Assembly: GCF_000013225.1 (NCBI RefSeq)
Contig: NC_007776.1
Coordinates: 1,703,001-1,767,000 of the forward strand
Source: Synechococcus sp. JA-2-3B'a(2-13)
Lineage (GTDB): Bacteria; Cyanobacteriota; Cyanobacteriia; Thermostichales; Thermostichaceae
Length of the DNA: 64,000 nucleotides
Direction: 5' to 3'
Below, in pieces: positions 1-64,000 of this stretch (position 1 is the stretch's first letter; each line of letters opens with the position of its first letter). The translations under genes were made by a program, and so were the position numbers. Below the pieces are notes generated by a model, which was not told the DNA's origin, ran no database searches, and saw only the letters and a program-made list of their open reading frames with translations.

Positions 1-874
1 GGATGCCACGTTCTCCCTTGTACTCCCAGAGACCGCGCAGATGCTCTAAGGCCATTTGAATCCGCTCCAGGGGAGTGGGGGCCGGTCTTTCTTGACCGGT
101 TTTCAGGAAGTGATCGATTTCCCCCACCAGAAAGGGATAGCCCATGGTGCCACGGGAGCACATCACCCCATCGGCTCCGGTTTCCTCCAGACACTTCACC
201 GCTGCGGCTGTCGAGAAAATGTCCCCATTGGCGATGACGGGAATGCGCAGGTGCTGTTTGACGCGGCGGATCCAGTCCCAGCGGGCTTTGCCGTTGAAGC
301 CTTGGGCGCGTGTCCGGGCATGCAGGGTGAGCAGTTGCGCCCCTGCCTCCTGCAGACGGTGGGCAAAATCCAAAATGTTGATCTCCTGATCCGACCAGCC
401 CAGGCGCGTTTTCACGGTTACGGGCACCTCCACTGCGTTGGCCACCGCCTCCACAATTCGCGCTGCCGTGTCGGGATCGCGAAGCAGAGAAGAGCCGCCG
501 CCGTTTTTGGTAATCTTGTTCACCGGGCAGCCCATGTTGATGTCCACCAAGGTCGCCCCTTCGTCCACAGCCATGCGGGCTGCTTCCGCCAGAAAGTCGG
601 GCCGACAATCAAACAGTTGGATGCCAATAGGCTGCTCTCCCTCGCCGACCTCCATGATGCGGGGCAACTGGCGGGCATAGTGCAAGCCGGTCGCACTGAC
701 CATTTCCGTGTAGACCAAGCTGTGGGGGGCAAAACGGCGTACCAGCCCTCGAAAGACCTGGTCGGTTACCCCTGACAGTGGCGCCTGAAAAACGCGGCTC
801 AAAACTTTTACCCCGCCGATATTGAGGGGCTGGGACAAGCGGGCTTGGAGTTCCGGCGAAAGCTGCAGGCCCAT
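1..874 (-). CDS. dusB: tRNA-dihydrouridine synthase, DusB/NifR3 family (3' end cut by window edge)
   Basis: Reading the minus strand gives a continuous frame from ATG at 874 off the left edge. It starts MGLQLSPELQARLSQ and carries the Dus landmarks APLSGVTD, VDINMGCPVNK (the Cys that protonates the uracil ring in this family), TVKTRLGW and GVMCSRGTMG. The family reduces uridine to dihydrouridine in tRNA D-loops using FMN and NAD(P)H. It lies 16 bp after rpsR and probably shares a transcript with rpmG and rpsR. The start is chosen by family alignment of the N-terminus; no strong ribosome site is visible. The C-terminal helical domain is not in the window. Confidence 0.93.
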   Translation of the reverse strand, partial: MGLQLSPELQARLSQPLNIGGVKVLSRVFQAPLSGVTDQVFRGLVRRFAPHSLVYTEMVSATGLHYARQLPRIMEVGEGEQPIGIQLFDCRPDFLAEAARMAVDEGATLVDINMGCPVNKITKNGGGSSLLRDPDTAARIVEAVANAVEVPVTVKTRLGWSDQEINILDFAHRLQEAGAQLLTLHARTRAQGFNGKARWDWIRRVKQHLRIPVIANGDIFSTAAAVKCLEETGADGVMCSRGTMGYPFLVGEIDHFLKTGQERPAPTPLERIQMALEHLRGLWEYKGERGI

Positions 875-890
875 CGGGATCCGGAGAAAG

Positions 891-1106
891 CTATCCCTCT
901 TTGTTGACAAAGTAAAGAAGACCCATGATGCGCGCTCTTTTGATCGCGGCAGTGAGCTCCCGCTGCTGTTTGGCGGTCAGGCCGGTGATGCGGCGGGGCA
1001 AGATCTTGCCTCGCTCGGTCACAAATTTCTTGAGCAGCTCCACATCGGTGTACCTAATGGGTTCTCCCGGCTTGATGGGAGACAGGCGGCGGCGAGCGTA
1101 AACCAT
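891..1106 (-). CDS. rpsR: 30S ribosomal protein bS18
   Basis: A 71-residue basic protein with the S18 signature: [19 protein letters not shown], then [24 protein letters not shown]18 sits on the platform of the small subunit and pairs with S6. In many bacteria rpsR lies with rpsF and ssb. Here rpsF and ssb are about 40 kb away and rpsR is instead paired with rpmG, 29 bp downstream of it, an arrangement I recall as usual in cyanobacteria. Full length for the family. Confidence 0.97.
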
Positions 1107-1135
1107 AGGTCAGGAGAACGGCGAAACGGCTTGAA

Positions 1136-1330
1136 CTACTTAATCTCTTTGTGGACGGTGTGGCGGTTGCAGTGGGGGCAGAATTTCTTCAGCTCTAAGC
1201 GGGCTGTTGTGTTGCGGCGGTTTTTGGTGGTGGTGTAGCGGTTCACGCCTGGAGAGCGCTTGTTGACGTTGGTGCGGCACTCCGTACACTCCAGAGTAAT
1301 GATGATGCGGGCACCCTTTGCTTTGGCCAT
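1136..1330 (-). CDS. rpmG: 50S ribosomal protein bL33
   Basis: A 64-residue protein from ATG at 1330 ([18 protein letters not shown]). A longer open frame reaches 1360, but the extra ten residues are not part of L33. The four Cys of the zinc ribbon are visible as CTEC and CPHC, so this is the C+ (zinc-binding) paralogue type. Ends [11 protein letters not shown], typical of L33. First gene of the rpmG-rpsR-dusB run. Confidence 0.96.
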
Positions 1331-1421
1331 GACGGATCCCAAGACGAAGGTAAACGGCAATGAGGAAACTGCAATCCCAGATCCTGAGGCTGGAGATGGG
1401 GGTTTACCTCGATAAGCGCGA

Positions 1422-2285
1422 TCACCAATTATCTAACTTTTCCTTGACGGAATCAACCCAAGTTTTCACTTGCTTGCCCGTTTGTTGCCGTAGGCTACGG
1501 GCGTTGCGATCCACATCTTTGCTCAGGCGCTGCAACTGCTTGGACAGATCCCGCACGGTGTCATTGCGCTGGGCTTGGCGCAGCAGGTCGCGAGCAGCCG
1601 ATTTGACGTCGTCAGCAGCGTCCCCCTCTAGGATGTCCTGCAAAAACCGCAAGACTTTTTCATCCAGGTGGTAGCCCCGCTCCGCTTCCACCACTAGGGT
1701 ACGTCCGGCGCGGTCGTGAATGGTTTGGCGTTTTTCCTTGTCGAAGACGGCAAACAGCCCATCCGCAGCCAGAGGCACCAGCAGGGCCTCCGTGAGCACA
1801 AAGAGGGAGAGCACTCCCTCTCGAGCCAGAGAGCGAACCAGGTGCGGCGAGGCTTCGGTCTCGGGATCCAGGGTTTTGATGTTCAGCAGCCATTTGCCGA
1901 GGCTTTGGCCCTCAGGGCGGGATTGGAAATAGCCGCGGTTCACCAGCCAGGTAGCGAAGAAGGCGATATAGCCGACCATGTCCACGGCGCTTGCATTGGC
2001 CCCTACCAGAGCAGCCAAGCCTTGGGCTAGGTAGGAGATCCCCAGCCCCAGCCCAAAGTCGAGGGCAAAGGCCCCTATCCGTTTACTCCAGGGAGCCAAT
2101 TTCGGCAGGGGTTCTCCCTCAGCAGCCGTTTGCGGGACTGGCCGCTCGGCTTGAACCGGGGGCAGAGAGGTGGCAGGAGGCAAAGCGCTGAAGGCTCGCC
2201 ATTCGTTGGCAGTTTGATCCAGTTGTTCGGTTTTGGGCCGCTCTGGAAATGGGGGACGTTCGGGGTAAGGTCTGGGATCCGTCAT
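1422..2285 (-). CDS. RDD-family membrane protein with helical C-terminal tail
   Basis: 287 residues. The first 60 are Pro-rich and hydrophilic. An RDD domain follows (about 63-200): [17 protein letters not shown], a second hydrophobic stretch [15 protein letters not shown], the motif [15 protein letters not shown], and [13 protein letters not shown] at the end. The last 85 residues are charged and helix-prone ([19 protein letters not shown]). RDD proteins are integral membrane proteins, some linked to ion transport; the substrate here is unknown. It ends 62 bp upstream of rpmG-side sequences and lies 30 bp after rnz, so it may be cotranscribed with rnz. Confidence 0.85.
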
Positions 2286-2314
2286 TGCCGGTTGAGACAG
2301 TCAGTTCTACCATT

Positions 2315-3301
2315 CTAGCGAGGCAAGCCCACACCCACCGGCAGAGGGGACGGGCTGCGACGGGGGATCTCGTAGGTCAGCCGATCGCGGGCCAGCAGGG
2401 TATTGGGAAAAATGGCCTGAGCTTCTGCCAGCAGGTCTTCCAAGGTAATGGGGGCCTCTGGGGTGTAGCGGGGGCTGAAGTGGGTGAGGATCAAAGCTTG
2501 GGCCTTGGCTTCGGCGGCCACTTGGGCGGCCATGGCGGCGGTGGAATGCTTAGAGCGGCGGGCCAGCTCCAAGTCAGCCTGAGCGTAGGTAGCCTCGTGG
2601 ATGACCAGATCCGCAGCCCGGGAGAGATCAACAGCATTGCGGCAGAAAATCGTGTCGGTGCAGTAGGAGAATTTGCGGCCCGGAATGGGATCCCCGACAT
2701 AATCCCGTCCGTGAAAGCAGCGGCCCTGCCAGATGATGGATTGGCCGGCCTTGAGCTGCCCATACAGAGGGCCAAAGGGGATCCCATCGGCCTGGGCTTT
2801 GGCCACATTAAAGCTGCCTGGCCGATCCTGTTCCACCACGCGGTAGCCGAAGGCGGGCACCCGGTGATCCAAGGGCGCGCAGAAGACGGAGTATTCCGGC
2901 TCTTGCAGGATGAGACCGGTTTCGACGGTGTGAACGCGGAAGCCGTAGGGGATCCGGGTCTCGCTGTAGCGCAACACGGCCTTCAGGTACTCTTCCAGAC
3001 CTGGTGGGCCGTAGATATCGATGTGCTCAGGGGTGCTGCCCAAGCCACAGGAGGCCAACAGCCCCGGCAGGCCGTAGATGTGATCCCCGTGCATGTGGGT
3101 GATGAAAATGCGGCGCAACTGGCTGGGGCGCAGCTCGTCTAGGCGCAGCAACTGGTGCTGGGTGCCCTCGCCACAATCGAACAGCCACCATTCCGACCGC
3201 TGGGGAAACTGCACCGCCACCCCAGAGACATTGCGCTGGCGGGTGGGCATGCCGGAGCTGGTGCCCAAAAAGGTGATCCGAATGGCGTTGGGATCTGTCA
3301 C
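2315..3301 (-). CDS. rnz: ribonuclease Z
   Basis: 328 residues of the ElaC/RNase Z branch of metallo-beta-lactamases, which cleaves the 3' trailer of tRNA precursors. Seen: N-terminal FLGTSSGMPT, FDCGEGTQHQLL, the zinc-binding HMHGDH at residues 69-74, and the late motifs IHEATY, SKHSTAAMAA and LTHFSPRY. Length is close to the family norm of about 310-330. It diverges from the IscA-type gene at 3412, with about 110 bp between them for promoters. Confidence 0.95.
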   Translation of the reverse strand: MTDPNAIRITFLGTSSGMPTRQRNVSGVAVQFPQRSEWWLFDCGEGTQHQLLRLDELRPSQLRRIFITHMHGDHIYGLPGLLASCGLGSTPEHIDIYGPPGLEEYLKAVLRYSETRIPYGFRVHTVETGLILQEPEYSVFCAPLDHRVPAFGYRVVEQDRPGSFNVAKAQADGIPFGPLYGQLKAGQSIIWQGRCFHGRDYVGDPIPGRKFSYCTDTIFCRNAVDLSRAADLVIHEATYAQADLELARRSKHSTAAMAAQVAAEAKAQALILTHFSPRYTPEAPITLEDLLAEAQAIFPNTLLARDRLTYEIPRRSPSPLPVGVGLPR

Positions 3302-3411
3302 AGGGGCAAAACCTCAAGGATTGGGATCCCTAGCTTACCAATTGCTCTCGCTGGCCGAGAAAAAACCCTTGATAGGATGGGGAGTAGAACGTACCCTTGA
3401 GCCTTCTCGTC

Positions 3412-3768
3412 ATGATCACCCTGACCGATAGCGCCATCCAAGAGTTGAAGCGCCTGCGCAGCAAGTACGAAAAAGAGGGATCCCAGCCCATCCTGCGTCT
3501 AGGGGTCAAGCCAAGCGGCTGCTCTGGCCTCTCTTACGTAATGAACTTCGAGTCTCAGGCCAACCCTGACGATCATACCTTCGACTTTGGGGATATCCAG
3601 GTGGCAGTGGATCCCTTGAGTATGACCTTGATCAGCGGCACCACCGTCGACTTTTCCGAGGATCTGCTGGGGGGCGGTTTCCGCTTCAGGAACCCCAATG
3701 CAATAGCTAGCTGTGGGTGTGGCACCTCCTTTGCCACTGCTGAGACTGCTGCTGTCGTTGGTCACTAA
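3412..3768 (+). CDS. IscA/SufA/ErpA-type iron-sulfur cluster carrier
   Basis: 118 residues from ATG at 3412 (MITLTDSAIQELKRLR). An in-frame TTG at 3397 would add five residues, but family members start at the ITLT strand. The three conserved Cys are present: C37 in KPSGCSGLSY, and C101 and C103 in ASCGCGTSFA. These proteins hold or pass on Fe-S clusters during assembly. Cyanobacteria rely on the SUF pathway, so a SufA-like role is likely. A cysteine desulfurase gene is 13.5 kb away and not linked. The tail AETAAVVGH is slightly longer than usual. Confidence 0.9.
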   Translation: MITLTDSAIQELKRLRSKYEKEGSQPILRLGVKPSGCSGLSYVMNFESQANPDDHTFDFGDIQVAVDPLSMTLISGTTVDFSEDLLGGGFRFRNPNAIASCGCGTSFATAETAAVVGH

Positions 3769-3803
3769 AGTCTCAATCGCTGCCTCCCACCCGCCTTTGG
3801 GCG

Positions 3804-5051
3804 TCAACGGTTGGAGGGCTCTAGGCTGGGCAGCCAAAGGACAAACCAAGTCCATCCCTTCTGGCTGGTGACCCGGACTTGGCCCTGCAGATACTCCACC
3901 CACTGCTTCACCAAGGCCAGTCCAAGGCCGCTGCCCGGCTGCGCCCAGGGATCCTCAGAAGGCACCCGGTAAAAGCGCTCGAAAAGGTGGGGCAGGTGGT
4001 CAGGCTCAATTTGGGCGGTGTTGCCAATCCTTAGCTCAACCCCACCGGGAAAGGCTTGCACCTCCAAGCGGAGGGTTCCGCCCGGCTGGGTAAACTTGCA
4101 GGCATTTTCCAGCAGTTCCTTCAGGATCAGGGTTAGCCGCTGCGGGTAGCTGTAGAGCACTGCCGGGAATGAGGTCAGCTCTGCCATCTCCAGCTTCAGT
4201 TGCCGGGCTTGAGCCCGTTCTCGCACCCCGTCGAGCAGGCTTGTGCAAAGGCTGTGGAGATCGATGGCGGCAGCCGCAGAGCCCAACTCCTTGGCTTCCA
4301 GGCCCTGCAGATCCAGCAATCTGTTGATTAGCTCGATTTCAGCTTGACATTCTTCCAGGGCAATGCGGTGGTATTGGCGCTGCTTCTCGTCTAGAGGGGA
4401 GCGGCCCAATAGCTCCAGGGCCAGCTTGATCTTGGTGAGGGGAGTGCGCAGCTCGTGGGAAACGCTGGCCAGAAAGCTATCCTTAAGGCGGCTGAGCTGC
4501 TGCAAGTCCTGTACCTGGCAGGCCAACTGGGCGGTACGTTCCTGCACTTTGGCTTCTAGGGCTTGGTTGAGTTCCCGCAGGTGGCGTTGGGCTTGGCTGG
4601 CCTGGATCAGGTGACGGATACGCCGCTTCAAAACCGCCCAACGAATGGGTTTGGAAATGTAATCGCTGGCCCCGGCAGCAAAGGCTTCATCCACGCAGGA
4701 CTCATCTTCCAGCGCCGTGACGATGAGAATGGGCAGATCCGAGTTTTGAGCATGGAGGCGGCGACAGCACTCAAACCCATCCAAATCTGGCATGACCGCA
4801 TCCAGCAACACCATATCCACTGGGTGTTGAGCGGCTAGCTGCAAGCAAGCCTCGCCGCTGCTGGCTTCCAGGACTTGGTAGCCTTCTCGCTCAAGGGCGT
4901 AGCAAACCAAGAGCCGCTGGCTGCGCTCATCGTCCACCACCAACACCAACGGCTTCTTTTCAGGCGAGGGGGATCCCGGCTGTGCCCCGGGAAGAGGGCC
5001 TACCGGCGACGAGCCGGCTGGAGGATGGGGATTAGGCCTCAGCATAGGCAT
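3804..5051 (-). CDS. hybrid response regulator / sensor histidine kinase
   Basis: 415 residues. After about 33 Pro/Ser-rich residues comes a receiver domain (VLVVDDERSQRLLV, phospho-acceptor Asp in LLDAVMPDLDG, conserved Lys in YISKPIRW). A coiled coil follows, then HisKA with the phosphorylated His in ASVSHELRTPLTKI, then HATPase_c with ENACKFTQ (N box) and GSGLGLALVKQW (G2 box). No membrane segment, so it is cytoplasmic. The receiver-kinase order suggests it takes phosphate from another kinase. It starts 28 bp after the 1452-residue kinase on the same strand, which is its likely partner. Confidence 0.92.
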   Translation of the reverse strand: MPMLRPNPHPPAGSSPVGPLPGAQPGSPSPEKKPLVLVVDDERSQRLLVCYALEREGYQVLEASSGEACLQLAAQHPVDMVLLDAVMPDLDGFECCRRLHAQNSDLPILIVTALEDESCVDEAFAAGASDYISKPIRWAVLKRRIRHLIQASQAQRHLRELNQALEAKVQERTAQLACQVQDLQQLSRLKDSFLASVSHELRTPLTKIKLALELLGRSPLDEKQRQYHRIALEECQAEIELINRLLDLQGLEAKELGSAAAAIDLHSLCTSLLDGVRERAQARQLKLEMAELTSFPAVLYSYPQRLTLILKELLENACKFTQPGGTLRLEVQAFPGGVELRIGNTAQIEPDHLPHLFERFYRVPSEDPWAQPGSGLGLALVKQWVEYLQGQVRVTSQKGWTWFVLWLPSLEPSNR

Positions 5052-5079
5052 TGAGAGGGGAGGGAGAAAGGCTCTGCAC

Positions 5080-8000
5080 TCAGGAGGAGAGACTGAGGGT
5101 AACTTGCCGATATGCCACCTCCAGCTTCTGCACGGCTTGCTCTATAGTATCCCATTTTACAGAACTGGCTGGCTCGGCATGAACCAGCTTTTCCAACTGC
5201 TGACACAGCTCGGCCAGACGTTTGGCGCCCAGGGTGCTGCTGCTGCCCTTGAGGCGGTGGGCCAACCGAGCAATGGCTTGGGGATCCCGCTGCTCTAGGG
5301 CCTGCCGCAGGGATCCCAATAGAGCTTCGCTGTCCTGCCGGTAGGTTTGGATCATCTCCTGCCAGGCTTCTGGAGAGCTGAAGACTGCTCGCATCTGGGC
5401 GAGGATAACGGGGTCGAGGGGCGGATCCTCTTCTTGGCTGGCCGGGATGGGAAGGGGAAGGGATCCCTGAAGAACCCGGACTAGGGCGGCTGGCTCCAAG
5501 GGTTTGGTTAGATAGCCATCTACCCCAGCAGCTTGGGCAGCAGCACGGCCTTCCGAAAACACATTGGCCGTGAGGACAACAATGCGAGGCTGGCGCTCAG
5601 GAGGCAGTTCAGCGCGGATGCGACGGGTGGCCGCAAGACCATCCAGCTCCGGCATTTGCATATCCATCAACACCAGATCGTAGGGTCGCAGGCGCAGAGC
5701 TTGGACGGCTTCCAGACCGTTGCCGACTATGTCGGGCCGGTAGCCCAACCGCTCCAGCATGAGGCGAATCACCTTCTGGTTAACCGGGTTATCCTCTGCC
5801 ACCAGGATCTGCAGTGGGTAGCGGCTGGCCAGGGTCGCGTCCCAAATGGAGGGAGGAGCGGCGGGAGAGGAAGATAAGGAGGAAGGAGCTTTTTCTCCCA
5901 CCAGCCCCAGCAGCAGCTTCCGCAGTTGGGAGGCTTTGACCGGCTTGGCCAAAGTGGGGAGAGGGTCTGCTGTGGAGATGAAGTTGCGCCCCGTCAGCAC
6001 TAGCGGTAACAGGCGGGGTTGCGCTTTCCGCAGGTTAGCCGCCAAGGTTAGGCCATCCTGGCCTGGCAGAGTGGCATCCAGCAGGGCTAGGTCAAAAGAA
6101 TGGGTTCTAGCTGCAGCCTGGGCTTCTGCTGCCAAGGCGCAACAGGTTACCTCCATGCCCCAAGCGCTCAGCAGTCGGGATAGCAACTGCCGTTGGCTGG
6201 CGTTATCTTCCACCAGCAAAACCCGCTTGCCGGCCAAGCACGGATCCGGTGCGGCGGTTGGCAACAGCTCCTGGTCTGGCCTCTTTAGGGGGATGCGAAA
6301 GCGAAAAGTGGATCCCTGGCCCGGCTGACTTTCCACCCCGATTGCTCCCCCCATGAGCTGGCAGAGACGCTGGCTGATGGCCAAGCCCAGGCCGGTGCCC
6401 CCAAACTGGCGGCTGATGGAGCTATCCACCTGGCTGAAGGGCTTGAAGAGGCGATCCAATTTTTCGGGGGGAATGCCAATGCCTGTATCCCGCACCTGAA
6501 CGTTGACCCATTGCTTTTCAGGATCCCTCTCCCCGGCCTCGACGGTCACCACCACCTCTCCCTGGGGGGTGAACTTGATGGCGTTGCTGAGCAGATTGGC
6601 CAGGATTTGGCGCAGCCGGTTGGGATCCCCTATCAAGGTTGGCGGCAGGCTGGGATCCACCCAAGCCACCAGTTCCAGATCCTTGCTCTGGGCTTGGGCG
6701 GCCATCAAATCCAGCAGCTCTTCCACCAACTGCGGCAAGGAAAAGGGTATTTCCTCCAGTTCCAGTTTTTGGGACTCGATCTTGGAGAAATCGAGGATGT
6801 CGTTGATTAGGTTCAGCAGCACCTCGCCTCCATAGCGGATGGTCTGTACCCAATCCTGCTGCTGCGGATCCAAGGAGGTGTCCAGGAGTAGACTGGTCAT
6901 CCCCAAAATGGCGTTGATGGGGGTGCGGATCTCGTGGCTGATGGTGGCCAGGAACTCGCTCTTGGCGCGGCTGGCGGCTTCGGCAGCTTCCTTGGCTGCT
7001 TTCATCTGCTCTTCTGCCAGCTTGGCTACGGTGATATCCCGTCCGGCGGCGTAGAACAGGGATCCGGCCAAAGAGGCTCGCCACTCGATGAAACGATAGC
7101 TGCCGTCCTGGGTGCGGTAGCGGTTGACAAAGTGATCCAGCCGTTTCTCTTCGATAAGCTGCTGCATGGCCGCCTGCGTGGCGGGGACATCTTCCGGGTG
7201 AACCCACTCCAAAAAGGGTCGGCTCTGCAGCTCCTGCAAAGAATAGCCCAGGGTGGTCTCCCAGGCTCGGTTGAGACGGCGAAAGTACCCTTGGGCATCG
7301 GCAATGCAAAGCAAATCCAGAGCCACCGAGAAAAACTGCTCCAGCTCCGCTTCTGCCGACTTGCGGGCAGTGATGTCCACCGCGGTAAACACCCAACACG
7401 GGATCCCGCGCAAGACAAGGGGCTGCACAAACACGTCTTCCCAGACAACTCGGCCATCCTGCCGCTGCCAGTGCCACTCAAAGCGGGCGGATCCCTGCTG
7501 GCGGGCTTGCTCCAAGTAGGACTGCAGCGAGAACTCCCCGCCCCGAAGAGCCCGGCGATAGGGAGACTGCTCGGAAGCGTCGAAGGCCCGCAGCTCCTCC
7601 AGGCTGGAGAAGCCATAGGCCGAAATGGCTTGGGAGTTGGCCTCCAGGATCTCGCCGGTCTCGGCATGGCGGATGAGGATGGCCACAGCGGCATTCTCGA
7701 ACAGCGCCCGGAACTTCTGCTCGCTTTCCTGGACGGCCTGCTGGGATCGCACCCTGTCGGTTACATCGCGGACGATCACCACCACCTCTTGGGGGTTGAG
7801 GGGCACAATGCGCACCTCTTCGTGGCGGGTCTCTCCTTGAATCTCAATGCTTTGGTCGTAGCGCTGCCGCGTCTGGGTAGCTATAGCCTGCTGAACAAAG
7901 AAAAGCCGCCGCTCGGCCAACTCCGGTGGCAAAAGCTCCTGCAGGGATCGGCCCACGTAGGTGTCGGGTGAGCTATAGGGAACAACCTCGCCCCCCCAGA

Positions 8001-9438
8001 CAAAGCTCAAGCAAATGCCCTGGCTATCCAGGCGGAAGATCAAGTCGGGAATGGCTTCTAGAATGGCTCGCTGCACTTGTTCAGCGGCTTTCAAGGCCAG
8101 CTCCGCCTGCTTGGCTTCTGTAATATCCCGCACGATTGCCAGGACTTCCTGGCTGTTGAGAGGGACAATGCGGGCCTCTTCGTAGCGTACCTCCCCTTGA
8201 ACTTCAATGCTGTACTCGTAGCGCTGTTGGGTTTGGGTGGCCAGGGCTTGCTGAACATAGAAAAGCCGCTGCTCGGCCAGCGCTGGCGGCAGAATCTCCT
8301 GGAGGGATCGACCTAAGTGGCGCTCTGCTGGGCAGTCAAGATGGACATCGCCGCCGGAAATAAAACTCAGGCAGATGCCCTGGCGATTCAGGCGAACAAT
8401 AAGGTCGGGGATGGCTTGGAGAATGGCCCGCTGGGTGGCTTCCATTTCTCTAAGGGCCAACTCCGCCTGTTTCCGCTCGGTGATATCTCGCACCAGGATG
8501 TAAACTTTGTCTCTCCCGTGAGCGACAACGCAGGCTCTCCGATAGCAGCGGATCCCCGGCTCAATCTCAACTTCGTACTCTAGGTACTGCGGCGTCTGGC
8601 TGACCAAGGCCCCCTCCGCCAGAGATGGATACTGCTCTTTCAGCGAGCCAGTAAACACGTCTTGGGCGCGGCAACCCACGTAAAACTCAGGCGGATGTCG
8701 GGTGGGAACGTAAGGGGAAGGCTTGCAATGAAGAATGACTCCCTCGGCGCTGAGCTCAAAAATCAAGTCGGGAATGGCCTCGTAGAGGGCGCGGTAGCGA
8801 GACTCGCTTTCCTGTAGAGCCCGCTCCATCTTGACCCGCTCGCTGATGTCGCGGCTGGTGATGAGGATCCCATCGCCCACCGGCACCACTTGGTGATGGA
8901 TCCAACTGGCCTTCAAGCCCGGCTGCCCCGAAATGGGGAACTCCTCTTCCAGAGGAATGCCGGTTTCCACCACTCGCTTGTATTTCTCAAAAAAGCCCCC
9001 CCAGCGGTTGATGGGCAGCAGCTCGCACAGCCGCTGGCCGATGATCTGCCGGCGCTGGAGGGAAATGAGCTCTTCCCCCTTGGCGTTGACATCCACAAAG
9101 ACAAAGTCGCGGATCTCGCGGGTAACGGGATCCCGCACCGCCTCCAGCAGGTAAATAGCATCCAAGCTGGCTTCCAAGGCTGCCCGAAAACGAGCCTCTG
9201 GGCTGGGGGTGCCTCTAGGAGGTTGGAAGGGAAATCTTCGAGAAAGGGATCCCAGGATCCCTCTGAAGACAGAAAGCGGCTGACTTTCCCCCAGGCTGAC
9301 GCCAAGCAGCAGGAGAGCCAAGAAGAGGGATCCCAGCAGCCAAAAGGCAAGGCCAGAGGGATCCACCAGGCCCACCGTTTTCCCTACCGCCCATAGCTCT
9401 CTGTGCATAGAACCCAGAGATTCCTGCCCCCTTTCCAC
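5080..9438 (-). CDS. six-PAS hybrid phosphorelay histidine kinase (HisKA-HATPase-REC-REC-Hpt)
   Basis: 1452 residues. One N-terminal membrane segment (about 29-48) is followed by six PAS domains starting near residues 85, 216, 340, 463, 577 and 703. HisKA has its His near 835 ([13 protein letters not shown]), and HATPase_c has N box [10 protein letters not shown] near 949 and DTGIGIP near 984. REC1 (Asp in LLDATLPG, near 1116) and REC2 ([10 protein letters not shown], near 1259) precede an Hpt domain ([13 protein letters not shown], near 1392). The whole His-Asp-His relay is thus in one protein. PAS3 and PAS4 look like a tandem duplication. The signal is not identifiable. It is cotranscribed with the hybrid regulator downstream. 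Confidence 0.93.
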
Positions 9439-9649
9439 AGTATCCCAGCAAGTCTTTCCAGCTTATCTTGGAGGTCAAAAGGGGAAGCTCAGCTAACTTG
9501 CGGAAATGGCCTCTATGCAATGGGCAGGATTCCTCAAGAGTGGCTTTTTGGGGAAATGAGTCTTGGCTCAAAGCTTTGTTTCTGGGTGCAGTAGGGAGAG
9601 AGACTCTTTATTGTGAAGATGCTTTATTGTGAAAAATAATTGTGAAGAT

Positions 9650-12475
9650 TCAGCGGGATCCCTTGCGCCAGCGGCAATAGAGTTTTTCCAACTCCACCCA
9701 GACCATAACCACGGTGCTAGAGCCCAAGCAGATCAAAAGTTCAGTGCGGGTTAGCTCCTCTGTGCCAAAGAAGCTGCGCAAGAAAGGCACATAGAGCAGA
9801 GCCAATTGCAAGAGCAGAGTGGTCAGGACCGCGCCCAGCAGGTAGGGGTTGGAAAAAGGGTTGGTCTCGATGGTGAGCTTCTCGTTGGAGCGCACGGCCA
9901 GCGCATGGCCCATCTGGGCGATACACAGGGTGGTGAGGACCATCGTGCGCCAGTGGGGGATGTAGGCTTCCACAATGGCCATCATGAGGATTGTGGAGAT
10001 GGCAAAAACCACGCCGATGCGCACCATGTAGGCTCCCAGCCCCTGGGCGAAGATGCTCTCTTTGGGGTTGAAGGGGGGGCGCTGCATCACCCCTGGCTCC
10101 GCCGGTTCCAAAGCCAAGGCCAGAGCGGGCAGGCCATCGGTCACCAGGTTCATCCACAGGATCTGTAGGGGCGTCAGCGGCACATCCCCCAAGCCCAGGA
10201 TGGGGGCAGCAGCCACTGTCAGCACCTCACCGATGTTGCTGCCCAAAATGTACTTCACAAAGCGGCGGATGTTGCTGTAAACCACTCGCCCTTCTTCAAT
10301 GGCTGCCACGATGGTGGCGAAGTTGTCGTCCAGCAGCACCATATCGCTGGCCTCTTTGCTCACATCGGTGCCCGTGATGCCCATGGCAATGCCGATATCC
10401 GCTTGGCGCAGGGCAGGGGCGTCGTTGACCCCATCCCCGGTCATGGCCACGAACTCGTTTTGCTTTTGCAAGGCCTGGACAATGCGCAGCTTGTGCTCGG
10501 GGGCGACGCGGGCATAGACCCTGACGGTTTGTACCGTTTGCAGCAGCTCCTCGAAACTCAAGCGGGAGAGGGTACGCCCGTCAATCGCCTGATCCTCCGA
10601 CTCGAGAATGCCCAGCTGGCGGGCAATGGCAACAGCTGTCAGTTGGTGGTCGCCGGTAATCATCAACGTGCGGATCCCGGCTTCTCGGCAGCGGGCCACG
10701 GCCTCTCGCGCCTCTGGTCGCGGAGCATCGTGCATCCCCACCAAGCCCAGCCAAACCAGGTTGTGCTCCACCTCTTCCCCGTTGTCCGGGATCCGCTCTA
10801 GCCTCTGGGTGGCTACCCCCAGAACCCGGATACCTTGGGCGGCCAGGCGGTTGTTGGTGCCGAGGATGGCTTGGCGATCGGTTTCCGACAGCTCCTGCCA
10901 AGTGCCCCCTTTCTGGATGCGATCACACCGCTCTAGCACCAGCTCTGGGGATCCCTTGGTGTAGACGCAGTAGCCGCCGTTTTCTTGGATCACCACGCTC
11001 ATGCGTTTTCGTTCCGAGCTGAAGGGGAGCTCCTGCACCCGTGGGTAGCGCTCCTGTAAAGAGCCTTTGTGGAGGTTGGCCTTGGCGGCTGCCACCAGCA
11101 GGGCGGCCTCGGTGGGATCCCCCAGGATGGACCAGGTGGGCGTTGAAGGGGGGGAAGAAACTGCAGACCGAGGGTTACGCCCGGCAACAGGTTGGAGACT
11201 GGCCTGCAACAGGGCATCGTTGCAGAACACCACGGCCCGCAAGATGGCCTGCAGATCCGGGGCGCTCCCGGGATCTATGGGCTGGCCGCCGCAGTAGAAG
11301 GATCCCTTGGGAATGTAACCGCTGCCGCTGACGTGGTAATGGCGGTCGGGGGTAACGATGTCGGTCACCACCATTTTGTTTTCCGTGAGGGTGCCGGTTT
11401 TGTCGGAGCAGATGGTGGTCACGGATCCCAGGGTCTCCACTGCCGGCAGGCGGCGGATGAGGGCATGGCGGCGCACCATGCGTTGGGTGCCAATGGCCAG
11501 GGTGACAGTGATAACCGCGGGCAGCCCCTCTGGTACCACGGCCACGGCCATGCTCAAGGAGGTTTCCAGAAGCGAGGTGAAAGGGGCCATGCTCCCGGCT
11601 TGCAGCAGCCCTATCCCCACCACCAAGGCCACCAAAGCCAGGGATCCCGACACCAGCACATTGCCCAGTTGGCTCATGCGCCGCTGCAGGGGAGTGGGCT
11701 CGTTTTCCACCGTTTGTAGCAGCTTCGCCACCTTGCCCAGCTCCGTGTTCATGCCGGTGGCAGTAACCAAGAGGATCCCTCGCCCCTGAATCACTTCGGT
11801 GCCCATGAAGGCCATGTTGCGCCGTTCCCCCAGCTCGATGTCCGGCGGGAGTACGCAATCTGCCTGTTTGGTTACAGGGGTGGCTTCTCCGGTCAAAGCT
11901 GCTTCCCGCACCTGCAGGTTCACGGCCTCGGCCAAGCGCCCATCGGCTGGGATCTGTACCCCGGCTTCCAGCAGCACGCGATCCCCCGGCACCAGTTGGC
12001 TGGCTGGAACTTCTTGCCACAGGCCATCCCGCTCCACCCGCACAGTAGGGGAGGCCAGTTTTTTCAGGGCCGCCAGCGCTTTTTCCGCCCGACTTTCTTG
12101 CAAATAGCCCAGGCCACCGTTAAGGCCAACGATCAACAAAATGGCCAGGGCATCTTTGGGAAACTCGCCTTCTTGCAAGTCCAAAGTGGCTGAGATCGCC
12201 GCTACGGCGATCAGCATCAGCAGCATGATGTTGCGGAATTGATCCAGCAGGACTTGCCAGGAGCTACGGCCAGAAGTGGTGATCAGCTCATTGGGGCCAT
12301 ATTGCCGCTGCCTCTGGATCACCTGCTGAGTGGTGAGGCCACGATCGGGATCGGTCTGCAACTTCTGGATGGCAGCGGCGAGGGTGAGGCTATGCCAGGC
12401 AGGAACAGAAGCAAGGGGGGATCCATCCGGTGGGATCATCGCGACCACTCGAGGGTTCTTGCCGCATTTTGACAT
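9650..12475 (-). CDS. P-type cation ATPase, PacL/SERCA-like (P2A type)
   Basis: Up to 941 residues. Seen: actuator motif [10 protein letters not shown]4 motif [17 protein letters not shown] as in Ca2+ pumps, phosphorylation site [12 protein letters not shown], hinge [21 protein letters not shown], and C-terminal membrane helices. A cation pump of the inner membrane, most like Ca2+-ATPases of cyanobacteria; the ion is inferred from the PEGLPAV motif. The open frame starts at 12475 inside an IS200/IS605-like terminal palindrome. A second ATG at 12439 ([12 protein letters not shown]) may be the native start. Neither start has a clear ribosome site. Confidence 0.93.
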
Positions 12476-12476
12476 A

Positions 12477-12497
12477 CTCCCCGCCCTCGAGGGGGAG
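12477..12497. repeat. imperfect palindrome resembling an IS200/IS605 terminal hairpin
   Basis: A perfect ten-base core CCCTCGAGGG is flanked by CTCCCCG and GGAG. The context TTTTGACATACTCCCC ... GATTCTTG is the form I know from the ends of IS200/IS605-type elements in cyanobacteria. No tnpA or tnpB is adjacent, so this is a solo end or remnant. It sits between the ATPase gene and tRNA-Thr, immediately upstream of the ATPase start. Confidence 0.55.
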
Positions 12498-12573
12498 GAT
12501 TCTTGTCATCTCCCCAGTTGTTCGGGCCATAGCTCTTCTAGCGCCAGCGGCTGGGATCATCTTCAGAGCGCCA

Positions 12574-12645
12574 AGCCCACGACGAGGATCGAACTCGTGA
12601 CCTCCCCCTTACCAAGGGGGTGCTCTACCACTGAGCCACGTGGGC
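12574..12645 (-). tRNA. tRNA-Thr (anticodon GGT)
   Basis: The minus strand folds as a standard cloverleaf: acceptor GCCCACG pairs with CGTGGGC, D arm GCTC/GAGC, anticodon stem CCCCC/GGGGG with loop TTGGTAA, and T arm ACGAG/CTCGT with TTCGATC. The anticodon GGT reads ACC/ACU threonine codons. The discriminator base would be U, and CCA is not encoded. Confidence 0.95.
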
Positions 12646-12653
12646 AAAGCCGA

Positions 12654-12739
12654 TGGTGGGCCGAGTTGGATTCGAACCAACGTAGGCGTAAGCCAGCGGA
12701 TTTACAGTCCGCCCCCTTTAACCCCTCGGGCATCGACCC
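12654..12739 (-). tRNA. tRNA-Tyr (anticodon GTA), CCA encoded
   Basis: A class II tRNA with a long variable arm. Acceptor GGGTCGA pairs with TCGGCCC (one U-G pair), the anticodon stem CGGA/TCCG encloses CTGTAAA, and the T loop is TTCGAAT. The anticodon is GTA. Discriminator A is followed by an encoded CCA at 12654-12656. It lies 8 bp upstream of tRNA-Thr on the same strand, so the two are probably one transcript. Confidence 0.95.
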
Positions 12740-12827
12740 GTTGACACCGGTCTTTCATCATAGCAGAAGGTGTTGCGTAAGTCAGACACACTCCCACTGT
12801 GCCAATTGTCAGCCATCTCAAAACCGA

Positions 12828-12955
12828 GGAGTCAGAGTCGAAGCGGAACGAGGCAGCCCCAGAGCTGGGTATAAAGGGATCGGGTTAGAGCTGGGCACTT
12901 TTCAAGACAAACTGAATAAGGAACTTGATATCGTTTAAGACAGTTTTCTGACTCC
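12828..12955. repeat. 9-bp inverted repeat across the lysA leader
   Basis: GGAGTCAGA at 12828-12836 is exactly complementary to TCTGACTCC at 12947-12955, with about 110 nt between. The right arm ends five bases before the lysA start codon, over the translation initiation region. It could fold in the leader RNA. No match to the lysine riboswitch was recognised, and the pairing could be chance. Confidence 0.35.
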
Positions 12956-12960
12956 TGACC

Positions 12961-14340
12961 ATGATTTCGACCCTCGGCACTCCCACCCATCCAGAGCAGA
13001 CCCTTTCCCCCAACCAGTCTTTGCGCCCCTTGACCAGCCGTATCAACAGCCGGGGGCACTTGGAAATTGGGGGGTGCGACGTGGTGGAGCTGGTGCGCCA
13101 GTTTGGATCCCCTCTCTACATCCTGGACGAATGGACGCTGCGCCGCGCCTGCCAGCTTTACCGTGACACCTGGGCCCGCTGCTACGCCGGGGGATCCCGG
13201 GTTTTGTACGCCACGAAAGCCTGGAATTGCCTGGCCATCTGTGCATTGGCGCTGCAAGAAGGGCTGGGGTTGGATGTGGCTTCTGGCGGGGAGCTGTACA
13301 CGGCCCTGCAGGCGGGGGCCAAAGGTGAAGATCTCTATCTGCACGGCAACGCCAAGTCTCTCGACGAGCTGAACTTGGCCCTGGAGACGGGCTGTACTTT
13401 GGTGGTCGATAGCCTGTACGAACTGCAGCAGGTGTCGGCCCTGACCACGCCCGCACGGCCAGCGCGGCTGCTCCTGCGGGTTAACCCTGGTATTGACGTC
13501 CACACCCACGAGTACATCCGCACCGGACAAACCGACAGCAAATTCGGCATCGGCCAATGGCAACTGCCGGAAGTGTTTGACTTTTTGGCAGCCCATCCCC
13601 AACTGCAGTGCGTTGGGCTCCATGCCCACATTGGGTCACAGATTTTTGATCTACAGGGCCACCGCGACCTGGCGGGGGTGCTGGCCCAGATCTGGCGGCA
13701 AGGGCTGGGCAGAGGGTTGCCCCTACAAGAGCTGAATGTGGGTGGGGGCCTGGGGATCCGCTATATCGAATCCGATGATCCCCCCTCCATCCCGGAGTGG
13801 GTGGAAACTGTGGCAACGGCGGTGCAACAAGCCTTTGCCCAGTCCGGGATCCCTTTGCCCAAGGTGCTCTGCGAGCCCGGACGATCTGTGATTGGGCCGG
13901 CTGCCGTGACCGCCTACACCCTGGGAGGGCAAAAGCGGATCCCTCCCAGCGATGACCTGCCCCAAGGACGCACCTACATCACCATCGACGGTGGTATGTC
14001 CGACAACCCCCGCCCGATCACCTATCAAGCCCGCTATACCGCCCTTCTGGCCAACCGACCAGAGGCAGAGGCCACGCAGCGGGTAACGGTGGCCGGCAAG
14101 CACTGCGAGTCGGGGGATGTGCTGTTGAAGGATGTGCTTCTGCCCGCCCCAATGGCAGGAGAAGTGTTGGTGGTTTTGGCGACGGGGGCCTACAACTACA
14201 GCATGGCTTCCAATTACAATCGCTTCCCTCGGCCAGCCGCGGTGCTGGTCAACGAGGGAGAGGCCCAGTTGATTGTGCGGCGAGAAACTTATGCCGACTT
14301 AATCCGTCAAGATGTCTTGCCAGAGCGGTTGCTGCGTTGA
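12961..14340 (+). CDS. lysA: diaminopimelate decarboxylase
   Basis: 459 residues of fold-type III PLP decarboxylases. It converts meso-diaminopimelate to lysine, the last step of the pathway. Seen: PLP-lysine region VLYATKAWNCLA, glycine-rich phosphate-binding LNVGGGLGIRY, CEPGRSVIGPA, active-site Cys region GKHCESGDVLL and the ending GAYNYSMASNYNRF. The first 40 residues are an N-terminal extension before the domain. The ATG at 12961 is the only good start; no purine-rich ribosome site precedes it. Confidence 0.96.
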   Translation: MISTLGTPTHPEQTLSPNQSLRPLTSRINSRGHLEIGGCDVVELVRQFGSPLYILDEWTLRRACQLYRDTWARCYAGGSRVLYATKAWNCLAICALALQEGLGLDVASGGELYTALQAGAKGEDLYLHGNAKSLDELNLALETGCTLVVDSLYELQQVSALTTPARPARLLLRVNPGIDVHTHEYIRTGQTDSKFGIGQWQLPEVFDFLAAHPQLQCVGLHAHIGSQIFDLQGHRDLAGVLAQIWRQGLGRGLPLQELNVGGGLGIRYIESDDPPSIPEWVETVATAVQQAFAQSGIPLPKVLCEPGRSVIGPAAVTAYTLGGQKRIPPSDDLPQGRTYITIDGGMSDNPRPITYQARYTALLANRPEAEATQRVTVAGKHCESGDVLLKDVLLPAPMAGEVLVVLATGAYNYSMASNYNRFPRPAAVLVNEGEAQLIVRRETYADLIRQDVLPERLLR

Positions 14341-14558
14341 AGGGGAAGTTTGCCCATACCCATCTGGTCAGTAGAGGCACAGCCTTTCCTGGCAGCGCCG
14401 ACCGCAGCCAACGCACCTCATGCGAGAAAGACTGGAAGACAGCCAGGAGGTGAGTGGTAGGCTGGTCTGGGGGCCGCAGTCCAACAGGGGTTCTGAGGTG
14501 CAGAACGGCACCAGGCAGAAGGTCCGCAATGAGGGGAGCGTGAACGGGGTTTTTCGCC

Positions 14559-15482
14559 ATGCTGGCGGCCTTATGGGCTTGGCTACAGCAGTTTAACTTT
14601 CTCAGCCTCTTGGACTGGGCTCTGGCTGTCTTTCTGTTGGCTTTGGCTCTCTACTACACCCGCGAAAGTCGTGCTGGGGTGCTGGTGAGGGGATTTATAG
14701 TGCTGCTGGTGCTGTACCTGGCCACAGCCTCTCTCCCCTTGGTTCACCTGATCTTGGATCGCCTGCTCCTGGGCGCAGCTGTAGCCATGGGCGTGCTCTT
14801 TCAACCGGAGTTTCGCCGGCTGCTGGAGCAGTTGGCAAGAGCCATCCGCATGGAGTGGCCGAGCAACGCAGGCGATGACGAGGAGGATCCTGAGGAAGAT
14901 TTGGTGGAAGAACTGGTGCAAGCAGTGCGAGAACTTTCCCAAAACCGCACAGGAGCGCTGATTGTGATTGAGCCGGAGCAACCAATTGACTCGCGGGTGT
15001 TTACCGACAAAGGAGTACCTCTCCAGGCGCGGGTGTCGCGGGAGATCTTGCAGACCATTTTCCAGACTTCAACTTTGTTGCATGATGGGGCTGTGGTCAT
15101 CCATCGGAATCGCATTCGCGCAGCGGGGGTCATCCTGCCGGTTTCGGAGCGGGCCGCCTCCCGACAGCTGGGCACACGGCACCGCGCTGCGATGGGGATC
15201 ACAGAGCAGACCAATTGCTTGTGTATTGTGGTCTCAGAAGAAACGGGATCCATTTCCCTGGCGGAGGGTGGGCGCATCGAGCGGCCTCTGACCAGTGCCA
15301 AGTTACACGAACTGCTGGTACAGCGGTTGCGCAATCCCCGCGATGCCAAAAAACGAGATGCTCCGCTAAAGGGATTGTGGGCCCACCCCTGGTTTCGCAA
15401 TGGGCCGCTGCGCTGGTGGGGATCCCTTGCCGATCTGACTAAACTCTTTCGCAAACCTGAGAAAACCCTCCCGAAAGACTGA
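14559..15482 (+). CDS. cdaA: diadenylate cyclase (c-di-AMP synthase), CdaA type
   Basis: 307 residues. About three N-terminal membrane helices ([47 protein letters not shown]) are followed by a DAC domain. The two catalytic motifs are intact: DGA in LLHDGAVVI and RHR in [10 protein letters not shown]. It makes the second messenger c-di-AMP from two ATP, which in cyanobacteria has been tied to potassium and carbon control. An acidic insert [14 protein letters not shown] lies between membrane part and DAC domain. uppS starts 5 bp after its stop, so they form an operon. Confidence 0.95.
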
Positions 15483-15487
15483 TCCCC

Positions 15488-16234
<747 letters not shown>

Positions 16235-16272
16235 GGATGATCCCTGGTTGGATATCCGTTGCCAACCGGCAG

Positions 16273-16881
16273 CTAGCGCAGAAAGCTGGTCACCAACCAC
16301 ATCACCGTAAACGTGATCCCCACCAACAGCGCACCAGGAGCATCGCCACCGGTGAGAGGAAGGGCAATGCCGTAGGCCAACATCAGCCCCAGGCTCAGGC
16401 CCGCCAGGGCCAAGAGAAAAGCGCGAATGAAGCGGCGCTCTTTGCGGTACAGGAAATAGATACAAGCCATCAGCCCCAAGGCCAGTTGCAGCGAGGGGTA
16501 CTCATCGGGAGCCAGGATAACCCAACCCCCCAGCCCACCCAGCAGCGCCGCAGGCCAGAGGGCATCGGCGGTAGAGGGGGTATCCAACCAGCGGCTGACC
16601 CAGGGGGGATTTTGGGCAGCAGGGCGAGGCAAACTCAGCTCCGGCTCAGGATGGGCAGCCCGTTGTTCGGCGTAGCGAATGCGATCGGGAACGGCGATTT
16701 TGCCCTCTTTGCGCAGGCGCAGGCGCTGCATCAGGATGGCATCGTAGGCTTGCTCCACCCGCTCTTGCTGCTGTTCATCGGCGCCCAAGCTGGCCAGGAG
16801 CCGAGCCCGCGCCGATTGAATCTCTTCAAAAGAGGCTTCTTCGCTAATTCCCAACACCTGATACGGACTCATCTCAGCCAT
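16273..16881 (-). CDS. CPP1-like (DUF3353) membrane chaperone protein
   Basis: 202 residues. The N-terminus is a J-like helical domain: SPYQVLGISEEASFEEIQSARA, then VEQAYDAILMQRL, but without the HPD of true J-proteins. About three or four membrane helices follow (ALWPAALLGGLGGWVIL, LQLALGLMACIYFLY, RAFLLALAGLSLGLMLAYG, ALLVGITFTVMWLVTSF). This matches the CPP1 family, which in plants stabilises light-dependent protochlorophyllide oxidoreductase at the thylakoid or envelope. Assignment is by pattern, with the function inferred from plants. Confidence 0.82.
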   Translation of the reverse strand: MAEMSPYQVLGISEEASFEEIQSARARLLASLGADEQQQERVEQAYDAILMQRLRLRKEGKIAVPDRIRYAEQRAAHPEPELSLPRPAAQNPPWVSRWLDTPSTADALWPAALLGGLGGWVILAPDEYPSLQLALGLMACIYFLYRKERRFIRAFLLALAGLSLGLMLAYGIALPLTGGDAPGALLVGITFTVMWLVTSFLR

Positions 16882-16940
16882 AGCGACCAGCCCTGTAACT
16901 CTTTATCACCTTAACCCAGCCTGCCCGACCTTCGATCCGG

Positions 16941-18146
16941 CTACGTGACGGGGATCGACAACGGGGATTGAGTTGCCGCATTCCCCAAGGCTACGGATTT
17001 GGAGATGGAGGCAAGCTCCGTTTGTAGACATCGGGCCACATACTCAACCGCAGCGTAGGTGGTGGCTTTGCCAAGGCTAAGGCGAATGGATCCCAGCGCC
17101 TCGGCTTCTGAGTGGCCCATGGCCAAGAGGATGCGGCTGGGGATCAGTTGGCCACTGCTACAGGCGGAGCCGGCGCTAATGGCGATCCCCTGGCGGCTTA
17201 GGGCCCTGACCAGCACATTCCCCGGGATCCCTGCGGCGCAGTAGCTGAGGTGGTGGGGCAAGCGCTGCTCCAAACGGACGGGGCCGGTCAGCCGCAAACC
17301 GGGCACCTCCGCTAGCAACTGGGCCAAATGCCGTTGCAATTGCCGCAGGCGGGCCGTTTCTTGAGATAGCTCTTGGGCCGCCAAAGCTGCCGCCACTCCC
17401 AAGCCGACAATGCCCGGGATCCCTTGGGTGCCAGCCCGCAGCCGCCGTTCTTGCCCGCCCCCCCGCAGCAGCGGTCGCAGCTCCACCCCTGGGCGCACGT
17501 ACAGCGCCCCCACCCCCTGGGGCCCGTAGAGTTTATGCCCGGAAAGGGAGAGCAGATCCACCGGCAGTTGCGCCAGATCCAGCGGGATCCGCCCCACCGT
17601 CTGCACAGCGTCGGTGTGGAAGAGCACCCCCGCCTGGCGACAGATCTGACCCAGCTCTGCAATGGGCTGCAGGGATCCCACCTCATTTTGGCCGTGGACG
17701 ATGGAGACCAAAACGGTATTGGGTTGCAGCGCCTGGATCAAAGTCTGGGGATCCACCTGGCCGGCGGCGTTCACCAGCAGACGGGTGACCTGCCAGCCTT
17801 GGGACTGCAACTGGCGGGCAGCATTCTCCACCGAGGCGTGCTCGACGCTGGAGATGATGAGATGTTGGGGAGTAGAGTAGCGCTGGGCCACCCCAAACAG
17901 GGCCAGGTTGTTGGACTCCGTCCCGCCTGAGGTAAACAGCAGCGCCTCCGGCTCACAGTTAAGCAGCTCGGCCACCTGCTGCCGCGCCCGCTCCATGGCC
18001 ATGGCGGCCCGTTCTCCCCACCCGTGCAAGCTGGAGGGGTTGCCCCAGCTTTCCTGCATCGCCATCTGCATGGCCTCGATCACCTCAGGCCGAGGCGGAG
18101 TGGTGGCGCTGTGGTCAAAGTAGAGGGCAGGATCCAAACGCAACAT
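16941..18146 (-). CDS. cysteine desulfurase, NifS/IscS-like (class V aminotransferase)
   Basis: 401 residues. Seen: YFDHSATTPPRPEVI at the start, FTSGGTESNNLAL, HTDAVQTVGRIPLDL, the PLP lysine in LSLSGHKLYGPQGVGALY, and the short catalytic-loop motif SAGSACSSGQ near residue 330. It removes sulfur from cysteine for Fe-S clusters and thiolated tRNAs. The NifS/IscS-type Cys loop separates it from SufS. It is flanked by unrelated genes and is not in an isc or suf cluster. Confidence 0.94.
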   Translation of the reverse strand: MLRLDPALYFDHSATTPPRPEVIEAMQMAMQESWGNPSSLHGWGERAAMAMERARQQVAELLNCEPEALLFTSGGTESNNLALFGVAQRYSTPQHLIISSVEHASVENAARQLQSQGWQVTRLLVNAAGQVDPQTLIQALQPNTVLVSIVHGQNEVGSLQPIAELGQICRQAGVLFHTDAVQTVGRIPLDLAQLPVDLLSLSGHKLYGPQGVGALYVRPGVELRPLLRGGGQERRLRAGTQGIPGIVGLGVAAALAAQELSQETARLRQLQRHLAQLLAEVPGLRLTGPVRLEQRLPHHLSYCAAGIPGNVLVRALSRQGIAISAGSACSSGQLIPSRILLAMGHSEAEALGSIRLSLGKATTYAAVEYVARCLQTELASISKSVALGNAATQSPLSIPVT

Positions 18147-18266
18147 GCCAGCTCGACCAGCCGGGGCTCCGTGTTCCTATCTTAAGATCCTTGGCCAGTG
18201 TTGCCCAACGCTGGCAGCAGCTTCCCCTTGTTGAGGCCAAACCCGCTGGAGGCAAATTGAGCCTGC

Positions 18267-19619
18267 CTACTTGAAAAGACTAGTACGCTGGCGGTGCATC
18301 ACCACCGATTCCACCAAGCCAATGGCCAGAAAATTGGTCAGTAGAGCCGAGCGGCCATAACTTAGAAAAGGCAAAGGCAAGCCGGTAATCGGGGCCAGGC
18401 CGATGGTCATGCTGATGTTCACCACCGCCTGAAAGAGGATCATCGCCAGCACCCCAATGGCAATCAGGGATCCAAAATTGTCCTTGGCCCCTTGGGCAAT
18501 CCAGATCAGCCGCGCACACAGGATCCAGAACAGGATCAGCACCGTCAGGGTGCCCACAAAGCCCATCTCTTCCCCAATGGCGGAGAAAATAAAATCCGTG
18601 TGCTGTTCGGGGATGAAGTCCAGCTGGGTTTGGGTGCCCTGCTGGATACCGCGGCCCCAGAGGCCGCCGGCTCCGATGGCAATGCGGGATTGAATGAGGT
18701 GATAGCCGGCTCCCCAGGGCTCTTGCATGGGATCGATAAAAATCTCCAGCCGCCGCCGCTGATAGGGCTTGAGAAGGTGCCAAGCTAGCTGACCCAACTG
18801 CCCCGAGAGCAGGTTGATTACCCCAAAAGTTACGGCCCCCGTCCACTGCCAGGGGAGACGCCAAGCAGCCAACCCCGCCATTCCCAGACACCAGAGCAGC
18901 CAAACCCAAAGCATCCAGCTCAGCTCTGGGCGAGTGTGTAAGCCATAGAGAATGGCTCCCACCCCCGGCGACAAAAGCAAGAGGATCCAACTGCCCTTGG
19001 CTCCGGCCCAGTAGAGCATGACCAGCACAATCACCACAAACACCAGGGCAGTGCCCAGGTTGGGCTGCAGGAAAATCAAGATCCAGGGAGGAGCAATGAC
19101 GGCAACGGCCACCCAAATCTGGCTGAAGTACTTGATCGGCCAGTGGTGCAGGAGAGCAGCCAGGGTAACAATTACCCCCAGCTTGGCAAACTCAGAAGGC
19201 TGCACCTGAAAGCCAGCGATGGAGAGCCAGCGCTCCGCCCCTCCCCCCGCCGTGCCGAAAAAGAGCACTGCAATTAAACCTGCCAAGGTCAGGAAGTAGG
19301 TGAACCAGTGCCAGCGCAAAAGCCGCTCATACGGGATCCGGGCTACCATTCCCAAAAACACCAGGCTGATCCCGGCCATGATCAACTGCTGCAGCCAATA
19401 GTGGCTGATGGGCCGCTCCCAGACTGCGCTGCGGATGGCAAGAATGCCGATGCCTGTCAAGGCCAGCACCGTGGCCAGCAACATGCCATCGAACTCGCGC
19501 CAAGGAGCCAAGATCTGCCGCAGAAGCTTTTTCCACCTAGGCTGAGAAGACACCTTTGGGTCAACGTTGCCCAGCAATAGACCCCATCCTCCAAAGCAAG
19601 GCCAGCACCAGTTTGACAT
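18267..19619 (-). CDS. rodA: RodA-type SEDS peptidoglycan polymerase
   Basis: Up to 450 residues with about ten membrane helices. SEDS motifs are visible: QPSEFAKLGVIVTLA, FLQPNLGTALVFVV, a large periplasmic loop with KPYQRRRLEIFIDPMQEPWGAGYHLIQS and SRIAIGAGGLWGRG, EQHTDFIFSAIGEE, and TGLPLPFLSYGRSALL. The family polymerises glycan strands with a class B PBP during cell elongation. The N-terminal 40 residues are not family-like, so the true start may be internal. MSNWCWPC at 19619 is simply the longest. Confidence 0.93.
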   Translation of the reverse strand: MSNWCWPCFGGWGLLLGNVDPKVSSQPRWKKLLRQILAPWREFDGMLLATVLALTGIGILAIRSAVWERPISHYWLQQLIMAGISLVFLGMVARIPYERLLRWHWFTYFLTLAGLIAVLFFGTAGGGAERWLSIAGFQVQPSEFAKLGVIVTLAALLHHWPIKYFSQIWVAVAVIAPPWILIFLQPNLGTALVFVVIVLVMLYWAGAKGSWILLLLSPGVGAILYGLHTRPELSWMLWVWLLWCLGMAGLAAWRLPWQWTGAVTFGVINLLSGQLGQLAWHLLKPYQRRRLEIFIDPMQEPWGAGYHLIQSRIAIGAGGLWGRGIQQGTQTQLDFIPEQHTDFIFSAIGEEMGFVGTLTVLILFWILCARLIWIAQGAKDNFGSLIAIGVLAMILFQAVVNISMTIGLAPITGLPLPFLSYGRSALLTNFLAIGLVESVVMHRQRTSLFK

Positions 19620-19667
19620 GCCCCTTGCCCCACTGGCTCACTCTCGACCCCTCTCCCACTGGGGGAG

Positions 19668-22600
19668 CTATTCCCAGCTCTGCAGTTGCCCTAGCCAAGC
19701 GGAGAGGCGGGATCCCACCTCTTCTCGACGCCTTTCAAGATTGGCTGCCGTCCAAATCAGAAGCAGGCCCAGCAGGATCCCAGTGGCCCAGAGCAGCAGC
19801 GCATCAGTTGTTACCAACAGCCATCCCTGCCGCAGGATCCCCAGCCCAAAGGCCAGCGTGCCCACGAAGAGATAGGCTCTTACCCGCAAGGCCAAGCCCA
19901 GCAGACCCAAGGCCAAACCCAACCCTACCGGCCAAAAGCCCGTCCACCGTTGCCCGTGAGTTTCCACCAGCACCACCAGCAGCCATGTGCCCAAGGAAAC
20001 CAGCCGCAGCCAATGCCGCCCCCGCCGTCCGTTGGTTTCCTGTAATCCCGGATCCACCTGGGCCACATAGAGCAGGGATCCCACCAGGGGCAGGGCATAG
20101 AACGTCAGGGAAGCCCAATCCTGATGCCAGCCGTAATTCCACAGGATCCAGTTGCTCAAGAACAGGCTGACATAGCCCAGGCGCACTTGGGATCTCCAGA
20201 TAGCCAGCAGGGCATAGTAGGTTGCCCCCAGCAGCAGATTAAGGGTGTTATTTCCTCCCGCGGTTACCAGAAAAGCGGCCAGGGGCAGCACCAGGGCTGT
20301 ATTCTGCCAAGGAGCCGCCGGCCAGCCCCACCGTCGCCAGGGCAAGCCGTGGTAAACCAGCCCCAGCCCACAGAGCAGGGATCCGGCCCATCGCGCTATG
20401 GATAGCTGCGGCAGCCCCAGGAACACACCGCCCAGCAGAACCCCAGCTCCTTGCCATGCACTGAGGTAACCCCAGACCGTTGGCACCCAATTTTGCTCTG
20501 TTGGAGATTCTAGAGTTGAGGTTCTCGCCTGTCCGGCGGCATAGGCCACCAGGCCGGATCCCGTCAGCACCCAGAGGAGCTGTCCCCAACGGCTGAGGCG
20601 AGGATCGAAAAGGGCAGACCAGAGGACAAGGCTGGCCAGAGCCCAGTTGGCCAAGGCCATCCAGCGCAACCCAGCTCTTTTAAGCTGCAGGGTCGCCGCC
20701 AGCCAAGGGGGACAAAAGCCGTAGCCCCAGGCCAAGCTCAGCCCTAACAGAGCGATCAACACCAACCCATTTGCCAGGGATCCCCCAGTTCGCTGGCTGA
20801 GGAAGTAAACCCAGCTCTCGTAGGCGGCCACAGACACGCCCCAAGCGCCCAGGAGCCCTTTCCAGTTGGCAGGACGGAGGTCTTCCCGGCCTTGCTCTTG
20901 CGCCCGTTGGACCGCCTGTCGACGCCCCAGGCCCAGCAACACGATGGAGAGACCTAAGCTGCCCAAGCCCGTTACCTCACTCCACTGGGCATGGGATCCC
21001 AGCCAGCCCAAGCCGGCATAGATCAGCGGCGCTGTCCCCCAGCAACTCAGAGCCTTGACCCGCTGCAGGAGTTGTCCCCCTGAGGACTCCGTCCCACCAG
21101 CGCGATCGGGCCGCTCAAAGAGGAGTTTCTCCGGCCCAATCCAAAAGAGGATCCCCAGGCTCAGATTGATGACGGCAAGCAGAGGGGCAACAGGACGGGA
21201 TCCCTGCACCACCCACAAGAGGCTGCTGGCCACCAACAGCTCCAAAGCCCAGATCAGCCCATAGGACAGCCTCTCCATTACAGACCATGAGATGGCCGAC
21301 GAAGCCTCCTGACCGCTGCCGCCAGTTGAGACATCCTCCGCCCTGGAAGGAGACGGGCTTTCGCTCTCCAAGCCAGCAGGATGGACACCGCCGTCGCGAT
21401 AAAAAGCGGGAGCCACTTCCACCCAAAGCCGCAAAACAATGGCCACCAGGACAGTCCCAGAGGCCAGGGTCAGAGCCACTGGGGAATCCAGGTACTTTCC
21501 ACCACCGATGCGACCTGCTTCTGGCTGCAATGTCTGCAACGTTAGGGAAAGTAAAAGTACGATCCCCAGCAGAAAGCCAAAGCCATCCAGCACCGGTCGG
21601 TAAGCTGCCCGAAGGCGGGGAGAGAGGTAGTGGAACGGAGTCCCTAGGCTGTAGCGACAGCCGCTAGTGCTCCGCACCGCTGTCGCGAACAACAGCAGCA
21701 CCCCCAAGGCCGTCAGCCATTCTGACTCCGTTAAAGCGGGGAACAGCCGATGGATTCCCACCAGACCGAACCCCCAGCCAAACGTCACTGTCAACAGCAC
21801 CTCTGCTGGAACAACTGCGTTGGCGGTGTGGAGCTCATGGTCGGCGGAGGGGAAAGAGGCCCACACCCACACCTGAGTGGCCATCAGCAGCAACCCCAAG
21901 CCCAGACCCAGAAACTCAACCCCCGGCCTTCCAAAGGTGAGTAACTGGGCCAGCAAAAGGGAGAGAACTGCCGGGAAACGCAAAGACCCGCGCTCCGGGA
22001 TCCCCTGCTGCCAGGAAAGGGATCCCAATCCCCCTTGCTCTGGGCTCTGCAGCCAGCGGGGCATGAACTCCAGGGGAGGCAGGGCCAATACCTGAGCTGC
22101 CGTCAAAACAAGAGGCACCAGCAGCCACAGCCAGCCAAAGGATTGTTCACCCGTCGCAGACAACTCGGGGAGCCGTTGCAGCAAAAACGCCAAGTAGCTG
22201 GATCCCACCAACACCGACCCTATGCCATCTGCACTTCGCTGCCACAGCCCCACGGGCAATCCCCAAAAGCGCCCTGACCCACCCAGAGCCACCCGCCCTG
22301 CCCATTCCAATAGGCCCACCAGCAGCAGAACCACTCCCCAACTGGACAGGCTAGTGCTCCGCACCGCTGGCGCGAACAAGTCGGGCAAAAGCCAGCGGAT
22401 CCCGGCCAGCAGTGCCCCCACTCCGTAGGCGTGGGTCAGGAGTACCCAAAGAAAGTTGGGAGTTTCTCCTGATCTGGACTTTTGTTGTAGCCACCAGGCC
22501 AGGATCCCGGCGCTCAAAAGCAAGTGCCAAAAGCGAATGGCCGGATAGGGAAGGCTCAAGAGCAGCAGGGATCCCCCTAGCCCCAAAACCAAGCGCTCTG

Positions 22601-24377
22601 TTGGTTCTACCAGCCTAGAAAAGCCTGTCTCACCGGCTTCTGGACCGCTCCTCTGCCAGCGGGCCGCCAACCCCAGCCACAGCACCTCGTAGGGCAGCAG
22701 CGCCAACCCCAGCAAGCCCCAAGGGGAATCAAGGGGCTGAAACCAGTTGGTTACTGTAGCTACAACCTCTTGCCGCCAGCTTGCTGGCCACACCTGCCAA
22801 AAAGCCCAGCAAGTTTCCAGGCCCAGCAAGAACAGCAACGTCAAATGCACCCTAAGGACTTCGTCCCGCTGGGGCGACTGGGTGTGTCGGCGCAAGCGCC
22901 CGATTAAGACATGGATCCCCAGCAGGCTAATCCCCAGCAACTGCCAGCCGCTGAAAGGGCTCTCCGCCAAGCCAATGGCAGCCAGCAGCCAGCCCACCAC
23001 CAACAGCACCCAGCTCCCCTCCCACCAGCGGGAGAGCGTCCCCTCCTGAGCGCCTTCTGCTACGACGTCCGGGGATCCCTGGGGCCATTCCGCTGCTAGC
23101 CAACCCAACAGGGCCACCGCCAACCCCAACTGCGGCACTTGGACATGCCCAGACAGCAGCCCCCGCAGGATCAACAGGGATCCGGCAGCCCCGATTAGCC
23201 AGAGCCTGGAGCCCCGTAATTCCCGAGACCGGCGGCTCCAGGTGTAAATCACGGTGCTGAGGATCCCCAGATACAGGATCCCCAGGACAAAAGCAGGGCG
23301 AAGCTCCTGCGGCCCCAAGCTCCAGAAAGCGTGCAAGCCAGAGAGGGCCAAAAAGTTCACCAAGGTTCCGTAAAAGGCATTGGAAAAGGCATTGGGCTCC
23401 ACACCGCTGTCGCGAAAGCCGGCACCTGAACCCAGCGAGCGCACCCGACCCTCAGCCGTCAACGGGATCCCCAGCAGCAAGCCCAGCGCCAGGATGCGGA
23501 TCCCCCAAAGGATCCCCAGCCCATCCAGGGCCCACACGTTCACCGGCACCAGCAGCAGGGCAATAGCCTCCAAGGTTTGACCGGTTAGACGCAGCCCTTC
23601 CTGCCGTTGGATCCATCCAGCACCTACCCCAAAAGCCGCCGTATAGGCCAAGAGCACCCCATACTGAGCAGTTGGAGAAAATTGCTCCCAGTGGCTGGCC
23701 GCCAGCACCCCCGAGGACACCACCACCAAAAACAGGCCCAGCAGCAACAGCCAAGTCACGCTTAGCTCGGACAGCAAGTTCCGCAGCAAAACAGCCAGTG
23801 CCGGGGGAGAGGGGGACAAGGACTCCGTCCGAGTAGCGCGATAGTGCTCCGCACCGCTGGCGCGAACAGGTTGAGGGGCAGCTTGGGGCTCTTCTCCCCC
23901 CTCGACCGCAGGTTCCTCAACCCCAGATCCGGCCAGGCGAGCATTTCTTTCTCGCACCATCCCTGGGATCCAAATCAAATCCAGGAGCTGTCCGATCCCC
24001 AGCAGCCCAAAAGTAAGCAGCCAGAGCAGCCCCGTGCCCCAGCGGCCCAGATAAAAACGGTGCAAGCCACAAATGCCAAGTAAACCTAAAAGCCACAGCA
24101 CGTAGGCCGAGCCAAGACGGGCCGGGATCTCGTCGCCAGGGGAAACTGCCCCTGGCCTTGCTTCTCTCTCCTCCGCCTCCAGCCGATACTGCTCCACCAG
24201 CAGGCGAAAGTGCTCTGGGGTCAGTAAGCCCAGCTCCAGCCAAGCTCGCAAACCTCGCAACACCTGCTGCCGGGATCCCCGAACGGTGAGCTCCAAAAGG
24301 ACTTGCTCCGAGGAGGGCGAGCGGTCAGATTGCAGCTCCTCTGCTCCTGGAGGCAAGAGGTGATCCTGGGATCCCAT
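19668..24377 (-). CDS. giant multi-pass membrane protein with N-terminal TM2 domain
   Basis: 1569 residues. A soluble helical start (about 23-70) is followed by a TM2 domain at about 88-146 (GICGLHRFYLGRWGTGLLWLL, DLIWIPGMV). Next is a polar linker, then about 1380 residues of almost continuous membrane helices, probably more than thirty. No enzyme motif or transporter signature was recognised. It resembles very large cyanobacterial membrane proteins of the DUF2157-like kind, but I cannot assign a family. It carries at least five copies of the dispersed 25-bp repeat, all in polar loops or linkers. It lies 48 bp upstream of rodA on the same strand. Confidence 0.85.
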   Translation of the reverse strand: MGSQDHLLPPGAEELQSDRSPSSEQVLLELTVRGSRQQVLRGLRAWLELGLLTPEHFRLLVEQYRLEAEEREARPGAVSPGDEIPARLGSAYVLWLLGLLGICGLHRFYLGRWGTGLLWLLTFGLLGIGQLLDLIWIPGMVRERNARLAGSGVEEPAVEGGEEPQAAPQPVRASGAEHYRATRTESLSPSPPALAVLLRNLLSELSVTWLLLLGLFLVVVSSGVLAASHWEQFSPTAQYGVLLAYTAAFGVGAGWIQRQEGLRLTGQTLEAIALLLVPVNVWALDGLGILWGIRILALGLLLGIPLTAEGRVRSLGSGAGFRDSGVEPNAFSNAFYGTLVNFLALSGLHAFWSLGPQELRPAFVLGILYLGILSTVIYTWSRRSRELRGSRLWLIGAAGSLLILRGLLSGHVQVPQLGLAVALLGWLAAEWPQGSPDVVAEGAQEGTLSRWWEGSWVLLVVGWLLAAIGLAESPFSGWQLLGISLLGIHVLIGRLRRHTQSPQRDEVLRVHLTLLFLLGLETCWAFWQVWPASWRQEVVATVTNWFQPLDSPWGLLGLALLPYEVLWLGLAARWQRSGPEAGETGFSRLVEPTERLVLGLGGSLLLLSLPYPAIRFWHLLLSAGILAWWLQQKSRSGETPNFLWVLLTHAYGVGALLAGIRWLLPDLFAPAVRSTSLSSWGVVLLLVGLLEWAGRVALGGSGRFWGLPVGLWQRSADGIGSVLVGSSYLAFLLQRLPELSATGEQSFGWLWLLVPLVLTAAQVLALPPLEFMPRWLQSPEQGGLGSLSWQQGIPERGSLRFPAVLSLLLAQLLTFGRPGVEFLGLGLGLLLMATQVWVWASFPSADHELHTANAVVPAEVLLTVTFGWGFGLVGIHRLFPALTESEWLTALGVLLLFATAVRSTSGCRYSLGTPFHYLSPRLRAAYRPVLDGFGFLLGIVLLLSLTLQTLQPEAGRIGGGKYLDSPVALTLASGTVLVAIVLRLWVEVAPAFYRDGGVHPAGLESESPSPSRAEDVSTGGSGQEASSAISWSVMERLSYGLIWALELLVASSLLWVVQGSRPVAPLLAVINLSLGILFWIGPEKLLFERPDRAGGTESSGGQLLQRVKALSCWGTAPLIYAGLGWLGSHAQWSEVTGLGSLGLSIVLLGLGRRQAVQRAQEQGREDLRPANWKGLLGAWGVSVAAYESWVYFLSQRTGGSLANGLVLIALLGLSLAWGYGFCPPWLAATLQLKRAGLRWMALANWALASLVLWSALFDPRLSRWGQLLWVLTGSGLVAYAAGQARTSTLESPTEQNWVPTVWGYLSAWQGAGVLLGGVFLGLPQLSIARWAGSLLCGLGLVYHGLPWRRWGWPAAPWQNTALVLPLAAFLVTAGGNNTLNLLLGATYYALLAIWRSQVRLGYVSLFLSNWILWNYGWHQDWASLTFYALPLVGSLLYVAQVDPGLQETNGRRGRHWLRLVSLGTWLLVVLVETHGQRWTGFWPVGLGLALGLLGLALRVRAYLFVGTLAFGLGILRQGWLLVTTDALLLWATGILLGLLLIWTAANLERRREEVGSRLSAWLGQLQSWE
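21084..21106 (-). repeat. dispersed repeat, form B (CGGAGTCC end)
   Basis: On the plus strand it reads GGACTCCGTCCCACC followed by AGCGCGAT. On the coding minus strand it gives the loop peptide DRAGGTESSGG of the 1569-residue membrane protein. Confidence 0.6.
21666..21690 (-). repeat. dispersed repeat, form A (GCGGAGCACT end)
   Basis: Full match to the form-A unit, here with GTTCGCGACAGC. The coding strand reads it as FATAVRSTS in the giant membrane protein. GCGACAGC at 21654-21661 pairs perfectly with GCTGTCGC at 21679-21686, giving an 8-bp stem with a 17-nt loop. A form-B-like GGAACGGAGTCCC in the opposite direction lies just upstream, at about 21632-21644. Confidence 0.8.
22353..22377 (-). 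repeat. dispersed repeat, form A
   Basis: Full match, with GTTCGCGCCAGC. Read as DLFAPAVRSTSL, in a loop between two membrane helices of the 1569-residue protein. Confidence 0.8.
23394..23416 (-). repeat. dispersed repeat, diverged form A
   Basis: TTTCGCGACAGC then GGTGTGGAGCCC, with three or four changes from the form-A unit. Read as GFRDSGVEPN in a loop of the membrane protein, the same frame as VRASGAEH elsewhere. Confidence 0.6.
23820..23867 (-). repeat. tandem pair of dispersed repeats, form B (23820-23842) plus form A (23843-23867)
   Basis: Two units abut head to tail in the same orientation with no spacer. The pair encodes VRASGAEHYRATRTES (residues 171-186) in the linker between the TM2 domain and the large membrane region. 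Confidence 0.8.
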
Positions 24378-24508
24378 GGCCAGATTCCTTGAGCAAAAGG
24401 CTTGGGGCTACTGCTACTCTAAGCCTTGCTCTAGCCGGTTGCCATGCCGTTCTCAAATCCTTCTCCTGCTGCGGCAGAGTGTCAGTTCCTGCTGATGCGA
24501 CCAGCCCT

Positions 24509-26032
24509 CTAAACCTCAGTTGGGATCCCTGGAATCTCGCTGCTGTTGGTGACGGGGAGTGTCATCATCTGCCCCAGGCGTGAAACGGTGAGCTCCGCCG
24601 CCGGAATGGGCTCCGAGACCTGTCCGCCGCTGAACACCATCACTCGGTCGCTGTACTGCAGGATCTCGTCCAAATCCGCCGAGGCAAAAAGAATAACCGT
24701 ACCCGCTTGGGTGCGTTCCAGCAATTGCCCCCAGACCCACAGCGCCGACTCAATGTCCAACCCTCGCGTTGGGTGCTCCATCAGCAAAAGACTCAGGGGT
24801 GTGGGCAAGAGAGCCAACTGGCTGCGCTGCTGGTTGCCCCCCGAGAGTTGCTCCACCCGGCTGTAGGGGTGACCGCGAATGCTGAAGTGTTCAATGGCCG
24901 CTTGGGCCTGCTGACGGGCCAGAGCCCAGTTGATCCAGGGATCCTGCTGCTGGAGGGCAAAATGCTCCTGCAAGGTTAAGCCGGGGATCAGCCCTTCCCG
25001 CAGCCGATCCGCCGGAGAAAACCCCACCCCACAGCGCAGATAGTCGCCGTAAGGACGGCCTGTCATCTCCTGCCCCCCCAACAGAATCCGGCCACGCCTG
25101 GGCGGCAACAACCCTGCACAGGTGAGCAGGAAAGAGCGTTGCCCACTGCCTTCCAAACCGGCCAACCCAATCACTTCCCCCGGCTGCACCGCCAGATCTG
25201 GCAAAGCCAAGGCAAACGGCTCATGCCGCACCACCAGAGAGCGCAACTCCAACAGGGGATCCGCCCTCCTTTGCGGAGAATGGGGCCGAGCCGGGGGTGC
25301 CAACTCCCGCCCGAACATCCAATCGATCAACCGCTGTTCCAGCAGGGCAATGTCCTCACCTCTAACAGGCAGCTCCCCCACCACCTCCCCCTGCCGCATC
25401 ACCGTCACCCGATCGCAAAGGCACTCCACATCGGCCAGCTTGTGGGAGACGAAGATCACCGATTTGCCCTGCTCCGCCAACCTTCTCAGAGCCGCGAACA
25501 GAAGATCTTTTTGCGCTGCAGAAATGCCCGTCGTTGGCTCATCCAAAATCAAGGTGTTGATCCCCAGGGAAAGCAACCGCAGCATTTCCAGTTGTTGCCG
25601 TTCCCCCACCGTCAAACTGCCGATGGCTCCATCGGGGTTGAGATTAAAACCAAACTCTTCACAGGCTTTCTCGAGACGTCTTCGGCTTTCCCGCAGCCCC
25701 AAGCCCAAGCGCCCTCGTTGCCCGGCAATAAAGTTTTCCAGTACCGTCAGAGAAGGAAAATCCAAGGGATCCTGGTGCAACATGCCAATGCCCAGGCGAA
25801 TGGCTGCTGCAGGGCTGTCGATGCGAACCGGTTGCCCATCAATCCAAATCTCCCCCTGATCACAGCGCAGAAAGCCGCTCAGGATTTTGACCAAGGTACT
25901 TTTGCCGGCCCCATTCTCCCCAAGCAGGCCGTGGATCGTGCCCGCCTCCACCCGTAAGGACACATCGCGGTTCGCCTGTACCGCCCCAAAACGCTTGTGG
26001 ATGTGCAGCAGCTCGACCTTCATTCTGCTCAT
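24509..26032 (-). CDS. ABC transporter ATP-binding protein with two ATPase domains (RbsA/YufO-like)
   Basis: 507 residues from ATG at 26032, which has GGAGG nine bases upstream; the open frame continues to 26194 but overlaps prs. Domain 1 has Walker A GENGAGKST, signature LTVGERQQ and Walker B LILDEPTTG. Domain 2 has the degenerate Walker A typical of this subfamily (GLEGSGQRS), signature LSGGNQQRSQLA and LLLMEHPTRGLDIES. Such proteins energise import of simple sugars or nucleosides with YufP/YufQ-type permeases and a BMP-type binding protein. No permease is adjacent. Divergent from prs. Confidence 0.9.
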   Translation of the reverse strand: MSRMKVELLHIHKRFGAVQANRDVSLRVEAGTIHGLLGENGAGKSTLVKILSGFLRCDQGEIWIDGQPVRIDSPAAAIRLGIGMLHQDPLDFPSLTVLENFIAGQRGRLGLGLRESRRRLEKACEEFGFNLNPDGAIGSLTVGERQQLEMLRLLSLGINTLILDEPTTGISAAQKDLLFAALRRLAEQGKSVIFVSHKLADVECLCDRVTVMRQGEVVGELPVRGEDIALLEQRLIDWMFGRELAPPARPHSPQRRADPLLELRSLVVRHEPFALALPDLAVQPGEVIGLAGLEGSGQRSFLLTCAGLLPPRRGRILLGGQEMTGRPYGDYLRCGVGFSPADRLREGLIPGLTLQEHFALQQQDPWINWALARQQAQAAIEHFSIRGHPYSRVEQLSGGNQQRSQLALLPTPLSLLLMEHPTRGLDIESALWVWGQLLERTQAGTVILFASADLDEILQYSDRVMVFSGGQVSEPIPAAELTVSRLGQMMTLPVTNSSEIPGIPTEV

Positions 26033-26151
26033 AGTAACCTGCCTCCCCAGAAAATCCCCAAGAATACAGTTGCTGAGGTTGCAAGTGCTGGTGCTACGAT
26101 AGCGACAGCTCGCCGTTAGGCGTTGGCTACGGACGAGTTCAGCATCGATCT

Positions 26152-27150
26152 GTGGTTCGCCCTGCCCCTCTTCTCCGCCCTTCTCCCCTGCCACCCATCT
26201 CGGATAGCAACCGCCTCAAAATCTTCTCAGGCAGCGCCAACCCGGCTCTGGCTCAGGAGGTAGCGCGTTACCTGGGCATGGATCTGGGCCCGATGTTGCG
26301 CAAGCGCTTTGCCGATGGCGAGCTGTACATCCAAATCCAAGAGTCGATCCGGGGTGCCGATGTCTACTTGGTGCAGCCCACCTGCCGCCCCGTCAACGAC
26401 CACCTAATGGAACTGCTGGTCATTATTGACGCCTGTCGCCGCGCCTCTGCCCGGCAGATCACCGCTGTCTTGCCCTACTACGGCTACGCTCGCGCCGACC
26501 GCAAAACGGCAGGCCGAGAAGCGATCACCGCCAAGCTGGTGGCCAACATGATTACCCAGGCGGGAGCTCATCGCGTGCTGGCTATGGATCTGCACTCGGC
26601 CCAGATTCAAGGCTACTTCGACATTCCCCTCGACCATGTCTACGCCCAGCCGGTATTACAGGCTTACCTCAAGGAAAAGGGCTTGCTCGACGAAGACATT
26701 GTGGTCGTCTCTCCCGATGTGGGGGGCGTGGCTCGTGCCCGTGCCTTTGCCAAAAAACTCAAGGAAGCCCCTCTGGCAATCATTGACAAGCGCCGCCAAG
26801 CCCACAACGATGTGGAAGTCATGAATCTGATTGGGGATGTGCGGGGGAAAACTGCCATCCTTGTGGATGACATGATCGATACCGCAGGCACCATCTCGGA
26901 AGGGGCAAAATTGCTGCGCAAGCTGGGAGCCAAAGCGGTTTATGCCTGCGCCATTCATCCTGTTTTTTCTGAGCCGGCCATTCAACGCCTGCGGGGTGGC
27001 CTGTTTGAAGAGGTGATCGTCACCAACACCATCCCTATCCCTCCAGAGCAGCACTTTCCCGAGTTAACCGTTCTCTCGGTAGCCAATGTGCTGGGGGAAG
27101 CGATCTGGCGCATCCATGAAGATAGCTCCGTCAGCAGCATGTTTCACTAA
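26152..27150 (+). CDS. prs: ribose-phosphate pyrophosphokinase (PRPP synthetase)
   Basis: 332 residues. It makes PRPP from ribose 5-phosphate and ATP for nucleotide, His and Trp synthesis. Seen: FSGSANPALAQEVARYLG, FADGELYIQIQESIRG, YYGYARADRKTAGREAI, catalytic MDLHSAQIQGYFD, the flexible loop region DKRRQAHNDVEV and the PRPP motif LVDDMIDTAGTI. The first 20 residues are a polar N-terminal extension. The ATPase gene diverges from it, with the promoter region between 26033 and 26151. Confidence 0.96.
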   Translation: MVRPAPLLRPSPLPPISDSNRLKIFSGSANPALAQEVARYLGMDLGPMLRKRFADGELYIQIQESIRGADVYLVQPTCRPVNDHLMELLVIIDACRRASARQITAVLPYYGYARADRKTAGREAITAKLVANMITQAGAHRVLAMDLHSAQIQGYFDIPLDHVYAQPVLQAYLKEKGLLDEDIVVVSPDVGGVARARAFAKKLKEAPLAIIDKRRQAHNDVEVMNLIGDVRGKTAILVDDMIDTAGTISEGAKLLRKLGAKAVYACAIHPVFSEPAIQRLRGGLFEEVIVTNTIPIPPEQHFPELTVLSVANVLGEAIWRIHEDSSVSSMFH

Positions 27151-27194
27151 AGTAAGTTTCAAAGTAAGTTTCTCCAGAGTATCGCTAGAGTAGA

Positions 27195-30100
27195 GTGGGT
27201 GCAGAATGGGTGCGCCTGCTCCTTTTCCCTGTGGAGATCAGCCCAACCAGGCACCCCCGATCTGTCGTGATGGACTGGGTTGAGCCAGCTCCTCGGCCAG
27301 GTTTTCCCATGTCACCTCCCATTTCTCGCTCGCCAAGATCCGTTGTGCACGGTTTTGCTTTCCCGCGGACTGCTCCCAGGGAAGGGCAGTCCCTTCAAAC
27401 CGAACTGGGTACAGCGCTGTACCCGCTGTTGCAATTACTGGGTCAACTGTTGAAAGTACCTTTGGTCTATCTAGAACTGGCCCAGCCGGGATCGGATCCC
27501 CACTCGTCTTCAAAAGGGATCCTCTACCGGGATCCGCAAGGGATCCCAGCCGGCGAACCCTTCAACCTCAATGCCAGTCCTGGGGCTGAGCAATGGCCTT
27601 TTCATGAATCCTTCCTCTTGCAGACTGAGCAGGGGATCCGGTTGGCCGATCTGCACCTGCTTGACTGCCATCCTCGCCAACTGAGTTCCTTTGAACGGGA
27701 ACAGATTGACCTCGTTGCCCTCAGCCTGAAGCACATTCTTCTCCAAGCCCAGGAGCATCGGCAAACCCTCGAGCAGCTCCAATCCCAACTGCAAGACAGC
27801 CGCAGCACTGCTGCCCGCTACCAGCAGATCTTCGAGAACGCCGTCGAAGGCATTTTTCAAACCACCCTAGAGGGCAAATACCTGGTTGCCAACCCGGCCT
27901 TGGCCCATATTTTCGGCTACGAATCCCCTGAGGATTTGATGCACAACGTCTCCGATATTGGCACCCAAATCTATAGCGATCCGGAGCAACGAGCCGAATT
28001 CATCCAGCGCATGCTGAGAGAAGGTCAAGTTGTGAATTTTGAACACCAAGTCTGCTGCAAGGATGGCAGGCTAATTTGGATTTCTTTAAATGCCCGTACC
28101 ATCTACAGCGACCAGGGGGATCCCCTCTATTTTGAAGGATTTGTTACCGACATCACAGCATCCCGTCAACTGAAAGAACGACAACAACAATTGGAAGAAG
28201 CCCGCCGAGAGAGCGAGCATCGTTTTCTGCAACTGGTAGAGAATACGCAACAACTGTTTTGGATTACAACGGTCTACAGCAAAGAGCTGATCTACGTCAG
28301 CCCAGCCTGTGAAGCCATTTGGGGCCGCTCCGCCGAAGAGGCCTACGCCAACCCCCAAGCCTGGATCCGCCAGATCCACCCCGACGACCGCTGGTTGTTC
28401 CCCACCATCCTCAAAGCCCAATCGGAGGGCAAATCCACCGATGTTGTCTTCCGCATTTATCACACTGATGGCCGCCTGATTTGGCTGCGAGAACGCACCT
28501 TTCCCATCGCCGACAAAGAGGGCAAAATCTATCGGGTGGCAGGGATCGTCGAAGACATCACTGAGTCCAAGCAACTGGAAGCCGAACGGCGTCGTATAGA
28601 GCAAGCCTGGCAACAAAGCGCCAACCATTTTCGGCAGATTTTTGAGCTGGCCCCCAATGGAATTGCCCTTGTGGACTTGCAGGGGCGGTTTATCCAGGTC
28701 AACGATGCCTTTGCCCAGATTGTCGGCTACACCCCCGAAGAATTGAAGCATCGGCAACAACTGGACATTCTCCACCCCGAAGATGTCAACCCACTGCTGG
28801 AGGCCAATGAGGCTTTGCTGGCAGGGAAGGTCTCTGTCAGCCAGCGCCAGATTCGCTACACCCACCGTTCCGGCCAGGTTGTTCATGTGCTGTTTCAGGC
28901 CACCCTGCTCACCGACGAGGAAGGACAGCCCACCCAGTTTCTCAACCAGGTGATCGACATCAGCGCCCGCGTGGAGGCAGAAATTGCCCTCAAAGAAAGT
29001 GAAGAACGCTTCCGCCAATCCTTTGAATGGGCCCCCATTGCCAAGGCCATGACCCACGTGGATGGCACCTATTTGCAAATCAACGCCGCTTTTACCGAAA
29101 CCCTGGGCTACACCCTGGAGGATCTCAAAGGGAAAACCGTCCTCGACATCACCCATCCCGACGACATCGCCACCACTCTGGAAAACAGCAACCGCCTGCT
29201 GGCCGGCCAGGTGCATCAGTGCGAACAGGAACAACGCTACATCCACAAGAACGGCCAAATAGTCTATGCCATTCTTCGCATCACCCTGGTGCGCACGGCC
29301 CAAGGGGATCCCAGCTACTTTCTAAGCCAGATTTTGGACATTACCGAGCGCAAGCAAGCCGAGGCAGCCCTTCGCCAAAGTGAGCTGAGTTTACGGGGCA
29401 TCTTCCAGCAGTCAGCCCTGGGCATTTCCATCGTCGATCATCGGGGCCATTACCTAAAAGTGAACCCCGCTCTGGAAGAGATCTTGGGCTATAGCGCTGC
29501 CGAACTGACCCACATGAGCTTCTGCGACCTCACCCATCCCGAGGACATTCAGGAAGATTGGCAACTCTTCCAGGAGGTTTTGAACGGCCAACGGGATCGC
29601 TACCACCTGGAAAAACGCTACATCCACCGCAGCGGAAAGGTGGTTTGGTGCCGCCTGGCAGTCTCTGCAGTCCGGGATCCCGAGGGCAAAAACCTCTTCA
29701 TCATCGGCATTTGCGAAGACATTACCGAAGAAAAACGGGCAAAGCTGCAGATCCAAGCTGCCCTTCAGGAAAAAGAAGTCCTGCTGCGGGAGATTCACCA
29801 CCGCGTCAAAAACAACCTGCAAATCATCTCCAGCCTGCTGCGGCTCCAAGCTGACCAAATCAAAAGCCGCAAGTACGCCCGCGTTTTTAAGGATGCCGGC
29901 AGCCGTATTCAAGCCATGTCTTTGATCCACGAAGGTTTGTACCAATCCAACAATCTGGCCGCTGTGGATCTCAAGCAGTACCTACACAATTTGATCTCCA
30001 ACCTCTTTCACTCTTACGGGGTAAACCCCGAGAGCATTCGCGCCAACATCCGCGCCGAAGGGATCCGCCTCAACCTGGACGATGCGGTCTTGTGTGGCCT

Positions 30101-30377
30101 GATCATCAACGAGTTGGTGACCAACAGCCTCAAGTATGCCTTCCCGAAGGGCCGCAGCGGGGAGATAGAGATTCATTTCAGCCAAACCCGCAAATATACT
30201 CAGTTGCGAGTCTCCGACAATGGCGTTGGCTTGCCCCCGAACTTTGACTTCAAGGAAACTCAATCTCTGGGTTTACAACTGGTTGCAACCCTCACCGATC
30301 AGCTACAGGGCAAGATACAATTGAGAAGCAAACCGGGTACCACCTTCATCATTACCTTTCCGAGGAGCGAGCCTTGA
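27195..30377 (+). CDS. multi-PAS sensor histidine kinase, HisKA_2 type
   Basis: Up to 1060 residues from GTG 27195; ATG at 27270 (MDWVEPAP) is an alternative. About residues 60-180 form a GAF-like region. Five PAS domains follow, beginning near FENAVEGIFQ, LVENTQQLFW, FELAPNGIAL, FEWAPIAKAM and FQQSALGISI, several with the HPDD/HPED motif. The kinase core is HisKA_2 (LREIHHRVKNNLQIISSLLRLQ, acceptor His) and HATPase_c (NELVTNSLKYAFP, VSDNGVGLP, GTTFIITFP). No membrane segment. Four-base overlap with the response regulator downstream. The signal is unknown. Confidence 0.92.
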   Translation: MGAEWVRLLLFPVEISPTRHPRSVVMDWVEPAPRPGFPMSPPISRSPRSVVHGFAFPRTAPREGQSLQTELGTALYPLLQLLGQLLKVPLVYLELAQPGSDPHSSSKGILYRDPQGIPAGEPFNLNASPGAEQWPFHESFLLQTEQGIRLADLHLLDCHPRQLSSFEREQIDLVALSLKHILLQAQEHRQTLEQLQSQLQDSRSTAARYQQIFENAVEGIFQTTLEGKYLVANPALAHIFGYESPEDLMHNVSDIGTQIYSDPEQRAEFIQRMLREGQVVNFEHQVCCKDGRLIWISLNARTIYSDQGDPLYFEGFVTDITASRQLKERQQQLEEARRESEHRFLQLVENTQQLFWITTVYSKELIYVSPACEAIWGRSAEEAYANPQAWIRQIHPDDRWLFPTILKAQSEGKSTDVVFRIYHTDGRLIWLRERTFPIADKEGKIYRVAGIVEDITESKQLEAERRRIEQAWQQSANHFRQIFELAPNGIALVDLQGRFIQVNDAFAQIVGYTPEELKHRQQLDILHPEDVNPLLEANEALLAGKVSVSQRQIRYTHRSGQVVHVLFQATLLTDEEGQPTQFLNQVIDISARVEAEIALKESEERFRQSFEWAPIAKAMTHVDGTYLQINAAFTETLGYTLEDLKGKTVLDITHPDDIATTLENSNRLLAGQVHQCEQEQRYIHKNGQIVYAILRITLVRTAQGDPSYFLSQILDITERKQAEAALRQSELSLRGIFQQSALGISIVDHRGHYLKVNPALEEILGYSAAELTHMSFCDLTHPEDIQEDWQLFQEVLNGQRDRYHLEKRYIHRSGKVVWCRLAVSAVRDPEGKNLFIIGICEDITEEKRAKLQIQAALQEKEVLLREIHHRVKNNLQIISSLLRLQADQIKSRKYARVFKDAGSRIQAMSLIHEGLYQSNNLAAVDLKQYLHNLISNLFHSYGVNPESIRANIRAEGIRLNLDDAVLCGLIINELVTNSLKYAFPKGRSGEIEIHFSQTRKYTQLRVSDNGVGLPPNFDFKETQSLGLQLVATLTDQLQGKIQLRSKPGTTFIITFPRSEP

Positions 30378-31384
30378 AGAGAGTTCCACCCCTTGTCAAA
30401 GGCAGTATCCTGGTCGTCGAAGACGAGAAGATCATCGCCAAGGACATTGCCAACGTTCTGAAAAAATTCGGCTACGCTGTGCCCGCCATTGCTTCTTCCG
30501 GGGAAGAAGCGATCCGAAGGCTGGAAGAGATGCCGGTGGACTTGGTCTTGATGGATATCGTCCTAAAAGGCGATATCGATGGCATAGAAGCCGCCAAGCG
30601 GATCACCGAGCGCTTCAACATTCCGGTGGTGCATCTGACGGCCTACGCCGATGAGGACACGCTCTCCCGCGTCAAGGAGACCCGGCCCTTCGGCTACATC
30701 ATCAAGCCTTTCAAAGAGCGGGAACTCTACACCACCATTGAAATTGCCCTGCACAACCACCGCCAGAGCCTTGAGAACCGCAAGCTGGAAGAGAAAAGAA
30801 TCGAGGAGCTGCGGCAAAAACTGCAGCAGTTGCAGCAGTTCACGGACGTGAAGGGCACTCTGTTCAAGAAATTCTTGCAGGATCTGAGCGAGCCCCTCTC
30901 GAACCTCAGCTTTGCCTTGGGTCTGCTCAAGGATGCCGAGTCGGAGCAGAAGCGGGAGCACTATCTGCAGGTGCTGGAGGATGAGTTTCGCCGTGAGCTG
31001 GAGCTGATCCACCAAACCTCTAACCTGGAAAATCTTTTAAACCTGGAAAATGTTGGCCTGTTGAGCCAGTTCAGCCTGCTGCGTCCCCAGGAGCCCAGCC
31101 GTAGTCACCGGTTGGAGCAGGAAGCACCCACCCCTGCAACCACGCCCTCCCAGGAGTCGGCAGGCTCTGCCCCCGCACCCAGCCCCACTGCCGCCACAGC
31201 GCCACGGGCACCGCTGCGCCCCCTCAACCAGACTCAGTTGGCGGAACGGTTGGGGGTGGTGGTTTCCGCCATTACCTATTGGAAATTCAAAACCGGGTTT
31301 CCGGAGTGGAGCCGCAGCCGGGATCCCGAGGGCATTTCTTGGCGCTATTCCCCCGATTCCAAGCGCTTTTCACCCGTGCCCTAG
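30374..31384 (+). CDS. response regulator with helix-turn-helix-like C-terminal tail
   Basis: 336 residues. TTG start at 30374 overlaps the kinase stop (TTGA) and is preceded by GAGGAG. Receiver domain at about 10-125: LVVEDEKIIAKDIA, Asp in LVLMDIVLKGDIDG, TAYADEDT and YIIKPFKERELYT. A coiled coil follows, with a region that looks like a degenerate dimerisation domain (FKKFLQDLSEPLSNLSFALG). After a Pro/Ala-rich linker comes LNQTQLAERLGVVVSAITYWK, which looks like a helix-turn-helix. It is the likely phosphate acceptor of the HisKA_2 kinase. DNA binding is inferred from the tail only. Confidence 0.88.
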   Translation: MKRVPPLVKGSILVVEDEKIIAKDIANVLKKFGYAVPAIASSGEEAIRRLEEMPVDLVLMDIVLKGDIDGIEAAKRITERFNIPVVHLTAYADEDTLSRVKETRPFGYIIKPFKERELYTTIEIALHNHRQSLENRKLEEKRIEELRQKLQQLQQFTDVKGTLFKKFLQDLSEPLSNLSFALGLLKDAESEQKREHYLQVLEDEFRRELELIHQTSNLENLLNLENVGLLSQFSLLRPQEPSRSHRLEQEAPTPATTPSQESAGSAPAPSPTAATAPRAPLRPLNQTQLAERLGVVVSAITYWKFKTGFPEWSRSRDPEGISWRYSPDSKRFSPVP

Positions 31385-32551
31385 CTAGCGTTGCACCACT
31401 TCCACCCGCACAGGCGCCAGCCCTGAGCGCACCATCCCCAACACCTCTGCCGCTCGCAGGGAGAGGTCGATGATCCGACCGGGGATAAAAGGGCCGCGAT
31501 CGTTGATGCGCACGACAGCCTGGCGTCCGTTTTTCAGGTTGGTCACCCGTACCTCGGTGCCAAAGGGCAGGGTGGGGTGGGCAGCCGTCATCTCATGGCG
31601 GGTTGGGTGCAGGTCATACCAAGAAGCAATGCCCTCTTGCACAGGCCCAACCACGCGGACAGGGGCGGGTTCCTGTTGAGGGGCTGTTTTCGGCTTGGAA
31701 CCTGCAACAGCGGCTTTGGCGGTCAGAGCAGCCGGTTGAGGCAGGGCCGGAGCTGAAATGGGCGGGGCATCGAGCAGCAGACGGCGCAGACGATTGGCAG
31801 CCAAAACAGCCACATCCACCGGGCGCTGGTTATCGATCAACAGCACTCCAGCGTCGATGCGCAGCAATTCCTCGCTGTTGGCCCGAATGGTATAGAGAGG
31901 AACACCCAGGCCTTGTTCGGCCAATTCCAGATCTGCCCAACCTAAGGTGATGGTGGTGTCTTTCAGGGATCCCTGGGCCATTTGGTTGAGCTGGGCCACA
32001 AGGGTGCTGGCCCGCATCAGCGGTGGTTCTAGCCCAGGGTGCTCGACAAAACTGACAATGGGCAGATCCCGCACATAGACAGTAACCACCTGTTGCCCGT
32101 CCATCTGATAGTCGTAGAGGGTGGAGATGGGCTGGCTGGTTTGCTGCCGTTGCTCGCCGATCTTGAGAATGGGATCCTCTTCCAGGCGGTGCGGGATTGC
32201 CTGGCGAGTTCGGTTCAAAGAAGGATCCAAGTTCAGGGTACCCAGTTTGGCAGGGGCAAGACCCTCGTGGCCGGAGATAGGGGTTTGGGGAATTCTCGGC
32301 AGCGTTCTGACTGGGGCTGCGGCAGCAGGGAGGGGTTGGGAAGGGGTGGCCGGGGGGGGCAATTTGGATGCAGGTGACAGCTCTGCTGCTCGGGTGTTGG
32401 GGGATCCGGTTCGCGTCGAGGCTTGTGCTCGCGAAGTCAAGCCGCCCAACATGCCTGCCGGCAAGCCCAAAGCCGTGACACAGAGACAGCTGACCAAGCC
32501 CATTTTGCGGGCGGGATCCAGTCCCTGTCCAAGCTGTTTCCAATTTCGCAT
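31385..32551 (-). CDS. RlpA-like double-psi beta-barrel protein, secreted
   Basis: 388 residues from ATG 32551, with AGGAG nine bases upstream. N-terminal signal peptide ([20 protein letters not shown] ... RAQA). A long Pro/Ala-rich middle precedes the C-terminal domain at about 305-388: [53 protein letters not shown]. RlpA proteins cleave or bind naked glycan strands at septa. The segment between SWY and TAAH is about a dozen residues shorter than in the RlpA proteins I know. It ends one base after the response-regulator stop on the opposite strand. Confidence 0.88.
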
Positions 32552-32695
32552 GAGGCCGCGCTCCTCTCCAATCCTGTACAACTTCCAAGGCGACGGTTAA
32601 AACAGAAGTTAATGTACCATAGGTTTCTGAGTTGACCCGTTTGTACGGTCGGACACAGGAGCTCAAGTCTTGATAGCATAAGGGGTTTCGGCATC

Positions 32696-33760
32696 TTGGA
32701 CTACCGCTCAGCAGGGGTTGACATCGATCTGGGCCAGGCCTTTGTCAGGGGGATCCGCGAGCGCGTTGAACGGATTCAAGTTCCGTCTTCAGGTTCTTCA
32801 GAAACCTTGGGTGGCATCGGCGGCTTTGCCGGCCTGTTTGAGCTGCCGACAGGGTATCAAGCGCCGGTGTTGGTGGCGGGCACCGATGGGGTGGGGACAA
32901 AGCTGGACATTGCCCAGCAGTGGGGTCAGCACCAGGGGGTGGGCGTCGATCTGGTGGCGATGTGTGCCAACGATGTGCTGACGGTGGGGGCCCGGCCGCT
33001 GTTTTTCTTGGACTATGTGGCCACTGGCAAGCTGGAGCCAGAAGCCCTGTGGCAGGTGATCGATGGCATCTTGGCGGGCTGCCAGGAAGCGGGCTGCCAA
33101 CTGCTGGGCGGGGAAACGGCGGAGATGCCGGGGTTTTATCCCCCTGGGAAGTACGACCTGGCCGGGTTTTGTATCGGAATTGTGGAAAAAACGGCCATTC
33201 TGGATGGGTCGCGGGTACAGCTTGGGGATCGGTTGTTGGCTTTGCCCAGCAGCGGCCTACACAGCAACGGCTACAGCTTGGTGCGGCGGATTGTGGCCGA
33301 CCGGGGTTGGCGCTGGGATCACCGGCCACCCGGCTGGGATCGGCCTTTGGCGGAAGTATTCCTCACCCCCACCCGCATCTACGTGCAGGCGGTGCAGCGG
33401 CTGCAGGCAGCAGGGATCGCCATCCACGGCATGGCCCACATCACTGGCGGCGGGATCCCGGAAAACTTGCCCCGCTGTTTGGCCCCGAACCAAGCGGCGC
33501 GGCTGCAGCCCCATAGCTGGCCCATCCCACAGGAGTTTCTCTGGCTCCAAGAACAGGGCCAGGTGGAGACCTTGGAGATGTTCCGCACCTTCAACCTGGG
33601 GGTGGGCTATGTGCTGGTGATCCCCCCTGAGGCAGAAAATCAGGTGAGATCCCTGCTCCCCGAAGCCTTCCCCATTGGGGAGGTGGTGGCGGCCTGTCCA
33701 GGGGAAAGCCGCGTTCTGGGACTGGAACAGTGGGGATCCCTCACAAGCCCTGCCGACTAG
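32696..33760 (+). CDS. purM: phosphoribosylformylglycinamidine cyclo-ligase
   Basis: 354 residues of the AIRS family; closes the imidazole ring in step 5 of purine synthesis, using ATP. TTG start at 32696 gives MDYRSAGVDID, matching the family start (YKDAGVDID), and a weak AAGGGG precedes it. Seen: GGFAGLFELP, LVAGTDGVGTKLDIA, GGETAEMPGFYPPGKYDLAGFC, LPSSGLHSNGYSLVR, HITGGGIPENLPR. Full length. Confidence 0.95.
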   Translation: MDYRSAGVDIDLGQAFVRGIRERVERIQVPSSGSSETLGGIGGFAGLFELPTGYQAPVLVAGTDGVGTKLDIAQQWGQHQGVGVDLVAMCANDVLTVGARPLFFLDYVATGKLEPEALWQVIDGILAGCQEAGCQLLGGETAEMPGFYPPGKYDLAGFCIGIVEKTAILDGSRVQLGDRLLALPSSGLHSNGYSLVRRIVADRGWRWDHRPPGWDRPLAEVFLTPTRIYVQAVQRLQAAGIAIHGMAHITGGGIPENLPRCLAPNQAARLQPHSWPIPQEFLWLQEQGQVETLEMFRTFNLGVGYVLVIPPEAENQVRSLLPEAFPIGEVVAACPGESRVLGLEQWGSLTSPAD

Positions 33761-33975
33761 CCAACCGATGGATCCCCACCAAAAGGGGGAAAGGGATCCC
33801 AGTTCCCTCGACTCATCCTCGCCGTCGCTATGCTAAGTTGGCATGTGGCCTCAGCGCTGTTGCCCGCCTTCTTGCCCGAGCCTGCTTCCCGACATTTGTC
33901 CTCTTTGGGAATAGGGGTAACTCGGCCTTGGACCGTTTGCTAATCGCTGCTGACCCTCTAGGTTAGGAGTTGCTG

Positions 33976-34986
33976 ATGACAGGTTTACCCACTGCTCGTG
34001 CAACCGCGGGTGCCATCGAAGTTGAGCATCTGAGCAAAACCTACGGCAGCTTCACTGCCATCCGCGATGTTTCCTTCCAGGTGAACGCCGGCGAGATCAT
34101 GGGTTTTTTGGGGCCGAACGGAGCCGGCAAGACCACATCCATGCGCATTTTGGCGGGGTATCTGCCTGCCAGCGAGGGGACGGCGCGGGTGGCCGGGTTT
34201 GATGTTCACGAAAACTCGATGGCGGTGCGGCAGCGCATTGGCTATCTGCCGGAAAACCCACCCCTCTACCCCGACATGACGGTGGAGGCGTACCTGCACT
34301 TTGTGGCCCAGATCAAGCGGGTCAGCGCTGGCGATCGGCCCAGGCGGGTGGACGAGGCGATCCGGCGGTGCAGCCTGGAAGAAAAGCGCCACACCCTCAT
34401 CCGCAAGCTCTCCAAGGGGTTTAAGCAGCGGGTGGGCATCGCCCAAGCTCTGGTTCACGACCCGCCGGTGATCATCCTGGATGAGCCCACCATTGGGCTG
34501 GATCCCAAGCAGATTATCGAGGTGCGCAAGCTCATCAAGAGCCTGGCGGGGGAGCACACCATCATCCTCTCCACCCACATCCTGCCCGAGGTGAGCATGA
34601 CCTGCGACCGAGTGGTGATCATCAACCGCGGCCAGGTGGCGGCCATTGGCACGCCTGCCGAGCTGACAGCCCAGCTCCAGGATCGGCAGCAGGCAAAGCT
34701 GGTGGTGGGGGCAACCGAGGCAATGGCCATCCGGACGGCCCTGCAGCCTTTGCCCCAAGTGGAGGTGGTGAGCCTACAGCCCTTGGCGGCGGATCTCTCC
34801 CGCTGGCAGGTGCAGCTCAAGAGCAACGCTGCCGCGGACGGCTGGATCCCGGAGGTGGCCAGGGTGCTGGTGCAGGCAGGGATCGACCTCTACGAGATAG
34901 GCCGCCCGCAGGCTTCTTTGGAAGAGATTTTCCTGCAGCTCACTACGCAAGAGGGATCCGAGGGCCTACTGGAGGAAGCGGCATGA
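33976..34986 (+). CDS. ABC transporter ATPase, GldA-like
   Basis: 336 residues. ATG 33976 is chosen over the in-frame TTG 33970 because AGGAG lies six bases before it. Walker A GPNGAGKTT, Q-loop YLPENPPLYPDM, signature LSKGFKQRVGIAQ, Walker B VIILDEPTIGLD, switch His in LSTHIL. The C-terminal 100 residues (GATEAMAIRTALQPL onward, ending LEEIFLQLTTQE) form the extension usual in ABC-2 exporters. First gene of a four-gene run whose next start overlaps its stop by four bases. Equivalent to GldA in the Bacteroidetes gliding cluster; here the cargo is unknown. Confidence 0.92.
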   Translation: MTGLPTARATAGAIEVEHLSKTYGSFTAIRDVSFQVNAGEIMGFLGPNGAGKTTSMRILAGYLPASEGTARVAGFDVHENSMAVRQRIGYLPENPPLYPDMTVEAYLHFVAQIKRVSAGDRPRRVDEAIRRCSLEEKRHTLIRKLSKGFKQRVGIAQALVHDPPVIILDEPTIGLDPKQIIEVRKLIKSLAGEHTIILSTHILPEVSMTCDRVVIINRGQVAAIGTPAELTAQLQDRQQAKLVVGATEAMAIRTALQPLPQVEVVSLQPLAADLSRWQVQLKSNAAADGWIPEVARVLVQAGIDLYEIGRPQASLEEIFLQLTTQEGSEGLLEEAA

Positions 34987-35768
34987 ACGGAGTGGTTGCC
35001 ATTTTTCGCAAAGAGCTGCGCGGCTACTTCACCTCCCCCATTGCCTATGTGGTGGCCGCGGTGTTTTGGGGACTGGCGGGGTTTTTCTTCTTTAATATTC
35101 TGGTGCGGGTGATCAGCTTTTCTCAGCAGGTGGATCTTTTCGCCCAGTTCGGCCAGGAGAACAATTTCGACGCGGCCACCATCCTGTCGCAGCAGTTTCT
35201 CAACCTCTTGGGCACCCTCTCCTTATTTCTATTGCCCATCTTCACCATGAGCTCCTATGCCGAGGAGCGGCGGCGAGGCACGATGGAGCTGCTGGCTACT
35301 TCTCCCATCACCAACTTGGAGGTGGCCCTGGGCAAATGGTTGGCGGTCTGGGTGTTTTTCATCACGCTGCTGCTGCCGCCGCTGGTCTACCATGTGCTGG
35401 TGCTGAGCAGCGCCAACCCGGCAGTGGACTACCGCCTGACCCTGATGGGTTATGTGGGCCTAACCCTGCTGGCGGGTAGCGTTATGGCCTTGGGGTTGTT
35501 TATCTCTTCTCTGACAGACAGCACCCTCATCGCAGCAGTGGCCACCTTTGGCTTGATTTTGTTGCTCTGGGTGATCGACGCGGCAGCCGGCCAGGAGGAA
35601 AACTGGATTGCTGCAACGCTGCGGCATGTGTCTTTGCTGCAGCAATATAGCAACTGGGTGCAAGGGATCCTCAGCAGCAGCAGCCTCATTCTTTTCTTGA
35701 GCATCATCGTCCTGGGGCTGTTTGCCACGGTGCAATCGGTGGAAAGCCTGCGCTGGCAACAGAGCTGA
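34983..35768 (+). CDS. ABC-2 type permease, GldF-like
   Basis: 261 residues with six probable membrane helices, including SPIAYVVAAVFWGLAGFFFF, LLGTLSLFLLPIFTM, WLAVWVFFITLLLPPLVYHVL, LMGYVGLTLLAGSVMALGLF, LIAAVATFGLILLLWVIDAA and SSSLILFLSIIVLGLFATV. The motif YAEERRRGTMELLATSPI between helices 2 and 3 is the ABC-2 coupling signature. It forms the membrane channel for the ATPase encoded just upstream, with which it overlaps by four bases (ATGA). Confidence 0.92.
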   Translation: MNGVVAIFRKELRGYFTSPIAYVVAAVFWGLAGFFFFNILVRVISFSQQVDLFAQFGQENNFDAATILSQQFLNLLGTLSLFLLPIFTMSSYAEERRRGTMELLATSPITNLEVALGKWLAVWVFFITLLLPPLVYHVLVLSSANPAVDYRLTLMGYVGLTLLAGSVMALGLFISSLTDSTLIAAVATFGLILLLWVIDAAAGQEENWIAATLRHVSLLQQYSNWVQGILSSSSLILFLSIIVLGLFATVQSVESLRWQQS

Positions 35769-35788
35769 GGTCAGATGGGAGGAGTGCG

Positions 35789-37378
35789 GTGTTCGCGGCA
35801 GCGGTGCGGAGCATTATGAAGGACTGGCGCGCGTTAAAGGACTGGACAGGGATCCTGGGCATTGGCGTCATCGCCATCGGCCTGGTGGTGGGATCCGCCT
35901 TTACCGGTTGGACGGCTGTGCCCCTGAGCATGCTGGCAACAGGTTTGGCCCTGCTGGTGGTTTGGGGCATCACCCACCGGCAGGAGGTGGGGGTCTTCCT
36001 CGGTCTGCGTTCCACCCAGACCAACGCCAACATCCTGGTGGCGGTGGCGGCGATGGCCGTCATTCTAGTGCTGGTGAATGTGGTGGCGGTGCGCTACGAC
36101 CTGCGGCTGGATCTCACCGAGGAGGGCCTGTTTACCCTGTCGCCCCAAACCCGGCAATTGGTGCAGGGATTGGTGCAGCCGGTCAAAGTTTGGGTGGTCA
36201 CCACTGCGCCGGATCCCAACTTGCGGGAACAACTGGAGCGCTATCGCCGCCTCAACCCCAACCGCTTCCAGTTTGAGTTTGTGGATCCCAACCGGGATCC
36301 CTTGACCATTCAGCGGCTGCAGGTGACCCAGAACAACACCCTGGTGGTGGAGGCCGGAGAAAGCCGGCAACAACTGCCTCAGCCCCCTGCCCCTGATCTG
36401 GAGAGCAAACTGACCCCCGTCCTGTCCAAAGTGGTCAACCGAGGGGAGTTGCTGGCCTATTTCGTGCAAGGGCATGGGGAAGTGGGGCTGGAAGCGAGGG
36501 AAGGCGCCCCAACTCTGGCTCAGGCGGCGGCAGCCCTGGGCCAGGAAGGCTATCGGGTAGAGCCCCTCAACTTGGTGCAAGCGGAGATCCCAGAGGATGC
36601 GAATGTCCTGGTGCTGGCGGGGCCACAGCGGGCTTTGTTCCCCGGCGAGGTGGAGAAACTGCAGGATTATCTGGCGAAAGGCGGACGGCTGCTGTTGTTG
36701 ATTGGGCCACGGGTGGATGCCGGCCTGGATCCCTTGCTGGAAGAGTGGGGCGTGGTCTTGGGGGATGACATCCTCATTGAGGTGAGCAGCGTCAGCCAAC
36801 TGTTGGGGACAGGGCCGGCGGTTGCCCTGGTTACTACCTACGGGGATCACCCCATCACCGCCCCCTTGGCGGCCCAGCGGCTAATGACCCTGTTCCCCCT
36901 GGCCCGCTCTGTGGAAACCGAAGCCCGCGAAGGGATCCAAGCCACGCCCTTGCTGCGCACCGGCCCGCAAAGCTGGGGGGAGACCAGTCCTGAGCTGGAA
37001 CGTGGCCCCTTGCAATTCGATCCGGATCAGGACAAGCCCGGCCCCCTTACCCTGGGCGTTGCTTTAACCCGCCGTCTGGACACCGACCCAGAACAGGGCT
37101 CGGGATCCCGGCAGGAGGCCCGCCTGGTGGTGATCGGCAATGTCAACTTTGCCCTCAACGGCAACTTGCGGCAGCAGGGCAACCGGGATCTCTTCTTGAA
37201 CACCCTCAACTGGCTGACTGAGCAAACGGAGCAGATCTCCATCCGCCCCAAATCCCTCACGGATCGCCGTCTCACCCTGACCGGTCAAAACTTCCGCTGG
37301 CTGGTGCTGGGATCGACGGTCCTTTTGCCCTTGGCGGCCCTGGGTTCCGGAGCTGCCCTGTGGTGGCAAAGACGGTAG
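35789..37378 (+). CDS. Gld-like ABC auxiliary protein (ABC_transp_aux, GldG-like)
   Basis: 529 residues from GTG 35789, with GGAGG six bases upstream; ATG 35816 is the alternative. Two N-terminal membrane helices (DWTGILGIGVIAIGLVVGSA, AVPLSMLATGLALLVVWGI) and a third (NILVAVAAMAVILVLVNVVA) are followed by a large extracytoplasmic GldG domain (RLDLTEEGLFTLSPQTRQLV, KVWVVTTAPDPNLREQLERY, VEKLQDYLAKGGRLLLLIGP). A C-terminal helix ends in WWQRR. The first nine codons are a dispersed-repeat copy (FAAAVRSIM). Forms the exporter with the two upstream genes. Confidence 0.88.
   Translation: MFAAAVRSIMKDWRALKDWTGILGIGVIAIGLVVGSAFTGWTAVPLSMLATGLALLVVWGITHRQEVGVFLGLRSTQTNANILVAVAAMAVILVLVNVVAVRYDLRLDLTEEGLFTLSPQTRQLVQGLVQPVKVWVVTTAPDPNLREQLERYRRLNPNRFQFEFVDPNRDPLTIQRLQVTQNNTLVVEAGESRQQLPQPPAPDLESKLTPVLSKVVNRGELLAYFVQGHGEVGLEAREGAPTLAQAAAALGQEGYRVEPLNLVQAEIPEDANVLVLAGPQRALFPGEVEKLQDYLAKGGRLLLLIGPRVDAGLDPLLEEWGVVLGDDILIEVSSVSQLLGTGPAVALVTTYGDHPITAPLAAQRLMTLFPLARSVETEAREGIQATPLLRTGPQSWGETSPELERGPLQFDPDQDKPGPLTLGVALTRRLDTDPEQGSGSRQEARLVVIGNVNFALNGNLRQQGNRDLFLNTLNWLTEQTEQISIRPKSLTDRRLTLTGQNFRWLVLGSTVLLPLAALGSGAALWWQRR
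35791..35815 (+). repeat. dispersed repeat, form A, at a gene start
   Basis: GTTCGCGGCAGC plus GGTGCGGAGCATT. It overlaps the GTG start of the GldG-like gene and ends at the base before the alternative ATG 35816. Its GGAG lies four bases before that ATG. Confidence 0.8.
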
Positions 37379-37396
37379 AGCTGGAGGAAAGCAGGC

Positions 37397-38881
37397 ATGT
37401 TCAAGCGAACCACCTGGATTCTCCTGGGTTTGGCGGTGGCCTGTTTGCTGGGCTACTTCCTCTTGGACAACATCCAGCAACTGCGTCAGGAGCAACAGGC
37501 GGAGCGAGCGCGGCTGTTCCATTTTGCCACCGATACCATTGCCCGCATTGAAATCCGCCAACAGAAAGAGGGGGAACCCGTTCGCGGCAGCGGTGCGGAG
37601 CACTTGGAAATCCTTTTGGAGCGCAATCCAGAAGAAGAGGGATCCCGCTGGCGGATTGTCAGTCCCATTCAGTCAGCGGCGCTGGACTTCCCCATTGAGC
37701 AGTTGCTCAACACCTTCTCCCGCCTCACTCCCCAAATCACCCTAGAGGGGGCCACCGACCTAGCCGCTTTTGGCCTGGATCAGCCGCGACACCAAATTGC
37801 CCTTTTCCCCAAAGAAGGGGATCCCTACCGCCTAGCCATCGGCAACGACAACTTCGACGGCTCTGGCTTCTACGCCCAGCCCGAAGGGGGACAGGTGGTG
37901 CTTCTAAGCAGTGCCCAGAAGGGATCCCTGTTGCCCTCTCTCTTGGCTTTGCGGGACAAGACTTTGCTTCAGTTTGATACAGCCGAGGTGAAAGCCCTGC
38001 AAGTGCAGTTGGCAGAGGCGGAGCCGGAAGTTGTTCGCCTGCAGCGGCAAGACGTTCGCGCCAGCGGTGCGGAGCACTTTACTTGGCAGATTGTCCAGCC
38101 CCGCGAGCTGCCTGCCGATGAGATCAACGTCAACCGCTTGCTCAATACTCTGGCCCGCCTGCAGGCCGTGGAGTTCCCCGCCGAGACCCAGACGGATCTA
38201 GCCCCCTATGGCTTGGAGCAGCCTTCCGCCCGGCTGACGGTAGAGCTGGAGGGCGGCAAAACCCTGAAGGTCGCTTTGGGATCGGAGAAAGATGGCCAGG
38301 TGTACGTCATCACCTCTGAGCACCCGGCAGTGGCCACCCTGCTCACCAGCACCGCCGATATTCTCCGCTCCGACTTGGAAGAGCTGCGGGATCACCGCAT
38401 TGCCCGCCTCAACGCCAACCAAGTGGGCCAAGTCACCTTAGAATCCCAAGGGGAAAAGGTCACCCTCACCCCTCGGCCTTCAGAGAAGGGATCCTTGGAG
38501 CTGCGCTGGGAAAACCCGGAGCGACCGGGCCAGCCTGTGGATCTCGGCTCTCTGTTCTCCAGCCTAAATGCTGCCCGCGCCAAGGAGTTTGTGGAACAGG
38601 CCGACGCGGAAGCCCAAAGGGTGTTGTCTGAGCCCGACCTACGGCTGACCTTTGAGCCCAAACCCGACGCCGAGCAGGATCCCTTGGCCCTGAGCTTGGC
38701 CGCCTCTGGCTTGCGGGCCTATGTGCAAAGCAGCCGCCAGCCGGACATTGCCGTGATCGAGCTGAGCACCTTCAACAGCCTGGAAACCGAAGTGAATCGC
38801 CTCTTGGAAGGCCAGCCGGAGAGCAAGGACTCCGCCCCACTCACGCAACCGCCTTCCACCCCCTCGCCCCCGAGTTCCTAG
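37397..38881 (+). CDS. DUF4340 protein, membrane-anchored, two modules
   Basis: 494 residues. One N-terminal anchor helix (TTWILLGLAVACLLGYFLL), then two similar modules. Module 1: IARIEIRQQK, then WRIVSPIQSAALDFPIEQLLNTFSRL, then DLAAFGLDQP. Module 2: LQVQLAEAEP, then WQIVQPRELPADEINVNRLLNTLARL, then DLAPYGLEQP. A C-terminal third region is less regular and ends in Pro/Ser. DUF4340 proteins regularly follow GldA/F/G-like genes, so it is probably the extracytoplasmic partner of this exporter. Three dispersed-repeat copies lie inside. It stops 4 bp before the stop of uspA, which converges on it. Confidence 0.87.
   Translation: MFKRTTWILLGLAVACLLGYFLLDNIQQLRQEQQAERARLFHFATDTIARIEIRQQKEGEPVRGSGAEHLEILLERNPEEEGSRWRIVSPIQSAALDFPIEQLLNTFSRLTPQITLEGATDLAAFGLDQPRHQIALFPKEGDPYRLAIGNDNFDGSGFYAQPEGGQVVLLSSAQKGSLLPSLLALRDKTLLQFDTAEVKALQVQLAEAEPEVVRLQRQDVRASGAEHFTWQIVQPRELPADEINVNRLLNTLARLQAVEFPAETQTDLAPYGLEQPSARLTVELEGGKTLKVALGSEKDGQVYVITSEHPAVATLLTSTADILRSDLEELRDHRIARLNANQVGQVTLESQGEKVTLTPRPSEKGSLELRWENPERPGQPVDLGSLFSSLNAARAKEFVEQADAEAQRVLSEPDLRLTFEPKPDAEQDPLALSLAASGLRAYVQSSRQPDIAVIELSTFNSLETEVNRLLEGQPESKDSAPLTQPPSTPSPPSS
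37580..37604 (+). repeat. dispersed repeat, form A
   Basis: GTTCGCGGCAGC plus GGTGCGGAGCACT, read as VRGSGAEH in module 1 of the DUF4340 protein, between the first and second strands. Confidence 0.85.
38054..38078 (+). repeat. dispersed repeat, form A
   Basis: GTTCGCGCCAGC plus GGTGCGGAGCACT, read as VRASGAEH in module 2 of the DUF4340 protein, just before the strand WQIVQP. Confidence 0.85.
38827..38849 (-). repeat. dispersed repeat, diverged form B
   Basis: Plus strand GGACTCCGCCCCACT followed by CACGCAAC. It encodes KDSAPLTQ in the polar tail of the DUF4340 protein. Similarity is weaker than for the other copies. Confidence 0.45.
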
Positions 38882-38885
38882 AGCC

Positions 38886-39419
38886 TTAGCCAGCAGAGGT
38901 AGCTGTCTTCTCCTCCGCAGTTTGGGCTTCTTTTTTCAGGGCTTCCCCTTGTATCGTCAACACCGAGCAGGGGGCGCGGTGCAGCACGTAGTTGCTGACG
39001 CTGCCCAGAAACAGCTCGCTCAGGCCGGAGTGGCCGCGGCGGCCCACCACCACCAAGTCCGCATCCCAAGAGCGGGCCAGATCGCAGATGACCCGACCGG
39101 GGTTGCCGTAGTTGAGGGTGTACTCAGCGCGGATCCCGTGCTCAGCGGCTTTCTCCACCAGCGAGCGCAGGTAGTCCATCTGGTTTTGCTCGAAGATGGC
39201 ACATTGCTCCCGGTAGGACTGCCACAGCTCGGCGCTGATGGTGGAGCTGTAATCTACCCCCAGGATCATCGGCGGCTCTGGGGCGCCCGGCTCTTCCTGA
39301 GACAGAACATGGAGAATCATCATCTGCGCCTGCATGGCCTTGGCCACTTGGACGGCCTTTTGAAATACTCCCTGGCTCAGCTCCGACCGATCCACTGCCA
39401 CCAAAATCCTGCTGAACAT
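38886..39419 (-). CDS. universal stress protein (UspA family)
   Basis: 177 residues from ATG 39419 (MFSRILVAVDRSELSQGVF), with GGAGG eight bases upstream. The open frame runs on to 39533 without family similarity. ATP-binding Usp motif near the end: VVGRRGHSGLSELFLGSVSNYVLHRAPCSVLTI, which is the G-2x-G-9x-G(S/T) pattern. Cytoplasmic stress-response protein of unknown target. Converges on the DUF4340 gene with a 4-bp gap. Confidence 0.93.
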   Translation of the reverse strand: MFSRILVAVDRSELSQGVFQKAVQVAKAMQAQMMILHVLSQEEPGAPEPPMILGVDYSSTISAELWQSYREQCAIFEQNQMDYLRSLVEKAAEHGIRAEYTLNYGNPGRVICDLARSWDADLVVVGRRGHSGLSELFLGSVSNYVLHRAPCSVLTIQGEALKKEAQTAEEKTATSAG

Positions 39420-39628
39420 ATTGGCTTCCTCCAGATGGCTAACAGCGGGGCACAAGGCAGAAGCAGCGTGACTTCGGGGTTGACCTCTGACCCCTTTTCC
39501 CTCGACTCCAAGCTCCCCTCTGCTCTGCCCCACCTATCTGTGTTGTAGAAGATTTGGGCGAGAAAACCCCAGATATCTTGAACGAACTAGGCAGATTGGC
39601 AACGAAAGTTCAGAGATCTTGACACCGG

Positions 39629-40327
39629 TCAGAAGGCATCGCCTTGGGCTGCCCACTCCAACACCGCCTGCAGCGCCTCGGCCTGCTCTTGCCAGACTTG
39701 ATCGAGGGGAGTGCCCCGCAGGATTTCCAGCGTTAGGGTTGGGATCCGCCGTTCCTGCCCTGCCCAAGTGCCCAGAGAACCAGGGGTAGGGTAGCCAATG
39801 TCGGCGGTAATGGGCAAGCCGTTGCAAGCGGCCATCACCTGGGCCAGCTCAAGGGCAGGGCCGTTGTAGTTCACGCAGGGGTGCGCCTGGCAGGAGTGGG
39901 CAGAAAGGATAAACTGGGGCTGAATCCGGGCCAAACTCGTCAACAACACTTGCGTTTCGGGCTCGGAGCCTGGGGCCGATCCGGGCGGATAGCGAGCTTC
40001 CAAAGAGGCCGGGATCCAATCTTGGGTGGGCAGATTGCGGTTGAGATCCACACCGTTGGCATTGAGCCGTTGCCCCAGGGCACAGCCATCCGGGTTCAAG
40101 CGAGGGATTGCCCATAGGGTCGCTTTCCCGGCCAGGGATCCCCATTTCCCAGAAGCCACATAGCGCTCGATCAGGGCATAGCCCTCCACCTCATCCCCAT
40201 GTACCCCGCCGAGCAGCAGCAAGGAGCGGCTCCCTTGGGTGAGCTGCCAAAGGTGAATAGGACGTCCCTGCACCGAGTAGCCGATGACCTGCAGGGATCC
40301 CAAGGGTTCGCCAAGTTTTTGAGACAT
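39629..40327 (-). CDS. M14-family zinc carboxypeptidase (MpaA/DUF2817-like)
   Basis: 232 residues from ATG 40327 (MSQKLGEPLGS); a TTG 15 bp upstream is in frame. Zinc motif GGVHGDEVEGY (HxxE), then IPRLNPDGCALGQRLNANGVDLNRNLP with the substrate-binding NR, and the third ligand in ILSAHSC. The general-base Glu is probably TLEI. It may trim murein peptides like MpaA. It lies 27 bp after the ssb stop on the same strand, so rpsF-ssb and this gene may be one transcript. Confidence 0.88.
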   Translation of the reverse strand: MSQKLGEPLGSLQVIGYSVQGRPIHLWQLTQGSRSLLLLGGVHGDEVEGYALIERYVASGKWGSLAGKATLWAIPRLNPDGCALGQRLNANGVDLNRNLPTQDWIPASLEARYPPGSAPGSEPETQVLLTSLARIQPQFILSAHSCQAHPCVNYNGPALELAQVMAACNGLPITADIGYPTPGSLGTWAGQERRIPTLTLEILRGTPLDQVWQEQAEALQAVLEWAAQGDAF

Positions 40328-40354
40328 GGGGGATCCCGACAAATCTCACAACCT

Positions 40355-40753
40355 CTAGAACGGGATATCGTTGGGATCTGGTGGGGAAGGGACATCCCCT
40401 TCAGAGGATTCCCCAGTTGCCGGTTCACCCATCCCCGTCAGAGAGAGGACGCGAGCGGATCCCAGCTGATGGACACGGCGCGCGGTGATCTCGGCCAGCT
40501 TTTCCTTGCGCCCATCTCGCTCCACCACATTCATGTGCAGTTGGCCTTCCACTGTGATTTGGTCGCCCACATGGCAGGTGTCCACCACCCTTTTGGCCAG
40601 TTCTCCAAAAGAGGAAACGCGCACCCGGTAGGGCGGCTCATCCGGGCGCAAGCTGGGAAAGCCAATCACCAAGGACGCAACAGCTAAGTTATCAAGGGTG
40701 TAGCGCAGCTCTGGCTCAGACAGAACCTCGCCCATCAACACAATCGAGTTCAT
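40355..40753 (-). CDS. ssb: single-stranded DNA-binding protein
   Basis: 132 residues. OB-fold start MNSIVLMGEVLSEPELRYT, then VRVSSFGELAKRVVD and VGDQITVEGQLHMN. A polar linker precedes the acidic tip DPNDIPF that recruits partner proteins. It lies 73 bp downstream of rpsF, the classic rpsF-ssb pairing; rpsR is missing from this locus and lies at 0.9 kb. Confidence 0.95.
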   Translation of the reverse strand: MNSIVLMGEVLSEPELRYTLDNLAVASLVIGFPSLRPDEPPYRVRVSSFGELAKRVVDTCHVGDQITVEGQLHMNVVERDGRKEKLAEITARRVHQLGSARVLSLTGMGEPATGESSEGDVPSPPDPNDIPF

Positions 40754-40826
40754 AACGGAGCCATCCAGGGATAAGGGGCAGCTCAGGGCACTTCCATCAT
40801 GCCCGCAGGCCAGGATGCCGTCAAAC

Positions 40827-41117
40827 CTAGCCGACGCGGAGAGTCATGTGGCGCAGCACACTCTCGTTGATGCGCAGGTTTTTCTCCCAGGCAGCCACCG
40901 CATTGGGTTCGGCTTCGTAGTTGAACTGGATGTACAGACCTTCCTTGAACTTTTTCATCTCAAACCCGGCAAAGCGGCGCTTGCCCCTATTGGTAATCTC
41001 CACGTGGGTTACTCCGTTCTCTCGCAGGATTGCCTCCTGACTGCTGAGCAGTTGTTCGAGGGGTTCATCTGACAGATCAGGACGCACAATCAGCATCGTT
41101 TCGTAAGCGCGGGGCAT
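40827..41117 (-). CDS. rpsF: 30S ribosomal protein bS6
   Basis: 96 residues: [51 protein letters not shown], ending [20 protein letters not shown] lies nine bases upstream of ATG 41117. S6 binds S18 on the subunit platform. It diverges from acpP, leaving about 240 bp between them. Confidence 0.96.
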
Positions 41118-41356
41118 GGAAGCAAGTTCTCCTTAGAATCCAGTGGTAGAGACGCAGTGGACTATACTAGCTTTTCTTTCCCACAACCGAAAAGGCCGCG
41201 GCTCAATCCCCACACCTCCATACTCTGGCCGCAGCGGCAAATGCAGGTGAGGCTGCTCACAAGAGGGGATCCATTGTCCGATACAATAGGGATTGCTTCA
41301 TTGGCCGCTGGTTGGCCCGGCCAAGACACGCTGAATCGAGAGTTGGGATTCCAAGC

Positions 41357-41602
41357 ATGAGCGCAGACGAAGTTTACAGCCGTGTTCGTAAGATCGTGTC
41401 CGATCAACTGGGCGTGGAAGATGACAAAGTGACCCCAGAAGCCAATTTCCAGAACGACCTGGGGGCCGACAGCCTTGATACGGTGGAGCTGGTCATGGCT
41501 TTTGAAGAGGAATTCGACCTGGAGATCCCCGATGAAGATGCAGAGGGGATCGCCACCGTGCAAGACGCTGTTAACTACATCCTCTCGAAGAAAGCTGCCT
41601 AG
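41357..41602 (+). CDS. acpP: acyl carrier protein
   Basis: 81 residues from ATG 41357 ([14 protein letters not shown]). The phosphopantetheine Ser is in [19 protein letters not shown]. Acidic throughout, ending [10 protein letters not shown]. Carries acyl chains in type II fatty-acid synthesis. It lies 45 bp upstream of fabF, the usual order. Confidence 0.97.
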
Positions 41603-41647
41603 TCTGCCCCCAGTTCTGACTCTATACCCCCGGGCTAACACCGGACG

Positions 41648-42928
41648 ATGGCTACCACAGATCCCGCCACTGCTTACAGACCAACCCGCCGCGTTGTGAT
41701 TACGGGCCTGGGTGCGGTCACCCCTATCGGCAACTCTCCTGCCGAGTTTTGGCAGAGCTTGCTGGCAGGGCGCTCCGGCATTGGGCCGATTACCCATTTC
41801 GATGCCTCCCGCCACGACTGCCGTATTGCCGGAGAGGTGAAGGGATTTGATCCCCTCGACTACTTGGATCGCAAGGATGTCAAGCGCACCGACCGCTTTG
41901 TGCACCTGGCGATGGCGGCCACCCGGCAAGCCTTGGAGGACGCTGACTTTCGCATCACCGCTCTCAACGCCGAGCAAGTGGGGGTGATCTTGGGCACCGG
42001 CATCGGCGGCATCCGCGTCTTGGAAGAGCAGCAGACCATCTATCTGCAGAAAGGGCCGGATCGCTGTAGCCCCTTCATGGTGCCCATGATGATTGCCAAT
42101 ATGGCTGCGGGTCACCTGGCCATTCATTTTGGCGCCAAAGGCCCCAATTCCTGCACAGTTACGGCCTGTGCCTCTGGCTCCAACGCCATTGGCGATGCCT
42201 TTCGGCTCATCCAGAGGGGAGAGGTGCAAGCGGCGATTACAGGTGGCACGGAAGCGGCGGTTACCCCTTTGTCCATGGCGGGGTTCAGTGCCATGAAGGC
42301 CCTTTCCACCCGCAACGACACCCCGGAGCAAGCCTGTAGGCCCTTTGATCGGGATCGGGATGGCTTTGTCATGGGGGAAGGAGCAGGGATCCTGGTGCTG
42401 GAGGAGTTGGAGCACGCCCGCGCCCGCGGGGCCAAGATCTATGCGGAGATAGTCGGCTATGGCCTCACCTGCGATGCCCACCACATGACCAACCCTGCCC
42501 CCGGCGGCGAGGGAGCGGCCCGGGCGATGCGGCTGGCCCTCAAGGATGCCGGGCTTCAGCCTGGGGATGTGCAACACATCAATGCCCATGCCACCAGCAC
42601 CCCTGTAGGGGATATCGCCGAGGTCCAGGCCATCAAGTCGGTCTTTGGCGAGCATGCCCCCCGTTTGGCCATCAGCGCCACCAAGTCCATGACCGGCCAC
42701 CTGTTGGGGGGAGCGGGCGGCATTGCCACGGTGGCCACAGCTTTGGCCATCCACCACGGCTGGGTTCCTCCCACCCTCAACTTGGACAACCCCGATCCCG
42801 AGTGCGAAGGGCTGGATTTTGTACCCCACAAGGGGCGGCAGATGGCTGTCGGGGCCGCTTTGGTCAATGCCTTTGGATTTGGTGGGCACAACGTCACGCT
42901 GGCTTTGCGCCGCTACTCTCCCGATTGA
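41648..42928 (+). CDS. fabF: 3-oxoacyl-ACP synthase II
   Basis: 426 residues. Catalytic Cys in VTACASGSNAIG, His in HINAHATSTPVGD and Lys/His in ATKSMTGHLLGGAGG. N-terminus RRVVITGLGAVTPIGNS. Condenses malonyl-ACP with acyl-ACP, with a role in chain length and temperature control. In operon with acpP; the next gene starts 12 bp after its stop. Confidence 0.97.
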   Translation: MATTDPATAYRPTRRVVITGLGAVTPIGNSPAEFWQSLLAGRSGIGPITHFDASRHDCRIAGEVKGFDPLDYLDRKDVKRTDRFVHLAMAATRQALEDADFRITALNAEQVGVILGTGIGGIRVLEEQQTIYLQKGPDRCSPFMVPMMIANMAAGHLAIHFGAKGPNSCTVTACASGSNAIGDAFRLIQRGEVQAAITGGTEAAVTPLSMAGFSAMKALSTRNDTPEQACRPFDRDRDGFVMGEGAGILVLEELEHARARGAKIYAEIVGYGLTCDAHHMTNPAPGGEGAARAMRLALKDAGLQPGDVQHINAHATSTPVGDIAEVQAIKSVFGEHAPRLAISATKSMTGHLLGGAGGIATVATALAIHHGWVPPTLNLDNPDPECEGLDFVPHKGRQMAVGAALVNAFGFGGHNVTLALRRYSPD

Positions 42929-42940
42929 AAGGCTTGGCCT

Positions 42941-43210
42941 ATGTCTTCTCCCGAAAGTTCGTCGCCCTCAGTTCGTCAACAAGCCTTGGCCGCTTTGACG
43001 GCGGAGCTGGCGCAGCAAGGCCACCCGCCCGAATATGCTCAGCACATGGCGGCGGCGGTTATTTTTCAAGCGGATTTGGATCTGTGTGCAGCTCAATTGG
43101 CGCGGGTGCTCAGTTGGCTGAAGCAAAACCATCCTCAGCTCTATCCAGAGGCAGTGCAATTGGTGGACACCACTCGGGAAGAGTTCGAGCGTCGCGTCCA
43201 AAATGGATAG
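42941..43210 (+). CDS. small conserved-looking protein, function unknown
   Basis: 89 residues, mostly helical, with no Cys-pair, signal peptide or membrane segment. The middle reads AVIFQADLDLCAAQLARVLSWLKQNHPQLYPEAVQLVD. Position in the acpP-fabF run, 12 bp after fabF and overlapping the next gene by 8 bp, supports it as a real gene. No family recognised. Confidence 0.7.
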   Translation: MSSPESSSPSVRQQALAALTAELAQQGHPPEYAQHMAAAVIFQADLDLCAAQLARVLSWLKQNHPQLYPEAVQLVDTTREEFERRVQNG

Positions 43211-44084
43211 ACAAGCCATCTGCTTTGATGCAGTTGGGTTGCGGTCGTTAGCAGAGGGTGATGTCCCCCCTATGGGACTGCAAGGGGTGATCTTGAGCTG
43301 GAGTGGAGTGGTGGCCGATGACGAGAACTTGCACCTGCAGGCCATCAACCAACTGCTGGTGGAAGAGAACCTGCGCCCCTGGAACCTGTGCTGGCCGAAG
43401 TCGGGATCCCCTGGGCAGCGGGAGCTCTATCGGCTGCAATACCTGGGCCGACCGGATCGAGAGCGCCTGCCGGCTCTGTGGGGGGAGCAGGGGCGGGTGC
43501 TCAGCCCCAAACAACTGGAAGAGCTGCTGAAACGCAAAGCCCTATACTACCAGCAAGCTTTGCAGGGGCAAAGGGAGCTGCCTCTCATTCCCGGCCTGAG
43601 GGAAACTTTGGAGACGCTGGAGCGGCTGCAACTGAAGGTCGGCCTGCTGTGCGGCCAATCGGCAGCCGAGGTGACCGCTTTTCTGGAGCGTTTCCAGTCC
43701 TGTTGCCCGGCCCTGATACAGTTGACCGATGTGGGCTCCTATCGAGTGACGGGGGATGATGCAGGCCCAATATTTTCCCCAGGACACTTGCACCGCCTGC
43801 TTTTGCAGCGGATGGAATTGCCTGCCCAGGCGTGTTTGAGCATTGAAGCCACCTACTCCGGCATTCAGGCAGCCCGTTCGGCAGGGATCCCAGTCCTGGC
43901 GCTGGCTACCTTCTTTCCTCTGCACATGCTGCAGCGGCGGGCCAATTGGGCGGTGGACGGCTACCACCAGGTGGAATGGGAGCGCATCCAGAATTGGTTT
44001 GCCGGCGGCCAAGACCGTCCTTCGACCCCAGAAGCAGAGGCCGGTTCCTGCAAGAGATCCCAGGGAGAGCAGCCCCAGCCCTAG
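43203..44084 (+). CDS. HAD-like protein lacking the catalytic motifs
   Basis: 293 residues. ATG 43203 overlaps the previous stop; ATG 43272 (MGLQGVILSW) is an alternative exactly at the start of the HAD fold. The layout is HAD-IA: motif I position VILSWSGVVADDENLH, cap domain with LYRLQYLGRP, LPLIPGLRETLETLERLQLKVGLLCGQS, and ACLSIEATYSGIQAARSAGIPVLA. The nucleophile Asp pair is replaced by S32 and S34, the motif III Lys and the motif IV Glu-Asp pair are not recognisable. It is probably not a phosphatase. Overlaps queA by four bases, tail to tail. Confidence 0.82.
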   Translation: MDRQAICFDAVGLRSLAEGDVPPMGLQGVILSWSGVVADDENLHLQAINQLLVEENLRPWNLCWPKSGSPGQRELYRLQYLGRPDRERLPALWGEQGRVLSPKQLEELLKRKALYYQQALQGQRELPLIPGLRETLETLERLQLKVGLLCGQSAAEVTAFLERFQSCCPALIQLTDVGSYRVTGDDAGPIFSPGHLHRLLLQRMELPAQACLSIEATYSGIQAARSAGIPVLALATFFPLHMLQRRANWAVDGYHQVEWERIQNWFAGGQDRPSTPEAEAGSCKRSQGEQPQP

Positions 44085-45259
44085 GGCAGGATCAGCATGC
44101 CATCCCCAAAGGAATAGAAGCGATACCCCTGGTCGACGGCCTCTCGGTAGAGATCCAGCAGCCTTTGCCGCCCGATCAGCGCAGCCACCAGCATCATCAG
44201 GCTGGAGCGGGGCAGATGAAAATTGGTGACCAGTCCTTGAATCACCCGCCAGGAGTAGCCGGGGTAGATGAATAGATCGCTTTTCCCCTGCCAAGGCTGC
44301 AAGGTGCCAGAGGCTGCCGCGGTTTCCAAAGAGCGCACCACAGTCGTTCCCACCGCGATCACCCGCCCCCCTCGGGCTTGGGCTTTTTGGATGGCTGCCA
44401 CCGTTTCTGCCGGCACCTTGAGCCACTCGCTGTGGAGACGATGCTCGGTTACCCGCTCCGCTTCCACCGGTCGGAAGGTACCCAGGCCGATGTTCAGGGT
44501 GATGTAGGCCGTTTGGATCCCTTTTTGGGCCAGCCGCTCCAGCAGCTCCTGGGTAAAGTGCAGCCCTGCCGTGGGAGCGGCCACCGAGCCGGGGTGTTTG
44601 GCCCAGAGGGTTTGGTAGTCTTCAGGGCGAACTTGTCCTGAGCCCGGGGATCCGGAAGCCTTGATGTAGGGAGGAAGCGGGATCCGGCCCACCTGTTCCA
44701 GGATTTCCTCAAAAGGTTGCGCCCCTTCCCACTCAAACTGCACCACTCGCCCGCCGGTTTCCGGGTCCAAAGCCAGAACAGTGGCCCTCAGCCCAGAGGG
44801 GGATCCCTGCTTGCTCCAAAAACCAATCCGATCCCCCACCTTCACCCGTTTGCCCGGCCTGACCAAAACCCGCCAGCTCCACGCCTGATCCGGCAGAGGT
44901 TGCGCAGCGGCAGGGATCCCTTCCAGACAAGGCTCCAGCAGCAACACTTCGACCCGCGCCCCGGAGGGTTCCTTGGCCCCGAACAGGCGGGCCGGGATCA
45001 CCTTGGTATCGTTGAGAACCAGCAGATCCCCCTCCCGCAGGTAGTCGGGCAGATGGCAGAAGCGGCGATGCTCGTGCCTATCCGGGTACACCACCAGCAT
45101 CCGCGCCTGATCCCTGGGCTCCACCGGCGTTTGCGCAATCTGGTCTGGAGGGAGAGTGTAATCGTAGGAAGCTGTAAGCAGATCGGGATTGGACTCCCTA
45201 TCGCCCAAAGGCTCAGCCTCACCGGGGGGAGCAGCAGCAGGCGAAAAAGAGTCAGGCAT
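44081..45259 (-). CDS. queA: S-adenosylmethionine:tRNA ribosyltransferase-isomerase
   Basis: 392 residues. Makes epoxyqueuosine in tRNA from preQ1 by transferring the ribosyl part of SAM. Seen: DYTLPPDQIAQTPVEPRDQARML, LREGDLLVLNDTKVIPARLFG, PLPPYIK, PGSVAAPTAGLHFT, YITLNIGLGTFRPV, FIYPGYSWRVIQGLVTNFHLP, YRFYSFGDGMLI. The N-terminal 25 residues are an extension. The family is normally about 340-360 residues. Confidence 0.95.
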   Translation of the reverse strand: MPDSFSPAAAPPGEAEPLGDRESNPDLLTASYDYTLPPDQIAQTPVEPRDQARMLVVYPDRHEHRRFCHLPDYLREGDLLVLNDTKVIPARLFGAKEPSGARVEVLLLEPCLEGIPAAAQPLPDQAWSWRVLVRPGKRVKVGDRIGFWSKQGSPSGLRATVLALDPETGGRVVQFEWEGAQPFEEILEQVGRIPLPPYIKASGSPGSGQVRPEDYQTLWAKHPGSVAAPTAGLHFTQELLERLAQKGIQTAYITLNIGLGTFRPVEAERVTEHRLHSEWLKVPAETVAAIQKAQARGGRVIAVGTTVVRSLETAAASGTLQPWQGKSDLFIYPGYSWRVIQGLVTNFHLPRSSLMMLVAALIGRQRLLDLYREAVDQGYRFYSFGDGMLILP

Positions 45260-45342
45260 GGAGATGAATCAAGATGGGGTTCTACGTGGATCCAGCATAG
45301 CCAACCGGATCCCGCCAACCCTCTCCCTTTTGAGGGAAGCAG

Positions 45343-45924
45343 CTAAACCTTGGCCACCACCACCTGCTGCGGCTGATCCTGATACTTGCCAGCGCGGTCG
45401 GCGTAGGTCACTTGGCAGGGATCCCCTTCCAGAAAAAGAAGCTGGACCACCCCTTCGTTAGCGTACACACGGCAGTCAGCGCTGGAGGCGTTGGAAAACT
45501 CCAGGGTGAGATAACCCCGCCATCCCGCCTCAGCGGGCGTCAGGTTGGCAATCAGGCCCACCCTGGCATAGGAAGATTTGCCAATGCAGATCACGGTAAT
45601 GTTATCCGGAACTTGCAGCCGCTCCAAAGACACCCCCAACCCATAGGAGTGGGCCGGGATGATAAAGTAATCCCCCATCTCGTCGTGGTGCAGCTCCACC
45701 GCTTCCAGATTCTTGGGGTTAAACCGCTTGGGATCCACCACCGTGCCGGGCACATGGCGAAAGATCTTGAACTCCACCGGCGACAGGCGGATGTCGTAGC
45801 CATAGGAGGACAGCCCGTAACTCAAAACAGGCCGAGACTCAACAGCGCGCACCAGCTCAGGACAGAAGGGCTCAATCATCCCTCGCCGCGCTTGCTCACA
45901 GATCCAGCGGTCGTTTTTCAACAT
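45343..45924 (-). CDS. dcd: dCTP deaminase
   Basis: 193 residues from ATG 45924 (MLKNDRWICEQAR); the frame extends 11 codons further without similarity. Seen: LSYGLSSYGYDIRLS, FIIPAHSYGLGVSLERLQVP, GKSSYARVGLIANLTPAEAGWRGYLTLEFSN (catalytic Glu in TPAEAGW), and QLLFLEGDPC. Converts dCTP to dUTP for dTMP synthesis. A trimeric dUTPase-fold enzyme. Confidence 0.93.
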   Translation of the reverse strand: MLKNDRWICEQARRGMIEPFCPELVRAVESRPVLSYGLSSYGYDIRLSPVEFKIFRHVPGTVVDPKRFNPKNLEAVELHHDEMGDYFIIPAHSYGLGVSLERLQVPDNITVICIGKSSYARVGLIANLTPAEAGWRGYLTLEFSNASSADCRVYANEGVVQLLFLEGDPCQVTYADRAGKYQDQPQQVVVAKV

Positions 45925-45985
45925 GGCTACAGCCGGCTTCCTGGAGAGTGAGGGCACATCTGGTGGACAAGCTCCAGTCTTATTG

Positions 45986-46009
45986 GGACTCCGCCCCCCT
46001 GACGCGACC
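45986..46009 (-). repeat. dispersed repeat, diverged form B, intergenic
   Basis: GGACTCCGCCCCCC followed by TGACGCGACC on the plus strand, upstream of dcd. It faces the form-A copy at 46041-46064 in inverted orientation. Confidence 0.55.
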
Positions 46010-46040
46010 CGTGTTGCCTAGGTCTTTCGGAGCGGAAACT

Positions 46041-46064
46041 GTTTGCGCTAGCGGTGCGGAGCAA
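46041..46064 (+). repeat. dispersed repeat, form A, at a gene end
   Basis: GTTTGCGCTAGC plus GGTGCGGAGCAAC. Read from the minus strand it gives VAPHR and then a TAG stop, so it supplies the end of the CobO-like protein. Confidence 0.75.
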
Positions 46065-46755
46065 CATGGGCTGCTGTAGGCATAGCACCTGTGCCGCTGA
46101 CTTGAGGGGGATCCAGAGAACAGGCAACATTCCCATCGGCAGTGCGGAGCCCTGGGCCTGGGATGCCACGTAGGCGCAGCTGCGTGATCAAGTCGGCCCG
46201 CTCCAGAAACGAATCTGGCATCTCCGGCCCGGTGATCACCATGTCCATGGAGATGGGGCGCTGGTCGATTAAGCTCAGCACTTCCGCTTCTGGGATCAGG
46301 CCCAACTTCACAGCCAAGCTCAGCTCATCCAACACCACCAAGTCATAGCGGCCACTCCTGACAGCCTCCTGGGTAAATTGCCACAGCTCATCCAATGCCA
46401 CCCGCTCCTCAGGCTCTAGGTGAGGTGTATCGATGCACCGGTGCAGGCGACAGCGAACCCACTCCAAGGATCTGCCCAGGGAGAGACGATTTTCGGGCCC
46501 CTGATTGATCCCACCCTTGAGAAATTGCACGATCAGCACCCGCGTTCCCTGGCCTGCCAAGCGCATCGCCTGAGCCATGACGGGCGTAAACATGCCCCGG
46601 CTGGGGTGGGTGTAAAGCTGCAGGGATCCCTGGGGAACCAACTGGGCGGAGAGGGATCCATTCTGCTGAAGGAAAAGCTCGCCGGCAGCAGGGCTGGCTT
46701 GAGCCGCAGGCTGTTTGGCGCGGGCTACAGGAGCGGCATCCTTGGAGGAAGGCAT
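46048..46755 (-). CDS. CobO/BtuR-like P-loop fold protein with degenerate P-loop
   Basis: 235 residues from ATG 46755; GTG 46782 would add nine. The core matches corrinoid adenosyltransferase-type proteins: AMRLAGQGTRVLIVQFLKGGINQGP, ALDELWQFTQEAVRSGRYDLVVLDELSLAVKLGLI, DMVITGPEMPDSFLERADLITQ. Where CobO has the GKGKTT P-loop, this protein has THPSRGMFTPV, with no Lys-Thr pair. Cobalamin adenosylation therefore cannot be assumed. About 40 residues after LITQLRLRG look foreign and contain repeat-derived sequence (GLRTADG, then VAPHR at the end). Confidence 0.8.
   Translation of the reverse strand: MPSSKDAAPVARAKQPAAQASPAAGELFLQQNGSLSAQLVPQGSLQLYTHPSRGMFTPVMAQAMRLAGQGTRVLIVQFLKGGINQGPENRLSLGRSLEWVRCRLHRCIDTPHLEPEERVALDELWQFTQEAVRSGRYDLVVLDELSLAVKLGLIPEAEVLSLIDQRPISMDMVITGPEMPDSFLERADLITQLRLRGIPGPGLRTADGNVACSLDPPQVSGTGAMPTAAHVAPHR
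46139..46152 (+). repeat. partial dispersed repeat
   Basis: GCAGTGCGGAGCCC matches the inner part of form A with one or two changes. It lies inside the C-terminal extension of the CobO-like gene. Confidence 0.4.
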
Positions 46756-46782
46756 AGGATTTGGAGAAGCAGTGCAAACCAC

Positions 46783-47130
46783 GTTCTATCTCGCGAGCAG
46801 GCTAGAGAACACGGCCCTAGGTTATAGGGCCTACAAGTGGTGGAGAGCGTCGGCTATGGATTCCATGAAACACCACCTGTGCGTATCCGTCAATGAGTCG
46901 GTTCTGCTTCTAGCTGGCATACAAATCATTCCCAATAGAGTAATAGAAAATACAATCCTTGCCCATCCTAGCCTTTTGGCACAAGAGGCAATACCTGAAA
47001 AGCTTTGACAGGGGATCTCAATAAAATTTCAGGCCTAGCCCAGAAGCTTGTGTGTGGGGCTATCTCACTTGAGTATAGAGGTGCTCTATAAAAATTTGAG
47101 AAAAAGATCAATTTCTTCCAAATAAGATTA
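46783..47130. other. AT-rich intergenic stretch, no gene seen
   Basis: About 350 bp between the CobO-like gene and the IS5-family element. From about 46900 the base composition turns AT-rich compared with the flanks. No open frame with family similarity, RNA gene or clear promoter was seen. Confidence 0.6.
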
Positions 47131-47145
47131 GGTTGTGTTGATCTT

Positions 47146-47553
47146 TCATTTGAGCCAAAAGAGAGCACTGACGGGATAGAGAAAACTCAAGAAGTTCCTG
47201 GCCAATTTGTCAAAACGAGAACATAGATGCCGGTACTGCTTTAACTTATGAAAAAAGCATTCGATTAAATGCCTCTCTTGATACAGATGCTTGTCATAAT
47301 GCCGCTGCGTCTTTCTATTCCTTTTAGGCGGAATAACCGCTTGAGCTTCCCCTATCTTCTCAATCAACTTATCCGCATCATATCCTTTATCCCCAATTAC
47401 TTTGGTATCCTTTCTCTGCCAGCCCTCTATCAATTCTTCCCCTTGAGTAATATCGCTCTTTTCTCCGCCAGTTATTCTCAATTCCAGCGGATTTCCCAAC
47501 CCATCTACACTCACATGAATCTTGGTGCTGTATCCGCCTCGGCTTCTCCCCAA
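47146..47553 (-). CDS. IS5-family transposase, second frame (orfB), reached by -1 frameshift
   Basis: Continues the transposase: after KKG the -1 frame reads EQALGRSRGGYSTKIHVSVDG, LELRITGGEKSDIT, VIGDKGYDADKL with the second Asp, PPKRNRKTQRHYDKHLY, and the final ERHLIECFFHKLKQYRHLCSRFDKL holding the catalytic Glu. This is the DDE part. The ATG at 47553 is not needed if frameshifting is used. The fused product would be about 247 residues, normal for the group. Confidence 0.87.
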   Translation of the reverse strand: MGRSRGGYSTKIHVSVDGLGNPLELRITGGEKSDITQGEELIEGWQRKDTKVIGDKGYDADKLIEKIGEAQAVIPPKRNRKTQRHYDKHLYQERHLIECFFHKLKQYRHLCSRFDKLARNFLSFLYPVSALFWLK

Positions 47554-47888
47554 AGCTTGCTCCCCTTTTTTCCGGCAGCACAGGAGTGCGCTCGAACCAT
47601 GGTTGAATCAATAATGAGATGCTCTAAATCAGGGTCGTCAATAAAATACTTGAACATCCGTTCCCACACTCCAAAACGACTCCACCGGTGGAATCTTTGA
47701 TAGATGGTGTACCATTTGCCATATCCTTCTGGGAGGTAGCGCCAAGGAGCACCGGAACGGGCTATCCAAAGAACTGCTTCAATAAACTGTTTGCAGTTTG
47801 CTTCTTTCCCAATGTTAACTCTCTCTTCTGTCTGTAAAAAAGCCAATATCTTCTGCCATTTGTTTTCATCTAAGAAAACCAACTTCAT
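47511..47888 (-). CDS. IS5-family transposase, first frame (orfA)
   Basis: 125 residues in the zero frame. DUF4096-type N-terminus: WQKILAFLQTEERVNIG, FIEAVLWIARSGAPWRYLPEGYGKW, YQRFHRWSRFGVWERMF, then the first catalytic Asp in LIIDSTMVRAHSCAAGKKG. The zero frame runs on only to a short tail ending PRFM. Slipping back one base on A AAA AAG moves the ribosome into the second frame. Confidence 0.88.
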   Translation of the reverse strand: MKLVFLDENKWQKILAFLQTEERVNIGKEANCKQFIEAVLWIARSGAPWRYLPEGYGKWYTIYQRFHRWSRFGVWERMFKYFIDDPDLEHLIIDSTMVRAHSCAAGKKGSKLWGEAEADTAPRFM

Positions 47889-47941
47889 CCTCTTTCCTCT
47901 ATAAATTATTCTCTCTATCCTAACATAAGATCAACACGACC

Positions 47942-48646
47942 TAACTCTCACAAACAGGAATGCCAGTACCAGCAGCCCACCCACGAGAGAGGAGCAAGGG
48001 TCAACCTGCCCCAAAAGCCTTGTCCACCAGGAGAGATAGTCATTTTTAAAATAACTATACATTTGGTCGGGAGCCGGGTAGGCCTACACATTAGCGAACA
48101 TTCGTAGTAGAGGGAATTGTAACCAAAAGTCCAAGGAGTTAATTTCTAACCTCGAGAGTGAAGAAATATAAATTCGTCAATCATCTTCGTCAAAAAATGG
48201 ATTATTGACAATACTTTTTTGAAAACCAGCATCTGATTTAGCAGAAGCGTAAAGAATTGCGTGCCTTTTATACTCTGAGGTCGTCTTCTTCAAGAGATCG
48301 CCTCTTTGATCATTTTTCTTACCGGTCTCAAGGCCAATGTTTTCTACTTAATTTAATCTCTATTTCTGTTATGAGAAATGAGCATTGGGCGTTCAGTTTG
48401 GATCCCACTTAAAATTGACCTGAAAAAGCTCTGGGGCTTTGGGTGCTGAGATTGCCGGGATCCCATTGCGCAATCAAAGCCGAGTCCTTCCTCTGGCGGG
48501 GGGAGAGATCTTTTTCTTGAGAAGGTAGATCCAATCCTGGAGAATACCTGCCCCCTCCTCCAATCAGCCAGAAAGTTCGGGGATCCCACCCTCGATCCCT
48601 GGATCAAAGGGAAAAGACTCTATCCCGCCGGCACAAAAGTTTTCTG
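47942..48646. other. AT-rich gap with one possible gene remnant
   Basis: About 700 bp to the NAGPA-domain gene. From 48040 to about 48400 it is AT-rich, unlike the flanks. It contains an open stretch on the minus strand (separate entry). From 48400 onwards normal GC content and GGGATCCC sites return, without a recognisable gene. Confidence 0.55.
48177..48347 (-). pseudogene. remnant open frame, hydrophilic, C-terminal part only
   Basis: 56 open codons without an ATG, bounded upstream by TAA. It includes LLKKTTSEYKRHAILYASA and ends SIVNNPFFDEDD. The amino-acid pattern looks like the real end of a small soluble protein rather than random AT-rich sequence. A TTG within it would give about 42 residues. 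No family recognised. Confidence 0.35.
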
Positions 48647-49858
48647 TCACCGACTTGGGCTTGGGAAAAACCCTAGGCCATTGTGAACTCGGGGTGTACG
48701 CCGCCGGGAGGGACTGGGATCCGTCTCACTGTTGGGTGGGCTGGCTTCTGGGTGTCGGTGTTCCAAATTGACGGCCTCTCCCCCCAGCACCAAGGTGGAA
48801 GCATTGCCCCCATCCAAGTTCAAGGCATGGCGACAGCCCAATTGCTGCATCAACTGTGCCATCTCCAGCAGGGTGAGCCCTTGATTTTCCTGGGCATTGC
48901 CGGCGGTCACCAGCAGCAAATGTCCGCTGTCCAGTTGGCCGATGGCACTGCGGGCGGCTCGCTGCCTGCGAAAGAGAGGCTGAAATCCCTCCAATCGGGC
49001 ATCCAAAACCACCTGTCCATCCAAGAGCAAGAGCGGCCCTGCCCCTAGGATGTGGGGATAGACCTCCAGCTCAGGCGGATCCAAGCGCAGATAAAAGCTG
49101 AGGCGATCCCCGGGAACCAGCTTGCGGGCTTCTAGGGCACCTTCTAGCCCCCGCCCTGCCAATACATACCCCTCGCTGGGAATCTGTACCGTCAAACTGC
49201 CGGCCAGGCCCGCCACCAGAATTTCTTGCACCTGATCCTGCCGCACCATCACGAGCATTTCGTCGTCCGTTTGGGTGGTGTAGGTGGATCCCCAGTCGGG
49301 GGTGAACTGGGAGATGCCGGGCAGGATATAGCCTGTATTGATGCCCACCACTGGGATTTGATCCCCAATGTCATTGCGCAGCTCTGCTTGCATCCGCAAA
49401 CGGGCAAAGCGCACGGATCCCCCTTCTTGCCCTGCCGTCCCATCCGACCAGGCGATGACCCCACGACCCAAAATGGGGCTGGAGATCCAGCGGCCATCCC
49501 GACGAATCGCCCCCAGCGGCTGACGGGTGTTGCGGTTGAAAAACCCACCGTTAATGGCGGCCACTGCCCCCTGTTCAGGGCCAAAGGAAGACAGCTCCCC
49601 CAAACCCACCAGCCCCGCGCGTGCAGCCCAGATGGGCCGCAGTTGGCCGGCTGCGAGAGAAACCACCACGATGGAAACTGGGATCCGATTGTCTCCAACC
49701 CAAACCTCCTTCTGGTACAAAGGGATCCCTTGCACCACCCGCACCGGCTGCACACCGAGGGTCACCTGAGCTTGAGCAGCCACGCTGGGCAAAAAGAGAG
49801 CAGCAGTGCAGGCTAACCCCCAGCCCATGACCCAGGCGCTCAGCTTGGTTTTGGACAT
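48647..49858 (-). CDS. secreted phosphodiester glycosidase-domain (NAGPA/DUF2233) protein
   Basis: 403 residues. Signal peptide: MSKTKLSAWVMGWGLACTAA ... VAAQAQ. Domain landmarks: AAINGGFFNRNTRQPLGAIRRDGRW, GVIAWSDG, TTQTDDEMLVMV, HILGAGPLLLLDGQVV, RSAIGQLDSGHLLLVTAG, LQQLGCRHALNLDGGNASTLVL and HNGLGFF. The family includes the mammalian uncovering enzyme and bacterial enzymes on cell-wall or exopolysaccharide glycans. The substrate is unknown. A polar insert (HRHPEASPPNSETDPSPSRR) precedes the last motif. Confidence 0.9.
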   Translation of the reverse strand: MSKTKLSAWVMGWGLACTAALFLPSVAAQAQVTLGVQPVRVVQGIPLYQKEVWVGDNRIPVSIVVVSLAAGQLRPIWAARAGLVGLGELSSFGPEQGAVAAINGGFFNRNTRQPLGAIRRDGRWISSPILGRGVIAWSDGTAGQEGGSVRFARLRMQAELRNDIGDQIPVVGINTGYILPGISQFTPDWGSTYTTQTDDEMLVMVRQDQVQEILVAGLAGSLTVQIPSEGYVLAGRGLEGALEARKLVPGDRLSFYLRLDPPELEVYPHILGAGPLLLLDGQVVLDARLEGFQPLFRRQRAARSAIGQLDSGHLLLVTAGNAQENQGLTLLEMAQLMQQLGCRHALNLDGGNASTLVLGGEAVNLEHRHPEASPPNSETDPSPSRRRTPRVHNGLGFFPSPSR

Positions 49859-49901
49859 GTCTTCACGTCTTTAGGGCTTCACCATTGTCATTGGGAGATG
49901 A

Positions 49902-49997
49902 TTATCCCCCTGCGGCAAAGGTTCCCATCACAATGAGCGACAACAGGATCCCTGGAAAGAGCAGCGTCACCAAGATCAGCAGTTCGGAAAGGGTCAT
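49902..49997 (-). CDS. 31-residue single-helix membrane microprotein (candidate)
   Basis: ATG 49997 to TAA 49902. The peptide begins MTLSELLILVTLLFPG, continues ILLSLIVMG and ends TFAAGG. It is one hydrophobic helix, like small photosystem, cytochrome or NDH subunits of cyanobacteria. It does not match PsaM, PsbM, PsbT, PsbX, PetG, PetL, PetM or PetN as I know them. AGGTGG lies about ten bases before the start. It is 43 bp upstream of the NAGPA-domain gene, on the same strand. Confidence 0.55.
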   Translation of the reverse strand: MTLSELLILVTLLFPGILLSLIVMGTFAAGG

Positions 49998-50188
49998 CGG
50001 GGAATGCCACCTACTGGAGATTTAACCAACACAACAGCTCCGGCTTCCACCCTAGCGATCCCAGAAGGGTGCTCCAGGCTCCCTTTGGGATCCCTTAACA
50101 CTCGACACCGGTTTGGCTGCCCGTGCATGCCATCTCTCGCTCTGCCGACAGTATCCTGGCAAGGGGAAAGCCTTATCCAACGGTTCCT

Positions 50189-51115
50189 ATGGGCATCCAA
50201 GGCAAACGCATTGCCGTCGAACCCGGCCATCTTCGCCCCTGGCTCAAAGAGGCTGTTTTGGCGGGGGGCGGCGAAATTGTGCCCCTGGCAGAAGCAGAAG
50301 CCTTGGTCTGGGCTGATGCCTTTGATGTGCCTGGCCTGAAGCGTTGTCTGGCGGAAGGGAAAGGGATCCGCTGGGTGCAGCTGCCCTGGGCAGGGGTGGA
50401 ACCCTTTGTTCGGGCGGGAGTCTTGGATCCCGCTTATGTGTGGACTTGTGGCAAGGGGGTCTATGCTCAACCGGTGGCGGAACATGCCTTGGCCTTGACC
50501 TTGGCCGGCTTGCGCGACTTGAAGATCCGCGCCTTGGCCCAAACTTGGCAGGAGGGCTCCGGTACCAGCCTCTGGGGTAGCCGTGTGGTCATTTTCGGGG
50601 CCGGGGGCATCGCCCAAGAGTTGATCAAGCTGTTGCAGCCTTTTCAATGCTCCGTCGACGTGGTGCGTCGCAAGGCGGATCCCTTGCCGGGTGCCACACG
50701 GGTGGTGACGCTCGCGGAACGGCAAACGGTGTTGGCAGGGGCAGATGTGGTGATCCTGGCTTTGGCCCTCACGCCGGAAACCGAGGGGATCATCGCCCAA
50801 GCTGAGTTGGAGCAGATGGGATCCCAGTGTTGGTTGGTGAATGTGGCGCGAGGCAAGCACATCGTGACCTCCGACTTGGTGGCCGCCCTGCAGCAGGGGG
50901 TCATTCGCGGGGCCGCCTTGGATGTCACGGATCCCGAGCCCCTACCGGATGGGCATCCCCTCTGGAGCTTGCCCAACTGCCTGATTACCCCCCACACTGC
51001 TCTTACCGATGCCATGATTGTCCCAGCCCTCTCTAAGCGGGTGCGAGAAAATGTGCAGCGCTTCCGGACCGGGGATCCCTTGCTAGGGGTGGTGGATCCG
51101 GTTTTGGGGTATTGA
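50189..51115 (+). CDS. D-isomer-specific 2-hydroxyacid dehydrogenase family protein
   Basis: 308 residues from ATG 50189 (MGIQGKRIAVEPGH); ATG 50123 would add a 22-residue stretch without similarity. NAD-binding part: VVIFGAGGIAQELIKLL (GxGxxA-like), ALALTPETEGIIA, catalytic Arg in WLVNVARGKHIV, Glu in GAALDVTDPEPLPDGHPLW, and His in LITPHTAL. Substrate unknown; phosphoglycerate-type or glyoxylate/hydroxypyruvate-type are possible. Confidence 0.9.
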   Translation: MGIQGKRIAVEPGHLRPWLKEAVLAGGGEIVPLAEAEALVWADAFDVPGLKRCLAEGKGIRWVQLPWAGVEPFVRAGVLDPAYVWTCGKGVYAQPVAEHALALTLAGLRDLKIRALAQTWQEGSGTSLWGSRVVIFGAGGIAQELIKLLQPFQCSVDVVRRKADPLPGATRVVTLAERQTVLAGADVVILALALTPETEGIIAQAELEQMGSQCWLVNVARGKHIVTSDLVAALQQGVIRGAALDVTDPEPLPDGHPLWSLPNCLITPHTALTDAMIVPALSKRVRENVQRFRTGDPLLGVVDPVLGY

Positions 51116-51172
51116 GTCCTCTAGCCCCCCTCCCTTGGGGAGCCTGGGATCAGAAACATTTGGCGCCAAACC

Positions 51173-52255
51173 CTACTGCAAAGCCATCTCCTGCACGCGG
51201 GCAGCAATGGCCTTGGCCATTTCCTGAGTGCCGACGGGATCCCCTGTGGCCAGGTCATAGGTGACCTGCTTGCCCTCGGCGATCACCGCCTGCACCGCCG
51301 CCTCCACCCTTGCGGCAGCCTCCCGCTCTCCCAGGTAGCGCAGCATCATCGCCCCGGAGAGGATCAGAGCGCAGGGGTTGACTTTGTTTTGGCCAGCGTA
51401 CTTGGGAGCAGAGCCGTGAATGGCCTCAAAAACCGCAATGCCGTTGCCGATGTTGGCCCCCGGCGCCACCCCCAGCCCGCCGATCATCCCCGCGCACAAG
51501 TCGGAAATGATGTCCCCATAGAGGTTGGTGAGCACCAGCACATCGTAGAGCTGCGGCTTTTGCATCAGTTGCATGCACATGTTGTCCACGATGCGATCTT
51601 CAAACTCGATGTCGGGGTACTCCTGGGCCACCTCCCGCGCCACCTGCAAAAACAAGCCATCGGTGAACTTCATGATGTTGGCTTTGTGAACTGCCGTCAC
51701 CTTCTTGCGGCCATTCTGGCGGGCGTACTCAAAGGCAAATTTGACAATGCGGCGGCTGCCGAAGTCCGAAATGGGCTTGATGCCGATGGCGGATCCCTCG
51801 CGGATGGGTTTGCCGGAAAGGCGCATCATTTCCTCCCGCGCCTGGATGGCTTCCGGCGTGCCCCGTTCAAACTCGATCCCGGCATAGAGATCTTCGGTAT
51901 TTTCCCGCACCACCACTAGGTCGATGTCTTGAAAAGGGCTTTTGACACCGAGCATGGATTTGGCCGGGCGCAGATTGGCGTAGAGATCCAGCTCCTTGCG
52001 AATGGCTACGTTGACCGAACGAAAGCCAGTACCTACGGGAGTGCCAATCGGCCCTTTGATCGCCACTTTGGTTTCCCGAATGGACTCCAACACCTGGGGC
52101 GGCAAGGGGGTGCCGTATTTCTCGATCACCTCCACCCCTGCCTCTACCGGGATCCATTCCAACCCAACCCCGGTAGCCTCCAAGACCGTGGTCATCGCCT
52201 TGGCCACTTCCGGGCCGATGCCATCCCCAGGGATCAAAGTCACACGATAGGCCAC
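51173..52255 (-). CDS. isocitrate/isopropylmalate dehydrogenase family, NAD-IDH-like
   Basis: 360 residues. Seen: [19 protein letters not shown], the substrate loop [25 protein letters not shown] (S..N...R pattern of isocitrate dehydrogenases), [59 protein letters not shown] and [18 protein letters not shown]. The SVN motif and NTEDLYAG favour isocitrate over isopropylmalate. HGSAPKYAG without the NADP-type Lys/Tyr pair suggests NAD as cofactor. Whether it is the TCA enzyme or a paralogue cannot be told from the window. Confidence 0.88.
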
Positions 52256-52422
52256 AGATGCTTCTCCTCGCAGTGTTAACGACAGCGCAAAAACTCCGTC
52301 CTGCCGGCGTGAGAGGATCCCTCCACCAGACAGGTTAGAGAACCGGGAACCCTTGAGCTTAAATGACTATAGAACAGGTTGAGACTGAAAATGCTGCGTC
52401 TGCTACCTCAGAAAAGGGGGGG

Positions 52423-53286
52423 CTAGCCGCAAGATCGGGGACTCGGCGGCAGAGGGACTCGCAGCTCTACAACTGTGCCACTGCCAAAGCGGCGATTACG
52501 CCAAGCAATGCTTGCCCCGATCAACTCGGCTCGGTAGCGCATGTTGAGCAACCCGTGTCCATGGCCAGACGGCTGGGCGGGATCCACCCCACTCTTGGAC
52601 GCCGGCATACCGCAGACATCGTCGATGATCTTCAGCTCCAAGTGGGTGTAGGGAGCCTGAGGGTTGATAGAGGAACCGGCGTCCTGTTGAACCTTGGGCT
52701 GAATGATGAGATCGATGCGCCGTGCCCCCGCGTGTTTGACAATCAGAAAGCTGGCTTCCAGAGGTGTCCGGCTCAGCAGAGCCAAAGCCCCCAGCCGCTC
52801 CTCCCCCCGGTTAATCGGGTAGGCAACAAAGCCTCGCAAGCCATTGGCCTTCACCCACTCCGGGGCGGGCATCCAGGCTTCTTGGGCGGGATTGTTGCTC
52901 AAAAGCGGCAGCCCCTCCTGGGCCACCCGTCCCAAAGGGCTGTCGTCAGGGTAGATCCGCTGAATTTGGTCGTGAGCAGGACTGAGCAGGCCGGCATGGG
53001 CCACCGACTGAAAACATCCTTCCTGCGGGTCGAAAAACCAAAGGCGAGCTGAGGCTGCACCCAGACGATCCACCATCTGCCGTACCAAGGTCTGGGCCAG
53101 CTTGAGCACACACTGCTCCAGCTCCCCCATCTCTACAGAGTCCGAAGAGGATGGGGAAGATAACTGAGAAGAGAGCAGCACCAGTTCTTGGACAATTTGG
53201 TTTGCAGCCTGTAGCTGGCGTGACAGCATGGGATCCCGATTGCGGCAGCGGTGCGGAGCACTTTCAACAGAGGCAACCGAAGGCAT
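52423..53286 (-). CDS. GAF-domain protein with truncated histidine-kinase ATPase end
   Basis: 287 residues. GAF domain at about 45-185: LAQTLVRQMVDRLGAASARLWFF, SPLGRVAQEGLPLLSNN, GFVAYPINRGEERLGALALLS. After a short stretch of strand-like sequence comes DVCGMPAS and then GHGHGLLNMRYRAELIGASI and GSGTVVELRVPLP, which is the end of a NarL-type HATPase. The dimerisation/His domain and the N box are missing. ATG 53286 includes a form-A repeat in codons 8-15; ATG 53229 is the alternative. Follows gltX by 22 bp on the same strand. Confidence 0.83.
   Translation of the reverse strand: MPSVASVESAPHRCRNRDPMLSRQLQAANQIVQELVLLSSQLSSPSSSDSVEMGELEQCVLKLAQTLVRQMVDRLGAASARLWFFDPQEGCFQSVAHAGLLSPAHDQIQRIYPDDSPLGRVAQEGLPLLSNNPAQEAWMPAPEWVKANGLRGFVAYPINRGEERLGALALLSRTPLEASFLIVKHAGARRIDLIIQPKVQQDAGSSINPQAPYTHLELKIIDDVCGMPASKSGVDPAQPSGHGHGLLNMRYRAELIGASIAWRNRRFGSGTVVELRVPLPPSPRSCG
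53239..53262 (+). repeat. dispersed repeat, form A
   Basis: ATTGCGGCAGC plus GGTGCGGAGCACT. On the coding minus strand it reads SAPHRCRN near the N-terminus of the GAF protein, a third reading of the repeat. Confidence 0.75.
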
Positions 53287-53308
53287 GACAGCAAGAGATG
53301 GGCTTCCA

Positions 53309-54748
53309 TCAACAAGGAACCAACTTCTGCACAGCCTCTAACCGCCCCAAAGCCCAGCCCCGCCGCTGGAGAAGGGCAAAAGATTCCAGCAAATCCGGCC
53401 CCTGCAGATCCCCTGTCAGGGCGGCCCGCAAACTCTTCATCAGCAGGCCCTTTTTCATGTTCTGGCCCTTGGCCACCTGATCCACCAGCGGTTTTAAGCT
53501 GTCCGCCGAAACCTGGGGCAGCTCGGCAGCAGCCAACGTGGTGGCCATTGCAGCCATAGCCTCTGCCACCCCAGGCAGGCGCAACTGTTCCAGAGCTGGC
53601 AACGTGTAGCTGAGGGGCTCCTGAAACAAAAAGCGGCTGAGCGGAGGAGCTTCTGCCAGGCGGTCGATACCATCGGCAATCAGGCGGGCCACATCTTCCA
53701 ACCAGGTGGGATCCGGCACCTCGGAAAGGTCAAACCCTGCCGCCTGCCAAAAGGGGGTGAGCCGTTCTACCAGTTCTGGCGGAGAAAGCCGCTTGATGTA
53801 CTGGCTGTTGATCCAGTTGAGCTTGTCCCAGTCAAAGCGGGCAGCCGCACGGTTAACCCGGTCAAAGTCGAACAGCGCAGCCGCCTTTTCCAAAGAGAAA
53901 AGCTCTTCCCCATCCGGGGGCGACCAACTGAGCAAAGCCAAATAGTTCTTGAGAGCTTCCGGCAAAAAGCCCAGTTGCTGGAACTCTGCTACCGAAGTTG
54001 CCCCATCCCGTTTGGAGAGCTTTTTCCCCTCCGGGTTCAGGATTAGCGGAGAATGGGCAAACTGGGGAGGTTCGTGGCCAAGAGCACGGTAGAGCAAAAT
54101 CTGCTTGGGGGTATTGCCGATGTGATCTTCGCCGCGAATCACATGGGTGATGCCCATGTCGATGTCATCCACCACCACCGCCAAGTTGTAGAGAGGGCAG
54201 CCATCCGCCCGGGCAATGACCATATCCCCCCCCAAGTCCTGGGTGTTCCAGGTAATGGGGCCGCGAATGAGATCCACCCAAGACACTTCCAGGGGCTCCT
54301 CGATTTTGAAGCGGATCACCGGCTGCCGACCCTCGGCTTCGTAGGCCCGTCGCTGGGCTTCGGTGAGAAAGCGGTGGCGGTTGTCGTAGCGGGGGGCTTT
54401 GCCGGCGGCCTTCTGGGCAGCGCGCATCTCCTCCAGCTCCGCCTCGCTGACGTAGCAGCGGTAGGCCAACCCTCGATCCAGAAGCTGCTGTACCACCGCT
54501 TGATAGCGCTCGATGCGCTTGGATTGGTAGACCGGCCCTTCGTCCCAGTCTAGGCCCAACCAGGCCAGGCCCGCCAAAATGTTGCGGGTGTAGCGGGGCA
54601 AAGAGCGGTCGCGGTCGGTGTCCTCGATGCGCAAAATGAACCGGCCACCGTGGCGACGGGCATACAGCCAGTTGAACACTGCCGTTCGGGCAGTGCCGAT
54701 GTGCAGATTTCCGGTTGGGCTGGGGGCAATGCGAACACAAACACTCAC
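53309..54748 (-). CDS. gltX: glutamyl-tRNA synthetase
   Basis: 479 residues from GTG 54748. Class I aaRS: HIGH-type motif PTGNLHIGTARTAVFNWLYAR, RIEDTDRDRS, VIRGEDHIGNTPKQILLYRALG, and the KMSKS-type motif KKLSKRDGATSV. C-terminal anticodon-binding helices. Cyanobacterial GluRS charges tRNA-Glu (also used for tetrapyrrole synthesis) and usually tRNA-Gln before amidation. Full length. Confidence 0.96.
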   Translation of the reverse strand: MSVCVRIAPSPTGNLHIGTARTAVFNWLYARRHGGRFILRIEDTDRDRSLPRYTRNILAGLAWLGLDWDEGPVYQSKRIERYQAVVQQLLDRGLAYRCYVSEAELEEMRAAQKAAGKAPRYDNRHRFLTEAQRRAYEAEGRQPVIRFKIEEPLEVSWVDLIRGPITWNTQDLGGDMVIARADGCPLYNLAVVVDDIDMGITHVIRGEDHIGNTPKQILLYRALGHEPPQFAHSPLILNPEGKKLSKRDGATSVAEFQQLGFLPEALKNYLALLSWSPPDGEELFSLEKAAALFDFDRVNRAAARFDWDKLNWINSQYIKRLSPPELVERLTPFWQAAGFDLSEVPDPTWLEDVARLIADGIDRLAEAPPLSRFLFQEPLSYTLPALEQLRLPGVAEAMAAMATTLAAAELPQVSADSLKPLVDQVAKGQNMKKGLLMKSLRAALTGDLQGPDLLESFALLQRRGWALGRLEAVQKLVPC

Positions 54749-54982
54749 AGGTCTAAGGATCCCAAGCAGAGCATCCTGATCCTAGTCGGCGGCGAGATCC
54801 TTTGTCATATTGGCCCTCCATTGGGTTGCAGGCGGTTGCCAATTGAGGCATTTCGAGTAGAATCCGCTCTAGCCGCCGGTCAAAAGGTAGGCTGCACGGG
54901 GATCAAGGTTGATTGGCAACGTCCAACCTCCCCTTTTTTCCGGTGTTGAGGAAAAGCTGTAGCGCAGGAGGAATCCCAGCAC

Positions 54983-55333
54983 ATGCGTCTGACTTTGGCC
55001 ATTCTTCTGGGTTGTCTGTCCGCCGGGATCCCGATTGGATCCGCCTTGGCCCAAATTGCCTATCCTTCCTATCCGGTGGGAGATGCCCTGGATAGGATCC
55101 TGTTGGATACAGGCAGGAATGTGGATCCGGTCATTTTCCCTGAGGAGGTGGTGCGCTCCCAGGCCCGGCAGACCACCGCCTTCTTCACCACGCTGCTGAA
55201 CCAACGCACCAACATCCCACCCCTGCGCTCGCTAGATTTGCCCAGTCCCTATCAGGCTTCGGTTCGTACCCAGGCCGGGTACTACCGCGTGACCCAGACA
55301 GAGCCCGTTTTGGATTTTGAAATCTTGCGCTAG
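54983..55333 (+). CDS. small secreted protein, function unknown
   Basis: 116 residues. ATG 54983 with AGGAGG eleven bases upstream. Signal peptide MRLTLAILLGCLSAGIPIG, with predicted cleavage after ALA. The mature part (QIAYPSYPVGDALDRILLD ... EPVLDFEIL) has no Cys and no recognised domain. It stands alone between gltX (divergent) and miaB (convergent). Confidence 0.75.
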   Translation: MRLTLAILLGCLSAGIPIGSALAQIAYPSYPVGDALDRILLDTGRNVDPVIFPEEVVRSQARQTTAFFTTLLNQRTNIPPLRSLDLPSPYQASVRTQAGYYRVTQTEPVLDFEILR

Positions 55334-55619
55334 GCAGGGCAGGTATTCGGGGCCTGTTCCAGCGCCGGCCTGTTGCTGTTGCCAAAACGTTGTGTATGAA
55401 GCTCCGTTCTACTGCTGCGCGGAAGAAAGCTAGCTAGGGCGGTGGTTGTGCCCTGGTCGGCGTGGCGGAAAGGGCAGTGACTGCCTGGCGGTTGCCTTAA
55501 AGCTGTTCACCCAGGAGGGCATGGTTTTTCTCAGCGAAACAGCTCCCTGGAGAGGCGCTCCGCCGGCGCAATCGGACAAGAGGGAACTGGGGAAAGTTGT
55601 GTTTGTGAGAGCCTTCATC

Positions 55620-56954
55620 CTATGGCCCGCTCGCGCGGACGGTAACTGCCTCTCCGGTCAGCGAAAAAGCTCGCGTGGCGGTAATGCGCACCGGCACCAG
55701 GGATCCCTGCAGTTCCTCCGGATCCCCTTCAAAGAACACCAAGCGATTGCCGCGGGTACGCCCCATCGCCTGGCGGGGGTTTTTCGGGTTGGGGCCTTCC
55801 ACCAGCACCTCTTGCACCTGGCCTAAGAGTCGGGCGCTGCGGGCGGCGGCCACCTCGGCCACCAGTCGGTTCAGCCGTTGCAGGCGGTCGCTTTTTTCCT
55901 CTTCAGGCACCTGGTCGGGCCACTCGGCGGCAGGGGTGCCGGGACGGGGGGAGTAGGCAGCAGTGTTCACTTGGTCAAAGCCAATGTCCTGCACCAGTTG
56001 CAGGGTTTCTTGGAACTGAGCTTCGGTCTCTCCCGGGAAGCCGACAATGGCATCGGCGCTGATGGCGGCTTCGGGCATGTATTGGCGGATGAGCTGGATA
56101 ATCTGGCGATAGCGCTCGTGGGTGTAGCCGCGCCGCATCCGCTTGAGCACTTCGTTGCTGCCCGCCTGGAAGGGAATGTGGAAGTGCTCGCAGACTTTGG
56201 GCAGCTCGGCGCAGGTGGTGATCAGCTCCTCGGTAAAGTAGCGCGGGTGGCTGGTGGCAAAGCGGATCCGTTCAATACCTTCCACCGAATGGACGAAGCG
56301 CAACAAGCTGGCCAGGTTGGTTTTGGGATCCAGATCCCGTCCGTAGGCATCGATGTTCTGCCCCAGCAACGTCACCTCTCGATAGCCTGCTCTGGCCACG
56401 TCTTCGATTTCGGCGCGGATGGCCTGGGGCTGGCGGGACTGCTCTTGCCCTCGCACCCGCGGCACGATGCAGTAGGTGCAGCGCTCGTTGCAACCGTAGA
56501 TAACGTTGATCCAAGCAGTGACCTGGCTGTCGCGACGGGGCTTGGTGATGTCTTCTGGGATCTCAACCGGATCGGTGGCCACCACCTGGTTTCCGGCTTC
56601 CACCTGCGCCAGCAAATCCCCAAGGCGGTTCACGTACTGGGGGCCCATGACCAGATCCAGCTCAGGGACGCGGCGCAACAATTTTTCCCCTTCCTGCTGG
56701 GCCACACAGCCGGCCACAATGAGCTTGATGGCCGGGTTTTTGCGCTTGCGCTGCGCCTGGATGCCCAGGTAGGAATAGACCTTTTGCTCAGCATTGTCGC
56801 GGATGGTGCAGGTGTTGTAGAGAACTAAGTCCGCCTGCAACTCATCTTCGGTGGCCACATACCCCAGGGACTCCAGGATCCCGGCCATGCGCTCGGTATC
56901 GGCGCGGTTCATTTGGCAGCCGAAGGTGATGGTGTAATAGGTGGGAGCAGCCAT
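55620..56954 (-). CDS. miaB: tRNA-2-methylthio-N6-dimethylallyladenosine synthase
   Basis: 444 residues from ATG 56954 ([16 protein letters not shown]). N-terminal UPF0004 cluster Cys in [23 protein letters not shown] and VAGCVAQ. Radical SAM CxxxCxxC in [18 protein letters not shown]-terminal TRAM domain [14 protein letters not shown]. Adds methylthio groups to A37 of tRNAs reading U-starting codons. The 286 bp between it and the secreted-protein gene show nothing recognisable. Confidence 0.96.
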
Positions 56955-57071
56955 GGGAAGTAACAGCACAAAGAACCACCATCTTCGAGCTTAGCGGATC
57001 CTTAAAATGGCTGAGGGGTTTGAGACTGCAACGGTTAGTCTAGATAAAAGTTCCTACACCGGCAAAGGCTC

Positions 57072-57506
57072 ATGTTGCCCAAGCATCGTCCCAAGCAACT
57101 GTCGCTGGGCCCTCTGGAGTCGGAAATCTTGGACATCCTCTGGGATCTGGGCAGTGCCAGCACCCGTCAAATCCACGAGCGCATCTTGGCCGATCCGGAT
57201 CGGGAGCTGGCCTATGCCTCTGTGACTACAGTTTTGCAGCGCTTAAGCCAGAAGGGCTGGGTGAGCTGTGAGCGCCGCACCGATCCCCAAGGGCGGAATC
57301 TGCCCATGCTGTGGCGGCCTCGTCTTTCGCGTCAGGAAGCGGCCAGCCTCAGGGCCTTCACCCACCTGCAGCAGTTTTTGGCTGTAGGGGATCCCGATAC
57401 GGTGGCAGCCTTTGCCGATAGCCTGGATCAGGCCAGTGTGTCCCAGTTGCAGGCGATTGCCGAACGGCTGCGGGCAGCCCGTCAAGCCAGGAGGGATCCG
57501 CGATGA
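57072..57506 (+). CDS. BlaI/CopY-family repressor (PetR-like)
   Basis: 144 residues. N-terminal winged helix: LSLGPLESEILDILWDLGSAS, REIHE-type ERILADPDRELAYASVTTVLQRLSQKGWVSCER, then an acidic helical dimerisation part. BlaI repressors are cleaved by a partner membrane protease. Its stop overlaps the start of the M56 protease gene by four bases. In Synechocystis a BlaI-type repressor (PetR) and protease (PetP) control the copper-dependent plastocyanin/cytochrome c6 switch. By analogy this pair may do the same. Confidence 0.92.
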   Translation: MLPKHRPKQLSLGPLESEILDILWDLGSASTRQIHERILADPDRELAYASVTTVLQRLSQKGWVSCERRTDPQGRNLPMLWRPRLSRQEAASLRAFTHLQQFLAVGDPDTVAAFADSLDQASVSQLQAIAERLRAARQARRDPR

Positions 57507-58384
57507 GCCACTTGGGCATGTTATTGCTGGGCTTGGGCCTCAGTTGGCTGTGGCGAGCCCAGGTGCGCCTGGACAGGAGTGGGGGATGGGGCCGACGTTG
57601 GCAGCGGGCTTGGATCCACTTCTTGCTGCCCCCGCTGCTGTTGCTGACCACTGCTTTGGCCTTGGCCTGGATGGGGCCGTGGGGACAAATGGCCGGGGTG
57701 GGGGGCTGGTTCTGCTACGGCTGTGCCCTGCTGTTGCTGGCCGTGGCCGGCGGCGTGGCCTTGCACTGGATTTGGGAATACTGGCGCTCCTATCGACGTG
57801 CCCATCTGCAAGCTCTGGCCCAGGTGGATTTGCATGGCTCTCCGGCCTACGTGCTGGATTTGGAGATCCCTTTTGCTGCCCAAGTGGGGGTGTGGAATGC
57901 CCAGTTGGTGGTCAGCCGCGGCCTGCTGGAGCAGTTGGATGATGAGCACTTGCGGGCCGTAATCGCCCACGAAGAGGCCCATCGCCACTACCGCGATACC
58001 CTCTGGATGTTTGGAGTGGGCTGGCTGCGACGCCTCACCGGCTGGCTGCCCAACACCGAGGCCCTGTGGGAGGAATTGCTCACCCTACGGGAGCTGCGGG
58101 CGGATCGCTGGGCGGCCCAACGGGTGGATCCCTTGTTGTTGGGAGAGGCCCTGCTGCAGGTGGTGGGCTATGGCGTGGTGGAGCAACCGGCGGCAGCTTG
58201 GGTTGGCTTTGCAATGGCCGTGAGTTCAGACCCAAGGCAGCGGCTGCAAGAGCGTATCGATGCCCTGCTGCAGCAGGCAGAGTCAGGGCCCGTCGATCCC
58301 CTACCCCATTCTTCTTCCATTCGGGGTTGGGCCTGGTTGGGGTTGTCCCTATTGCCTTTGCTGGCGATCCCGTTCCATACCTGA
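57503..58384 (+). CDS. M56-type membrane metalloprotease (PetP/BlaR1-like, no sensor domain)
   Basis: 293 residues. Membrane helices LGMLLLGLGLSWLW, WIHFLLPPLLLLTTALALAW, WFCYGCALLLLAVAGGVAL, and a C-terminal WLGLSLLPLLAIP. Zinc motif HEEAH in AVIAHEEAHRHYRDTLW with the third-ligand region ELRADRWA. Unlike BlaR1 there is no penicillin-binding sensor domain. Predicted to cleave the BlaI-type repressor encoded immediately upstream. Confidence 0.9.
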   Translation: MSHLGMLLLGLGLSWLWRAQVRLDRSGGWGRRWQRAWIHFLLPPLLLLTTALALAWMGPWGQMAGVGGWFCYGCALLLLAVAGGVALHWIWEYWRSYRRAHLQALAQVDLHGSPAYVLDLEIPFAAQVGVWNAQLVVSRGLLEQLDDEHLRAVIAHEEAHRHYRDTLWMFGVGWLRRLTGWLPNTEALWEELLTLRELRADRWAAQRVDPLLLGEALLQVVGYGVVEQPAAAWVGFAMAVSSDPRQRLQERIDALLQQAESGPVDPLPHSSSIRGWAWLGLSLLPLLAIPFHT

Positions 58385-58443
58385 GGATCTGCAGGATGCG
58401 ATACTCTGGGTCAGGTTTTCTGGACTTCTAGGGACTTACAGCA

Positions 58444-59382
58444 GTGCAAACCAACTCTTCCCTTTCTGAGGCGACCGGGTCGGCGTGTGATCCCCTTACG
58501 CGGGCGCAGATCCTCATCGAGGCTTTACCCTACATTCAGCAGTACCAGGGCCGCGTTATTGTCATCAAATACGGCGGCGCAGCCATGGTGCACCAAGAGC
58601 GACGGGCCGAGGTGCTCCGAGACATCGTCTTTCTGGCCTGTGTGGGGATCCGCCCGGTGTTGGTGCATGGGGGGGGGCCGGAGATCAACAGTTGGCTACA
58701 AAAACTGGACATTCCCTTCAAGTTTGTGGATGGCTTGCGGGTTACCGATGCCGCCACCATGGAAGTAGTGGAGATGGTGTTGGTGGGCAAGGTCAACAAG
58801 CAGATCGTGCAGCTCATCAGCTTGGCCGGCGGATCGGCGGTGGGGCTGTGCGGGCGAGATGGCAACTTGATCAAGGCGCGATCCCAGGGCCGGGCGGAGA
58901 TTGGCTTTGTTGGGGAAGTGAGCAGTATCAACCCCCAGTTGCTGCAAACCCTATTGGAAGGTGGACAGATTCCGGTGATCTCCAGTGTGGCTGCCGATGA
59001 GACGGGCCAAGCCTACAACATCAACGCCGATACGGTGGCGGGAGAACTGGCGGCCTCTCTGGGGGCAGAAAAGCTGATTTTGCTCACCGACACCCCTGGC
59101 ATTCTCAAAGATCCTCAGGATCGCAGCTCTCTGATTACGTTGCTGGATATCGAGACGGCTCGCCAGTTGATCCAAGCCGGTGTCGTCAAGGGCGGCATGA
59201 TCCCGAAGGTGCAGTGTTGCATTCGCGCCTTGGCACAAGGGGTGCGGGCAGCCCACATTCTGGATGGGGGATCCCCTCATTCCCTATTGCTGGAGCTGCT
59301 GACCGATGCCGGGGTGGGCACCAAGCTTGTTCCTTCTCAGTTTTCCGCTCAGTTGGAAGGACTGAACAACGGATCCCGCTAA
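58444..59382 (+). CDS. argB: acetylglutamate kinase
   Basis: 312 residues from GTG 58444. Amino-acid kinase fold: [92 protein letters not shown]. Phosphorylates N-acetylglutamate in arginine synthesis. In cyanobacteria the enzyme is relieved from arginine inhibition by PII. Tail-to-tail overlap of four bases with the next gene. Confidence 0.96.
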
Positions 59383-60188
59383 GCTTCCTTGATAAAGCGA
59401 AGAATCTCCCGCACATGGCCGAGAAACTGGCTATCCACACTGAGCTGAGCCACAGCTTGGTGGGTCTCCTGGCGCAATTGCCTGTGCTCCAGCTCGTTGC
59501 TGGCCCGCAACTGTTCCAGTTGGGCTTTGAGCGCGGCCAGCTCCTGCCGTAGGTAGCGCCGGGTTTCTTCCTCTTGTTGGGCCCAAGAGCCAGGTTTGCC
59601 GGGATCCCATTGCTCCTGCAACTGCTCGACTTGGCGCTGCAACTGCTCTAGTCGTTCCGCCAGCTCGAGGGCATCTTCGCGAGGGATGCGGATTTGCCCT
59701 TGCAACTGGGCCAAGCGGTCGGCCAAATACTCGTAGCCGCGGATGGCCGGGCGCAGAGCCGTCAACAACACCGCAGCCACGGCGCTGGGGTAGCCAATGG
59801 GGGTGACTTGCCCAACGGCCAAGCCATAGAAAGCTAGAGCCGACAGCCCATGCAGGGCAATGGCCACGCGCAACGACCAGCAGCTGAGCTTTTGTAGGAA
59901 AGCCAAGGTTGAATCTTCCACCGGGATCCCTCGTTCCTGAGACACAACCGCCTCCTGCTGAACGGCCTTGGCCTGAAAGTAGAGGTTCCAGGGAAGGGTG
60001 ACGATCACCACCAGCCACCAAAAGCTGGCGATCCCAATGGCCCAGTCGGCCAGCTCCCCAATGGGTAGCCCAAAAGCCCGCAGCAGGACAAACAGGATCC
60101 CACCGCCAATCAACAACAGCAGCCCCGCCACCCAAACTGGGAAAAAGATTTTCGAGTAAGACACGGAGTAAGAGGTTGAGTAAGACAT
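59379..60188 (-). CDS. membrane protein with C-terminal coiled coil, function unknown
   Basis: 269 residues. N-terminus with a triple SYS repeat ([13 protein letters not shown]). Three or four membrane helices: [55 protein letters not shown] and possibly [15 protein letters not shown]. From residue 155 a long coiled coil ([53 protein letters not shown]). No family recognised; a cyanobacterial hypothetical. Confidence 0.78.
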
Positions 60189-60393
60189 TGCCGGTTTCTC
60201 CTCATCAAGCTGCCTACAGCCTGCCCGAACCGAGCGGCCAGAAGCTCCTGAAGCGGCCAGTTTTCCGTCCGTCCCAGAGCCATTAGGGGTGCAGCTATAG
60301 CCATTCCCAATGGCGAGGAAACCCTTGCGGATCCCAAACTCCCTCTCCCTCAGGGAGAGCGCTTAGAGTAGATCAGCTAGAAATCGCAGGAGC

Positions 60394-61653
60394 CCCGCAC
60401 TGTACCCGTAGGGTCAGTGTCGGGAAGAATGCGGAAGTTATGATAGAACCATGACCCAAGTCCTGACTGTAGCTTGCAAACTCAAGGTGTCCCAGTCGCA
60501 AGCCGCCAAATTGGACGCGACAATGGATGCCTTTGTGCAGGCGTTGAACTGGGTCAACCAAAACACACCAGAAAAAGTAGTCAACGCAGTCAAACTCCAA
60601 TCCCTTTGCTATTACCAGATTCGCGCTCGGTTTGGCTTGTCCAGTAATCTAGCCCAGCAGGTCTGCAGACGGGTGGCAGGCGCTCGCAAAGTGGCGAGAC
60701 AGCGCAACCGTCCGGTTAAAGAGTTCAAGCGTAGGTTCGTTACCTACGACGCACGTATCTTTTCATTCCGCGAGAAAGACTGGACGGTGTCGCTGACCAC
60801 GGTTGATGGAAGAGAACGCTTTGAGCTAGCCATTGGCAACTACCAGAGGGGAATGCTGGCTGGCTCTAACCCCAAATCGGCCACCCTAGTCCAGCGGAAG
60901 GACGGCTCCTACTCCATCCAGATTTGTGTCGAGGCAGAGCCCCCCAAGCAACAGAACACCGACAAGGTGATTGGTGTTGACCTGGGACGGCGAGACATTG
61001 CACATACCTCCGAAGGAGACAACTGGAATGGACAGCAGCTGAACAAAGTCCGAGATCACTACTGTCGGTTAAGAGCGTCTCTTCAGCGCAAGGCCAGTAA
61101 GGGCACCCGCAGTTGCAGGCGGCGATGCCGTCAACTGCTGCAACGGCTGTCTGGCAGGGAGAGACGCTTTCAAGCTTGGGTGAACCACAGTATCGCTAAG
61201 CGCATCGTTAAAGCAGCTCAATCTCTTTCTGCCTGCATTGCCATTGAGGACTTAAGCGGCATTCGAGAACGCACCAATCAACACCCCCGCAGTCGTGAGG
61301 AGCGGCGGCGTAGCAATAGCTGGGCGTTCTACCAGCTGCGGCGGTTTATCGAATACAAGGCTGTGAGGGCGGGTGTCAAAGTGGTAGCTGTCCCTGCGGC
61401 CTATACCTCGCAGATCTGCCACAAGTGCCTGCATATTCATCCCGACTCCGCTCAATCCTATCGCAAGGGTAAGCAGTTCAAATGCGGGCACTGCGGTTGG
61501 GAAGGGGATGCGGATTTGAATGGTGCGAAGGTGATTGCGCTTTTGGGGGCTGCTGTAAACCAGCCTAGAGGTTCGTGGTTGGCTTGCCAACTGCAGGGCT
61601 GCCGAAAGCCCGCCCTGTACTGAGAAGCAGTCAGGGTCGGGTAGTTTACTGCT
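60394..61653 (+). mobile_element. IS200/IS605-type element carrying only tnpB
   Basis: The left-end hairpin at 60394-60424 has stem CCCG/CGGG, CACTG/CAGTG and ACCC/GGGT around loop GTA, with two single-T bulges. The right-end hairpin at 61626-61653 pairs AGCAGT with ACTGCT around a 16-nt loop. The exact cleavage sites lie slightly outside and are not fixed. There is no tnpA, so the element depends on a transposase elsewhere or is immobile. Confidence 0.75.
60451..61623 (+). CDS. tnpB: TnpB RNA-guided endonuclease (IS605 OrfB family)
   Basis: 390 residues, intact. RuvC-like catalytic residues D177 (GVDLGRRD), E266 (AIEDLSG) and D355 (DADLNGAK). The zinc-finger Cys are C323, C326, C345 and C348. 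N-terminal helical and WED-like part with basic residues. TnpB proteins use an omega RNA made from the 3' end of the gene and the right end to cut DNA next to a short TAM. Here that RNA would end near 61653 and any guide would come from the flank at about 61654-61675. Confidence 0.93.
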   Translation: MTQVLTVACKLKVSQSQAAKLDATMDAFVQALNWVNQNTPEKVVNAVKLQSLCYYQIRARFGLSSNLAQQVCRRVAGARKVARQRNRPVKEFKRRFVTYDARIFSFREKDWTVSLTTVDGRERFELAIGNYQRGMLAGSNPKSATLVQRKDGSYSIQICVEAEPPKQQNTDKVIGVDLGRRDIAHTSEGDNWNGQQLNKVRDHYCRLRASLQRKASKGTRSCRRRCRQLLQRLSGRERRFQAWVNHSIAKRIVKAAQSLSACIAIEDLSGIRERTNQHPRSREERRRSNSWAFYQLRRFIEYKAVRAGVKVVAVPAAYTSQICHKCLHIHPDSAQSYRKGKQFKCGHCGWEGDADLNGAKVIALLGAAVNQPRGSWLACQLQGCRKPALY

Positions 61654-61691
61654 CTCTATGAGTTGTCTTTGTTGTTCTCGGGTGTAAGCCT

Positions 61692-63560
61692 GTGAGCCTT
61701 GCCGCCTCTCCCCCCGATACCGATTTAAGTAGGGATCCCCGCCCGCGGCGAGAAAGCGATTGGCGGCTGCTGCGGCTGCTCTGGCCCTACGCCCGTCGGC
61801 ACCTCAGGCTGGTGTTGGCGGCCTTGGCCTTTCTGCCCCCTTTGGCCTTAGCGGATGCGGTGCAGCCCTTGATTCTGCAGCGGGCTCTGGATGGCCCCAT
61901 TGCCCGAGCGCTGGAACAGGGTGAGGCCGGGATCCTCTCCGACCTTTGGCCCTATGTGGGGCTGTTGATCCTAACGGTACTGGTTCGCTGGCTCTTCCAA
62001 GCCCTGGAAGGGTATGTCAGCCAAAAGCTGGGGCAGTTGATGACCCGCGACATCCGCGACGATCTCTTCGCCCACATTCTGGCCTTGCCGGCTCAGTTTT
62101 TCGACCGCACCCCGGTGGGCAAGCTGATCACCCGCATCACCAGCGACGTGGAAGCCTTGGGGGATGTCTTTTCCACCGGTGCCGTCGGCATTGTCAGCGA
62201 CCTGTTTACTCTGGGGGTGATCGCGGTGGTCATGCTCAGCCAACGCTGGGATCTGGGCTTGCTGCTAATCCTCATCGTCCTGCCCATCAGCGCTGTTGTC
62301 CTCGAGTTGCAGCGCCGCTTTCGGGATGCCAACTTTCGCGTGCGCGAAGAACTCTCCAAGCTGAACTCCTGGATCCAGGAGAACATCTTGGGCATTACCG
62401 TGGTGCAACTGTTTCGGCGGGAGCGGCTCAATAGCGAGATTTTTCAAACCATGAACCGCCGCTACATCCGGGAAGTGGATCAAACCATCCTTTATGATTC
62501 TGCCCTTTCTGCCGTTTTGGAGTGGGTGTCTTGGCTGGCCGTGGCGGCTTTGCTCTGGGTGGGCGGGCAGCAGGTGATGTCAGCCGGTAGGGGCTCAGTT
62601 GGAGGGGGATGGACGGGATCCCTGCCCCTGCCCAGGGAACCCCTCACCTTTGGCAGCCTCTACGCCTTTATTCTCTTTTCGCAACGGTTTTTCAACCCGC
62701 TGCGGCAGTTGGCCGAAAAGTTCACCGCCCTGCAGGCGGGGTTCACCGCCGTCGAGCGCATCGATGCCATCCTCAGCCTGCCGGTCGCCATCCGGGATCC
62801 CGCTCAGCCCCGCCACTTGCCCCCCAATGCCAGAGGAGAGGTGCAGTTCGAGCACGTCTGGTTTGCCTACAACCCCGGGGAGTGGGTGCTCAAAGACCTC
62901 ACCTTCACCATCCGCCCCGGAGAAAAAGTGGCCCTGGTGGGGCCCACGGGAGCCGGGAAAAGCTCCATCATTCGCTTGCTCTGCCGTCTCTACGACGTAA
63001 CCCAGGGATCTATTCGCATTGACGGCGTTGATATTCGGGATCTCCCCCAGGCTGAGCTGCACCGCCACCTAGGGGTAATCCTGCAGGATGGATTTTTGTT
63101 TTCCGGGGATATCCAGCAAAACATCACCCTAGGAGAGAAGGCAGATCTAGCGGCAGTGGAGCAGGTCGCCCGCCAACTCAACCTGCATGACTTCCTCCGC
63201 AATTTGCCCCAAGGCTACGCCACCCCTGTGCGAGAGCGGGGCAGCAACCTCTCCAGCGGCCAGAAACAGCTTATCAGCTTTGTGCGGGCCATGTGGCGGG
63301 ATCCCAAAATCTTGGTTTTGGACGAAGCCACCGCCAGCCTGGATGTGGGCACCGAAGCCCTCCTGCAATCCGCTCTAGACACCCTGCTGCGGGATCGCAC
63401 CGCCCTGATCATCGCCCACCGCCTTTCCACCATCCGCGATGTGGATCGCATCTTGGTTCTGCAGCGGGGGGAACTCAAAGAGCAGGGATCCCATGCCGAG
63501 CTCATGGCCCTCAGCGGGCTCTATGCCAGCCTCTATCGGCTGCAAGATCTGGGCGGCTAG
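61692..63560 (+). CDS. ABC exporter, fused permease-ATPase (MsbA/MdlB type)
   Basis: 622 residues from GTG 61692. Six membrane helices in the first 330 residues, with LPAQFFDRTPVGKLITRITSDVE as the coupling region. ATPase domain: Walker A GPTGAGKSS, Q-loop VILQDGFLFSGDI, signature LSSGQKQLISF, Walker B ILVLDEATASLD, H-loop IAHRLSTI. A Gly/Pro-rich insert of about 20 residues (AGRGSVGGGWTGSLPLP) lies before the last membrane helix pair. A half-transporter, acting as a homo- or heterodimer; substrate unknown. It starts 38 bp after the tnpB right-end hairpin. Confidence 0.92.
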   Translation: MSLAASPPDTDLSRDPRPRRESDWRLLRLLWPYARRHLRLVLAALAFLPPLALADAVQPLILQRALDGPIARALEQGEAGILSDLWPYVGLLILTVLVRWLFQALEGYVSQKLGQLMTRDIRDDLFAHILALPAQFFDRTPVGKLITRITSDVEALGDVFSTGAVGIVSDLFTLGVIAVVMLSQRWDLGLLLILIVLPISAVVLELQRRFRDANFRVREELSKLNSWIQENILGITVVQLFRRERLNSEIFQTMNRRYIREVDQTILYDSALSAVLEWVSWLAVAALLWVGGQQVMSAGRGSVGGGWTGSLPLPREPLTFGSLYAFILFSQRFFNPLRQLAEKFTALQAGFTAVERIDAILSLPVAIRDPAQPRHLPPNARGEVQFEHVWFAYNPGEWVLKDLTFTIRPGEKVALVGPTGAGKSSIIRLLCRLYDVTQGSIRIDGVDIRDLPQAELHRHLGVILQDGFLFSGDIQQNITLGEKADLAAVEQVARQLNLHDFLRNLPQGYATPVRERGSNLSSGQKQLISFVRAMWRDPKILVLDEATASLDVGTEALLQSALDTLLRDRTALIIAHRLSTIRDVDRILVLQRGELKEQGSHAELMALSGLYASLYRLQDLGG

Positions 63561-63581
63561 CAGGGTGCTTCTGCCCAACCG

Positions 63582-63788
63582 TCAGCGACTGGCGCCAAAG
63601 CGAGACCGAATTGCCTTTAGGGTGGTGAAGCTGGCATCCGCGAACGCGATGCGAGCCTTGCAGAGTAACAGATTGCCGTTATCCACGGCAGTGTCTCTCA
63701 AGCTGGCCAAACCATCGCTGGCCTGCACCAGGGCACGGCGGCCCCAGCTAGAGAAATTTTTGCTGAGGGTGTTGATCAAGCGTTCCAT
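63582..63788 (-). CDS. small protein, function unknown
   Basis: 68 residues from ATG 63788 (MERLINTLSKNFSSWG); a longer frame to 63851 adds residues that look non-coding. Basic and Ala-rich, helical, with no signal peptide. Contains ALVQASDGLASLRDTAVDNGN and KARIAFADASFTTLKAIRSRFGASR. Converges on the ABC exporter gene. Looks like a real small gene by its codon use, but unrecognised. Confidence 0.5.
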   Translation of the reverse strand: MERLINTLSKNFSSWGRRALVQASDGLASLRDTAVDNGNLLLCKARIAFADASFTTLKAIRSRFGASR

Positions 63789-63894
63789 AGGGATTGGACA
63801 TTCCGCTCCTTGTCTTCCACCTAGCCTACTCCCCCAGCCGCAGGTATCCACAGAGGGCCATCAAGAAAATTGTTTGTTACAGATTGTTAAAAAC

Positions 63895-63924
63895 TTGCCG
63901 TCAAGCCGGCAGACTGGCTATGAT
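63895..63924 (+). promoter_or_regulatory. sigma-70-like promoter candidate
   Basis: TTGCCG at 63895-63900, an 18-bp spacer, and TATGAT at 63919-63924, 43 bp upstream of the ATG at 63967. The preceding 50 bp are AT-rich. Confidence 0.45.
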
Positions 63925-63966
63925 AGGCCCCAAGTTTGGCAAGCAATTCAAAGAAAGCGGTTAGCC

Positions 63967-64000
63967 ATGAATCATCGGCCAGAGGTAGTGGAAGGCACAG
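63967..64000 (+). CDS. start of a gene cut by the right edge
   Basis: ATG 63967 opens a frame reading MNHRPEVVEGT to the end of the window, downstream of a promoter-like pair of hexamers. Too short to identify. Confidence 0.4.
   Translation, partial: MNHRPEVVEGT

Follow-up and report, generated by a model that had tools for sequence, protein, structure and literature searches.

The locus analysed here raises the question of why a protein built from two related modules carries almost the same octapeptide once in each of them, as VRGSGAEH and as VRASGAEH. The protein is encoded in the window, by which we mean the whole stretch of 64,000 nucleotides that was analysed, and its gene (37397..38881, + strand) specifies a two-module DUF4340 protein of 494 aa (Pfam PF14238, E 1.7e-46) with an N-terminal helix predicted in AlphaFold models. 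A preliminary description, made from the sequence letters, had located the repeat at matching sites of both modules, where it might have been copied together with the module, inserted twice into the same loop or passed on by sequence exchange. Both peptides are real. VRGSGAEH (residues 62-69) is coded at 37580-37603 and VRASGAEH (residues 220-227) at 38054-38077, and the 26 nucleotides under both of them, GTTCGCG(G/C)CAGCGGTGCGGAGCACTT, are identical in all but a single position (25/26). The flanks of the two repeats differ, as had been described, and the relationship of the two modules is borne out by hhalign (probability 97.3, E 2e-11). A repeat finder places the two gene copies and three further same-strand copies in one family, with inverted partners at 21-24 kb. 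The two peptides are translations of copies of a 24-nt dispersed element, present hundreds of times in genomes of hot-spring cyanobacteria, and are not a protein feature.

The two insertion sites in the DUF4340 protein

Analysis of the two sites reveals that they do not correspond to each other in the fold. The position earlier assigned to both peptides, just before WRIVSP and WQIVQP, is correct for VRASGAEH, which directly precedes FTWQIVQP, but not for VRGSGAEH, which precedes LEILLER and is separated from WRIVSP (residues 85-90) by 15 residues (70-84) that include one whole predicted strand. A module-module profile alignment built from four insert-free orthologues pairs EGEP|EEILLER at site 1 with EAEP|EVVRLER. 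At site 2, LERQEN|TWQIV falls at LERTPEAEEGS|RWRII, and WRII pairs with WQIV. This pairing places site 1 in the first turn (β1-β2) and site 2 in the second turn (β2-β3). The AlphaFold model of the insert-free G003 protein (mean pLDDT 67.0, moderate) has strands at 48-55, 62-68 and 78-82 and at 191-198, 205-211 and 214-219, and the model of the window's protein (mean pLDDT 58.9, low) has them at 48-56, 69-76 and 85-89 and at 198-205, 212-222 and 225-234. In both models, with and without inserts, site 1 is flanked by the first two strands of module 1, and site 2 by the second and third strands of module 2. The loop assignment is based mainly on the gaps in the orthologues and on the profile alignment, the weak models being a second line only. 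Structure prediction and orthologue alignment, the checks suggested in the preliminary description, thus place the peptides in non-equivalent parts of the fold, the outcome named there as contradicting a matching placement, and the idea of a common loop is not supported.

Orthologues of the DUF4340 gene are present in all six genomes of the genus, namely the genome of the window (G000), its nearest relative (G004) and G003, G005, G006 and G007; their sites were viewed at the DNA level in all but G003. Both modules are present in all six orthologues, of which four have neither repeat and one (G004) has copy 2 only. Copy 1 (37582..37605, + strand; TCGCGGCAGCGGTGCGGAGCACTT), which together with the preceding GT codes for VRGSGAEH in the β1-β2 turn of module 1, is absent from all five other orthologues, and its empty site in G004 reads accgga|agaaat. 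Copy 2 (38056..38079, + strand; TCGCGCCAGCGGTGCGGAGCACTT), which codes for VRASGAEH in the β2-β3 turn of module 2, is found in one of the five (G004) and is absent from the other four. Because copy 2 is shared with G004 and copy 1 occurs in G000 alone, copy 2 was gained before the split of these two genomes and copy 1 after it.

If the repeat had been duplicated along with a DUF4340 module, or had passed between the modules by sequence exchange, the identical peptide frame in both modules and the match of 25 of 26 nucleotides would be readily explained. However, the module duplication is common to all six orthologues, four of which lack both repeats and one of which has copy 2 only, and therefore neither copy arrived with it. 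Moreover, the two sites are non-homologous by profile alignment, and sequence exchange is superfluous since the 24-nt unit has hundreds of other copies in the genome. We therefore regard copying with the module, or exchange between modules, as ruled out by the orthologues and the profile alignment, with a negligible chance of being correct. The other option of the preliminary description, two events, is in agreement with the orthologues. Very probably, the two peptides arose independently when a recently mobile 24-nt dispersed element inserted twice, into different turns and on separate occasions. In view of the different times and the different loops, the match of the peptides at the two modules is an accident of two insertions.

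A third, decayed copy (38825..38848, − strand; TTGCGTGAGTGGGGCGGAGTCCTT), which is missing from the preliminary description, lies in the C-terminal extension of the DUF4340 gene and retains 16 of the 18 fixed positions and 3 of the 4 stem-2 pairs. Among the six orthologues, the C-terminal extension around it is present in G000 and G004 only.

Sequence, structure and gene context of the 24-nt element

The unit of the element is TCGCG-NN-AGCG-NNNN-G(G/T)A-NNNN followed by two bases, giving a length of 24 nt. Its 14-nt core AGCGGTGCGGAGCA is present in 58 exact copies in the 3.05-Mb genome, and its reversed control has none. With variable positions and one mismatch allowed, we find 397 copies in G000, 350 in G004, 147 in G007, 113 in G003, 64 in G005 and 39 in G006, while reversed-pattern controls give 0 to 2 matches per genome (1 in G000 and 0 in G004).

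The predicted fold of the element consists of CGC-GNNA-GCG (a 3-bp stem 1 with a GNNA loop) and then NNNN-GNA-NNNN (a 4-bp stem 2 with a G(G/T)A loop). GNA and GNNA loops are unusually stable in DNA. A search in which both stems are free and only the loop bases are fixed returns 63 matches for G000 (621 kb searched) and 66 for G004 (593 kb searched), and the same pattern has no match in reversed or in shuffled sequence. Stem 1 of these 129 matches is CGC/GCG in 120, CCC/GGG in 8 and GGC/GCC in 1, the last of which may be due to chance, and stem 2 is represented by eight sequences in G000 and nine in G004. When distinct units are picked by hairpin 1 and loop 2, 38 of 62 are fully paired in stem 2, compared with a mean of 7.5 and a maximum of 14 in 1000 shuffles. 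When stem 2 is fixed as GGAC/GTCC, just 9 of 25 distinct units are fully paired in stem 1. The hairpin constraint is strong for stem 2, where variation is compensatory; stem 1 has one compensated variant, which is found in one subfamily only. Single-strand DNA folding gives both hairpins in all four subfamilies. Folding as RNA gives both hairpins in two of the four, a slightly shifted structure in the TTGC type and another fold in the GTGC type. Fold energies are unremarkable in comparison with shuffles (z −0.6 to −2.6).

Further copies are scattered over the window. The neighbouring gene of 529 aa (ABC_transp_aux, Pfam PF09822; gene at 35789) has a copy at its N-terminus (35793..35816, + strand), which is an exact 24-nt insertion relative to G004 at gtgt|tgaa. 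The gene for a 1569-aa TM2-domain membrane protein (19668..24377, − strand) contains seven copies in all three frames, each of them on the − strand. Two have a GTGC stem (21665..21688 and 22352..22375, the latter common to G004), one a GGAC stem (21082..21105) and one a GGAC stem with an altered loop base (22854..22877). The remaining ones are a decayed copy (23392..23415), a decayed copy with a GGAC stem (23818..23841) and, abutting the latter, a copy absent from G004 (23842..23865). A decayed copy at 45984..46007 (− strand) lies outside ORFs of at least 150 aa, another decayed copy at 46043..46066 (+ strand) is located at the edge of a CobA/BtuR-like ORF, and the copy at 53240..53263 (+ strand) is situated within a GAF/HATPase ORF, antisense to it.

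Over the five blocks compared in G000 and G004, 146 of 257 copies lie inside ORFs of at least 150 aa and 111 outside. Since such ORFs make up 81-87% of the sequence, the copies are enriched outside genes, though they are common inside. Copies in ORFs are sense in 93 cases and antisense in 53, in counts where orthologous copies enter from both genomes and clustered copies enter repeatedly, and stop codons may be the source of this sense bias. The three sense frames are used 55, 28 and 10 times, and the rarity of one frame may be explained by a TAG stop in it when loop 1 ends in TA. A general openness of the element in all six frames was considered and rejected, as loop-1 variants ending in TA give TAG in one frame.

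The preference of sense copies in ORFs for one frame (55, 28, 10) could be taken as a sign that the peptide is under selection as a functional motif. However, all three sense frames, antisense sites and non-ORF sites (111/257) are used, and the occurrence of the seven copies of the 1569-aa gene in all three frames makes the peptide unlikely as the unit of selection. We consider a functional peptide extremely improbable and, as the copies use every frame and either strand and also lie in non-coding DNA, ruled out. The usual gain of 24 nt amounts to 8 codons and therefore leaves the reading frame open if the element frame is stop-free. Persistence of the element in proteins would reflect that surface turns tolerate eight additional residues, and not an activity of the peptide. 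At four of the 18 mapped +24 sites (see below) no open frame through the site reaches 120 codons, and thus the 24-nt length is not a matter of frame selection only. By adding 8-codon peptides to genes (seven copies in one gene and three in the DUF4340 gene), the element can supply proteins with new loops, and it cautions against taking such repeats for protein motifs.

Insertion sites and candidate routes of movement

Insertion sites were compared between G000 and G004 over five blocks, in the first of which long matches are mostly 89-95% identical. Some insertion events were scored from both genomes and the site counts are not independent, and with this reservation the 87 mapped element sites divide into 27 with a net difference of 0, 24 with ±24, 10 with ±48 and 26 with other lengths, the last group including shared copies with small nearby indels and badly aligned places. 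In other words, among the 60 element sites whose length has changed, the difference is 24 or 48 nt at 34. A net +24 is seen at 21 sites; three of them were left out because their 68 flanking bases contain over 14 mismatches, leaving 18. At these 18 sites, position −1 is changed in 9, against 7.4% per site farther out. Position −3 is changed in 5, +6 in 4, and −2, +1 and +3 in 3 each; since +6, +1 and +3 are also above background in this small set, individual changes at the junction may be ordinary mutations. At the nine changed −1 positions the filled base is T in all nine, while the empty base is A in eight and C in one.

Target bases were counted at 15 empty sites, without two tandem expansions and the odd site 1865631. 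Of these, 13 carry A at −1, 11 carry G at −2 and 11 carry C/T at −3; the combination GA is found in 9 and C/T-G-A in 5. The target preference is loose, i.e. 3' of A and mostly GA. The 171 high-score filled sites of both genomes carry C/T at −3 in 165 cases and G at −2 in 111, and at −1 they have 88 T, 36 G and 34 A. No consistent target-site duplication is present at the 18 sites or in the mini-transposon described next.

This mini-transposon of about 282 nt (L055:597-878 and similar copies in G000 and G003) has many near-identical copies, which fall into a class without and a class with the 24-nt element (about 306 nt). In 2 of 11 distinct alignments exactly 24 nt are extra and the rest is near-identical, a CCA repeat leaving a 3-nt ambiguity of the position. 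A 48-nt dimer is present at ggtgctga|tgacca (610445), and nested copies lie in the loop of other copies at 1134631 and at G004:C82 43150. In the blocks studied, 13 of the 23 same-direction pairs at most 30 nt apart abut exactly, and pairs with a gap of 0 are tandem in 13 cases, head-to-head in 7 and tail-to-tail in 2. A target ending in CGA would be expected to favour head-to-head pairs because the complement of the element's 5' end is CGCGA. Arrays in which three to four units follow one another in tandem, spaced by exactly 24 nt, are also seen, at G004:C12:148185-148280 and G000:C1:370950-371022. At G000:C1:1865631, compared with G004:C10, the allele that is 24 nt shorter still ends in GTCCTT, the element end; this site does not fit the insertion rule and may represent a deletion or a homology-guided event.

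How the element moves can be framed as a choice between several routes. Our own proposal, which we put forward tentatively as a plausible possibility, is that the element moves as folded single-stranded DNA, in the form of two adjacent mini-hairpins. A putative enzyme, encoded elsewhere and acting in trans, would copy or join the element 3' of the target A, after which the 5' junction, with its short mismatch, would be resolved to the target A or the donor T. A Y1/RAYT mover would be one form of this route. The few units fully paired in stem 1 when stem 2 is fixed, the unremarkable fold energies, the 26 sites of other length and the looseness of the target preference all count against it.

The precise element-sense 3' end together with a variable 5' side resembles target-primed reverse transcription, and a short transcript that is reverse-transcribed at a nicked site would be an alternative. 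Such an RNA-intermediate route has reportedly been proposed for the small dispersed repeats of Nostoc, and the larger number of sense than antisense copies in ORFs of at least 150 aa (93 vs 53) points in the same direction. However, the counts behind this bias include orthologous and clustered copies repeatedly, and the bias may reflect stop codons. Moreover, the DUF4340 gene carries the GTGC subfamily, for which RNA folding gives a different structure, and Rfam has no family matching any element copy within the window. We consider an RNA intermediate possible, but on the unlikely side.

A further explanation dispenses with a dedicated enzyme and invokes template switching, in which the replication fork would pass from one hairpin-forming repeat to another, aided by short 5' homology. 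It would fit the concentration of flank changes on the 5' side, at −1 and −3, with a net length that is still +24, and also the 13 of 23 close same-direction pairs that abut exactly and the existence of nested copies. But the 3' junction has no general homology to the target, and this route would not lead one to expect the A that 13 of the 15 empty sites have at −1; we hold template switching to be rather unlikely.

Movement in trans by a relative of Y1 transposases, as in a REP/RAYT-like pair, is suggested by the neighbourhood of some Y1 genes. In G000 a single Y1 gene was found unbroken, and immediately downstream of it lie two inverted copies that abut each other; a copy lies within 75 nt of the domain end at 3 of 12 scanned Y1 loci, and head-to-head abutting pairs are recurrent (7, with 2 tail-to-tail and 13 tandem). 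Nevertheless, matches to Y1 (HUH) transposases do not track copy number, with 2 in G000, which has 397 copies, and 19 in G003, which has 113. The Y1 genes also resemble ordinary tnpA of IS200/IS605, whose non-coding tail could just carry passengers, and more than half of the copies (146/257) lie in ORFs, unlike the extragenic REPs. We consider a REP/RAYT-like pair an improbable form of the proposed single-stranded DNA route, although the inverted copies beside the unbroken G000 gene are a lead.

IS200/IS605-type Y1 genes with copies just downstream are located at L117, L120 and L125, the copies forming apparently inverted pairs when judged by eye (L120 and L125); the arrangement at these three loci recalls REPIN pairs beside RAYTs. 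At G007:C36 (L129), two abutting GGAC-type copies lie about 200 nt from a different type of Y1 gene.

The family offers recent, datable insertions, one unit length inside and outside genes, and a target base preference. The 5' junction signature can separate the candidate mechanisms, and the movement of such elements, which is said to have been raised as an old question for elements of about 24 nt in work on Nostoc, becomes testable.

Distribution and relation to known repeats

The AGCGG-type pattern without mismatch is found in 3 of 386 sampled cyanobacterial genomes, these being G000, G004 and, with one copy only, a genome from a different family. The exact core also occurs in a second genus within the family of G000, with 5 copies in G002; G001 has none. 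Two wider plans were searched in the 386 genomes without demanding stem-2 pairing. The plan with a four-base first loop occurs in 94 genomes, with 191 matches in G000, 135 in G004 and up to 34 in family f7; in most of the remaining genomes it has no match or is outnumbered by the reversed control. With a first loop of three bases, the plan occurs in 89 genomes, with up to 140 matches in f7, 15 in one f16 genome, 3 in G000, 12 in G004 and few elsewhere. In 50-kb stretches of three named Nostocaceae plasmids (150 kb), 7 stem-paired AGCG-NNNN-GNA-NNNN units are present against 0 for the reversed control, and 5 of the 7 have CGC-GNA-GCG as first hairpin. The strict four-base plan is found 1, 0 and 0 times in these three plasmids, which is not above shuffles.

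Taken together with the junctions, these counts allow a bolder reading, which we regard as doubtful. The 24-nt element could be among the smallest mobile DNA elements, a two-hairpin single-stranded DNA that a putative enzyme joins 3' of A (mostly GA), often swapping in the donor T, and the abundance of the plans in its own family and in f7 (presumably Nostocaceae), with rarity or control-level counts in most other families sampled, would reflect horizontal spread of the mover.

The closest known kind, likened by description, is the small dispersed repeats of Nostoc. SDR4-SDR6 of Nostoc punctiforme, reportedly described by Elhai et al. in 2008, are said to be dispersed hairpin repeats of 21-27 nt with compensatory changes, nested, present in mini-transposons and recently mobile. 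The 24-nt unit with its 397 copies falls in this length range. It has compensatory changes in stem 2 and, in stem 1, the one variant CCC/GGG; it has been recently mobile, as filled and empty sites in relatives indicate, and it is likewise nested and inside mini-transposons. The units of the Nostocaceae plasmids have a three-base first loop, whereas the 24-nt element has mostly a four-base one (GNNA), and we liken these units to SDRs in general and to no named SDR. No published description of the 24-nt family was found among titles and the beginnings of abstracts. Within that scope, the family appears as a previously undescribed variant that is nearest to the Nostoc small dispersed repeats by description.

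Other known repeats share single features with the element. Rickettsia palindromic elements insert in protein genes and leave the frame open, as the 24-nt element does, but they are longer than 100 nt. MITEs, such as ISSoc-derived mini-transposons, are non-autonomous dispersed repeats that are also present in these genomes. The 24-nt unit differs from them in having no terminal inverted repeats (by eye) and no consistent target duplication; it is a passenger in the 282-nt repeat, which may itself be an ISSoc-derived mini-transposon. With REPs and REPINs moved by RAYTs, as outlined in excerpts of PMC3116915 and PMC3733652, the element shares shortness, palindromic structure, many copies and, sometimes, inverted pairs. 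Unlike them, it is not confined to intergenic DNA (146/257 copies in ORFs), its copy number has no link to Y1 genes, and its TCGCG...CTT unit has no terminal GTAG/CGTC tag, GTAG being found only inside some second hairpins.

One of the Nostoc repeats permits a comparison of targets. An excerpt of PMC4390886 places the insertion of SDR5 precisely behind the third base of HIP1, GCGATCGC. This insertion point, CG|A, is near the A preference of the 24-nt element. However, the targets of the latter are not HIP1, as the window is without GCGATCGC and the empty sites are non-HIP1. The same excerpt names GGGATCCC as the commonest octamer in Synechococcus JA-3-3Ab and JA-2-3B. The window has 79 copies of GGGATCCC, reported as the HIP1 derivative of thermophilic Synechococcus, against 0 of GCGATCGC.
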